Positions 1 through 37,520 of a stretch of 37,520 bases of DNA are shown here, piece by piece. Origin of the DNA: an archaeon (lineage in GTDB: Archaea; Thermoproteota; Nitrososphaeria; Nitrososphaerales; Gagatemarchaeaceae); assembly GCA_021848045.1 (NCBI GenBank), contig JAJZNC010000048.1:1-37520 (forward strand), given 5' to 3'. Each line of letters opens with the position of its first letter. The first letter of the stretch is position 1. The position numbers and the translations under genes were made by a program. The notes under the pieces were generated by a model. That model had not been told where the DNA came from. It did no database searches and saw nothing but the letters and a program-made list of their open reading frames with translations.

Positions 1-445
1 CGCCGGGGTCGGCACCGGGGGGACGATATCGGGCGCCGGAGGCTACCTCAAGAAGAGGAAGAAGGGCCTGCTCGTCGTCGGGGTGGAGCCCGAGGGCTCG
101 ATCTACGGGGCTGTCAAGCGCGGGACGTCGGAGCCCCCGCACCAGTACCTGGTGGAGGGGATCGGTGAGGACTTCATACCGGGGACGTACGACCCGAAGG
201 TGGTCGACGACGTGGTCACCGTGAGCGACTCGGCGAGCGTGTCGATGGCGCGGTCGCTCGCGAGGCAGGAGGGGATCCTGGCAGGCGGGTCCTCGGGGAG
301 CGCCGTGGCCGGCGCTCTGGACCTGGCGGCAAGGCGGCCCGACCTCAGACTGATCGTGGTGATCCTCCCGGACTCGGGTAGGAGCTACCTTAGCAAGCTC
401 TACGACGAGCGCTGGCTGAGGTCTCACGGCCTCTCGGAAGATTAA
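1..445 (+). CDS. Cysteine synthase / cystathionine beta-synthase, C-terminal part (5' truncated by window edge)
   Basis: PLP-dependent beta-replacement enzyme of fold type II that makes cysteine or cystathionine from (acetyl/phospho)serine or serine. The reading frame is open from base 2 and begins inside the protein. The phosphate-binding loop GVGTGGTISG is at the very start, followed by a GGSSGSAVAGAL segment and the C-terminal signature ILPDSGRSYLSKLYDERW, which is typical of the CysK/CBS family and closer to CBS-type enzymes. No CBS-pair regulatory domain follows; the protein stops at the TAA at 443-445. The next gene is cystathionine gamma-lyase-like, which favours a cystathionine beta-synthase role in reverse transsulfuration, but O-acetylserine or O-phosphoserine sulfhydrylase cannot be excluded because the N-terminal substrate loop lies outside the window. 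Confidence 0.88.
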   Translation, partial: AGVGTGGTISGAGGYLKKRKKGLLVVGVEPEGSIYGAVKRGTSEPPHQYLVEGIGEDFIPGTYDPKVVDDVVTVSDSASVSMARSLARQEGILAGGSSGSAVAGALDLAARRPDLRLIVVILPDSGRSYLSKLYDERWLRSHGLSED

Positions 446-448
446 AGT
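441..448 (+). promoter_or_regulatory. TATA box for cystathionine gamma-lyase gene
   Basis: The AT-rich stretch ATTAAAGT overlaps the TAA stop of the upstream gene and its centre lies about 28 bases before the GTG start at 472. That is the distance expected for a leaderless transcript. Confidence 0.5.
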
Positions 449-471
449 CTGCCCTGGCGCCGCCGAGGCAC

Positions 472-1629
472 GTGCGCTTCGACACCCGTGCAGTCCACAC
501 AGGGAACGAGCCCGACGAGCTGACCGGCGCTGTCACCCCGCCTATATACACCTCCTCGACATTCGCCCAGGCCAAGATCGGCAAGACCAAGGGGTACGAG
601 TACTCAAGGAGCGGCAACCCGACAAGGGCCAGGCTCGAGAGGGCCGTTGCCGACCTCGAAGGGGGCAAGTTCGGGCTCGCCTTCTCGTCGGGGCTCGCCG
701 CAGAGACAGCGGTGGCGGGACTCCTGGGCCACGGGGACCACGTGCTGATCTGCAACGACGTCTACGGCGGGACGTTCAGGCTCTTCAACCAGGTCTTCAG
801 CAACTTCGGGGTGGCCTTCGACAGGGTGGACGCAAGGGACCCGGAGAGCCTCGAGCGCGCCGTCAAGCCGCGGACGAAGATGGTGTGGATGGAGTCTCCC
901 ACGAACCCGCTCATGCTCGTCCTAGACATCAGGAAGGTGGCGAAGTTCGCGCGCAGCCGCGGGCTGACCCTAGCGGTGGACAACACCTTCGCATCACCCT
1001 GCCTACAGAACCCGCTCAAACTGGGCGCCACCGTCGTGGTCCACAGCACGACGAAGTACATAGGCGGGCACAGCGACCTCGTGGGTGGGGCGGTGGTGAC
1101 CTCTGACCGGGGGGTCTACGACAAGTTGAAGTTCCTTCAGAACGCGACGGGCGGAGTCCCCGGTCCCTTCGACTGCTACCTCGCCCTCAGGGGACTCAGG
1201 ACCATCCACCTGAGGATGAGGAGGCACTCGGAGAACGCCTCGGCCATCGTCGAGGTCCTTTCGAAGGACCGAGCCCGTGTAGCCGAGGTGCGCTACCCGT
1301 TCCTCAAAGGCTCCGAGAACTACCGCGTCGCCAGACGCCAGATGTCAGCCGGCGGCGGGATGCTCGCGTTCAGGGTGAAGGGGGGGTACCCAGCCGCCTC
1401 CAGGTTCTTGGAGTCGCTCAAGGTATTCACCATGGGGGAGAGCCTCGGGGGGGTGGAGTCCCTCGCCGAGCACCCCGCCAGGATGACCCACGCCTCGATA
1501 CCGGAGGCCGAGAGGCGAAGACTGGGGATCACGGACGACCTCATACGGCTGTCCGTGGGGGTCGAGGACCCCGACGACCTCGTCGAAGACGTCCGAACCG
1601 CACTGAAGGCGGCCGTCCCCGTGCCCTGA
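472..1629 (+). CDS. Cystathionine gamma-lyase / gamma-synthase family PLP enzyme
   Basis: Cys/Met-metabolism PLP enzyme of 385 aa, a normal length for the family. Seen: N-terminal THTG-like AVHTGNEPD, substrate motif YSRSGNPTR near residue 45, the aspartate of AVDNTFASP that contacts the PLP ring, and HSTTKYIGGHSD with the Schiff-base lysine at residue 195. The C-terminal SLGGVESLAEHPA motif is also canonical. Family members interconvert cystathionine, cysteine and homocysteine. Placement 26 bases after a CBS/cysteine-synthase gene suggests cystathionine gamma-lyase in reverse transsulfuration, but sequence alone does not separate lyase from gamma-synthase. The start is GTG at 472, preceded by its own TATA-like element at 441-448, so it may be transcribed both by read-through and independently. 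Confidence 0.93.
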   Translation: MRFDTRAVHTGNEPDELTGAVTPPIYTSSTFAQAKIGKTKGYEYSRSGNPTRARLERAVADLEGGKFGLAFSSGLAAETAVAGLLGHGDHVLICNDVYGGTFRLFNQVFSNFGVAFDRVDARDPESLERAVKPRTKMVWMESPTNPLMLVLDIRKVAKFARSRGLTLAVDNTFASPCLQNPLKLGATVVVHSTTKYIGGHSDLVGGAVVTSDRGVYDKLKFLQNATGGVPGPFDCYLALRGLRTIHLRMRRHSENASAIVEVLSKDRARVAEVRYPFLKGSENYRVARRQMSAGGGMLAFRVKGGYPAASRFLESLKVFTMGESLGGVESLAEHPARMTHASIPEAERRRLGITDDLIRLSVGVEDPDDLVEDVRTALKAAVPVP

Positions 1630-1704
1630 GCGCCCCGGCCCTTACTGCACCAGTCGATTCTTTCTACGCAGGGCTCACGTCAATCGACGTATCCCCGCGG
1701 CAAG

Positions 1705-1713
1705 CCTTATAAG
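1705..1713 (+). promoter_or_regulatory. TATA box of the RAM-kdpABC operon
   Basis: CCTTATAAG is centred about 42 bases before the TTG start at 1751. No comparable AT-rich box occurs before kdpA, kdpB or kdpC, so this is the likely promoter for all four genes. Confidence 0.55.
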
Positions 1714-1750
1714 ACAATCGCCGAAGGCGGCGAAGGCACCGTGCAATAAG

Positions 1751-2047
1751 TTGGCAAGATTCTTAGCCTTCGTGGACATCTTCGTCGAATCCTCGACGAT
1801 GGACGACGTGATAGCCGCCCTGATAAAGCTCGACAACCTTGAGGAGCTCTACGAGGTCACCGGGGAGTTCGACGTCGTCACCCTCCTGTCCGCGAGGGAC
1901 ATCGAGGAGTTCAGGGACGTCCTGAAGAACAAGATCATGAAGATCAAGGGCGTCAAGAGCACCGTCAGCTCGGTCGTGCTGAAGGCCTACAAGGGGCCGA
2001 GGTGCATGGCCGAAGAGCCCCAGAGAGCCAAGCCGCCGCGTCAATAG
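1751..2047 (+). CDS. Stand-alone Lrp/AsnC effector-binding (RAM) domain protein
   Basis: 98-aa protein consisting of one ferredoxin-like alpha/beta RAM domain, as found at the C-terminus of Lrp/AsnC regulators, with no helix-turn-helix. The pattern AFVDIFVESS...VIAALIKLDNLEELYEVTGEFDVV...VLKNKIMKIKGVKSTVSSVVL is characteristic. Such proteins form oligomers that bind amino acids or other small ligands. The last 20 residues are a Pro/basic tail. The start is TTG at 1751, with a TATA box about 42 bases upstream. It ends 45 bases before kdpA and shares its apparent promoter. The inference is a co-expressed sensor or modulator for the Kdp pump; no experimental link is known to me. Confidence 0.85.
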   Translation: MARFLAFVDIFVESSTMDDVIAALIKLDNLEELYEVTGEFDVVTLLSARDIEEFRDVLKNKIMKIKGVKSTVSSVVLKAYKGPRCMAEEPQRAKPPRQ

Positions 2048-2092
2048 GCGGGATCGAGGCGGTCTCGCCGAGGGTGGAGGGCTGCACGACGC

Positions 2093-3757
2093 ATGATAGA
2101 CATCCAACAGCTGGCATCCGTGGTCCTGATCCTGGGGGGCACCATGGTGGCAGCATGGCTCGTCTCCCCCTTCGTCACCTCGATCTACACCAGGGCGCCC
2201 AGCCGGCTAGACCGGATCCTCAACCCCCTGGAGAACTGGATCTACCGGCTTACGGGCACTGACCCCGACCACGGGATGGGGTGGAAGGAGTACTTCCTAG
2301 CGGGGCTCGTTCTCAACATCGCCCAGATGGCCATCGCGTTCGCCATCCTTGCGCTGCAGGGGGTGCTTCCGCTCAACCCCATGGGTTTCCGGGGTGTGAG
2401 CTGGGGGCTCGCCCTCAACACGGTGGTCTCCTTCGCGACCAACACCAACCTCCAGCACTACAACGGCGAGACGACGCTCTCGTACCTCAGCCAGATGGGT
2501 GCCATCCAGTTCCTGGAGTTCACCTCTGCGGCGACGGGCGTCTGCATGGGCGTCGCGCTCGTACGGGGCATCGTGGTCGGCTCGAAGGACATGGGGAACT
2601 TCTACGTCGACTTTGTCAGGTCGCTCACCCGGCTCCTCCTCCCGTTCTGCTTCGTCGCCGCCGTCGTCCTCGTCTGGATGGGCGTCCCCCAGACCATCGG
2701 GGGCTACGTTCCCATAAAGACCCTCCAGGGGTCGCCCGGCTACGTCCTCGTCGGCCCCGTGGCATCGCTCGTCTCCATCATGCAGCTCGGGACCAACGGA
2801 GGGGGGTACTACGGGGCGAACTCGGCCTACCCCTTCATGAACCCCGGCCCGACGTCAGACGTCCTCGAGATTTGCCTCATGCTCCTCCTCCCCACCACCC
2901 TGGTCTTCGTCTTCGGCCAGCTCCTGGGGAAGAAGCGCGAGTCGATACCAATCCTCCTGGGGGCTTACCTCTTGTTCGCCGTCGACCTCGCGATCGCGTT
3001 CGCCCCCGCCCTCCCCCTGAACGACGCGGCTGGGATAGAGACGAGGATAGGCGGGTTCTTCTCGGTCTTCTGGACGGTTGTGACGACCGCCGTCACGACC
3101 GGCTCTGTCAACACCGCGCTCTCGGCGATGCACCCGCTCGTGATCCTCGCGGGGTTCATGGGGATGCTCATCCAGGCCACCCCCGGCGGGGAGGGAGTGG
3201 GCCTGTCGTACATGGTCATGTACGTCATAATCACCGTCTTCATCGTCGGCCTGATGTCGGGGAGGACCCCAGAGTATCTAGGGATCAAGATAACCTCGCG
3301 CGACGTCAAGCTGGTCCTGGCGGCCTTCCTTCTACATCCGATCCTGATACTCGCCCCTACCATCGTGGCCTACGCGTCGGGGGCCGCCTCCGCTGTAGGG
3401 CTGAGCGGCGGCTCGACAGGCTTCACCGAGGTCCTCTACGAGTTCACGAGCGCGGCCGCGAACAACGGCTCGGACTTCCTCGGCGCGGCGGGCAACACCC
3501 TCTTCTTCAACCTCGCGACCGCGGCCGTGATGTTCGTAGGGCGGTACGCGCCTATCGGGCTCATGCTTGCGCTCTCAGGCTCCGTCATAGGTCGCAAGCG
3601 AAGCGGCGAGGCAGGGGGCCTCAAGACAGACAGTGTAGGGTTCTCCCTGGTCCTGGTCGGGAGCATCCTCATCCTGGTCGTCCTGACCTTCCTCCCGTTC
3701 CTGGCGCTCGGGCCCATCCTCTCGTACTTCCAGGGGAACGTGAACGGGCTTGGGTAG
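2093..3757 (+). CDS. kdpA: Potassium-transporting ATPase, potassium-binding subunit KdpA
   Basis: Channel-like subunit of the high-affinity K+ uptake ATPase KdpFABC, 554 aa and about ten membrane segments, close to the 557 aa of E. coli KdpA. The four pseudo-repeats of the selectivity filter are visible: TNTNLQHYNGE near residue 107, GTNGGGYYGANSAYPF near 235, VTTGSVNTALSAMHPL near 340 and SAAANNGSDFLG near 454. The start is ATG at 2093 with a good Shine-Dalgarno GGTGGAGG about 9 bases upstream. There is no TATA box in the 45-base gap after the RAM-domain gene, so it is probably translated from the same mRNA. Its stop overlaps the start of kdpB by 8 bases. Confidence 0.97.
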   Translation: MIDIQQLASVVLILGGTMVAAWLVSPFVTSIYTRAPSRLDRILNPLENWIYRLTGTDPDHGMGWKEYFLAGLVLNIAQMAIAFAILALQGVLPLNPMGFRGVSWGLALNTVVSFATNTNLQHYNGETTLSYLSQMGAIQFLEFTSAATGVCMGVALVRGIVVGSKDMGNFYVDFVRSLTRLLLPFCFVAAVVLVWMGVPQTIGGYVPIKTLQGSPGYVLVGPVASLVSIMQLGTNGGGYYGANSAYPFMNPGPTSDVLEICLMLLLPTTLVFVFGQLLGKKRESIPILLGAYLLFAVDLAIAFAPALPLNDAAGIETRIGGFFSVFWTVVTTAVTTGSVNTALSAMHPLVILAGFMGMLIQATPGGEGVGLSYMVMYVIITVFIVGLMSGRTPEYLGIKITSRDVKLVLAAFLLHPILILAPTIVAYASGAASAVGLSGGSTGFTEVLYEFTSAAANNGSDFLGAAGNTLFFNLATAAVMFVGRYAPIGLMLALSGSVIGRKRSGEAGGLKTDSVGFSLVLVGSILILVVLTFLPFLALGPILSYFQGNVNGLG

Positions 3758-5894
3758 CCGCCAGGGGGCCGCCGGGCCCAGGCTGCGGCGCGGGCTCTCG
3801 TCCGCGCTCTCCAGGAGGGTCCTCGCTGACTCCGTCGCGAGGCTCAGCCCCTCCAGGCTGGTCTCCAACCCTGTCATGCTCATCGTCGAGCTGGCCTTCT
3901 TCGTGGTTGCGGCGATGGCCGCCGACCCTGGGGCATTCGCAGGCCTCGCCACCGAGGGGGGGAGGGCGTACTACGCCGAGATCGCAGCGGTGCTCCTGGT
4001 CACCGTCTGGTTCAGCACGCTCTCGGACTCGCTTGCCGAGCAGCAGGCCAGGAACACCGCAAGCAGCCTGAGGAAGCTCGAGGAGGACGTCCAGAGCAAG
4101 AAGCTGGTGAGGGAGGAGTGGTCCCAGACCGTCGTCCTTGTCTCCTCCAAGGAGCTCCGCAAGGGCGACCTGGTCCTCCTCGAGCAGGGGGACGCCGTCC
4201 CGCTGGACTCGGTGGTCCTCGAGGGGATCGCCATGGTCGACGAGTCCCTCCTTACCGGGGAGTCCTCTCCCGCCAAGAAGGCCCCCGGCGACGTGCTGAT
4301 CGGAGGCTCCAGGCTGACCAGCGACACCATCACGGCGCGGGTCACCGCGAACCCGGGCGAGACGTTCGTCGACCAGATGATCCAGATGGTCGAGTCCTCG
4401 AAGAGGCCGAAGACCCCGAACGAGGAGGCGGTGACTGTGGTCCTCGTCGGGCTCACCGCGATCTTCACGGTGATCGTAGGGTCGCTCCTAGGGCTCTCGA
4501 GCGTCCTGGGTCTCCATGCAGACCTCTCCGTCCTGCTCGCGCTCTACGTCTGCCTCCTCCCCACGACGATAGGTGCCCTGCTTCCAGCGATAGGGCTCTC
4601 GGGGATCTCCAGGCTCTACGGCAGGAGGATCGTGGCCAAGTCGGGGAGGGCCATAGAGACGGCCGGGGACACGGACGTGATTCTGCTCGACAAGACGGGT
4701 ACCATCACCGTGGGGAACAGGCGGGCGATCGAGTTCATGCCGTTCACTGGCCACTCTGAGAGGGAGGTAGGCGAGGCCGCCTTCCTCTCATCCTGGCACG
4801 ACGACACGCCCGAGGGGAGGAGCATCATTGGCTTGGCCTACGAGAGAGGGTTCGTGCCCCGCGAGCTCAACTCGCTAGCGCTCTCCGAGGTCCAGGAGTT
4901 CTCGGCCAGCACGAGGAGGAGCGGCGTGGTGATCTCCACTGAGAGGGGTCTCACCTTCCCCAAGGGCGGCAAGGAGATGGCGCAGAGGGCGAGGGTAAGC
5001 AGGAAGTACGCAGACGCGACGGCGGGGGGTCAGTTGGAGGTAAAGCTGACCAAGGGCGCCCCGGACGCGATCAAGGAGGTACTCGCCTCGGTCCCTCCTG
5101 GGTTCGACCAGGCAGCGGAGCGGGTCTCCGCGGCGGGGGAGACCGCGATGGCGGTAGCGAGGGACGGGGAGGCGCTGGGGATCATCAGGCTGAAGGACGT
5201 CCTGAAGGAGGGGATCAGGGAGAAGATCCAGGCGGTGAAGACCCTGGGGATCCGGCCTGTGATGATCACCGGCGACCAGCCGCTCACGGCCAAGTCGATA
5301 GCCTCCGAGGTGGGGATAACGGAGTACGTCCCCCGTACGAGGCCAGAGGACAAGTTCCAGATCGTCAAGACGGAGCAGGGCCAGTCGAGGGTGGTCGCGA
5401 TGATCGGCGACGGGACCAACGACGCCCCCGCCCTGGCCGTGGCCGACGTGGGGCTTGCGATGAACTCCGGCACTGAGGCGGCGAAGGAGGCGGCCAACAT
5501 GGTGGACCTCGAGTCGAACCCCGCGAACATCATCGAGGTGGTGATGCTTGGGAAGCAGCTCCTTATGACGAGGGGGGCGGTGACCGCGTTCAGCATCGCG
5601 AACGACGTGGCGAAGTACTTCGCGATCATGCCCGTGCTCTTCGCGTCAGCCCTCCCAGAGCTTGGGGCCCTGAACATACTTCACCTGGGGCTCAGGACGG
5701 CCGTCCTCTCGGCCCTCCTCTTCAACGCCGTGATAATCCCGCTCCTGATCCCCCTGGCGATGAGGGGGGTCTCGTTCAAGCCCGCGGGCACGATGACCAT
5801 ATTCCTGAGGAACATGCTGGTCTACGGGGTCGGCGGGGTGGTCGTGCCGTTCGTCGGAATCAAGCTCATCGACCTCCTGATCTCTGCGCTCTAG
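3750..5894 (+). CDS. kdpB: Potassium-transporting P-type ATPase, catalytic subunit KdpB
   Basis: P-type ATPase that hydrolyses ATP to power K+ import through KdpA; 714 aa. Domains in order: two N-terminal membrane segments (roughly residues 45-100), actuator domain with LLTGESSPAKK near residue 168, a further membrane pair, phosphorylation motif DKTGT with the aspartate at residue 314, nucleotide-binding domain, hinge motif MIGDGTNDAPAL near residue 550, and C-terminal membrane helices. All catalytic motifs are intact. The start is TTG at 3750, overlapping the last codons of kdpA by 8 bases, which implies translational coupling. An N-terminal basic stretch precedes the conserved NPVM motif, as in other KdpB proteins. 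kdpC follows after 8 bases. Confidence 0.97.
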   Translation: MGSRQGAAGPRLRRGLSSALSRRVLADSVARLSPSRLVSNPVMLIVELAFFVVAAMAADPGAFAGLATEGGRAYYAEIAAVLLVTVWFSTLSDSLAEQQARNTASSLRKLEEDVQSKKLVREEWSQTVVLVSSKELRKGDLVLLEQGDAVPLDSVVLEGIAMVDESLLTGESSPAKKAPGDVLIGGSRLTSDTITARVTANPGETFVDQMIQMVESSKRPKTPNEEAVTVVLVGLTAIFTVIVGSLLGLSSVLGLHADLSVLLALYVCLLPTTIGALLPAIGLSGISRLYGRRIVAKSGRAIETAGDTDVILLDKTGTITVGNRRAIEFMPFTGHSEREVGEAAFLSSWHDDTPEGRSIIGLAYERGFVPRELNSLALSEVQEFSASTRRSGVVISTERGLTFPKGGKEMAQRARVSRKYADATAGGQLEVKLTKGAPDAIKEVLASVPPGFDQAAERVSAAGETAMAVARDGEALGIIRLKDVLKEGIREKIQAVKTLGIRPVMITGDQPLTAKSIASEVGITEYVPRTRPEDKFQIVKTEQGQSRVVAMIGDGTNDAPALAVADVGLAMNSGTEAAKEAANMVDLESNPANIIEVVMLGKQLLMTRGAVTAFSIANDVAKYFAIMPVLFASALPELGALNILHLGLRTAVLSALLFNAVIIPLLIPLAMRGVSFKPAGTMTIFLRNMLVYGVGGVVVPFVGIKLIDLLISAL

Positions 5895-5902
5895 GTGATA
5901 CC

Positions 5903-6358
5903 ATGGAAGCCAAGCCCAAATCGAGCCACGCGAGACAGGTCGTCGCCGTCGCCTTGCTCTCCCTGGTCGTGTGCGGCATCCTCTTTCCCCTGGTCGTGAC
6001 CGGGGTCGCCCAGGCGGTCTTCCCCTACCAGGCCAACGGAGAGTTGCAGAGGCTCGGCGGGCGGACCGTGGGCTCGATCGTCGCGGTCAACTCGACCGAC
6101 TACACGCTCCCTGTATTCTTCCACCTGAGGAACGACACGGCATCCGGCTTCGACCCAGACCTCACTCTGACGGACGCCCTGTCCCAGGTCCCCGGGATAA
6201 GCGCGGCCACCGGGATCCCGGGGTCTGCGCTCCGGGCGCTTGTGCAAGACGACGTCCAGGGGGTGTGGTGGGTCTTCGGGAGCCCATACGTCAACGCGCA
6301 GGAGCTCAACATTCAGCTAGTCCGCGACTACCCGCAGGTATACGCGGCGTACGGCTAG
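5903..6358 (+). CDS. kdpC: Potassium-transporting ATPase subunit KdpC (short form)
   Basis: Accessory subunit that stabilises the KdpAB complex; one N-terminal membrane helix (about residues 12-36, after a short basic tail) and an extracytoplasmic domain. The conserved region FHLRNDTASGFDPDLTLTDAL, followed by an arginine/valine-rich LRALVQDDVQG, corresponds to the SGFDPHITPEAA block of the family. At 151 aa it is shorter than the roughly 190-aa E. coli protein, the missing portion being in the central NxxG/PxxF region. The start is ATG at 5903. The TAG stop shares the tetranucleotide CTAG (6355-6358) with the stop of the convergent gene on the minus strand. Confidence 0.93.
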   Translation: MEAKPKSSHARQVVAVALLSLVVCGILFPLVVTGVAQAVFPYQANGELQRLGGRTVGSIVAVNSTDYTLPVFFHLRNDTASGFDPDLTLTDALSQVPGISAATGIPGSALRALVQDDVQGVWWVFGSPYVNAQELNIQLVRDYPQVYAAYG

Positions 6359-6669
6359 TGCTTGCGCTGGGACTCGCGCTTCCGCTTCGCCTGGTCGGCC
6401 TTTTGCTTCTTCGCCTTGAGCTCGGCCTTCTTCTTGTCGAAGGCGCCCAGCGGAGCGTCGCTCTCGACGAAGCCGTGGGCGATCGTGATGATGTTCTTCA
6501 CGAGCGACTTGGTCTCCGAGTCGTCCTTCGCGAGGACCACCTTCAGGTTCCTCCTGTCGAGGACGTCGAACTCAGGGGGACTCTCCATCTTCTTGAGCTC
6601 GTCCACCGCCCTCTCGAGGGCGTACTCGTTCCCGAAGAGCCCCCTCACCTCCCAGTCTCGCCCGGCCAT
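6355..6669 (-). CDS. Conserved-looking small protein with basic C-terminal tail, function unknown
   Basis: 104 aa if started at the ATG at 6669; the longer frame from GTG at 6687 adds six residues. The ATG is preferred because it has GGAGG six bases upstream and lies about 28 bases from a TATA box at 6692-6700, so the GTG would fall before the transcript. The N-terminal half (WEVRGLFGNEYALERAVDELKK, then a VLDRRNLKVVLAKDD strand) looks like a small alpha/beta fold with faint similarity to DUF3341-type segments. The last 30 residues are Lys/Arg-rich (KKKAELKAKKQKADQAKRKR), suggesting nucleic-acid or membrane-surface binding. I do not recognise the family. It converges on kdpC and diverges from aconitase. 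Confidence 0.7.
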   Translation of the reverse strand: MAGRDWEVRGLFGNEYALERAVDELKKMESPPEFDVLDRRNLKVVLAKDDSETKSLVKNIITIAHGFVESDAPLGAFDKKKAELKAKKQKADQAKRKRESQRKH

Positions 6670-6691
6670 GCACGCCTCCGCCGTCACGAGC

Positions 6692-6700
6692 GGATAAAAA
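6692..6700 (-). promoter_or_regulatory. TATA box for the minus-strand gene at 6669
   Basis: TTTTTATCC on the minus strand is centred about 27 bases before the ATG at 6669, which implies a leaderless transcript and supports that start over the GTG at 6687. Confidence 0.5.
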
Positions 6701-6740
6701 GGTTAGACGCGACCTGCGACCCAGCGCCGCGGCTCACGCG

Positions 6741-6748
6741 TTAAATAC
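6741..6748 (+). promoter_or_regulatory. TATA box for aconitase gene
   Basis: TTAAATAC is centred about 29 bases before the ATG at 6774 and there is no Shine-Dalgarno between them, so the message is probably leaderless. It lies about 45 bases from the divergent TATA box at 6692-6700. Confidence 0.65.
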
Positions 6749-6773
6749 CTCTTCCCGCGGTTCGACCCCTCGG

Positions 6774-9446
6774 ATGGCAGTCGAGAGGTCCTTCGATTTC
6801 GCGGTCGACCGGCTTGAGACCCCCTCGGGGGCGGCTGACTTTTACAGCCTCCGCAAGGTCTCCGAGAGGGGGCACGACCTCGCGCGCCTCCCCTACTCCA
6901 TCAAGATACTCCTCGAGAACGCGATGCGCCACTCCAAGATGGTGGGCGGCGCCTCGGATGCGGCAAACCGCCTCCTCGAGTGGCCACGGAGCGTAGGGAC
7001 GGAGTTCCCGTTCGTGCCCTACCGGGTCCTCCTCCAGGACTACACCGGGGTCCCCCTGATAGTGGACCTCGCCGCCATGCGCGCCGCGATCCGCGCCAGG
7101 GGGGGCGACCCGGCCAGGGTGAACTCGATCGCCCCGATCGACCTAGTCATCGACCACTCCATCCAAGTCGACAGGTGGGGGAGCTCCCTCGCACTCGACT
7201 ACAACGTGGAGATGGAGTACGAGAGGAACTCCGAGAGGTATGCCCTCTTGAAGTGGGCCCAAGACTCGTTCGAGAACATGAGGGTCTTCCCGCCCGGTAA
7301 GGGGATCTGTCACCAGGTGAACCTCGAGCACCTCTCGACGGTGGTCGCCGTCGGAGAGAAGGACGGCAGACGCTTCGTCTGTCCTGACACCGTAGTGGGG
7401 ACCGACTCCCACACGCCGATGGTCAACGGGCTCGGCGTGCTGGGCTGGGGCGTAGGGGGGCTGGAGGCCGAGGCGGCTATGCTCGGCGAGCCGTGCCACA
7501 TCCCAATCCCCCGCGTCGTTGGCGTGAAGCTCAAGGGGGCGCTCCAGGAGGGGGCTACCACGACCGACCTTGTCCTCACGGTCACGGAGCGCCTGAGGGC
7601 AAAGAACGTCGTGGACGCATTCGTGGAGTACTTCGGGGAAGGATACCTTCGGCTCTCAGTCCCCGACAGGGCGACCCTCGGTAACATGTCCCCGGAGTAC
7701 GGGGCGACCGTCGGGTTCTCTCCCGTGGACGACGCCACCCTCCGCTACCTGCACGACACCGGGCGGGAGGATGCGCACATCAAGATGGTGGAGGAGTACT
7801 GCAGGCTCCAGGGACTCCTCGTGACCCAAGACTCGCGGGACCCGCTCTACTCCGAGGTCCTGGAGATCGACCTCTCGCGGATCGAGCCCTCCGTCGCAGG
7901 GCCGAGGAACCCCGAGGAGAGGCACCCGCTCAGGAGCGTCCCCCTGCTTGCGCGCTCGCTTGTCTCGGACCAAGGGCGTGGTGCCGCCGGGGCTGCCTCC
8001 CCGTCGGGCGGCCAGGCCCTCCTGGAGGAGGGGCTCGGAGACGGATCTGTGATCATCGCGGCCATCACGAGCTGCACGAACACCTCGAACCCCACGGTGA
8101 TGATAGGGGCGGGCCTGCTGGCCAGGAACGCGGTGCAGAGGGGTCTTTCGTCGAAGCCGTACGTGAAGTGCAGCCTCGCCCCGGGCTCCACCGTCGTGAA
8201 GGACTATCTCGAGGGCTCCGGTCTCCTCACGTATCTGGACCAGCTGGGCTTCTACCTCGTGGGCTACGGGTGCACCAGCTGCATCGGCAACAGCGGCCCT
8301 CTCTCTCCCTCCGTCGAGGAGGAGATCACGAAGAATGGGCTCTACGCGGTCGCAGCCCTCAGCGGGAACCGGAACTTCGACGGGCGCATCCACCCGCTCG
8401 CGAAGGGCGCGTTTCTCATGTCTCCCATGCTGGTGGTCGGCTACGCGCTCGCGGGGAACATAGGGTTCGACTTCTTCAACCGTCCGCTCGGGACCGGCAA
8501 GCAAGGCGAGCCCGTCTTCTTGAAGGACCTATGGCCGAGCCTCGAGGAGATCAAGGCGGTCGCCGGGCGCTCGTTGAGCCGCGACCTGTACATCAAGCGA
8601 TACTCCGAAGCGCTGGTCGGGGACCCGAGGTGGAACGGGCTCTCGTCCCGGCCAAGCCCCACCTTCACGTGGAGCGGCTCGTCGACGTACGTCCGGGACC
8701 CGCCATGGTTCGCCCCTGATGAGGTCAAGCCTACCGTGGCCCTGACCGACGCCCGCGTCCTCGCGGTCTTCGAGGACAAGGTCACCACGGACCACATCTC
8801 GCCCGCAGGCGCCATCCTGGCCGATAGCCCGGCCGCCGACTACCTTCTCGAGAACGGGGTCGAGATCGCCCGCTTCGGCACCTACGGCGCGAGGAGGGGC
8901 AACCACGAGGTGATGGTGAGGGGCGCCTTCAGCAACCCGAGGCTCAAGAACCTTCTCGCCGGCGGCAAGGCAGGGGGGTTCACGAGGCACCTTCCGAGCG
9001 GAGACTTGGTCAGCATCTTCGAGGCGGCGACCAGGTACCGCCGCGAGGGCGTGCCTCTCATGGTCATTGCGGGGAAGCAGTACGGGGGCGGGAGCTCCCG
9101 CGACTGGGCCGCCAAAGGGCCCAAGCTGCTGGGTGTGAAGGCGGTGGTGGCCGAGAGCTTCGAGAGGATCCATCGCAGCAACCTCGTCGCGATGGGGATC
9201 CTTCCGCTCGAGTTCGCGCCTGGAGACGGGGTGAAGACCCTCGGCCTGAAGGGAGACGAGACCTACTCCGTCTCTGGACTGGCAGGGCTCAAGCTGGGGG
9301 CGATCCTGGACGCGGTCGCCAGGGGGCCGGGGCGCGAGGTGAGGTTCAAGGTGAAGGCCAGGATCGACAACGCGGCGGAGATGGGATATTTCCGGAGCGG
9401 GGGTGTCCTCCCTCTTGTGCTCGGCCGCCTGCAGGCCCGGGCGTAG
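6774..9446 (+). CDS. acnA: Aconitate hydratase (bacterial AcnA/IRP1 type)
   Basis: Citrate/isocitrate isomerase of the TCA cycle, cytoplasmic, 890 aa, the usual length of monomeric AcnA-type aconitases. The three [4Fe-4S] cysteines are present: C434 in AAITSCTNTSN, and C500 and C503 in GCTSCIGNSGPL. The C-terminal swivel domain carries YGGGSSRDWAAKG and AESFERIHRSNLVAMG, which hold active-site serine and arginine residues. The N-terminal KILLENAMRH and the VGTDSHTPMVNGLG motif are also typical. A TATA box about 29 bases upstream indicates a leaderless single-gene transcript, and a T8 run follows at 9505-9512. Confidence 0.97.
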   Translation: MAVERSFDFAVDRLETPSGAADFYSLRKVSERGHDLARLPYSIKILLENAMRHSKMVGGASDAANRLLEWPRSVGTEFPFVPYRVLLQDYTGVPLIVDLAAMRAAIRARGGDPARVNSIAPIDLVIDHSIQVDRWGSSLALDYNVEMEYERNSERYALLKWAQDSFENMRVFPPGKGICHQVNLEHLSTVVAVGEKDGRRFVCPDTVVGTDSHTPMVNGLGVLGWGVGGLEAEAAMLGEPCHIPIPRVVGVKLKGALQEGATTTDLVLTVTERLRAKNVVDAFVEYFGEGYLRLSVPDRATLGNMSPEYGATVGFSPVDDATLRYLHDTGREDAHIKMVEEYCRLQGLLVTQDSRDPLYSEVLEIDLSRIEPSVAGPRNPEERHPLRSVPLLARSLVSDQGRGAAGAASPSGGQALLEEGLGDGSVIIAAITSCTNTSNPTVMIGAGLLARNAVQRGLSSKPYVKCSLAPGSTVVKDYLEGSGLLTYLDQLGFYLVGYGCTSCIGNSGPLSPSVEEEITKNGLYAVAALSGNRNFDGRIHPLAKGAFLMSPMLVVGYALAGNIGFDFFNRPLGTGKQGEPVFLKDLWPSLEEIKAVAGRSLSRDLYIKRYSEALVGDPRWNGLSSRPSPTFTWSGSSTYVRDPPWFAPDEVKPTVALTDARVLAVFEDKVTTDHISPAGAILADSPAADYLLENGVEIARFGTYGARRGNHEVMVRGAFSNPRLKNLLAGGKAGGFTRHLPSGDLVSIFEAATRYRREGVPLMVIAGKQYGGGSSRDWAAKGPKLLGVKAVVAESFERIHRSNLVAMGILPLEFAPGDGVKTLGLKGDETYSVSGLAGLKLGAILDAVARGPGREVRFKVKARIDNAAEMGYFRSGGVLPLVLGRLQARA

Positions 9447-9482
9447 GTCCCTGGTCGCCCCTCATGCGGGCATCGATAATTC

Positions 9483-9490
9483 TTAAATAA
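9483..9490 (+). promoter_or_regulatory. TATA box for the rpoH-rpoB-rpoA operon
   Basis: TTAAATAA, the strongest AT-rich box before rpoH, is about 90 bases upstream of the ATG at 9575, predicting an mRNA leader of roughly 60 bases. This is unlike most other promoters here, which lead to leaderless messages. Confidence 0.5.
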
Positions 9491-9504
9491 GTGCTTCTTT
9501 CAGG

Positions 9505-9512
9505 TTTTTTTT
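9505..9512 (+). terminator. T8 tract downstream of aconitase
   Basis: Eight consecutive Ts, 58 bases after the aconitase stop, in otherwise GC-rich DNA. Oligo-T is the usual archaeal termination signal. It lies near the predicted start of the rpoH transcript, so it could instead be part of that promoter. Confidence 0.4.
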
Positions 9513-9574
9513 GGGTCCCTTAGAGTGTATTCTAGGCCTATGCTAGAGTTAATTATGAAAGGAGAAGTCAGCTG

Positions 9575-9856
9575 ATGCCAGCGAAAGCGAAGACTACGCG
9601 GGCGAAGAAAGAGGAGGAGCTGCCGTTCAAGATAACCGACCACATGCTCGTCCCCAAGCACGAGCTGCTGCCACCAGACGAGGCGCAGGCCACCCTCAAG
9701 AGGTTCAACGCGGCTCCGCACGAGTTCCCGTTCGTCCTTTCCACCGACCCGGCCGCCAAGTCCATCGGCGCCAAGGCCGGCGACTTTGTGAGGGTCACCA
9801 GGGCGAGCGAGACCGCGGGCGAGACCGTGTACTACCGGTACGTGGTGGAGGCATAG
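9575..9856 (+). CDS. rpoH: DNA-directed RNA polymerase subunit H
   Basis: 93-aa homologue of the C-terminal domain of eukaryotic Rpb5; it forms part of the jaw of archaeal RNA polymerase. An N-terminal Lys/Arg-rich tail of about 17 residues precedes the conserved core. The core shows ITDHMLVPKHELL near residue 20, then AATLKRF and FPFVLSTDPAAKSIGAKAGDFVRVTR, a combination diagnostic for RpoH. The start is ATG at 9575 with GGAG about 10 bases upstream. It is first in the operon and is followed by rpoB after 5 bases. Confidence 0.95.
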   Translation: MPAKAKTTRAKKEEELPFKITDHMLVPKHELLPPDEAQATLKRFNAAPHEFPFVLSTDPAAKSIGAKAGDFVRVTRASETAGETVYYRYVVEA

Positions 9857-9861
9857 AGAGT

Positions 9862-12800
9862 ATGGCGACCACCACAAGACAGCTCGACTCCTGGGCCGTG
9901 CTACGGGACATCCTGCAGCGGGAGGGCGTCGCGAGGCAGCACCTCAACAGCTACAACGAGTTCATAGCCAAGGGGCTCCAGTCGATAATCGACGAGATAG
10001 GCGAGACAGAGATCGAGACCGTCAGCACCCCCTACAAGGTGAAGTTCGGGCGGGTCGAGCTCGGGAGGCCGAGGATAGTCGAGATCGACGGCTCCGTCAG
10101 CAACATATTCCCGATGGAGGCGCGGCTTCGGAACCTTTCGTATTCGTCCCCCATCTACCTCGACATGACGATCGAGGAGGAGGGCATGTCCCGCGAGGCG
10201 ACGCGCCAGCACATCGGGGACCTACCGGTGATGGTAAAGTCGGACCTCTGCCAGCTCTCCAAGATGTCCAAGGAGCAGCTCGTGATGTCTGGTGAGGACC
10301 CGAACGACGCCGGTGGATACTTCATAATCAACGGGTCAGAGCGGGTCATCGTAGGGCTCGAGGACCTCTCGCCCAACAAGATCCTCGTAGACCTCGAGAA
10401 GGTGGGGGCCGTCGCCACCTACAAGGCGAGGGTCTACTCGTCTGTGGTGGGATACAGGTCGAAGATGGAGGTGACCCTGAAGCAGGACGGGTCGATCAAC
10501 GTGAAGGTCCCGAGCTGCCCCATCGACATCCCGTTCGTCATAATCATGCGGGCCCTCGGCTTCAAGTCGGACAAGGAGATCGCCAACGCCGTCTCGCCCA
10601 AGCCGGAGATCCAGGACCTCCTGGAGGTCTCGTTCGACAAGGCCAACGAGGCGCCCACCGAGAAAGACGCGCTGGTCTACATCGGCAACAGGGTCGCCCA
10701 CGGGATGCTCGAGGAGTACAGGATCAAGCGCGCCCTGTCGATGCTCGACTGGGGGTTCCTCCCGCACCTGGGCAAGGCAGACGACAGGAGGTACGACAAG
10801 GCCATGTTCCTCGGCGAGGCGGTCTGCAAGCTCCTCGAGCTCAGGCTCGGGTGGATCGAGGCGGACGACAAGGACCACTACGGCAACAAGGTCATAAAGT
10901 TCGCAGGGCAGATGCTCGCAGACCTGTTCCGCACCTCCTTCAGGAACCTGGTCCGGGACATGAAGTACCAGCTGGAGAGGGCGGGGCAGAAGCGCGGCGG
11001 GAACGTCGTCGGCGCGGCGATTAGGACCGGCATCATCACAGACAAGCTCAACAACGCGATCGCCACCGGGAACTGGGGCCGGGGGAAGGTCGGGGTCACG
11101 CAGCTCCTCGACAGGACGAACTACCTCTCCACGCTCTCCCACCTCAGGAGGATCCAGTCCCCGCTCAGCAGGTCCCAGCCCAACTTCGAGGCCAGAGACC
11201 TCCACGCGACGCACTTTGGGAGGGTCTGCCCCTCGGAGACGCCGGAGGGCGTCAACTGCGGCCTGGTCAAGAACCTCGCCCTCTCTGCGACCATCTCCGT
11301 CAGCGTGCCGCCGGCGGAGGTCGAGGAGAGGCTCTGGGAGCTCGGGGCCAAGTCGATCCGGGACATCCCGGAGAAGCTAGCACTCGAGGGGTGCAAGATC
11401 TTCATGGACGGCCGGTTCATAGGCTACGTCGACGACGGCGAGAGGCTGGCCAAGGCTTTCAGGAAGCTCCGCAGGGAAGGCCAGATCCATCCCAGCGCAA
11501 GCGTGATGTTCTACGAGGCTACCAACAAGAAGGGCTACTCGCGGCTGTACATCAGCCTCAGCGCGGGCAGGGTGATCCGCCCGCTCATAGTCGTCGAGGG
11601 CGGCAAGCCTCTCCTCACTCAGGAGATGGTCTCGAAGATCGCGGCCAACGAGCTCACCTGGAGGGACATCGTGGAGAGGGGCATCATCGAGATGCTCGAC
11701 GCCAACGAGGAGGAGAACTGCCTCGTCGCCATGTCTCCTGAGGAGGCGGGAGCCAAGCACACCCACCTCGAGCTCTACCCCGGGGCGATGTTCGGGATAG
11801 CCGCATCGATCATCCCCTACCCCGAGCACAACCAGTCGCCCAGGAACACCTACGAGTCCGCGATGGCCAAGCAGAGCCTGGGCTTCTCCACCCCGACGTT
11901 CCCGCTCTCCACCTTCGTCAGGCAGCACCTACTGGTCAACCCGCAGTCCCCGATGGTCCGCACAAAGAGCACCGAGCTGCTCAACATAGACGAGAGGCCG
12001 TTCGGCACCAACGCGGTGGTCGCGGTCCTCTCGTTCGAGGGCTACAACATCGAGGACGCCATCGTCATGAACAAGTCGAGCATCGAGCGCGGCTTCGCCC
12101 GGTCCTTCTTCTACAGGCTCTACGAGGCCGAGTCGAAGCAGTACCTGGGCGGGATGAGGGACACGTTCGAGGTCCCGTCTGCCGAGTCGAACATCAGGGG
12201 CTACCGCGGAGAAAAGTTCTACCGGCTGCTGGAGGCGGACGGCGTGATCATGCACGAGGCCACCGTGTCGGGAGGAGACGCGGTGATCGGGAGGACCAGC
12301 CCGCCCCGGTTCATGGAGGAGTACAAGGAGTTCGAGATAAAGGGCCCCTACAGGCGCGACACCTCTGTCGCAGTCAGGCCCACGGAGACGGGAGTAGTCG
12401 ACTCGGTCTTCATGACGGAGAACGTGGAGGGGGGCAAGATGTACAAGGTCAGGGTCCGCGACATGAGGACCCCGGAGATCGGCGACAAGTTCGCGTCCCG
12501 CCACGGGCAGAAGGGGGTTGTGGGCCTGGTCGTCCCGCAGGAGGACATGCCTTACACGGCAGACGGCGTCGTCCCCGACGTGATAATCAACCCTCACGCG
12601 TTTCCGTCGAGGATGACGGTGGGGCAGTTCATCGAGTCCATCTCGGGCAAGGCCGCCTCGCTCAGGGGAAGGACGGCCGACGGGACCGCCTTCGCAGGAG
12701 AGACGCCGGACGAGATGGGCCGGATACTCCAGGAGAAGGGGTTCGAGCCCACCGGGAGGGAGGTGCTCTACGACGGCAAGACCGGGCGCAAGTTCGCGGT

Positions 12801-13218
12801 CGACGTCTTCATCGGGGTGGTCTACTACCAGAAGCTCCACCACATGGTCGCCGACAAGATCCACGCGAGGGCGAGGGGCCAGGTCCAGATGCTCACCAAG
12901 CAGCCCACCGAGGGGAGGGCGCGCGGAGGCGGGCTCCGGTTCGGCGAGATGGAGCGCGACTGCCTCATCGCGTACGGCGCGTCCATGGTCTTGAAGGACC
13001 GCCTCCTCGACGAGGCGGACAAGACCGAGATCAACGTCTGCGAAAAGTGCGGGCTGATAGCATACTACGACGCAAAGCAGCGCAAGTACGCCTGCAAGAT
13101 AGACGGGGACCAGGCGAAGATATCGACCGTCGTGGTCGCGTATGCGTTCAAGCTCCTCCTCCAGGAGATGATGAGCCTGAACATCGCCCCGAGGCTACGG
13201 CTCAAGGACGCGGTGTAG
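9862..13218 (+). CDS. rpoB: DNA-directed RNA polymerase subunit B (undivided)
   Basis: Second-largest polymerase subunit, 1118 aa in one piece, not split into B' and B''. Visible landmarks: HFGRVCPSETPEGVNCGLV near residue 455 (fork region), FGTNAVVAVLSFEGYNIEDAIVMN near residue 715, DKFASRHGQKGVVG near residue 875, and the C-terminal KQPTEGRARGGGLRFGEMERD clamp/anchor motif. The terminal zinc ribbon has C1060, C1063 and C1078, but the position of the usual fourth cysteine reads KID, so the canonical CxxC...CxxC is incomplete. The start is ATG at 9862, five bases after rpoH. Undivided B is typical of Crenarchaeota, Thaumarchaeota and several other archaeal groups. Confidence 0.98.
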   Translation: MATTTRQLDSWAVLRDILQREGVARQHLNSYNEFIAKGLQSIIDEIGETEIETVSTPYKVKFGRVELGRPRIVEIDGSVSNIFPMEARLRNLSYSSPIYLDMTIEEEGMSREATRQHIGDLPVMVKSDLCQLSKMSKEQLVMSGEDPNDAGGYFIINGSERVIVGLEDLSPNKILVDLEKVGAVATYKARVYSSVVGYRSKMEVTLKQDGSINVKVPSCPIDIPFVIIMRALGFKSDKEIANAVSPKPEIQDLLEVSFDKANEAPTEKDALVYIGNRVAHGMLEEYRIKRALSMLDWGFLPHLGKADDRRYDKAMFLGEAVCKLLELRLGWIEADDKDHYGNKVIKFAGQMLADLFRTSFRNLVRDMKYQLERAGQKRGGNVVGAAIRTGIITDKLNNAIATGNWGRGKVGVTQLLDRTNYLSTLSHLRRIQSPLSRSQPNFEARDLHATHFGRVCPSETPEGVNCGLVKNLALSATISVSVPPAEVEERLWELGAKSIRDIPEKLALEGCKIFMDGRFIGYVDDGERLAKAFRKLRREGQIHPSASVMFYEATNKKGYSRLYISLSAGRVIRPLIVVEGGKPLLTQEMVSKIAANELTWRDIVERGIIEMLDANEEENCLVAMSPEEAGAKHTHLELYPGAMFGIAASIIPYPEHNQSPRNTYESAMAKQSLGFSTPTFPLSTFVRQHLLVNPQSPMVRTKSTELLNIDERPFGTNAVVAVLSFEGYNIEDAIVMNKSSIERGFARSFFYRLYEAESKQYLGGMRDTFEVPSAESNIRGYRGEKFYRLLEADGVIMHEATVSGGDAVIGRTSPPRFMEEYKEFEIKGPYRRDTSVAVRPTETGVVDSVFMTENVEGGKMYKVRVRDMRTPEIGDKFASRHGQKGVVGLVVPQEDMPYTADGVVPDVIINPHAFPSRMTVGQFIESISGKAASLRGRTADGTAFAGETPDEMGRILQEKGFEPTGREVLYDGKTGRKFAVDVFIGVVYYQKLHHMVADKIHARARGQVQMLTKQPTEGRARGGGLRFGEMERDCLIAYGASMVLKDRLLDEADKTEINVCEKCGLIAYYDAKQRKYACKIDGDQAKISTVVVAYAFKLLLQEMMSLNIAPRLRLKDAV

Positions 13219-13237
13219 GAGATAGCGGTGAAACAAG

Positions 13238-16200
13238 ATGGCCATGCAAGAAGCTCTTAGGACGATACGCGCGATCGACTTTGCGCTGCTCTCTCCCACC
13301 GAGGTGCGCAAGTACTCCGTCGCCGAGATAACCCAGCCCGAGACATACGACGAGGACGGCATGCCCGTCCAGGGCGGGCTCATGGACTCGCGGCTGGGGA
13401 CGCTCGAGCCCGGACAAAAGTGCGGGACCTGCGGCAACACGGCCTCGCGCTGCCCGGGCCACTTCGGGCACATCGAGCTCGCCGAGTCGGTCCTCCACAT
13501 GGCGTTCGTCTCCGACATCAACAAGATGATACAGGGGACGTGCAGGACGTGCGGGCGCATCCTCCTCTCGCAGCAGGAGCTCGACGCCTACAGGATAAGG
13601 CTCCAGAACATCACGGAGTTCACCCCCACCATGCGCGAGGAGATCGCCAAGGAGATCCTCACCAAGGCCAAGAAGGTGAAGCTCTGCCCCCACTGCGGCA
13701 AGCAGCAGTACCAGATCGAGCTCACAAAGCCCACCATCTTCCACGAGATCACCGAGGAGGGCGGGGCGACCAGGCTCCTTCCGGGCGCGATCAGGGAGCG
13801 CCTCGAGAGGATAACCAACGAGGACATCGAGCTCCTGGGTTACAACCCCAGAGTCGCGAGGCCCGAGTGGTTCGTGCTACAGGTCCTCCCCGTGCCGCCC
13901 CTCACCGTGAGGCCGTCCATCACCCTCGAGTCGGGGATCAGGTCTGAGGACGACCTCACCCACAAGATCGTGGACATCCTGAGGGTCAACCAGAGGGTCC
14001 GCGAGGCGAAAGAGTCGGGGACCCCACACCTGATCGTGCAGGACCTCGTCGACCTCCTCCACTATCACGTGACCACCTACTTCGACAACGAGGTCTCGGG
14101 GATCCCGCAGGCCCACCACCGCTCCGGGAGGCCGCTGAAGACCCTGAGCCAGAGGCTCAAGGGCAAGGAGGGGCGCTTCAGGGGGTCGCTCTCGGGGAAG
14201 AGGGTCGACTTCTCCAGCAGGACGGTCATAAGCCCCGACCCGAGCCTCGACATCAGCGAGGTGGGGATACCCTTCGAGGTAGCGAAGAAGCTCACCATCC
14301 CTGAGAAGGTCTCAAACTGGAACATGGAGGCCCTCAAGAAGCTAGTCGTCACAGGGCCATTCGAGCACCCCGGAGCCAACTACGTCATCCGCCCGGACGG
14401 GGTGAAGATCAGGCTCGACTTCGCAAGCGACAGGAAGGCCCTCGCCGACTCCCTCGCGGCCGGCTACGTGGTCGAGCGGCACCTCATGGACGGGGACATC
14501 GTCCTCTTCAACAGGCAGCCGTCCCTCCACAGGATGTCTGTGATGGCCCACACCGTGAGGGTCCTCCCATACAGGACCTTCAGGTTCCACCCATCAGTCT
14601 GCCCGCCTTACAACGCCGACTTTGACGGCGACGAGATGAACCTACACGTCCCCCAGAGCGAAGAGTCGCGCTCTGAGGCGCTGATGCTGATGCGCGTCCA
14701 GGACCAGATACTCTCGCCGAGGTACGGCGGCCCTATCATAGGGGCGATAAGGGACTTCCTCACCGGGGCCTACCTGCTCACCCGCGACGAGACCATGCTG
14801 ACCCCCGAGCAGTTCTCGAACCTCGCGCTCGTGGGCGGGTTCACGGGGGACCTGCCCGAGCCCAAGACGCGGGGGGCCAATCCCATGTACACGGGCAAGC
14901 AGCTCTTCTCGCTGTTCCTCCCAAAGGACCTCAACCTCGTGCTCACGAGCAAGTGGGGCAAGGCGAAGACAGGCCAGGGCAACGACGTCGTCATCAAGGA
15001 CGGCGAGCTGATCTCGGGGGTGATCGACAAGGCCGCCATCGGGGCAGAGGAGCCGGACAGCCTCCTGCACAGGATCGCCAAGGACTACGGGAACGACGAG
15101 GCGAGGAGGTTCCTCAACTCCGTCCTGTCCGTCCTAAAGGCGTACATCACCAGGCGCGGGTTCAGCTACGGCTACGACGAGCTCAAGCTCTCAGAGGACG
15201 CGATGGGCAAGATCGCCGAGACCCTCAAGGAGGCCTACGACAACTGCACCGACCTGATCAAAAAGTACAAGAGCGGGACGCTAACTCTCACGAGGGGCCT
15301 CTCGCCGGAGGGCTCGCTCGAGTTCTACGTCGTCAACGAGCTGTCCAAGGCGAGGGACCGCGCGGGCAGGATAGCTGACCGCTCCTTCTCCACCGAGAAC
15401 TCCGGGGTGATCATGGCCCGCACCGGCGCCAGGGGCTCGAGCCTCAACCTTGGGCAGATGACCGCGGCGCTGGGGCAGCAGTCGGTCAGGGGCAAGAGGA
15501 TCGAGAAGGGCCTCCGGGGCCGGTCGCTCAGCCACTTCCCCGTCGGCGACCTCGCACCCGAGGCGAAGGGCTTTGTGAAGCGCAACTATCGGGACGGGCT
15601 GACCCCGACCGAGTTCTTCTTCCACGCCATGGGCGGCAGGGAGGGGCTCGTAGACACCGCGGTCAGGACCCAGCAGTCGGGCTACATGCAGAGGAGGCTC
15701 GTCAACGCCATGGAGCACCTCCGCGTAGAGTACGACTTCACCGTGAGGGACCCTACCGGGAACATCATCCAGTTCCTCTACGGCGAGGACGGCATCGACC
15801 CTGCCAAGTCCGACCACGGGCGCCCCGTCAACCTCGACAGGGTCATCAGCTCGGCCGAGCTGACCGACCACGCCAGGGCCAAGTTCGGTCAGAAGGAGGC
15901 GGAGGCGGTAATGGCCAAGTTCCAGGACAAGCTGAACAAGAGGCTCTTCAAGGAGCTCGGCGAGCGGCTCTCTGAGGCCAACCTAACCGACGAGGGGGTC
16001 AAGAACGTCCTCGACAGGGTGATGGAGTCGATAGACTACTCCACCGTGGAGCCGGGCGAGGCGTCCGGGATCGTCGCCGCCCAGTCGATCGGCGAGCCGG
16101 GCACCCAGATGACGCTCAGGACCTTCCACTTCGCGGGGGTCAAGGAGAGGGACGTCACGCTGGGCCTTCCAAGGCTGATGGAGCTGGTTGACGCGAGGAA

Positions 16201-17020
16201 GATCCCCGCCAAGCCGTCGATGGACGTCTACCTCGACGAGGGCTACAAGACCTCGAAGGAAAAGGCGGTCAAGGTCGCCAACGAGATACTCTTCACGAGG
16301 ATAGGGAACGTCGTCGAGTACTCGGAGGTCGACCCCACGGAGGGGATCAAGCTCCACCTCAACGAGCAGATGCTCACCGAGAGGGACGTGACCGCCGAGG
16401 ACGTCGCCGAGGCGCTGGAGACCGGGAAGAGGAACGTCCAGCTCGAGCGGGGAGGCAAGGTCATCCGCGTGAACATGGAGAACGCCGACCTCTCTGCGCT
16501 CTTCACCCTCAGGAACAAGCTCATGAACATGAAGCTAAAGGGGATCCCGGGGATAACCCGCGTCACGGTCGTCCAGGACAACGACGAGTGGGTCATCCAG
16601 ACCGCGGGCTCCAACCTGGCCAAGGTCATAGCCGTCCCCGGCGTAGACACCAAGAGGATAACGACCAACAACATCCACGAGGTCGCGCAGGTGCTGGGGA
16701 TCGAGGCCGCGCGTGCGACACTCATAAGGGAGATCATGAGCACGCTGGACGAGCAGGGGCTCGAGGTCGACGTGAGGCACGTCTTCCTGGTCGCCGACCT
16801 GATGACCTCGAAGGGATACCTCCAGCAGATAGGGAGGCACGGAATCGCCGGGACCAAGACCTCCGTCCTGGCGAGGGCCGCCTTCGAGATCACCGTCCCC
16901 ACGCTCGCGGAGGCCGCGATCTACGGCGAGACGGAGGAGCTAAAAGGCGTGACCGAGAACGTCATCGTCGGGCTGCCGATACCCGTCGGGACGGGGATCG
17001 TCGACCTCTACATGGGATAG
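13238..17020 (+). CDS. rpoA: DNA-directed RNA polymerase subunit A, A' and A'' fused
   Basis: Largest polymerase subunit, 1260 aa, containing both parts that most archaea encode as separate rpoA1 and rpoA2. N-terminal zinc sites are complete: [17 protein letters not shown] near residue 64, and CRTCG with CPHCG near residues 103 and 149. The catalytic NADFDGD has its Mg-binding aspartates at 461, 463 and 465. The bridge helix is [26 protein letters not shown] near residue 800. The A'' part begins around residue 890 and contains [31 protein letters not shown] (residue 938 on), which includes the trigger loop. The start is ATG at 13238 with GGTGA six bases upstream. Fusion is a thaumarchaeal/aigarchaeal trait. 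Confidence 0.98.
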   Translation: [1260 protein letters not shown]

Positions 17021-17027
17021 ATGCGAA

Positions 17028-17393
17028 ATGGTCACAAAGACAAAGCAGGCTGCGGGCACGGGAGAGCAGCAGGCGCTCGCCCGGGTCATCAAGGAGGCGA
17101 TGAAGTCGGGCAAGTACACGGTCGGGACGAAGGAGGTCATCTCCGAGCTGAAGAGCGCGAAGCTGGTCCTCGCGGCGTCCGCGGTCTCCGGAACAGACCC
17201 CGCGGCGGCCCTAGTCAAGGAGGCCGAGAAGGTAAGCGTCCCCGTCGTGAGGGTGGGCAAGTCGTCAGCGGAGCTGGGCAAGATGCTTGGGAGGCCGTAC
17301 CGGGTCTCGGCCGTCGCGCTGCGCGTCGTCGCAGACGTGGACCTGCGGCAGCTGGTCGGATCGCCCCCGCGCCCGCCCAAGGTCGCAGAGTGA
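17028..17393 (+). CDS. rpl30e: Ribosomal protein L30e
   Basis: Large-subunit ribosomal protein of the L7Ae/L30e family, 121 aa. After a Thr/Lys/Ala-rich N-terminus come ARVIKEAMKSGKYTVGTKEVISELKSAKLVLAAS, the alternating VPVVRVGKSSAELGKMLGRPYRVSAVAL core, and a Pro-rich tail. Its position directly behind the largest RNA polymerase subunit and before nusA is the conserved archaeal order. The start is ATG at 17028, seven bases after the rpoA stop. Confidence 0.93.
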   Translation: MVTKTKQAAGTGEQQALARVIKEAMKSGKYTVGTKEVISELKSAKLVLAASAVSGTDPAAALVKEAEKVSVPVVRVGKSSAELGKMLGRPYRVSAVALRVVADVDLRQLVGSPPRPPKVAE

Positions 17394-17397
17394 AAGT

Positions 17398-17841
17398 TTG
17401 CCGGCCATCAAGCTCACCTCGGAGCAGCTCGGACTCATCTCGATATTCCAAAACATGAGCGGGGCCACGGTCCGCGACTGCATCGTGGACGAGAAGGGCG
17501 CGCGCCTGATCTTCATCGTCAACAGAGGCCAGATGGGGCTTGCCATCGGGAAGAAGGGTGCCACCATCCAGAACATCGAGAGGGTGGTGAAGAAGCCCAT
17601 CGAGGTGGTCGAGTGGTCTGACGACCCCGCCGAGATGGTCCGCAACGCCCTCGACCCCGCCGCCATCCAGGAGGTGAGGCTGACCGACAGGCTCGACGGG
17701 ACCAAGAGCATCTCCGTCATCGTCGACCCCCGGAGGAAGGGGGCAGTGCTCGGGCGGGGAGGGAAGAACGCGGAGAAGGTCAGGCTCATCGCGAAGAAGT
17801 ACTTCGACATCAACAGCGTCCAGATCACTGCCGCCTTCTAG
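17398..17841 (+). CDS. nusA: Archaeal NusA-like transcription factor (two KH domains)
   Basis: 147-aa RNA-binding protein with two KH domains and no S1 domain, the archaeal NusA form. KH signatures: MGLAIGKKGATIQNIERV near residue 45 and GAVLGRGGKNAEKVRLIAKKYF near residue 120. The frame is open further upstream, but the start is placed at TTG 17398, four bases after the L30e stop, because the family begins with a short KLTSEQLGLI-like segment; upstream residues are out-of-frame L30e sequence. It ends the rpoH-rpoB-rpoA-rpl30e-nusA operon. Confidence 0.92.
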   Translation: MPAIKLTSEQLGLISIFQNMSGATVRDCIVDEKGARLIFIVNRGQMGLAIGKKGATIQNIERVVKKPIEVVEWSDDPAEMVRNALDPAAIQEVRLTDRLDGTKSISVIVDPRRKGAVLGRGGKNAEKVRLIAKKYFDINSVQITAAF

Positions 17842-17861
17842 CGGCTCCGCGCGGCCGCCCG

Positions 17862-17870
17862 TTCTTATAG
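17862..17870 (+). promoter_or_regulatory. TATA-like box before the 17904 gene
   Basis: TTCTTATAG is about 38 bases before the ATG at 17904, in the short gap after nusA. It suggests the small membrane gene has its own promoter. Confidence 0.4.
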
Positions 17871-17903
17871 CGGGACACTCAGTCCCCTACCCGGGGCTGG
17901 TGG

Positions 17904-18179
17904 ATGAGGCTAGCGCTGCTGGTTCCGCCGATCCTGATAACGCTGTTCATGGTCTTCGCCCTCGCCACCGTCGTGGTCTTCGAGAACAGGGTCTCGCCGT
18001 CGGCTCAGGCGCTTATCGCTGAGCAGGAGATCGGCGCAAAGGCGACCCCGTTCCTGGACATGTCCACCGGCGGGAACCTCGTCTTCTCGTTCGGCGCATT
18101 CCTCCTCGTGACCCTTTTCGCCGACCTCGTCCTCCTCGTCCCGCTCTACCTGCTCGACAGGCGGGCGCGGCGGCGCTAG
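17904..18179 (+). CDS. Small membrane protein with two predicted helices, unknown function
   Basis: 91 aa. The N-terminal hydrophobic segment (about residues 3-26, LALLVPPILITLFMVFALATVVVF), a roughly 35-residue polar loop, a second hydrophobic segment (about residues 61-83) and a basic tail LDRRARRR predict two membrane spans with a cytoplasmic C-terminus. The start is ATG at 17904 with GGTGG directly before it. The stop shares CTAG (18176-18179) with the stop of the convergent YkoE-like gene. I do not recognise a family. It lies where rps12 would normally follow nusA. Confidence 0.72.
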   Translation: MRLALLVPPILITLFMVFALATVVVFENRVSPSAQALIAEQEIGAKATPFLDMSTGGNLVFSFGAFLLVTLFADLVLLVPLYLLDRRARRR

Positions 18180-19063
18180 GGTGCCGCTTCCGGCGGTGGC
18201 TCGTCCCTCTCTCGGTAGGCCAGGTGCCAGAGCAGGAGCAGCGCCAGCGAGAGGAAGATCAGCTCGAACCCGAAGACCGACCCGAGGTTGAACTCCTCTA
18301 GGAAGGGGTCGTTCGGGGGTATCGGGGGGCCGATCCTGGCGAAGAGGCCCGAGAGCGGGCGGAACGCCGCGGTCGCCATCACGAGGAGCACGCCGAACGA
18401 CGCCGCGAGGAGCCCCGCGCCGTCCGCCCGCCGCAGGGCGCCCAGGTCAGCCGAGGGCTCCGAGGGCGGCTGTGTCCAGCCCCGGCCTGCGAGCCTCAAG
18501 AGGACGAAGGCCAGCCCCCCGGCCAGGAGCCCGTCGGCCATCGCGCCCCCCAGGACGCGCATCGCGAGGTCCGCCAGGATGAACTGGGCCGCGTAGAGGT
18601 AGATGCCGTGGGTGAACCAGACTATGGTGTACCAGAACATCTGGCACGCCGCCCCTGCCAGGGCGACCGTCGCGACGTCGTACCTCCTGTAGCGGAACGC
18701 CCCGAAGACCAGGTCGGCTCCCAGGCCGGCGACCCCGTAGAGCAGGTGCGGGTCGTGCGTCCCGTAGACGAAGACCTGGAGCAGGCCGTTGATGCTGAGC
18801 GCTATCGTCCCCGCGCCCGGCTTCCTGACGATGCACGCGGCTAGGACCGCGCCCCACTCCAGGTAGTCCTCGAGGAGGTCCCCGAAGAGGGGGCCTCCGG
18901 AGTAGTAGGCGAGGAAGTCGTTGAAGATTACGAGGCTGTGGATTCGCGCGACGACGGCGAAGACGACGTTCTCGATCTGCTGGCCCGCGAGCCCTGAGAC
19001 GACGCCCACGGCGACCACCACCGCGAGCTCCTCGCGCGTGAAGAACAGGCTGCCCCGTCGCAA
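18176..19063 (-). CDS. YkoE-like ECF transporter S-component-type membrane protein
   Basis: 295-aa integral membrane protein. The N-terminal 190 residues resemble the substrate-binding (S) subunits of energy-coupling-factor transporters of the YkoE/thiamine-precursor group. Seen are a helix after FFTREELAVVVAVG, then the conserved segment RKPGAGTIALSINGLLQV, then LLYGVAGLGADLVFGAFRYRRYDVA and further helices. A C-terminal extension adds two more helices (about residues 215-235 and 265-285). Substrate is not determinable from sequence. No EcfA ATPase or EcfT gene is next to it. The start is TTG at 19063 with GGAGG about 14 bases upstream; no clear TATA box was found nearby. It runs against the ribosomal operon between nusA and rps12. 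Confidence 0.72.
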   Translation of the reverse strand: MRRGSLFFTREELAVVVAVGVVSGLAGQQIENVVFAVVARIHSLVIFNDFLAYYSGGPLFGDLLEDYLEWGAVLAACIVRKPGAGTIALSINGLLQVFVYGTHDPHLLYGVAGLGADLVFGAFRYRRYDVATVALAGAACQMFWYTIVWFTHGIYLYAAQFILADLAMRVLGGAMADGLLAGGLAFVLLRLAGRGWTQPPSEPSADLGALRRADGAGLLAASFGVLLVMATAAFRPLSGLFARIGPPIPPNDPFLEEFNLGSVFGFELIFLSLALLLLWHLAYRERDEPPPEAAP

Positions 19064-19133
19064 CCGTGCTCAGGCCTCCGCCGCGCCCTCGCGGGACAGC
19101 CGAAGGGACACGCGGGTTCTGCCAGTCCCAACG

Positions 19134-19142
19134 CTTTTATAC
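19134..19142 (+). promoter_or_regulatory. TATA box for rps12-rps7
   Basis: CTTTTATAC is centred about 30 bases before the rps12 ATG at 19168, giving a near-leaderless message. The ribosomal pair therefore has its own promoter after being separated from nusA. Confidence 0.6.
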
Positions 19143-19167
19143 ACTCCGTTGAGCCGGAGCCCGAAGG

Positions 19168-19596
19168 ATGCCCAGCGGAGAGTTCGCAGCCCGACAGATC
19201 AGCCTGCACAGGCAGAGGCTGCGCTGGAGCAACAAATACTACAAGAGGAAGGTCCTCAAGCTAGACGTAAAGGCCGACCCGCTGGAGGGTGCCCCCCAGT
19301 CCAGGGGAATCGTGCTCGAGAAGGTGGGCATAGAGTCCAAGCAGCCCAACTCGGCCATCCGCAAGTGCGTCCGCGTCCAGATTGTCAAGAACGGCAAGCA
19401 GGTGACGGCGTTCCTCCCCGGCGACGGGGCGCTCAACTTCGTGGACGAGCACGACGAGGTCACGCTCGAGGGGATCGGCGGCTCGATGAAGCGCGCGATG
19501 GGCGACATCCCCGGCGTGCGATGGCAGGTCTGCAAGGTCAACGGAGTCTCGCTCAACGAGATGGTCTACGGAAGGAAGGAAAAGCCCAGGAGGTAG
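19168..19596 (+). CDS. rps12: Ribosomal protein S12
   Basis: Small-subunit protein S12 (archaeal/eukaryal uS12), 142 aa, part of the decoding centre. The diagnostic [14 protein letters not shown] lies near residue 58 and [17 protein letters not shown] near residue 81; the C-terminus has GRKEKPRR. Length and motifs are normal. A TATA box about 30 bases upstream marks a new transcription unit. rps7 follows after 5 bases with its own Shine-Dalgarno inside the end of rps12. Confidence 0.97.
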
Positions 19597-19601
19597 AGGG
19601 C

Positions 19602-20210
19602 GTGAGCACGAAGCTAGAATATCCCAACCTCCTCCTCTGGAACAAGTGGGACACGACCCACGTGAAGGTCGAGGACCAGGGGCTCGCGAGCGTCATCGAG
19701 CTGAGGCCGATGTTGATCCCCCACTCTGGCGGGAGGCACGAGCACCAAAAGTTCTCGAAGACCAAGGTCAACGTCGTCGAGCGGCTCGTCAACCAGCTGA
19801 TGCACTTTGGGAAGAAGCACGCCAAGAACACCGGGAGGATGGGCGGCAAGAAGCAAAAGGCCATGAACATAGTGAGGACGGCGTTTTCGATAATCGAGAT
19901 CAGGACCGGGCAGAACCCCGTTCAGCTCCTCGTGCAGGCGATAGAGAACTCCTCTCCGAACGAAGACACCACGCGCATGAGCTACGGCGGGGTGGTCTAC
20001 CACATCTCGGTAGACATCTCCCCCACCAGGAGGATTGACCTCGCGCTCAGGTCGATCTCCGAGGGCGTCAGGGAGGCGACCTTCAAGAACGAGCGCAGCG
20101 TAGAGGAAGTCCTGGCCGACGAGATAATCGCCGCCGCCCACGGCGACGCGAGCAGCTTCGCCGTGAAGCGGAAGAACGAGCAAGAAAGGATCGCGATGGC
20201 CTCCAGGTAG
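19602..20210 (+). CDS. rps7: Ribosomal protein S7
   Basis: Small-subunit protein S7 (uS7) of 202 aa, which nucleates assembly of the 30S head. Recognised from LIPHSGGRHEHQKFSK, VERLVNQLMHFGKKHAKNTGRMGGKK and the C-terminal RRIDLALRSISEGVREATFKNERSVEEVLADEIIAAA with the terminal KRKNEQERIA. The frame is open far upstream through unrelated sequence. The GTG at 19602 is chosen because AGGAGGT (19589-19595) lies six bases before it and the family begins just before a LWNKW motif. Cotranscribed with rps12. Confidence 0.95.
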   Translation: MSTKLEYPNLLLWNKWDTTHVKVEDQGLASVIELRPMLIPHSGGRHEHQKFSKTKVNVVERLVNQLMHFGKKHAKNTGRMGGKKQKAMNIVRTAFSIIEIRTGQNPVQLLVQAIENSSPNEDTTRMSYGGVVYHISVDISPTRRIDLALRSISEGVREATFKNERSVEEVLADEIIAAAHGDASSFAVKRKNEQERIAMASR

Positions 20211-20296
20211 GCCGCGTTACGCCGTTCCGAGAAATAAGCCTCCGGGCTATGGATGCACTCTGGTGTGGGTCTAAGAGTGGAAGCAGACCGCCTCGT

Positions 20297-21043
20297 CTAG
20301 GCCTGCCTGCCCGTTCCCCAGTTCTCCGGGGTCTCCTGCTTCAGCGCCATCCCCCTGAGCTCCTTCTCGATCGCCGGGGGCTCCGAGACAGATGCGGACG
20401 GGGCCGCCAGGAACGCCCTGAACATCGCGACGAGGTCGTCCCTCCTGGAGGTGAGCAGCGCGTGGGCGTGGGTGAAGTCGTGCCTGGGGTCCTTTGCGAC
20501 TGGCGGGAGCACCTCCAGCCTGGACGTCCCGATGGCGTCCCTGAGCAGGTACCCCGCCTTTAGCTGCGTGACCAGGTCGTCCTCCGCCCAGACGATGAGG
20601 CTCGGCTTCTTGAGCGCGGAGAGCCTGTGCAGCTGGCTCTTGTCGTACGCGCTCGCCACGAGGAGAAGGTTCTCTACCGCCTGCGGCCACCCCAGGGCGA
20701 CCTCCAGCGCGACCTGCCCGCCCCAGGAGTGGCCGGCGAGCGTCGCCTTCTCGACCTTCATCACCTCGAGGAGCTCGTGGACGACCCTCGCCTCTGCCTT
20801 GTAGTCTGGCACCTGGTCCAGACGCGACGACCCGCCGAACCCCACGAGGTCAGGGATGACCAGCCTGTAGGAGTCGGCGAGGCCTAGGAAGCCCTCCCAG
20901 TCCCTCCAGCTGGTGCGCCTCCCCTCGCCGTGGAGCATCACTATCGTCGGCCCGCGTCCAGCGGTGGCCACGTTCACCTTGTACTCTCCCACGTCGACCT
21001 TCCTCTCATCGACCCCGCCGGGGGCCGGCTTTCCTGCGCTCAT
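20297..21043 (-). CDS. Alpha/beta hydrolase
   Basis: 248-aa cytoplasmic alpha/beta-hydrolase-fold protein. Seen: oxyanion segment VMLHGEG near residue 38, PDLVGFGGSS near 65, nucleophile elbow AGHSWGGQ with the serine at residue 106, acid region IVWAEDDLV near 160, and a histidine-rich HDFTHAHALL near 195 that supplies the catalytic base. Substrate cannot be predicted; esterase, lactonase or peroxidase-like activities are all possible in this family. The start is ATG at 21043 with a TATA box about 30 bases upstream (21069-21076), hence probably leaderless. The C-terminal 25 residues form a polar tail beyond the fold. Confidence 0.88.
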   Translation of the reverse strand: MSAGKPAPGGVDERKVDVGEYKVNVATAGRGPTIVMLHGEGRRTSWRDWEGFLGLADSYRLVIPDLVGFGGSSRLDQVPDYKAEARVVHELLEVMKVEKATLAGHSWGGQVALEVALGWPQAVENLLLVASAYDKSQLHRLSALKKPSLIVWAEDDLVTQLKAGYLLRDAIGTSRLEVLPPVAKDPRHDFTHAHALLTSRRDDLVAMFRAFLAAPSASVSEPPAIEKELRGMALKQETPENWGTGRQA

Positions 21044-21068
21044 CCTCGGTGGCCTGAGTTCCTCTGGG

Positions 21069-21076
21069 CTTTATCC
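21069..21076 (-). promoter_or_regulatory. TATA box for alpha/beta hydrolase
   Basis: GGATAAAG on the minus strand is centred about 30 bases before the ATG at 21043. Confidence 0.5.
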
Positions 21077-21165
21077 CTTCCACGGAGGGGCCCCGCGCGG
21101 ACGTCCTGCCCTGCCAGTGCCGCCCCCTGCGACCGCCCGTGCCATGGAAACGTGATTTTCACACC

Positions 21166-21174
21166 GTTAATATA
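21166..21174 (+). promoter_or_regulatory. TATA box for the 21203 small gene
   Basis: GTTAATATA is centred about 33 bases before the ATG at 21203; no Shine-Dalgarno lies at the proper distance, so a very short leader is expected. Confidence 0.55.
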
Positions 21175-21202
21175 GCGCCGGGAGGGGCTGGGACCGTCAG
21201 AC

Positions 21203-21370
21203 ATGCCACAGGAACCTCTGACCTTCTTCGGTTGGCTCCTCACCCGGTGCGTCAGCGACGACCGTCCGGCAGCCTCGCGCGAGCTCCTCTCGACGGCACT
21301 CGTCTTCGCCTCGGGCATGCTCGCGAGCGGGCTAACGATGTACGTGGCCGGTCTCTTCCACGTCGTCTAG
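21203..21370 (+). CDS. Small single-helix membrane protein, 55 aa, unknown
   Basis: Short reading frame with ATG at 21203 and TAG at 21368-21370, placed 33 bases behind a good TATA box. The N-terminal half is amphipathic (PQEPLTFFGWLLTRCVSDD). The C-terminal half contains one hydrophobic helix (about residues 28-53, LLSTALVFASGMLASGLTMY). I do not recognise the family. The support is promoter position and a clean hydrophobic helix, so it remains a tentative gene. It precedes another small membrane-protein gene by 81 bases. Confidence 0.5.
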   Translation: MPQEPLTFFGWLLTRCVSDDRPAASRELLSTALVFASGMLASGLTMYVAGLFHVV

Positions 21371-21387
21371 GGAATTCGACCTCTGTG

Positions 21388-21400
21388 TCGAGAAATACTA
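21388..21400 (+). promoter_or_regulatory. AT-rich box before the 21452 gene
   Basis: The stretch TCGAGAAATACTA is the only AT-rich element in the 81-base gap and lies about 55 bases before the ATG at 21452, allowing a leader of roughly 25-30 bases. Confidence 0.3.
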
Positions 21401-21451
21401 TTCTCCCCCCATTTACCGTCCCACCGCGCCCTCGAAGCCCAGGTTACCAAA

Positions 21452-21658
21452 ATGGGACGAAAAGCAGTTCTGTTCGGATTCTGGTTAGTGGGCTACGCGA
21501 TCGGGTTCTTCGCATGGCTCGTCAGAGGGCCAGTCGTGAACTGGGTCATGAACCTCGGGCTAAGCGCGGACGTCGCCGGAGCGCTCATCACGGGGCTCGC
21601 GAGCTCGATAGTGATGCTCGTGGGCGTGATGCTCTGGAGCTTCCTCTCCAGGGCCTAG
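21452..21658 (+). CDS. Small two-helix membrane protein, 68 aa, unknown
   Basis: Hydrophobic 68-aa protein with two predicted helices (about residues 5-24, VLFGFWLVGYAIGFFAWLV, and 41-66, ADVAGALITGLASSIVMLVG) joined by a short loop; both termini probably lie on the same side. The start is ATG at 21452. The stop shares CTAG (21655-21658) with the stop of the convergent SpoIIM-domain gene. No recognisable catalytic or binding motif. Confidence 0.65.
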   Translation: MGRKAVLFGFWLVGYAIGFFAWLVRGPVVNWVMNLGLSADVAGALITGLASSIVMLVGVMLWSFLSRA

Positions 21659-22512
21659 GTGCCAGGGGCGGGCTGCCGGGGAAGCGGGCCGCCGCACCCC
21701 GCGCAGCTTTCAGGGCTCCCTGCGTACATCCTCCCGCACGCGGCGCAGTAGTGGACGACCCCAGGCGTTATCACAACCCGGGCCCCCGCGAGCGTCTCCT
21801 CCGCCTGCCATCGCTCTCCAGTCTCGATGCTAGGCGCGTCCCTCACTGAGGCCCGCCAGAACCTCGACACCCACCAGACGATCACGAAGAACGGCACCCA
21901 CGTGAGGAATATGACCGGAGCCTCAGGGGTCGGCGCCCCGCTCGCGGTCGTCGTGGCCGCCTCGATCTGGATCTCCCCCACCTCGAAGACCGCCGCAACG
22001 ATGAGCACCAGGACGATCAGCCCGAGGTTCACCACGAACAACCTGGCTTCGGTCGTGACCCCTGCTCCCCGCCTGACCAGCGTCCTCACGACGTAGATGC
22101 TCTCCGTCGCGGCGAGGGCGTATGCCGGCAGCTCGAGCCACGTGCTAGGGAGCAGGAAGAGGGTGGCCAGGTCCTCGTACACGGGCATCCCGTGGACGAT
22201 CCCGATCACGGCGATGATCCGCGCCGTCTCGTAGAGGGAGAACCCCAGGACCGCGACCCCGAGCGCCGGGATGGTCTCTACCGCGGCGACCCTCACGTTG
22301 TTGAGGAAGATGCCGATGACCTGCCCCTGCGCAGGCTGGTTGAGAAGCGCCGCCGTCGTGTTGTACTGCTGCTCGTAGGTCGAGAGCTCGTGCGGGAAGA
22401 ACGGGAGGTTCGAGACCACCACCACGATGGCCAACTCGAGGAGGAAGGTCGCGAGTATGAGCCGCCATCTCGTCCCCACGATGATCTTGACGGCGTCCAC
22501 TGCGGAGGTCAA
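21655..22512 (-). CDS. SpoIIM-family membrane protein with C-terminal zinc ribbon
   Basis: 285-aa membrane protein. The frame is open upstream to 23592, but that part has no protein-like features. The start is put at TTG 22512, the first start codon after a TATA box at 22601-22610; GTG 22500 is an alternative. Residues 1-180 hold a helix (RWRLILATFLLELAIVVVVS), a large outside loop, then the SpoIIM/DUF95 signature IFLNNVRVAAVETIPALGVAVLGFSLYETA, further helices with LPSTWLELPAYALAATESI, and two later helices. The C-terminus ends in a rubredoxin-like zinc ribbon (CAACG...CAGCGG, about residues 255-275), presumably cytoplasmic. SpoIIM proteins are membrane components of unclear function outside Bacillus sporulation. 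It is divergent from the cupredoxin gene. Confidence 0.78.
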   Translation of the reverse strand: MTSAVDAVKIIVGTRWRLILATFLLELAIVVVVSNLPFFPHELSTYEQQYNTTAALLNQPAQGQVIGIFLNNVRVAAVETIPALGVAVLGFSLYETARIIAVIGIVHGMPVYEDLATLFLLPSTWLELPAYALAATESIYVVRTLVRRGAGVTTEARLFVVNLGLIVLVLIVAAVFEVGEIQIEAATTTASGAPTPEAPVIFLTWVPFFVIVWWVSRFWRASVRDAPSIETGERWQAEETLAGARVVITPGVVHYCAACGRMYAGSPESCAGCGGPLPRQPAPGT

Positions 22513-22600
22513 GTCCCCCGCGCGCCCTCTCTGGTAGCCGCCGGAAGAAGACGGGTCGGATACATAGGCGGCCGCTCGCTGGGCCTCGCGCGAGCAGGGG

Positions 22601-22610
22601 GGTATAAGGT
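22601..22610 (-). promoter_or_regulatory. TATA box for the SpoIIM-domain gene
   Basis: ACCTTATACC on the minus strand is the only AT-rich box upstream of the SpoIIM frame. It is about 94 bases before TTG 22512, so this mRNA would have a leader of around 65 bases. Confidence 0.45.
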
Positions 22611-22770
22611 TACACGTCCATCGCGTCCGATGTGCTCGCCGCGGCGTAGCACGCGCCGCGGAGGGCAGCCGCCGACCCCGGACATGTTCGGGAATAGGGA
22701 TAACCCACCAGCCAACCGGCGGGCGGCCAGGTGTAGTGGTCTGAAGACTCAAAAGAGAACCGTCGGCGAC

Positions 22771-23430
22771 ATGGCTTTCGTAGCGGCACTTGTGATAGTA
22801 TTCGCAGCTGTCGTGGCGGCAGGGCTGAGCAGCGAGGTGTCGGGCAGCCAGAACACGGTCACGGTGACGAGCACCGCGGCGGGATCGCCGGGGGCAGCGA
22901 CCGCACAGAACTCGAGCTCGCCCTACGAGCTGACGCTCGTGATCACTCCCAACAGCGCGTGGAACTCGACCACCACCGCCCCCCAGTTCTGGGTGGTAAC
23001 CCCGACCGGGCTGGTCTCTTCGGCGAACATCAGCCTCCCAGCCCACCGCCTCATCCAGCTTACCGTGGAGGACCTTGACACGGGCAACGACCCGCTCCCT
23101 GCCCAGTACTCGCAGGTGACGGGCACGGTCGGGAACACCGAGATGATGATGAACCTGACGGCCGCCTCCCAGAACCCGACCAACTCGAGCAACTACAGCG
23201 TGGTCAGCTCTCTCGACGCCCAGGGCCAGGTGTCCCACACGTTCACGATCCCGCAACTCGGCATAAACATCCCCTCTCCTGCCCAGTCCGTCGAGGTGGT
23301 CGACTTCACGATCAACCAGACCGGGGTCTTCCCGTGGCAGTGCATGGATCCCTGCGGGTTCGGACCGAGCGGGTGGCTTGGCCCAATGAGCTCTGCCGGG
23401 TGGATGCAGGGCAGCGTCACGGTCACCTGA
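22771..23430 (+). CDS. Membrane-anchored cupredoxin with CuA-like CxxxC loop
   Basis: 219 aa: an N-terminal hydrophobic helix (about residues 2-19), a Thr/Ser/Ala-rich linker to residue 50, then a beta-rich cupredoxin domain outside the membrane. The copper-site region resembles cytochrome oxidase subunit II CuA: SHTFTIPQLG with H156, then GVFPWQCMDPCGFG with C191 and C195, and methionines M206 and M212. The second CuA histidine, expected a few residues after the second cysteine, is not present. Likely an electron carrier or copper-binding protein. The start is placed at ATG 22771; an upstream ATG at 22684 would add 29 polar residues. A 5-bp hairpin follows the stop at 23434-23446. Confidence 0.78.
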   Translation: MAFVAALVIVFAAVVAAGLSSEVSGSQNTVTVTSTAAGSPGAATAQNSSSPYELTLVITPNSAWNSTTTAPQFWVVTPTGLVSSANISLPAHRLIQLTVEDLDTGNDPLPAQYSQVTGTVGNTEMMMNLTAASQNPTNSSNYSVVSSLDAQGQVSHTFTIPQLGINIPSPAQSVEVVDFTINQTGVFPWQCMDPCGFGPSGWLGPMSSAGWMQGSVTVT

Positions 23431-23729
23431 CCGCCTGCATCGCAGGACAAAGCCCCGCGAGACGGCTCGTTCAATGGGCACCGCCGCGGAGGGGCGCCAG
23501 CCTGCGTCCCGGTTGAGTGGATCGGGAATGCGGGGACGAGCTGGCCTCGGGGGTCGCGCGCGCCCGCATCCCAGCCCTCCGGGACCCCGCATGGCTGCAC
23601 CGGGTGCGACAATCCGGGGGTGAAACGCGCCCCAAATGCCCTGGAGACCCTTCCGTGAGTGTCCAATCTCAATCCCAGGGCTAATCCATCCCCTCCTGAG
23701 GGTTCCAGACTTGGTTTCCGGTAGCTAAA
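23431..23729. other. Intergenic stretch before EF-1alpha, no gene recognised
   Basis: About 300 bases with no convincing reading frame. A small hairpin CCTGC-ATC-GCAGG at 23434-23446 directly follows the cupredoxin stop. I looked for tRNA arms and RNase P or SRP RNA signatures and saw none. A 49-codon ATG frame from 23474 has Arg/Gly/Pro-rich composition typical of chance frames in GC-rich DNA. Confidence 0.5.
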
Positions 23730-23740
23730 CCTTAAATAAT
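23730..23740 (+). promoter_or_regulatory. TATA box for EF-1alpha
   Basis: CCTTAAATAAT, a strong archaeal TATA, is centred about 48 bases before the ATG at 23783, predicting a leader of about 20 bases. Confidence 0.65.
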
Positions 23741-23782
23741 AACTCGCGAAGGTCAAATCGTAATAACCGGAGTCAATGCGTA

Positions 23783-25108
23783 ATGGCAGACAAACCACAC
23801 CTAAACCTGATAGTAACTGGTCACGTAGACCACGGCAAGAGCACCAGCATGGGTCACTTCCTCTTCGACCTGGGTGCAGTAGACGACAGGACCATCGCAG
23901 AATACGCGAAAGAGTCTGAGAAGACGGGGGCGGGCGACTCGTTCAAGTACGCCTGGGTCCTCGACCAGCTGAAGGACGAGCGCGAGAGGGGAGTCACGAT
24001 CGACCTCGCCTTCCAAAAGTTCGAGACGCCCAAGTTCTTCTACACGCTCATCGACGCGCCAGGGCACCGCGACTTCATCAAGAACATGATCACCGGCGCC
24101 TCCGAGGCGGACGCCGCTGTCCTTGTGGTCTCCGCCAAGACCGGCGAGAGGGAGACCGCGCTTGGGCCAGGCGGGCAGGCCAGGGAGCACGCATTCCTCC
24201 TGAAGACCCTCGGCGTCAACCAGCTGGTGGTCTGCATCAACAAGATGGACGACCAGACGGTAAAGTACGCCGAGAAGGCGTACAACGACGCCAAGCAGGA
24301 CGTGGAGAACTTGCTAAAGGCCTCAGGGTACAACGTCACCAAGATACGCTTCATCCCTACCTCGGGCTGGACGGGCGAGAACCTGGTCAAGGCGAGCACA
24401 AACATGCCCTGGTACAAGGGGCCGACCCTCCTACAGGCGCTGGACGAGTTCTCCGAGCCTCCAAAGCCCATCGAGAAGCCCCTCCGCGTCCCGATACAGG
24501 ACGTCTACACCATCACCGGCGTGGGTACGGTCCCCGTGGGGAGGGTAGAGACGGGTCACATGAAGGTCGGCGACCCCGTGGTGATCATGCCCGAAGGGCT
24601 CCCGGCCGAGATAAAGTCGATCGAGACCCACCACACCGCGATGCAGGAGGCCTTCGCTGGCGACAACATCGGGTTCAACCTGAGGGGCGTCGCGAAGACC
24701 GACTTCCACAGGGGCTCTGTCCTGGGGCCTCCGTCCAGTCCCCCGACCATCGCCAAGGAGTTCCTCGCGCAGATCGTCGTGGTCTTCCACCCCACGGCCA
24801 TTGCGGCCGGCTACACCCCGGTGCTCCACGCGCACACAGCGCAGGTGGCCGCGACGATCACTGAGATCGTGGCCAAGCTAGACCCGAGGACAGGCCAGCC
24901 GATGGAGGAAAAGCCCAAGACGATCAAGACGGGAGACTCGGCGATCGTGAAGATCACGCCGTTGAGGCCGCTCGTCCTCGAGACGTTCAAGGAGTTCCCA
25001 GAGCTCGGAAGGTTCGCCCTCAGGGACATGGGATCCACCGTGGCCGCAGGAATCGTCCGCGAAGTGACGGTAAAGGGTACCGTGGAGAAGGCAGTCGCAA
25101 AGGCCTAG
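23783..25108 (+). CDS. tuf: Translation elongation factor 1-alpha (aEF1A)
   Basis: GTPase that delivers aminoacyl-tRNA to the ribosome; 441 aa. GTP-binding motifs are G1 GHVDHGKST (residues 13-21), G3 DAPGHRDF near residue 93 and G4 NKMD near residue 153, with the switch I region RERGVTIDLAF near residue 70. Beta-barrel domains II and III follow (VPIQDVYTITGVGTVPVGRVETG and the final RDMGSTVAAGIVREV). The start is ATG at 23783, with a strong TATA box and no neighbour on the same strand within 350 bases upstream. In many archaea rps10 follows; it is absent here. Confidence 0.98.
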   Translation: MADKPHLNLIVTGHVDHGKSTSMGHFLFDLGAVDDRTIAEYAKESEKTGAGDSFKYAWVLDQLKDERERGVTIDLAFQKFETPKFFYTLIDAPGHRDFIKNMITGASEADAAVLVVSAKTGERETALGPGGQAREHAFLLKTLGVNQLVVCINKMDDQTVKYAEKAYNDAKQDVENLLKASGYNVTKIRFIPTSGWTGENLVKASTNMPWYKGPTLLQALDEFSEPPKPIEKPLRVPIQDVYTITGVGTVPVGRVETGHMKVGDPVVIMPEGLPAEIKSIETHHTAMQEAFAGDNIGFNLRGVAKTDFHRGSVLGPPSSPPTIAKEFLAQIVVVFHPTAIAAGYTPVLHAHTAQVAATITEIVAKLDPRTGQPMEEKPKTIKTGDSAIVKITPLRPLVLETFKEFPELGRFALRDMGSTVAAGIVREVTVKGTVEKAVAKA

Positions 25109-25126
25109 GCTGCCGACTCTCCTCAC

Positions 25127-25149
25127 CTTTCTATCCTTACGGCATTTTT
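25127..25149 (+). terminator. Pyrimidine/T-rich terminator region after EF-1alpha
   Basis: CCTTTCTATCCTTACGGCATTTTTA, starting 19 bases after the stop, combines a pyrimidine tract with a T5 run, as expected for archaeal termination. Confidence 0.35.
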
Positions 25150-25172
25150 AGGATACCAGCGTGAGCTAGGGC

Positions 25173-25193
25173 TGTTTCGAACGCTTCGAACAC
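25173..25193. promoter_or_regulatory. Inverted repeat with two TTCGAA palindromes
   Basis: TGTTTCGAACGCTTCGAACAC: two self-complementary TTCGAA hexamers (25176-25181 and 25185-25190) flank a 3-base spacer, and the outer bases extend the dyad. It lies about 80 bases upstream of the Thr-rich secreted protein and could be an operator or an RNA hairpin. Confidence 0.4.
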
Positions 25194-25258
25194 ACCTTGC
25201 TGAACTCTACTAACGTTTACTAGGGCCCACCTGCAAACAGTCCAGTCGGGGTGTCGAG

Positions 25259-25687
25259 TTGAAGGGATACATGAACCGAGTCGCGGCGGTGGTGGTCGTG
25301 GGAATCGTGCTCGCTACTTTTGTCGGACTCCTGGCCATCACGACCGCCCCGGCGAACGAAGCAGCGACGAACGAGCCGACCACCACGCTCAGCGCGTCAG
25401 GGCCCGATGCCGCGGTGGCAACGGTCACGGTAACGGGGACCTTCACCGCTCACGCCTCTCGGGCTACGACCACTTACGTTCGGCCGACCAATGCCTGCAC
25501 CTTCACGTTGCCGACAGCCATACTGACAACCACCACGGTCACATCTTGGCCGATGCCGCCTGCCTCCACGACCACCGTAACAACGACAACGACCTCGACG
25601 AGCTACGCCCAAACCATCACCGTGACCAGCTGCACGTACGTCGCGCCGACGGTCACTTCTACGTCCACCACCACCATGAACCCGTAG
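25259..25687 (+). CDS. Thr-rich secreted or membrane-anchored protein
   Basis: 142 aa from TTG 25259, or 138 from ATG 25271. The N-terminal hydrophobic helix (about residues 8-28, RVAAVVVVGIVLATFVGLLA) is a signal anchor. The rest is a low-complexity extracellular domain dominated by Thr, Ser, Val, Ala and Pro, with tracts such as TTTVTTTTTSTS, two cysteines and no charged core. Such composition is typical of heavily O-glycosylated stalks or surface proteins. No enzyme motif is visible. A TATA-like TTTACTA at about 25215-25221 lies roughly 40 bases before TTG 25259. Neighbouring proteins also have an N-terminal helix followed by a Thr-rich linker. Confidence 0.6.
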   Translation: MKGYMNRVAAVVVVGIVLATFVGLLAITTAPANEAATNEPTTTLSASGPDAAVATVTVTGTFTAHASRATTTYVRPTNACTFTLPTAILTTTTVTSWPMPPASTTTVTTTTTSTSYAQTITVTSCTYVAPTVTSTSTTTMNP

Positions 25688-25796
25688 CCGTCACTAGTTT
25701 CCGCGCTCGTACAACAGCCTCTGTACGCGGTTGCGTTCCGAATAGTACTATCTGCCGCACGCGTCTAGGCGCCAACGGCACTAGCACTGCTGCACG

Positions 25797-26462
25797 CTAG
25801 GCACGCGGGGAGAATCCCGCGATAACCTGCTGGGCGGAGAAGGAAAGGACCGCCCAGTCTTCCCGAGCGATCAGCCAGGCGCGAGCGTTCGCCGAGTACG
25901 CGTAATAGTCCTGAGCTGTTATTTTTGAATTCTCCCTTCCGAAAGCGACGGTCTGCTGGACCATGACGAAGCTCGAGTTGACGACTACCATGCCGCCAGG
26001 TTCTGTGCCTACGGACTGGGTCAAGTTCTCCACCGCCAGGGACCTGACGTTGCTGCCGATTCCCTTTGGGACGATGCCCGGCAAGAGTCGCTTCATGAGC
26101 TCCGTGACATTCGCCGTGCCGGTGTAGGAACCGTCCAAGGATCCGCACTGGCACCCCCCGACCGATTCCCAAGCGACCGTGGCGTTCCCCTGGTATTGCC
26201 CGACCGCCAGCGACACGTTTCTGGACTCGAGCGCGAGGACGTGCTCGGCGTAGAGCCCGCTCACGAAGGAGTCCGGCTGCTCAGTAGATGTGGTCGCAGT
26301 CGTGACCACCCTCGTGCCGAACAGCCCGTTCCCGGTGAGCGACTGGAGCACGAGCAGGACGATGAGGGTCAGAGCCGACCCTACCCCGACCAGGGTGGCG
26401 TCCCTCTCGCGCCTGGCTTTCGACTCCATTCCGCTCGCCTCGGAAAGAAGGTGCCCGAACAT
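25797..26462 (-). CDS. Membrane-anchored extracytoplasmic protein, NTF2/SnoaL-like (paralogue 2)
   Basis: 221 aa from ATG 26462, which has AAGGAG just upstream; ATG 26429 (210 aa, MESKARRERD) is a good alternative. One N-terminal helix (VGVGSALTLIVLLVLQSL), a Thr-rich linker (VVTTATTSTEQ), then an extracytoplasmic domain. It has the pattern seen in archaeal secreted NTF2-like proteins: LALESRNVSLAVGQYQGNATVAW, a loop with CQCG, a LMKRLLPGIVPKG helix, strands, and a terminal WLIAREDWAVLSF. The next gene upstream on the same strand is a clear paralogue with the same architecture. No catalytic residues could be assigned; ligand unknown. The frame is open further upstream, but that part is non-protein-like. 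Confidence 0.72.
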   Translation of the reverse strand: MFGHLLSEASGMESKARRERDATLVGVGSALTLIVLLVLQSLTGNGLFGTRVVTTATTSTEQPDSFVSGLYAEHVLALESRNVSLAVGQYQGNATVAWESVGGCQCGSLDGSYTGTANVTELMKRLLPGIVPKGIGSNVRSLAVENLTQSVGTEPGGMVVVNSSFVMVQQTVAFGRENSKITAQDYYAYSANARAWLIAREDWAVLSFSAQQVIAGFSPRA

Positions 26463-26560
26463 ATCTCCTTCGTCAGTCGGGCGCAACAAGCGAGCGACGA
26501 CGCCTGGATCGAGCCGGCTCTCCTGCGCGCCCGACCTCCTGCCCTCCACCGCGGGATGCC

Positions 26561-27184
26561 TCATCCGGCTGCGAACGGTGGCGGCTCGAGGCCTGGGGTA
26601 AGGACGGTCCATGACTCTTGCGCGATGAGCCATCCACCGAAGGTGGAGCCGTAAAGCGGGGCGGAGTAGACGTACGCCTCGTCCGCCGTCACCGTCCCGT
26701 TGACCTGGCCTAGGTACGAGCTCGTCCCTTTGAAGTCGAAGGTCGCGTTGACGAGCGCCGAGCCGCCCGACAGGGCTGATATGTTCTCCTCGATGGCCGA
26801 TACCTCGAGCGTCCCCACGAGCCCGAGCGCGAGGCCTCGCTCGAGCGGGACCTCGACCTCGCCAGGTGTCATCTGGCTGGTCTGCGGCGTGCAGCACGTG
26901 TTGATGTCCCCCGTCCAGGTGATCGTCGCGTTGTGCGCATACTGGTCGGAGAAGCCCGGGGCGTCCAGAGACGCGAAGTCCTTCACATGGTTGGCGAAGG
27001 CTTGGCCGACGATGGTCGCCTCTTGCCTGTCGAGTGAAGCCGTCACTGTCGAGGTCTCGGTCTTCACCGCGAAGAGTCCCGTGCTCGCAAAAGACTGCAG
27101 GACTAGGAGCGCGACGGGCATCGCCCCGGCTCCCGCGCCGACAAGAGCCGCACCGTTGCCTCGTCTGCCGTTCTCTCGGTCCAA
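26561..27184 (-). CDS. Membrane-anchored extracytoplasmic protein, NTF2/SnoaL-like (paralogue 1)
   Basis: 207 aa from TTG 27184. Its architecture is shared with the downstream gene: N-terminal helix VALLVLQSFASTGLFAV (compare VLLVLQSLTGNGLFGT), Thr-rich linker TETSTVTASLDRQ, the Y.HNATITWTG strand, a two-cysteine loop (NTCCTP against CQCG), and the terminal WLIAQESWTVL. The pair arose by tandem duplication followed by strong divergence. The two are separated by 98 bases with no TATA box, so they are probably cotranscribed. Function unknown; an NTF2-like cone fold that binds a small ligand outside the cell is an inference from the pattern. Confidence 0.72.
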   Translation of the reverse strand: MDRENGRRGNGAALVGAGAGAMPVALLVLQSFASTGLFAVKTETSTVTASLDRQEATIVGQAFANHVKDFASLDAPGFSDQYAHNATITWTGDINTCCTPQTSQMTPGEVEVPLERGLALGLVGTLEVSAIEENISALSGGSALVNATFDFKGTSSYLGQVNGTVTADEAYVYSAPLYGSTFGGWLIAQESWTVLTPGLEPPPFAAG

Positions 27185-27547
27185 GTCCGCCCTTTCCCGG
27201 TCAGGGGGGTGAGGGGGCTTTGAAGCTTTGGATGCGCCGGCGGTTTCTCGAAGCGACCTGCCTGCCCGGGCGGCGTCCCCTCAGACGCCAGGACGAGAAA
27301 GGCGCGGGGCGGGCGTGCCGACGAACGGCCAGACGCCGAGCGCAGGCCCGGCCTGGCTAGAGCGAGGACGTGGCGACGCTCCAGTCCCGGGTGTCCGCAC
27401 GCCCGCGGGCCCATCCGACGTGAGAGTCGAGGTAGGGCGAGCTCCTCTATGTCCATGCCCTGGAGAGGCTCGCCTGGGTCTCCTGGGCTCCTTGCGCCGC
27501 CTGTCCCCAAACGTGTAAGAGGGTCCTCGGGCCTCCTGCTCGGTCGG
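27185..27547. other. Intergenic stretch with no recognised gene
   Basis: About 360 GC-rich bases. Frames on both strands are Arg/Gly/Pro-rich and lack conserved motifs or hydrophobic helices. The AT-richest spot, around 27219-27231 (CTTTGAAGCTTTG), may belong to the promoter of the minus-strand paralogue gene. No RNA gene recognised. Confidence 0.45.
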
Positions 27548-27652
27548 ATGACCTCAAGGGAAGAGGCGATAGTCGGGCTCTCCATGGGGATCTTCCTCGC
27601 CGTCTCTTCGGTCGTGGCGGTGTCGCTGGTGCTCCGGCTCTTGACGGCCTGA
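27548..27652 (+). CDS. Possible 34-aa single-helix membrane peptide
   Basis: ATG at 27548 opens a 34-codon frame: TSREEAIVGL followed by a strongly hydrophobic helix (SMGIFLAVSSVVAVSLVLRLL). The helix and the charged N-terminus look like a real small membrane protein. No TATA box or Shine-Dalgarno supports it, so it stays tentative. Confidence 0.3.
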   Translation: MTSREEAIVGLSMGIFLAVSSVVAVSLVLRLLTA

Positions 27653-27693
27653 GCGCCCGTTGCCACCGCGGGCGCTGACGGGCCGGGACGATC

Positions 27694-27906
27694 TCAGGGG
27701 GACCAGCGCCGCCACGCCGGCGGGAGGCCGCCCTCCCTCATCTCTATCGTGCAGTCGGGGCACGCGGGCTTCCTGAACCCCCAGAAGCCCAGCCACCTCG
27801 TCGGACAGTCCTCGCAGAAGACCTTCCTGCACTCCGGGCACTGCCAGAGCGCACGTAGGAGTCCACCCACCTGCTTGTGGCAGCGGGCGCAGAGCGCGCG
27901 CACCAT
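27694..27906 (-). CDS. Small zinc-finger protein with four CxxC knuckles
   Basis: 70 aa with eight cysteines in four CxxC pairs: C6/C9 (CARC), C23/C26 (CPEC), C31/C34 (CEDC) and C49/C52 (CPDC). The spacing could hold two zinc ions, either as two ribbons or as a cross-brace resembling RING/FYVE-like or B-box domains. Aromatic residues (TRWLGFWGFRKP) sit between the third and fourth pairs. Likely a protein- or nucleic-acid-binding module; no family assigned. The start is ATG at 27906. A weak TATA (CTAAAGTA at about 27927-27934) lies about 25 bases upstream, and a dyad sits between box and start. Confidence 0.7.
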   Translation of the reverse strand: MVRALCARCHKQVGGLLRALWQCPECRKVFCEDCPTRWLGFWGFRKPACPDCTIEMREGGLPPAWRRWSP

Positions 27907-27912
27907 GTCAAT

Positions 27913-27926
27913 ACAACCTTCGTTGT
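27913..27926. promoter_or_regulatory. Short dyad at the promoter of the zinc-finger gene
   Basis: ACAAC-CTTC-GTTGT, five-base arms, lies between the weak TATA box and the ATG at 27906, covering the expected transcription start. It is a candidate operator or autoregulatory site. Confidence 0.3.
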
Positions 27927-28025
27927 TACTTTAGCGCCCATCCCCCTGCTCGTGGCCACGGGAGCCTGGCTCCGCCCGAGTCCTGGGCCTCTCCTGCCAC
28001 GGCCTCGCCGCGGCTACAGGAAGGT

Positions 28026-28033
28026 GTATAATT
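28026..28033 (+). promoter_or_regulatory. TATA box for the 28057 membrane-protein gene
   Basis: GTATAATT is centred 28 bases before TTG 28057, implying a leaderless TTG-start message. Confidence 0.5.
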
Positions 28034-28056
28034 CCCCCTCCGGCGCGAAGTGGAGC

Positions 28057-28353
28057 TTGGCGAGCGCCAACCCCACGGTCTACGACGGCTTCGAGTTCAA
28101 GGAGAGGGCGACGAAGGACCTCTACGTCTCCCTAAAGCGGAGGATGAGCGTCGCCACCACGATAAGCATCATGGCGATCGTCCCCGGCTTCGCCCTCTTG
28201 CTCCAGTCCTACCTCTCGCCCTCCGGCTCGCCGCAGTACCTCTATCTTGTCTTCCTCGCGATATCCCTCCCCTTCTCCGTCCTGAGCTTCAGGACAAACT
28301 CGAGGCTGACCGAGCTCATCAACTCCAACGACGTCAGGCACGTGGGCTTCTAG
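28057..28353 (+). CDS. Small membrane protein with two helices, unknown function
   Basis: 98 aa from TTG 28057. The frame is open back to 27877, but a TATA box at 28026-28033 places transcription start at or just before this TTG, so upstream residues are unlikely to be translated. The cytoplasmic N-terminus (VYDGFEFKERATKDLYVSLKRRM) is followed by two hydrophobic helices (about residues 31-50 and 58-76) and a polar tail SNDVRHVGF. No recognised family. Confidence 0.62.
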   Translation: MASANPTVYDGFEFKERATKDLYVSLKRRMSVATTISIMAIVPGFALLLQSYLSPSGSPQYLYLVFLAISLPFSVLSFRTNSRLTELINSNDVRHVGF

Positions 28354-28380
28354 CCCGCCCTGGGCGCGGCGCCTGGGGCC

Positions 28381-28560
28381 CTAGGGGCCTTCGAACCCGC
28401 AGTTCACGCACTTGTACTTGCGTGAGAACTTGCGGCAGAGCTCGTCGCGCCAGATGAGGACCTGGTGGCAGTTGGGGCAGTTGAACCTCACGGCCTTGGT
28501 CCCCGGGAGGATGGGCCTGTTGCACGACGTGCAGTGGGAGAGCGAGAATCCTTCTGGCAT
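28381..28560 (-). CDS. Conserved archaeal zinc-ribbon small protein (HVO_2753-like)
   Basis: 59-aa protein with four cysteine pairs: HCTSCNRPI, FNCPNCHQV, a single C in DELCRKF, and YKCVNCGFEGP at the C-terminus. The length, the PGTKAVRFNCPNC core and the terminal CxNCG(F)xGP match the widely conserved archaeal zinc-finger protein typified by Haloferax HVO_2753. That protein is 59 aa, a two-zinc RNA-binding-type fold, often encoded next to elongation factor 1-beta. No EF-1beta gene is adjacent here. The start is ATG at 28560, with a TATA box (minus strand, 28591-28600) about 35 bases upstream. Confidence 0.88.
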   Translation of the reverse strand: MPEGFSLSHCTSCNRPILPGTKAVRFNCPNCHQVLIWRDELCRKFSRKYKCVNCGFEGP

Positions 28561-28590
28561 TGCGCTGTCCAGGGCCCCGCGGTCGGGCGC

Positions 28591-28600
28591 TTAAATTTTT
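28591..28600 (-). promoter_or_regulatory. TATA box for the HVO_2753-like gene
   Basis: AAAAATTTAA on the minus strand is centred about 35 bases before the ATG at 28560. Confidence 0.55.
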
Positions 28601-28672
28601 TGGGTGGCCCGAGGGGTCGACGCGGAGGGTCTCCTGCCGAGTCGTTCCACGGGCCACGCGTCGCGCGCAAAC

Positions 28673-28680
28673 GTTTAATG
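28673..28680 (+). promoter_or_regulatory. TATA-like box overlapping the annotated sedolisin ATG
   Basis: GTTTAATG is the only AT-rich element before the sedolisin gene and overlaps its first ATG. It lies about 30 bases before an in-frame TTG at 28705, which would fit a leaderless start there. Confidence 0.4.
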
Positions 28681-31600
28681 AGCCCTCCTGGGCGTTTTCG
28701 CTCCTTGCGCCCCGCTCAGAACGCTCGCTCCGGTGGGACGGCTCTGGCGGTCGCCCTAGTACTCCTCTCCCCCGCGTTCCTCGTCATCCCCTCGGCAGGC
28801 GCCGCGTCCGCGCCCACGCAGGGCAGCCCGCCCTCTCTCCCTCAGGTGCCTCCGCCCCAGGGGACCCCGAGCGCCTTCTCCTCCTTCAGGCCGGCGGGGC
28901 CCGCGGGCGCCTCGATGCCTGTCCTGCTCTCCGTGGCGATCCCCCTGAGGAACCTCCCGCTTCTGAGCTCCCTGGTGAAGGAGTCCTCTGACCCGCACTC
29001 CGCAGGGTATCGCCACTTTTTGACCTACGCCCAGGCCGGCCAGGAGTTCCTCCCCACGCCGGCCCAGTTCCAGTCGGTGGAAGGCTGGCTCACCTCCAGG
29101 GGCTTCACCATCGAGTCGTCTTCGCTCGACTCGATGATAGTCGCCAGCGGGACCGCCGGGCTGGTGGACCGCTACCTCGGCCAGAGCGTACAGCTCTTCA
29201 CCAACGGAACCTACTCGTACTACGAGGCCACCGGGGCATCCGAGCTGCCAGGGGCGTACTCCTTCGTCTCCAACGCCACCGGCCTGATGATGCGCCCCGA
29301 CTACGCCATCCTGAAGGGAGCCTCGCCTGGCTACACGCCTTCGAGCAACGTGACCTTCACAGAGGGCGGACAGGCGACGACGCTCCTCCGGGGGGTATAC
29401 AACTCGACGGGGCTGCTCGCGAGGGGCGACAACGGCACGGGGTACACTATAGGGCTCCTCGACTTTTACGGCTACTCACTCATCGGGCAGGAGCTCGCCC
29501 TCTACGACAGCACCTACGGGATCCCCGCCCCCCCGAGCTTCACGGTCACCCCGATAGGGCCGTACAACCCGAACCTCGGCACGCCCACCGGATGGGACGG
29601 GGAGATCGACCTCGACGTCCAGGTCTCGCACGCTATGGCGCCCGGCGCCAACATCGTCCTCTACGCGGCAAACGGCGCGCTCCCCCTCTCGGCGGCGATC
29701 GCCGCGGTGGTCCAGGACGACAAGGCGAACGTCGTCTCCCAGAGCTTCGGCCTCCCGGAGTGGGAGTACTACGAGGCGGGGCCGACGTCCTACCTCTTCA
29801 ACTCGGTATTCGTCGACGACTACTACATGCTCGGCTCCGCCATGGGGATTACCTTCCTCGCCTCGTCGGGCGACGGCGGGGGGAGCGGGTTCAGCGCAGG
29901 GCCGCTCGGGGGTGCGGAGTACCCGAGCACCTCTCCCTACGTCACGGCCCTCGGGGGGGCGAGCACCTACATCTCCACCATGGCCAACGGCTCGACGAGC
30001 GTCGAGCAGACCGCCTGGTCCAACACGGGGTACGCGCCCTACTTCGCCAATGAGGGCGGCGGGGGAGGAGGCGTGAGCGTCCTCGAGCCCGCCCCCTGGT
30101 GGCAGTCGTCGCTCAAGGTTCCAGCCTCCTTCCCCGGTGGGAGGATGGTGCCTGACCTCTCCCTCGACGCGAGCGGGAACCCGGCGACCTTCGTGATCTA
30201 CCACGGCTCTCCGACCCCGATAGGAGGCACCAGCGAGGCGAGCCCGCTCTTCGCGGGGCTCCTCACCCTGGTGATGGGCGCCAAGTCGGGCAGCCTCGGG
30301 CTCATCAACCCGACCCTCTACGCGCTGGCGGGGAACGCCAGCACCTACGCCGAGGCCTTCAACCCGGTCACCTTCGGGTACACGATCCCCTGGGTGGCGA
30401 AGCAGGGGTACAACCTCGCGACCGGGTGGGGGACCCCAAATGTCGGCGAGATCGCCGGCCTCTACGGCAGGGCGGGCCCCCCCTCTTCGCTCGGGGTCGA
30501 GGTTGGGGTCTCGAACGCCGGGGCGCTCAACTTCACCGACTTCACCCCGGGCCAGACGATCGACGTGGCCGCCAGCATCGCGGCGCCAGGCGGCGGGCCT
30601 GTCACCGCCGGGCATTTCACGGCCAGCCTCGAGACGCTAGGAGGGACGACACCCCCCGTCCAGCTTGCGTTGAACTCCACCTGCGGCACGGGGACACCGA
30701 GCGGCGACTGCTGGACGGGCTCCATACCCGTGGGCAACGAATCGGGCATCGCGGACGTCCTTGTGTCGGGCTCGGGCGGCGGGGCCTCCGGAGAAGGGTT
30801 CGCGACCACCTTCGTCGGCTACCTGGCGAACTTCATCCAGCCGGTCGGCCCATACCCGTGGACTTTCCTCCCGGGCCTACAGACCTCGGTGTCCATCAGC
30901 GACCTCTTCGGGAGGGTCCCCGCCCTCAAGGACGCGGCGGTGGAGTTCCAGAGCTACTCGATACTCTCCAACGGATACCAGCTAGAGCAGGAGGACCTTC
31001 TCAACTACTCGTCCGCGACGGGCGACTACGGGGCGACGATAACGGCGAACCTCACCAGCGGCCCGACTGCCTTGGTCGCGCAAGGGCCTGTGGCGGGCTA
31101 CCTGCCGTTCGTCAGCGGGATAAGCCTGCTCGGGACGACGGTATATCCTCAGCTGGTGGCTGAGCCCGGATCGGTCGCCCCGGGACAGTCGATCACGATC
31201 GTGGCCTCGGTGACCGCCCCCGAGAACATCTATCTTACCACGTCGCTCGCCACCGGGAGCGTCCTCGGGACCACCATAGCCGAGGGCGCGAACGTGACCG
31301 CCAGCCTCGTCTCCCCGTCGGGAGCCGTGGTCGCCACAGCCAGCCTGCCCGAGCAGACGTGCACCCAGGCGGTCAGGGTCTGCGGCGCGAGCCTGACCCT
31401 CATCAACGGGGCGCTGCCGGTCCCGTCGAACGCCACCTCGGGGCTCTACACGGTCCTTCTCAGCGCCTCCTACAACGACGAGACCACCGGGTTCCTCTAC
31501 ACGGGGAGCTACTTCGGGCAGGTCTACGTCGCGTCGGGCGCCTCCTCGCCCGTGGTGACGGTGGGGCCGTCGACCCTCTTCGAGGGACAGACCGCTACGA

Positions 31601-32799
31601 TCCGAGCCAACATCACCTACCCGAGCGGAGGCGAGGTGACCAACGGCGTCTACACCGCGTTCGTATATCCTTCGTCTGCGCAGGGGGACTACTCGTCGCT
31701 GATGCACTCCGGCTACGAGGCGTTCGCCTTGATCCCCCTGCAGTACAACGCAACCCTGGGGCTCTGGGCGGGCAGCGTCACGATGCCCTCGCCGTACAAC
31801 TCCTCCTCGGCCTCGACCAACGCAAACGCAGAGTACTACGGCGGTCCGTACGACGCCTACGTCTCGGGGCTCTCCTACGACGGGGTCCCGACCTCCTCGG
31901 ACCTCTCGGCCCAGCAGGCGTTCTACGTCCAGCCATACGTCTGGACCGCCGACACCACGATCACGGACCCTCAACAGACCTCCCGCCTCGCGCTCTCCAA
32001 CGTGACGATAGACGCCGGCTCCGCCCCCGTCGACCTCTCGGACGACTACTTCGTCGGGAACGACACGGTCAGCGGCTCCGACGTGACGATATCCTCGTCC
32101 ACCGTGACGGGCTCCCTCCTGCTGGAGGGCGGCCAGGCGACGCTCAGCGGCGTCTCGGGAGGTGCGGTGGTGGCGAACGGGGAGTACGTCTCGCTCGAGC
32201 ACAGCGCCCTGTCGTCCCTCGAGCTGGGGCCGGGTGCGACCGCCTCCATCGACGCGGCCTCGTCCTCCCTCAGCATCACCCCCGCCCTGCCTGCGGTGAC
32301 GGTCTCGTCCCCTCTGTCCAACGCCTCGTACACGGGGACCTTCGACGCGAAGGTGCTCGTCACGGGGAGCGGGGTGACCGAGGTCTCGGTGCTCCTCGAC
32401 GGGCAGCGCCTCCCGTCGCTGGTCGGGTCCAACCTCACCGGACGGGCGATCTCCATCCCCATCAACACGTCCTCCATGCCCGACGGGACCCACGTGCTGA
32501 CGGTCACCGCGCTCCAGGCTGACCTGCTCTCGTCGACGGCCAGCGTATCGTTCGTGACGGGCAACCACCTCGCCGCGGTCGACAGCGGCCTGGCCAACGC
32601 CACCTCGAGGCTGGCCAGCGCCGACCTCACGATCGCATCCCTGAGCCAGAGCCTGAAGACCGCGGACGGGAGCGTCTCGAGCCTCCAGAACACCGTCAGC
32701 GGGATGGCCTACCTAGTCTACTTCGCGGCCGCTGTAGCCGTCGTCGCGGTGGTCCTGGCGGCCTTCGCCCTGCGAGGAAGGGCACCGTGGAAGTACTGA
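28678..32799 (+). CDS. Membrane-anchored sedolisin (S53 serine-carboxyl peptidase) with long beta-rich stalk
   Basis: 1373-aa secreted protease, numbered from ATG 28678; in-frame TTG 28705 is a plausible leaderless alternative. Order: signal peptide (hydrophobic about residues 22-42); kumamolisin-type activation prodomain (about 80-215, with SAGYRHFLTYAQAGQEF); S53 catalytic domain (about 235-600) with E309 and D313 in GEIDLDVQ, oxyanion aspartate D399 in SSGDGGG, nucleophile S519 in GGTSEASP, and the calcium-site end NLATGWGTPN. About 570 residues of Ig-like beta domains follow. Then come beta-helix-like repeats (about 1135-1195), another Ig-like domain, a helical stalk, one membrane helix (about 1345-1365) and a short basic tail. 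All catalytic residues are intact. The family acts at acidic pH; this one would be tethered to the outer face of the membrane. Confidence 0.93.
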   Translation: MSPPGRFRSLRPAQNARSGGTALAVALVLLSPAFLVIPSAGAASAPTQGSPPSLPQVPPPQGTPSAFSSFRPAGPAGASMPVLLSVAIPLRNLPLLSSLVKESSDPHSAGYRHFLTYAQAGQEFLPTPAQFQSVEGWLTSRGFTIESSSLDSMIVASGTAGLVDRYLGQSVQLFTNGTYSYYEATGASELPGAYSFVSNATGLMMRPDYAILKGASPGYTPSSNVTFTEGGQATTLLRGVYNSTGLLARGDNGTGYTIGLLDFYGYSLIGQELALYDSTYGIPAPPSFTVTPIGPYNPNLGTPTGWDGEIDLDVQVSHAMAPGANIVLYAANGALPLSAAIAAVVQDDKANVVSQSFGLPEWEYYEAGPTSYLFNSVFVDDYYMLGSAMGITFLASSGDGGGSGFSAGPLGGAEYPSTSPYVTALGGASTYISTMANGSTSVEQTAWSNTGYAPYFANEGGGGGGVSVLEPAPWWQSSLKVPASFPGGRMVPDLSLDASGNPATFVIYHGSPTPIGGTSEASPLFAGLLTLVMGAKSGSLGLINPTLYALAGNASTYAEAFNPVTFGYTIPWVAKQGYNLATGWGTPNVGEIAGLYGRAGPPSSLGVEVGVSNAGALNFTDFTPGQTIDVAASIAAPGGGPVTAGHFTASLETLGGTTPPVQLALNSTCGTGTPSGDCWTGSIPVGNESGIADVLVSGSGGGASGEGFATTFVGYLANFIQPVGPYPWTFLPGLQTSVSISDLFGRVPALKDAAVEFQSYSILSNGYQLEQEDLLNYSSATGDYGATITANLTSGPTALVAQGPVAGYLPFVSGISLLGTTVYPQLVAEPGSVAPGQSITIVASVTAPENIYLTTSLATGSVLGTTIAEGANVTASLVSPSGAVVATASLPEQTCTQAVRVCGASLTLINGALPVPSNATSGLYTVLLSASYNDETTGFLYTGSYFGQVYVASGASSPVVTVGPSTLFEGQTATIRANITYPSGGEVTNGVYTAFVYPSSAQGDYSSLMHSGYEAFALIPLQYNATLGLWAGSVTMPSPYNSSSASTNANAEYYGGPYDAYVSGLSYDGVPTSSDLSAQQAFYVQPYVWTADTTITDPQQTSRLALSNVTIDAGSAPVDLSDDYFVGNDTVSGSDVTISSSTVTGSLLLEGGQATLSGVSGGAVVANGEYVSLEHSALSSLELGPGATASIDAASSSLSITPALPAVTVSSPLSNASYTGTFDAKVLVTGSGVTEVSVLLDGQRLPSLVGSNLTGRAISIPINTSSMPDGTHVLTVTALQADLLSSTASVSFVTGNHLAAVDSGLANATSRLASADLTIASLSQSLKTADGSVSSLQNTVSGMAYLVYFAAAVAVVAVVLAAFALRGRAPWKY

Positions 32800-32810
32800 G
32801 CCTCGCCTAG

Positions 32811-33677
32811 TCAGGCGGGGCGCGGCGCAGCCGCGCCTGCGTCGACGCCCATCGCCGATATGGCCTCTGCAAGCGCCTTTGTGGCGGCCTCCCTCTCCGA
32901 CGCGAGCTGGAGAGAGGCCTGCATGGCAGACTCAAGCTCGGCCAGCCTCGCCCTGGCCGCCTCGAGCTTCCTCTGTGCCTCGAGCAGGGCTGGGTCTCCT
33001 TCTCCGGCGGCGCGCGCCCTCTGGCTGCGCTCTATCTCCTCGTCCAGGCTCCGCAGCTCGGCCTCGAGCCCCGCCAGCTTTGCCTCCGCCTCCTCCGTGG
33101 ACGGGGCAGATCTCAGGACGCGCGAGAAGAGGCCGCGAGACTGGTTGGACTTTCTCAGCTCCACCAGCCTCTCCCTCCCCTCCTCGAGCTCGCCTTCCTT
33201 CGCTGCCCTCTGCTCCTTGAGGGAAGAGAGGCGCTCCGCCGACCTGCTCCGGGCGTCCTCCACCGCCGCGGCGGACTCGCTCTCCTCGATCGCGAGGCTC
33301 TCCATCTCGGACTCGATCTCCCCCGTCTTTGGTACGGCGAGCGATCCGACCACCCTCTCCCTGGTCTCGAGGAACTCTGTCGTCACCCTCCCGTCCCCCA
33401 GCTTCTCCTGGAAGTCGTCCAGCAGCGAGTTGAGGCTCTTTATCCAGTGCTCGAGGTCGTAGCCGCCCGGCTCGGTGGAGAGGACCTGGCGGCCTAGCCT
33501 CTCCAGGGTGAGCAGCGTCCTCGCCCTTACCTCTCCCAGGTCGACGGGCCCTTCGGGCTGCTCGTGGAGCCTCTTGTGGTTGTGAAAATCCTGCTTCTTG
33601 CGCTTGAGCTTCTTCTCCCTGTTAGAGAAGCTCTTGGACCCTGAGCGGGTCCTACCTGACTGGCTTCCGAAGCTCAT
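32811..33677 (-). CDS. Coiled-coil protein with basic N-terminus
   Basis: 288 aa, predicted almost wholly helical. Residues 1-38 are strongly basic and Ser/Lys/Arg-rich (SGSKSFSNREKKLKRKKQDF). Residues 39-110 form a helical globular segment (TLERLGRQV, LEHWIKSLNSLLDDFQEKLG). Residues 120-275 are long Glu/Ala/Leu/Arg coiled coil (EEAEAKLAGLEAELRSLDEEIERSQ). There is no membrane helix or signal peptide, so it is cytoplasmic and may bind DNA or a membrane surface through the basic end. Family not recognised. The start is ATG at 33677, with GGGAGG and a TATA-like GTTTAAAC (33709-33716) upstream. It converges on the sedolisin gene with 11 bases between stops. Confidence 0.78.
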   Translation of the reverse strand: MSFGSQSGRTRSGSKSFSNREKKLKRKKQDFHNHKRLHEQPEGPVDLGEVRARTLLTLERLGRQVLSTEPGGYDLEHWIKSLNSLLDDFQEKLGDGRVTTEFLETRERVVGSLAVPKTGEIESEMESLAIEESESAAAVEDARSRSAERLSSLKEQRAAKEGELEEGRERLVELRKSNQSRGLFSRVLRSAPSTEEAEAKLAGLEAELRSLDEEIERSQRARAAGEGDPALLEAQRKLEAARARLAELESAMQASLQLASEREAATKALAEAISAMGVDAGAAAPRPA

Positions 33678-33708
33678 GGCATCGACATCCTCCCACCCCT
33701 GTGACGTC

Positions 33709-33716
33709 GTTTAAAC
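33709..33716 (-). promoter_or_regulatory. TATA-like palindrome before the coiled-coil gene
   Basis: GTTTAAAC, self-complementary, is centred about 35 bases before the ATG at 33677 on the minus strand. Confidence 0.4.
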
Positions 33717-33730
33717 ATGAGGCAGGAGGG

Positions 33731-34198
33731 CTATGGGTCCGCCTGCCTGGCTATCTCGGCCGCGATGGCACCCGCGACCCTCGCCATCTGGCCTTCGTCG
33801 AGCTTTATCCTCGTGAACCTCCCTTTGTCCTCGAGCTTGCTCGGGATCACGTGGACGTGGAGGTGGGGGACGGCCTGGTTCGCCGCCTCACCGTTGTTCT
33901 GCATTATGCGGAAGCCGTCAGCGTTCGTCGCGGCAACCACCCCCATCGAGACCTTGGACGCGACCCTGAACACCTCTGCGATCTCCCGCTCGTCCATGTC
34001 CCACAGCGTCTCCCCGTGCCGCTTGGGACAGACAAGGGTGTGCCCCTCGGAGAAGGGGTTGATGTCCAGGAAGGCGACGTGCTTTGCGTCCTCGTAGACC
34101 TTGTGGGACGGGAGCCTCCCCGCGACTATCTTGCAGAAGACGCAGTCCTCTTCGGAGACGCTGGCCGAGTTGTAGATCCGCTTCGGCGGGGACCTCAA
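33731..34198 (-). CDS. HIT-family nucleotide hydrolase/transferase
   Basis: 155 aa from TTG 34198. The histidine-triad motif PHLHVHVIP carries H112, H114 and H116. Upstream are CVFCKIVAGRLPSHKVYED (zinc-type cysteines C19 and C22), VAFLDINPFSEGHTLVCPKRH and FRIMQNNGEAANQAV, all typical of the Hint/Fhit-like HIT branch, which hydrolyses nucleoside phosphoramidates or dinucleoside polyphosphates. An ATG at 34222 would add eight residues but lies on top of the TATA box (34223-34232). TTG 34198 sits about 30 bases downstream of it and is preferred. Divergent from a small membrane-protein gene. Confidence 0.92.
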   Translation of the reverse strand: MRSPPKRIYNSASVSEEDCVFCKIVAGRLPSHKVYEDAKHVAFLDINPFSEGHTLVCPKRHGETLWDMDEREIAEVFRVASKVSMGVVAATNADGFRIMQNNGEAANQAVPHLHVHVIPSKLEDKGRFTRIKLDEGQMARVAGAIAAEIARQADP

Positions 34199-34222
34199 GG
34201 GCTGCCTGGGCGCCCCGGTCAT

Positions 34223-34232
34223 TTTTCTAAAC
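34223..34232 (-). promoter_or_regulatory. TATA box for HIT gene
   Basis: GTTTAGAAAA on the minus strand is centred about 30 bases before TTG 34198. Confidence 0.5.
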
Positions 34233-34257
34233 CTTTCTCCGTCCCGCGGCGGAACGG

Positions 34258-34263
34258 ATATAA
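34258..34263 (+). promoter_or_regulatory. TATA box for the 34290 small membrane gene
   Basis: ATATAA is centred 30 bases before the ATG at 34290. It is about 30 bases from the divergent HIT TATA box. Confidence 0.55.
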
Positions 34264-34289
34264 CACGACGGCCCGCCGAGCGACAGCAG

Positions 34290-34490
34290 ATGTCTTCGTC
34301 CCCGACCCAGCCATCGCAGGACCGGACGGGGGTCAAGAGGATGCTCGTGATATTCGCGATCCTCGCGGTCGCGGGCGTGCTGATGTTCCTGGTCTCAGCC
34401 GTCCTGGGGCTGGCCATCCTCGTGGTCGCGGAGGTCTTCTTCGCGATCGCCTACAGGCGGTTCAGCAGGCTCTCAAAGCCTCCGGGCTGA
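34290..34490 (+). CDS. Small membrane protein, 66 aa, unknown function
   Basis: A polar N-terminus (SSSPTQPSQDRTGVKR) precedes one or two tightly packed hydrophobic helices (about residues 18-38 and 39-55, with AVLGLAILVVAEVFFAIAY) and a basic tail RRFSRLSKPPG. The start is ATG at 34290, with a TATA box 30 bases upstream, so the message is leaderless. It converges on the gene ending at 34501. No family recognised. Confidence 0.62.
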   Translation: MSSSPTQPSQDRTGVKRMLVIFAILAVAGVLMFLVSAVLGLAILVVAEVFFAIAYRRFSRLSKPPG

Positions 34491-34500
34491 GGCGCGAGGA

Positions 34501-34971
34501 TCAGGGCGCGAGCTCGACGGAGCCGAGCCAGGTCGCGGTCTGCGAGAGGCTGTCCGTGACCTTGATGGTGTAGGTGCAGACCCAGCCCACCTGCTGTCCG
34601 GCCGGGGAGAGCGGGATTGTGCCCGTCCCCTTGGACGAAATGTACGTGAACTGGATGTAGGTGTACGTCGTCGACTCGCCTTGGGTCGAGTTGGGGCCGA
34701 CGCACAGGCGCGAGCCGGAGACCCCGGATACCTGGGTCGAGAAGGCCACGTTGAAGTACGCCGTCACGGTCGTCTCGTTCTGCGTGACCTTCACCAGGCC
34801 GCCCTCGTGGAGCGGCACCCCCTGGGATGACGTCCCCCAGTATACCTTGGTGATTACCGGGGTAGACTGCGCGCTCTGGTCGGGAGAGACGCTCGACAAG
34901 AAGAGGACCACGATGACGAGTGCCGCGAACTGGACGACGACCAGCCCGCCCTCGCCCGCCTCGAGCTTCAT
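34501..34971 (-). CDS. Membrane-anchored extracytoplasmic beta-rich protein, unknown
   Basis: 156 aa. A short cytoplasmic N-terminus (KLEAGEGG), one hydrophobic helix (about residues 9-28, LVVVQFAALVIVVLFLSSV), then a beta-strand-rich outside domain of about 120 residues with many Thr/Ser/Tyr and two cysteines (RLCVGP and GWVCTYTIKV) that could form a disulfide. No catalytic motif seen. The start is ATG at 34971, with a TATA box (34995-35003) about 28 bases upstream. It resembles other secreted proteins of the window in layout but not in sequence. Confidence 0.65.
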   Translation of the reverse strand: MKLEAGEGGLVVVQFAALVIVVLFLSSVSPDQSAQSTPVITKVYWGTSSQGVPLHEGGLVKVTQNETTVTAYFNVAFSTQVSGVSGSRLCVGPNSTQGESTTYTYIQFTYISSKGTGTIPLSPAGQQVGWVCTYTIKVTDSLSQTATWLGSVELAP

Positions 34972-34994
34972 CCAATGGTCCCTCCGTCCCGCGG

Positions 34995-35003
34995 CATATA
35001 CGC
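34995..35003 (-). promoter_or_regulatory. TATA box for the 34971 gene
   Basis: GCGTATATG on the minus strand is centred about 28 bases before the ATG at 34971. Confidence 0.5.
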
Positions 35004-35017
35004 TTGACTCGCGCTCC

Positions 35018-36112
35018 TCACCGCGACGCTTCGCGGATGGCCGCCACCACCCTCGAGTTGACCGCCCGGGTCCCGATGGTGAGGCGGAGGCAGTCGCCCA
35101 CGCGGCTCGACTCTGAGTACGCTCTGAGGACGAGGCCCTTCCTCATCAGCGCGCGCTGAAGCGCCTTGGCCTTCGATGCCCCGCCCTCGACCCTGAACAG
35201 GACGAAGTTCGTGACGCTGGGGAACGGGCTGACCGAGCCCGCGGCGCTGAGCGCTTCGAAGACCCTCGACCTCTCTCTAGAGATCCTCTCGACGTTGCGG
35301 CGCATCTCGCCGAGGTTGCGAAGGGCGGCCTGGGCAAGGAAGAGCGAGGGCACGGTAAGGCTGTTGGGCGGCCTGGCCAGGTTGAGCTGCTCGACGGTCT
35401 CCTTCCCTGCGATGAGGTATCCCACCCTCACCCCGGCCATGGAGAAGGCCTTGGAGAACGTCCTGCAGACCACGACGTTGTCGTACTTCTCGGTGAGCTC
35501 CGCGGAGGTCGCCCCTCCGAACTCGTGGTACGCCTCGTCCACGACCAGGGTCGCCTTCGTCTCCGCCGCGATCTTCTCCACCTCGGAGAGCGGCGTGGCG
35601 TTCCCCGTAGGGCTGTTGGGGTTGCAGAGGAATACGAGCCTGGTCTTCTGGCCCACCTCGTGGAGCACCTTGTCCGCGCTTATGGCAAAGTCCTCGGGGT
35701 CCCTCCAGACCCGCTTGACCCTCGCCCCCATCAGCTCGGACGCGACCGCGAACATGGAGTACGTCGGGGAGGGGACCACGACCTCGTCCCCGTTGTCGAG
35801 GAGGACCTTGACCGTGATGTCGAGCCCCTCGTCGGCCCCGTTGGTGACCACGAACCTCTCGACCCCGAGCCGGCAGTACCTCGAGAGGCCTTCCCTCAGC
35901 TCGAGGTAGGTCGTGTCTGGGTACTGGTTGACCTCGAGCCGCTGGGCTCCCTTCGCCAGGGCCCTCAGCTCCGGGAGCGGAGGATACGGGGATGTGTTGG
36001 TGTCGAGCCTCACGATCTGTTCCGGGCGCAGCCCGACCTCGGCAGCGATGTCCCTGCTCGGGGTCTCCCAGCCGTAGGCGTCGAAGCCCTCGAGCGTCCT
36101 CCGGATCCTCAA
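35018..36112 (-). CDS. hisC: Histidinol-phosphate aminotransferase-like PLP enzyme
   Basis: Class I/II fold type I aminotransferase, 364 aa from TTG 36112, the usual HisC length. Visible: substrate-side LDTNTSPYPPLPEL near residue 36, QYPDTTYLELREGL near 63, TNGADEGLD near 90, FLCNPNSPTGN with the asparagine at 164, VVDEAYHEFGG with D192, and the Schiff-base lysine K221 in RTFSKAFSMAGVRVGY, with a C-terminal RLTIGT arginine. Probable step: histidinol phosphate to imidazole acetol phosphate; aromatic aminotransfer is an alternative. No other his gene is in the window. The start was chosen from the TATA box at 36139-36146; GTG 36136 lies too close to that box. Confidence 0.88.
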   Translation of the reverse strand: MRIRRTLEGFDAYGWETPSRDIAAEVGLRPEQIVRLDTNTSPYPPLPELRALAKGAQRLEVNQYPDTTYLELREGLSRYCRLGVERFVVTNGADEGLDITVKVLLDNGDEVVVPSPTYSMFAVASELMGARVKRVWRDPEDFAISADKVLHEVGQKTRLVFLCNPNSPTGNATPLSEVEKIAAETKATLVVDEAYHEFGGATSAELTEKYDNVVVCRTFSKAFSMAGVRVGYLIAGKETVEQLNLARPPNSLTVPSLFLAQAALRNLGEMRRNVERISRERSRVFEALSAAGSVSPFPSVTNFVLFRVEGGASKAKALQRALMRKGLVLRAYSESSRVGDCLRLTIGTRAVNSRVVAAIREASR

Positions 36113-36138
36113 TCCGAGGGCTGCCCGAGTCCACACGG

Positions 36139-36146
36139 GATTAAAG
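36139..36146 (-). promoter_or_regulatory. TATA box for hisC
   Basis: CTTTAATC on the minus strand is centred about 31 bases before TTG 36112. Confidence 0.5.
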
Positions 36147-36156
36147 GGTTCTCGGG

Positions 36157-36687
36157 CTAGTAGCGGTTGTAGAACCTCGCCATGAGGTTGCGGTTCCAGA
36201 GGCGGGCTGCGATCGCCCCGGCGACCGCGCCGCTCAGGACCCCGAAGACCAGGATCGTGACGTCGGTGACCGGGTCGTGCGGGACCGCCGTGAAGGAGCT
36301 GGGGAACGCGACCACGCTCACGTAGAACGCCCCCACGCCGACCACCCCTGTGCTGATCATCATGCACGCGACGAGCCTGCTCGTCCTCGCCCTGCCGTCC
36401 TGGACCACGCGCAGCTGCGACGCCAGGACGTCGACCAACACCCCGAATAGGGTAGCGAAGGCGAGGTCGACCGGGAAGAATGCGAGCTTGACCACCGTGA
36501 TCAGCGCGCCGCTGACGAAGCCGACGTAGCTGGCCCCCCCTCTCCCCACGACCAGGTAGCTGAGCGCGAGGAGGAGCGACTGGACGACTATCAGGAAGTC
36601 AGAGGTCGGGGCAGGTATGAAGCCGTTGGTGACGAGGATCAGCACGCCGAAGATCGCGCCGAGCGCTATCCTCCTGGAGTTGACCAA
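36157..36687 (-). CDS. ECF-type S-component-like integral membrane protein
   Basis: 176 aa with five to six hydrophobic helices. The start RRIALGAIFGVLILVTNGFIPAPTSDFLIVVQSLLLALSYL, together with GRGGASYVGFVSGALITVVKLAFFP and LFGVLVDVLAS, has the length and helix pattern of substrate-binding (S) subunits of energy-coupling-factor vitamin transporters. Substrate unknown, and no EcfA/EcfT partner is adjacent. The start is TTG 36687, 28 bases after a TATA box at 36711-36718. A 16-bp palindrome (36722-36737) abuts that box and the divergent gene encodes a TetR regulator, so TetR control is likely. Confidence 0.7.
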   Translation of the reverse strand: MVNSRRIALGAIFGVLILVTNGFIPAPTSDFLIVVQSLLLALSYLVVGRGGASYVGFVSGALITVVKLAFFPVDLAFATLFGVLVDVLASQLRVVQDGRARTSRLVACMMISTGVVGVGAFYVSVVAFPSSFTAVPHDPVTDVTILVFGVLSGAVAGAIAARLWNRNLMARFYNRY

Positions 36688-36710
36688 ACGCCACCGCGGG
36701 CTAGGGACAC

Positions 36711-36718
36711 GATTTAAG
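36711..36718 (-). promoter_or_regulatory. TATA box for the ECF-like membrane gene
   Basis: CTTAAATC on the minus strand is centred about 28 bases before TTG 36687. Confidence 0.55.
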
Positions 36719-36721
36719 CGT

Positions 36722-36737
36722 TAACGAACGCTCGTTA
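36722..36737. promoter_or_regulatory. Candidate TetR operator palindrome
   Basis: TAACGA-ACGC-TCGTTA: perfect six-base arms around a four-base centre. It occupies the position immediately upstream of the minus-strand TATA box, where TFB contacts its recognition element. A related half-site pair CGTT-AAT-AACG surrounds the tetR TATA box at 36774-36784. Confidence 0.55.
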
Positions 36738-36774
36738 GGGTCTCCGCCCTCTCCTGCGCGCCCCTTGCACAACC

Positions 36775-36783
36775 GTTAATAAC
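36775..36783 (+). promoter_or_regulatory. TATA box for tetR
   Basis: GTTAATAAC is centred about 27 bases before the ATG at 36806 and is itself flanked by CGTT/AACG arms. Confidence 0.55.
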
Positions 36784-36805
36784 GTTCGGGCGGCCCAACC
36801 GCCGC

Positions 36806-37393
36806 ATGCAGGTCCAGAAGAGCAAGCCGGGTCCGAGCGAGATCCTCGCTGTGGCCGCGCGGCTCTTCGCCGAGAGGGGATACTCCAACGTCTCGATCAG
36901 GGACGTCTGCAAGGAGGCGAGGACGAGCGCCCCGATGATCTACTACTACTTCAAGGACAAGAAGGGCCTCTTCAGGGCCGCCGTCAGCGACAAGCTGAGC
37001 CTCCGGCAGTTCATCTCCGTGCTGCGTGAGACCTCGACCGCGAAGGACGTCCCCAAGGCCGTCTCGTCCTTCTGCAACATCTACCTGAGGTCGTTCCCCG
37101 AGGCGGCCTTCGACCCGGGGCTCTACATGAGGGAGACGGCGAAGCTGGACAACAGGAGCGCCGAGGTGGTAAGCAGGCAGCTGGACGAGGTGCAGACCAT
37201 CGCCACCAACCTGGTCAGGAGGGGGATGGCCTCCGGAGACTTCCGGAAGGTCGACCCGGCGGAGGCGGCGGACTGCCTCATCGGGATGCTCAACCACGTC
37301 GTCTTCCAGAAGATCCACTTTTCAAGGTCCCTCGACATCGAGGGGAAGGGGGAGGCGATAACCTCGTTCTTCCTCAACGCGATGAGGCCGTAG
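36806..37393 (+). CDS. TetR/AcrR-family transcriptional regulator
   Basis: 195 aa. The N-terminal helix-turn-helix (residues 10-57) has the family pattern EILAVAARLFAERGYSNVSIRDVCKEA, then TSAPMIYYYFKDKKGLFRAAV. The C-terminal helical ligand-binding domain contains RRGMASGDFRKVDPAEAADCLIGMLN, typical of TetR proteins. The start is ATG at 36806 on a leaderless message. It is divergent from an ECF-like membrane protein; the shared 118-base region carries a palindrome at 36722-36737 and a second partial dyad over its own TATA box. That suggests autorepression and control of the transporter gene. The ligand is unknown. Confidence 0.93.
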   Translation: MQVQKSKPGPSEILAVAARLFAERGYSNVSIRDVCKEARTSAPMIYYYFKDKKGLFRAAVSDKLSLRQFISVLRETSTAKDVPKAVSSFCNIYLRSFPEAAFDPGLYMRETAKLDNRSAEVVSRQLDEVQTIATNLVRRGMASGDFRKVDPAEAADCLIGMLNHVVFQKIHFSRSLDIEGKGEAITSFFLNAMRP

Positions 37394-37396
37394 GGG

Positions 37397-37520
37397 CTAC
37401 CAGAACGGCCGCGTCTCGATGAACTTCAGCTTGGCCTCGAGCAGTTCCCTGTAGAAGGCCTCGTCGTCCTCGTGCATCCTGGCGAGGATCCTTGCGGCCG
37501 TCTGCGGCCCGACCCCATAG
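37397..37520 (-). CDS. C-terminal end of an Lhr-type superfamily II helicase (truncated by window edge)
   Basis: Only the last 40 codons are in the window, read on the minus strand to the TAG at 37397-37399. The visible sequence GVGPQTAARILARMH, then DDEAFYRELLEAKLKFIETRPFW, matches the conserved C-terminus of archaeal Lhr/ATP-dependent DNA helicases (GVGPxTAaRvL ... LLEAE ... TRxFW). It converges with tetR, with three bases between stop codons. The assignment rests on this short motif only. Confidence 0.68.
   Translation of the reverse strand, partial: YGVGPQTAARILARMHEDDEAFYRELLEAKLKFIETRPFW

Follow-up and report, generated by a model that had tools for sequence, protein, structure and literature searches.

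A palindrome conserved at an archaeal tetR/ECF S-component-like gene pair recurs at heme synthesis genes and is a candidate TetR operator for heme supply

A divergent gene pair and the palindrome between its promoters

We analyzed a stretch of 37,520 nucleotides (the window) from an archaeal genome of 1.6 Mb in 61 contigs (G000), which by kinship we place within the Gagatemarchaeaceae of the Thaumarchaeota, family f1 of our genome set. Gagatemarchaeaceae correspond to group I.1c (PMC10640624). The window contains two divergent genes and, between them, the following promoter elements:

36157-36687, minus strand: ECF S-component-like (S-like) membrane protein of 176 aa with a TTG start, assigned by AF2 model, Foldseek and VIA-align
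36711-36718, minus strand: TATA-like box of the S-like gene, CTTAAATC (plus-strand reading GATTTAAG), identical in G000, G004 and G007
36722-36737: putative 16-bp operator TAACGAACGCTCGTTA, half-site consensus TAACKARC, a conserved palindrome and the top scorer in 213 kb of its own genome
36776-36782, plus strand: TATA-like box TTAATAA of the tetR gene, whose ATG lies ~27 nt downstream
36806-37393, plus strand: TetR-family regulator of 195 aa (PF00440, E 2.1e-17; predicted fold)

The regulator carries an N-terminal helix-turn-helix (PF00440, 63.1 bits against a cut-off of 24), and its AF2 model (pLDDT 81) has the all-helical TetR fold with a C-terminal ligand domain. Against the PDB the model gave 369 matches at E<=0.001, of which the best 50 are nearly all TetR family by title; PfmR and Bacillus FadR are among the best structural matches. 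Relatives were gathered by searching genome contigs with the TetR alignment. Among 250 genomes of the order, orthologs occur in 40 of the 46 genomes of family f1 and in none of the 204 others. Two residues of the C-terminal domain, C157 and H171, are invariant in 23 aligned orthologs and are candidates only for heme binding.

The product of the minus-strand gene is probably an ECF S-component-like protein, as judged from its AlphaFold2 model (pLDDT 83), in which the six-helix S-component fold is predicted. The best Foldseek rows for this model are ECF S components, at E 0.008 and up, and in VIA-align the best 19 rows are all ECF transporter S chains (Z 15.9-10.4 over 150-165 residues), headed by 5edl at Z 15.9. 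Lnt acyltransferases come after the S components (Z 10.1-8.8), and Z values below ~13 can be generic for helical proteins. Pfam and NCBIfam returned no match with the protein itself, and a PDB sequence search with the S-like profile gave nothing at E<=1. Among 21 S-like homologs, PF12822 matches one (3.7e-6) and TIGR04518 two (best 3.3e-4). EcfT is encoded in the same genome (CbiQ/EcfT, 96.3 bits against a cut-off of 25), next to an ATPase gene whose best match is ECF_ATPase_2 at 219 bits, below the cut-off of 330; both sit away from the S-like gene. The PF00440 match and the S-component fold support the divergent tetR/ECF-like transporter pair that an earlier sequence-only reading of this DNA had proposed. 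The pair is divergent and adjacent in 11 of the 12 genomes of genera g1-g3, our genome included; in the twelfth (G006), 1.4 kb separate the genes.

The palindrome TAACGA-ACGC-TCGTTA described in that reading was verified at 36722-36737, between the minus-strand S-like gene and the plus-strand tetR gene, with symmetry at 14 of 16 positions. It was also correctly described as abutting the transporter TATA box and covering the TFB site: it lies 3 bp from the S-like TATA-like box, on the upstream side, and therefore overlaps the expected BRE, the presumed TFB site just upstream of TATA, with which it shares ~3 bp. The center of this TATA box and the TTG start at 36687 are ~27 nt apart; TATA centers at about this distance from the first codon are expected for leaderless archaeal transcripts. 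We rejected symmetry by itself as evidence, since inverted repeats of this size are frequent in the GC-rich DNA analyzed here. Across the window, perfect 6-4-6 inverted repeats number 21, and 32 16-mers are symmetric at 14 or more of their 16 positions; in the stretches of this genome that we read, 201 of 212,613 16-mers reach 14/16 or better. What distinguishes the palindrome is its sequence and its conservation, and conservation was therefore needed as the test. No Rfam family matched anywhere in the window at the gathering threshold.

Conservation of the palindrome and its recurrence at heme synthesis genes

The S-like gene was found in 22 of 41 genomes, and we recognized the 16-mer by eye at 19 of these 22 promoters, all 19 in family f1; by the same reading it is missing at the S-like promoters of three genomes outside f1 (G030, G035, G039). 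In genera g1-g3, which have the divergent pair, the 16-mer mostly lies just upstream of the S-like TATA-like box. In g4 and g7, where tetR is located elsewhere, the S-like site resembles TAACTAACGTTAAATA, and the TATA box is formed by the right half of the site. The 19 eye-picked S-like sites were the source of a PWM (the G021 site is weak, and the gene there is a fragment). With a symmetric PWM from which close relatives had been omitted, the S-promoter site ranked first in five of five genomes, including G013, whose tetR lies elsewhere. It scored 22.8 bits against 13.1 for the next site in 213 kb of our genome and 24.4 against 7.2 in 38 kb of G007 (G000, G004 and G007 omitted in both tests), 23.8 against 15.9 in 400 kb of G013 (all five g7 genomes omitted), 24.4 against 9.3 in 100 kb of G009 (G009 only omitted) and 24.2 against 12.1 in 100 kb of G001 (G001, G002, G003, G005 and G006 omitted). 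Among 13 further f1 genomes, 11 S-like promoters scored at least 16.3 bits, and two were low (G055, 4.4 bits; G050, 8.2 bits); a broken second S-like copy in G054 (-0.4 bits) is outside this count. In all six genomes outside f1 that have the S-like gene and lack such a TetR, upstream stretches scored at most 8.1 bits and whole fetched loci at most 8.7 (G039 was scored with a 12-site PWM, and its whole locus also with the 19-site PWM). The whole loci of G069 and G078 held nothing above 7.2 bits; because the S-like gene follows another gene there, the stretch before it is no promoter. Conservation in relatives that retain the gene pair had been named as the test of the sequence-only reading, and the palindrome passed it. 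Its notion of a switch at the transporter promoter, where a TetR-type palindrome lies on the BRE and is kept in relatives, is supported as well.

The companion notions, that related CGTT/AACG half-sites flank the tetR TATA box and that binding would block both promoters, found no such backing. Two 16-mers covering CGTTAATAACG (36774-36784) at the tetR TATA score -0.1 and -3.3 bits, so that the CGTT/AACG flanks are unsupported as an operator. Between the operator and the tetR TATA-like box lie 38 bp, and because of this gap and because no second operator scores at tetR, blocking of both promoters is unsupported in this genome. We rejected a second operator at this tetR TATA on its PWM score; conservation there leaves some doubt, since CGTTAATAACGTT is identical in G000, G004 and G007 and may, judging from this conservation, have some additional function. 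Unlinked tetR genes carry a comparable stretch, CAACCGTTAAATA or similar, as their BRE/TATA. We scored the stretches upstream of archaeal tetR genes with the PWM, and autoregulation, as read from these stretches, is not general: strong tetR-proximal sites beyond the S-like one are found only in G002 among linked pairs (21.0 bits near the tetR start) and upstream of the tetR of L213 (15.4 bits).

The palindrome was also sought elsewhere in the genomes, as the sequence-only reading had suggested, and with a positive outcome. A relaxed pattern search covered 46 f1 genomes, in which the reversed control also matches (4 matches in our genome against 7 for the control) and part of the matches was inspected. 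The second recurring site, TAACAAACGTTAAATA, heads an operon of hemA, hemC, hemD, hemB, hemQ, hemL, hemE and hemH in our genome, where hemA (199 against 209.55 bits), hemD and HemQ score below the NCBIfam cut-offs. This is a bacterial-type hem operon in a thaumarchaeon (contig C6; L131 5625-11661, L196 461-2445), and it includes a HemQ/chlorite-dismutase protein. Some 170-230 nt upstream of another ferrochelatase gene, a second hemH, we found the third site, TAACGAACGTTAGATA (C17:820). That gene (L130 1-835) is cut by the contig end, and a nine-codon ORF stands right behind its operator. The skeleton of fixed positions, TANNNANCGNTNNNTA, occurs at five sites in our genome, namely at the S-like gene, the hem operon, hemH and two poor matches. 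By number there is no enrichment over the reversed control (5 against 3 in our genome, 5 against 17 in G001), and the case therefore depends on which genes the sites precede. The unknown, perhaps vitamin-like, ligand of the sequence-only reading can be narrowed on this basis: the hem operon and second hemH that carry the palindrome point to a tetrapyrrole-related one, and the circuit would thus concern heme or tetrapyrrole supply.

Several further sites were noted. The literal palindrome with at most two mismatches is no more common in our genome than its reversed control (10 against 14 strand matches). Besides the site at 36722 it gave four sites: the hemH site at C17:820, two inside ORFs (C14, C4) and one between ORFs (C48). 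The 16-mer TAACGACGTCTCGTTC, which differs from the palindrome arms by one mismatch, stands both at C14:20029-20044 (L002) and at C48:54928-54943 (L003), and the two flanks are unlike position by position (779/3016). Another site, C51:118286 (L298 1287-1302), scores 20.3 bits, lies outside the skeleton and has no evident target, being overlapped only by a 74-aa ORF. Other relaxed-pattern or PWM sites were set aside as lying inside ORFs (G007 C18, G053 C125, G013 L059), upstream of a short regulator-like ORF (G017 C1:385085) or before no clear target (G022 C9, G050 C30). G006 has a site 252 nt upstream of hemC. A TIGR04053 radical SAM gene shares one hemA site with the divergent hemA in G010, carries its own site in G050 and, in G041, stands between a site and hemA.

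Co-occurrence of the site with TetR was assessed in 27 genomes by scoring the 260 nt that precede hemA. The promoters of 14 of the 15 TetR-bearing genomes score 15.3-20.5 bits, and the fifteenth (G006), with hemA near a contig end and the identity of the gene confirmed, has TAGCTAACGTTAAATA, so that all 15 carry a site, against none of the 12 TetR-less genomes (best 5.0 bits). Left out of this count were G028 and G011, whose contigs end near the gene (only ~45 nt upstream of hemA in G011), partial Rossmann-domain matches such as G035, and the f1 genomes G045 and G059, which have hemA. The hemA sites of G053, G050, G041, G049, G056, G046, G043 and G054 had been chosen by a prior pattern match and are likewise outside the 15/15. 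All TetR-bearing genomes belong to one family, and the co-occurrence is thus partly a matter of ancestry. The distribution weighs against a reading in which TetR would control only itself and a transporter for an unknown vitamin, with the hem sites coincidental. Such a local switch would suit the adjacent, divergent arrangement in genera g1-g3; against it stand the hemA counts and the retention of the operator at S-like genes unlinked to tetR in g4, g5 and g7, and we regard it as highly improbable.

Alternatively, the motif might be part of the promoter itself or be bound by a different regulator, such as an activator sitting upstream of BRE. At most targets it touches or overlaps BRE/TATA, where an activator could bind too, and polarity cannot be read from sequence. 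Its presence in the TetR-bearing family and its absence from the TetR-less relatives tested in the order speak against such a reading. A mere TATA variant is also unlikely: a PWM built from the 12 sites of g1-g3 gives 10.9-19.9 for hemA and 23.0 for hemH, while in stretches totaling 613 kb six GTTAAATA elements, the G013 S-like site not counted, score at most 9.1, and three positions reach 12. Further evidence comes from bacteria. In two of two Anaerolineales relatives of the regulator (37 and 34 % identity), the palindrome lies directly upstream of their own tetR, and weaker palindromes precede 5 of 22 bacterial tetR genes. We therefore consider an element unrelated to this TetR very unlikely. 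The Anaerolineales sites score 17.0 and 16.4 bits in L239 (3911-3945) and 25.3 bits in L240 (3889-3904). A polyprenyl-synthetase-like gene follows in L239 (best model family 2 encapsulin cargo prenyl transferase, with a score below the cut-off), and a squalene-hopene cyclase gene and a further ORF follow in L240. These neighbors are isoprenoid rather than heme genes, so that the site specificity would have been kept while the targets differ. The 22 bacterial TetR genes were matched only in the DNA-binding domain, and the palindromes of the five (L242, L259-L262) are TAACNNNNGTTAGTTA-like, score 13.4-20.6 bits and lie within ~100 nt upstream of the matched stretch. This suggests that such palindromes may be an operator type associated with this helix-turn-helix.

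A proposed heme-supply regulon and its alternatives

Taken together, we consider it likely that the adjacent TetR uses the palindrome as its operator, and that this regulator sets heme supply through de novo synthesis and through a solitary ECF S component, whose cargo is probably heme, a porphyrin or a heme precursor. A TetR dimer on the palindrome would cover the BRE, or the TATA box at other targets, and keep TFB/TBP off the promoter. TetR would thereby repress the S-like gene and the hem promoters, that is, those of the hemA operon and the second hemH. The S-like protein would import its cargo by means of the EcfT and the ECF-type ATPase encoded elsewhere. A tetrapyrrole end product, heme or a late porphyrin, may act as corepressor; this is the simplest logic, because both synthesis and uptake would then be turned down at once. 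Heme itself as the TetR ligand is possible but doubtful. A lipid, acyl-CoA or isoprenoid signal, as for regulators of the FadR/PfmR kind, would tie heme supply to membrane or respiratory metabolism, with a ligand other than heme. The structural matches to PfmR and Bacillus FadR point in this direction, as do the Anaerolineales relatives, in which the same operator precedes polyprenyl-synthetase-like or squalene-hopene cyclase genes. The recurring targets in the archaeal family are, however, heme genes and the S-like gene, with no lipid gene behind the inspected sites by eye, and we consider a lipid signal unlikely.

We next consider the substrate of the S-like protein, which is probably heme, a porphyrin or a precursor, judged from the regulon and the gene neighbors. 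The S-like gene is present in 38 of the 250 genomes of the order, and hemA in 200 (E<=1e-25). Outside f1, hemA is missing from 5 of the 6 genomes that carry the S-like gene, compared with 25 of the 198 that do not (Fisher p 2.7e-4, a value that ignores relatedness, the S-like bearers being three genera). Two f1 genomes of 96 and 90 % completeness (G018, G022) have the S-like gene, TetR and the operator, and neither hemA nor hemH was found in them. The regulon suggests that scavenged tetrapyrroles sustain some members of the family. The argument from absent genes is made weaker by the incompleteness of MAGs, and eight f1 genomes have hemA without the S-like gene. In G069 (L285 277-1839) and G078 (L284 1477-3067), where hemA was not found, the S-like gene stands directly behind an AhbD-like radical SAM gene, for which the best model is AhbD heme b synthase at 314 and 300 bits, respectively, under the cut-off of 500. 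In G010 (L142 6055-6903), the S-like gene is divergent from a gene for a Peripla_BP_2 protein with weak matches including BtuF and IsdE, a similarity compatible with B12, heme or a siderophore. Four further genomes (G053, G042, G041, G049) have a similar arrangement by eye, with tetR unlinked and the operator between both genes.

The regulon may be correct and yet the cargo be neither heme nor a porphyrin but, for example, a metal or another cofactor precursor required for tetrapyrroles. In the S-like alignment, none of the invariant residues is a His, Cys, Met or Tyr hinting at heme-iron coordination, which counts against heme as such. The weak family matches of the S-like homologs spread across folate, cobalt and general ECF models, and the divergent Peripla_BP_2 genes would also agree with another cargo. 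On the other side, the S-like gene and its operator persist where hemA was not found (as in G018 and G022), and an AhbD-like gene precedes the S-like gene in G069 and G078; for both observations, tetrapyrrole salvage fits better than an ALA precursor. We regard another cargo as a serious possibility but as the less probable one. A more inclusive proposal, in which one archaeal TetR repressor co-regulates a bacterial-type (HemQ/HemH) hem operon and a heme/porphyrin ECF S component, with salvage in relatives that have lost the pathway, is put forward tentatively and with somewhat less than even confidence.

Relation to known regulators and transporters

Gagatemarchaeaceae of acidic soils reportedly live by aerobic metabolism and possess heme-copper oxidases (PMC10640624), and heme supply should thus be important to them. 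If the proposed regulon is true, archaeal TetR regulators and archaeal ECF transporters would both gain a new specificity, and an orphan archaeal ECF S component would gain a concrete substrate class. The regulon also offers a few DNA fragments for assays with a single purified protein. Each element taken singly, be it the TetR regulator, the ECF S component or the heme regulon, is of a known kind; their combination and the archaeal setting are new to us. Among the matches listed in a full-text literature search, we found no TetR regulator of heme synthesis in archaea.

We compared the proposed system with known ones. FhtR of Enterococcus faecalis and HrtR of Lactococcus lactis are likewise TetR-family regulators in heme homeostasis, and FhtR binds 14-nt palindromes (PMC7858072). 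These regulators control the heme exporter hrtBA, whereas the archaeal sites found here accompany genes for heme synthesis and for a putative importer. Heme releases FhtR from the exporter promoter and so derepresses it (PMC7858072); the corepressor logic proposed here would be the opposite. No entry named HrtR is present among the best 50 fold matches or the 60 listed sequence matches of our TetR, which excludes nothing, as many entries are generically named. FadR of Sulfolobus acidocaldarius is likewise an archaeal TetR-family repressor and has only four genomic sites, which are semi-palindromic (PMC6449355); it governs fatty-acid degradation in response to acyl-CoA, whereas our sites are found at heme genes.

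Sets of bacterial hemA, hemE, hemH and hemQ genes are controlled by HrrSA/ChrSA and others, but these are two-component systems (PMC10991733). The same review of coproporphyrin-dependent heme regulation, whose main text nowhere contains the term TetR, places archaea under the siroheme route (PMC10991733), in contrast to the bacterial-type hemQ and hemH in the operon described here. The S-like protein shares its predicted fold with RibU, ThiT, FolT, BioY and PanT (VIA Z 10.4-15.9 over 150-165 residues), but at only 9-15 % identity, and no curated model gives its substrate. A precedent for the proposed substrate class is LhaSTA of Staphylococcus lugdunensis, a heme-specific ECF system (PMC7299338). 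LhaSTA is bacterial and iron-regulated, whereas the S-like protein is archaeal and is likened to it here in the proposed substrate class.
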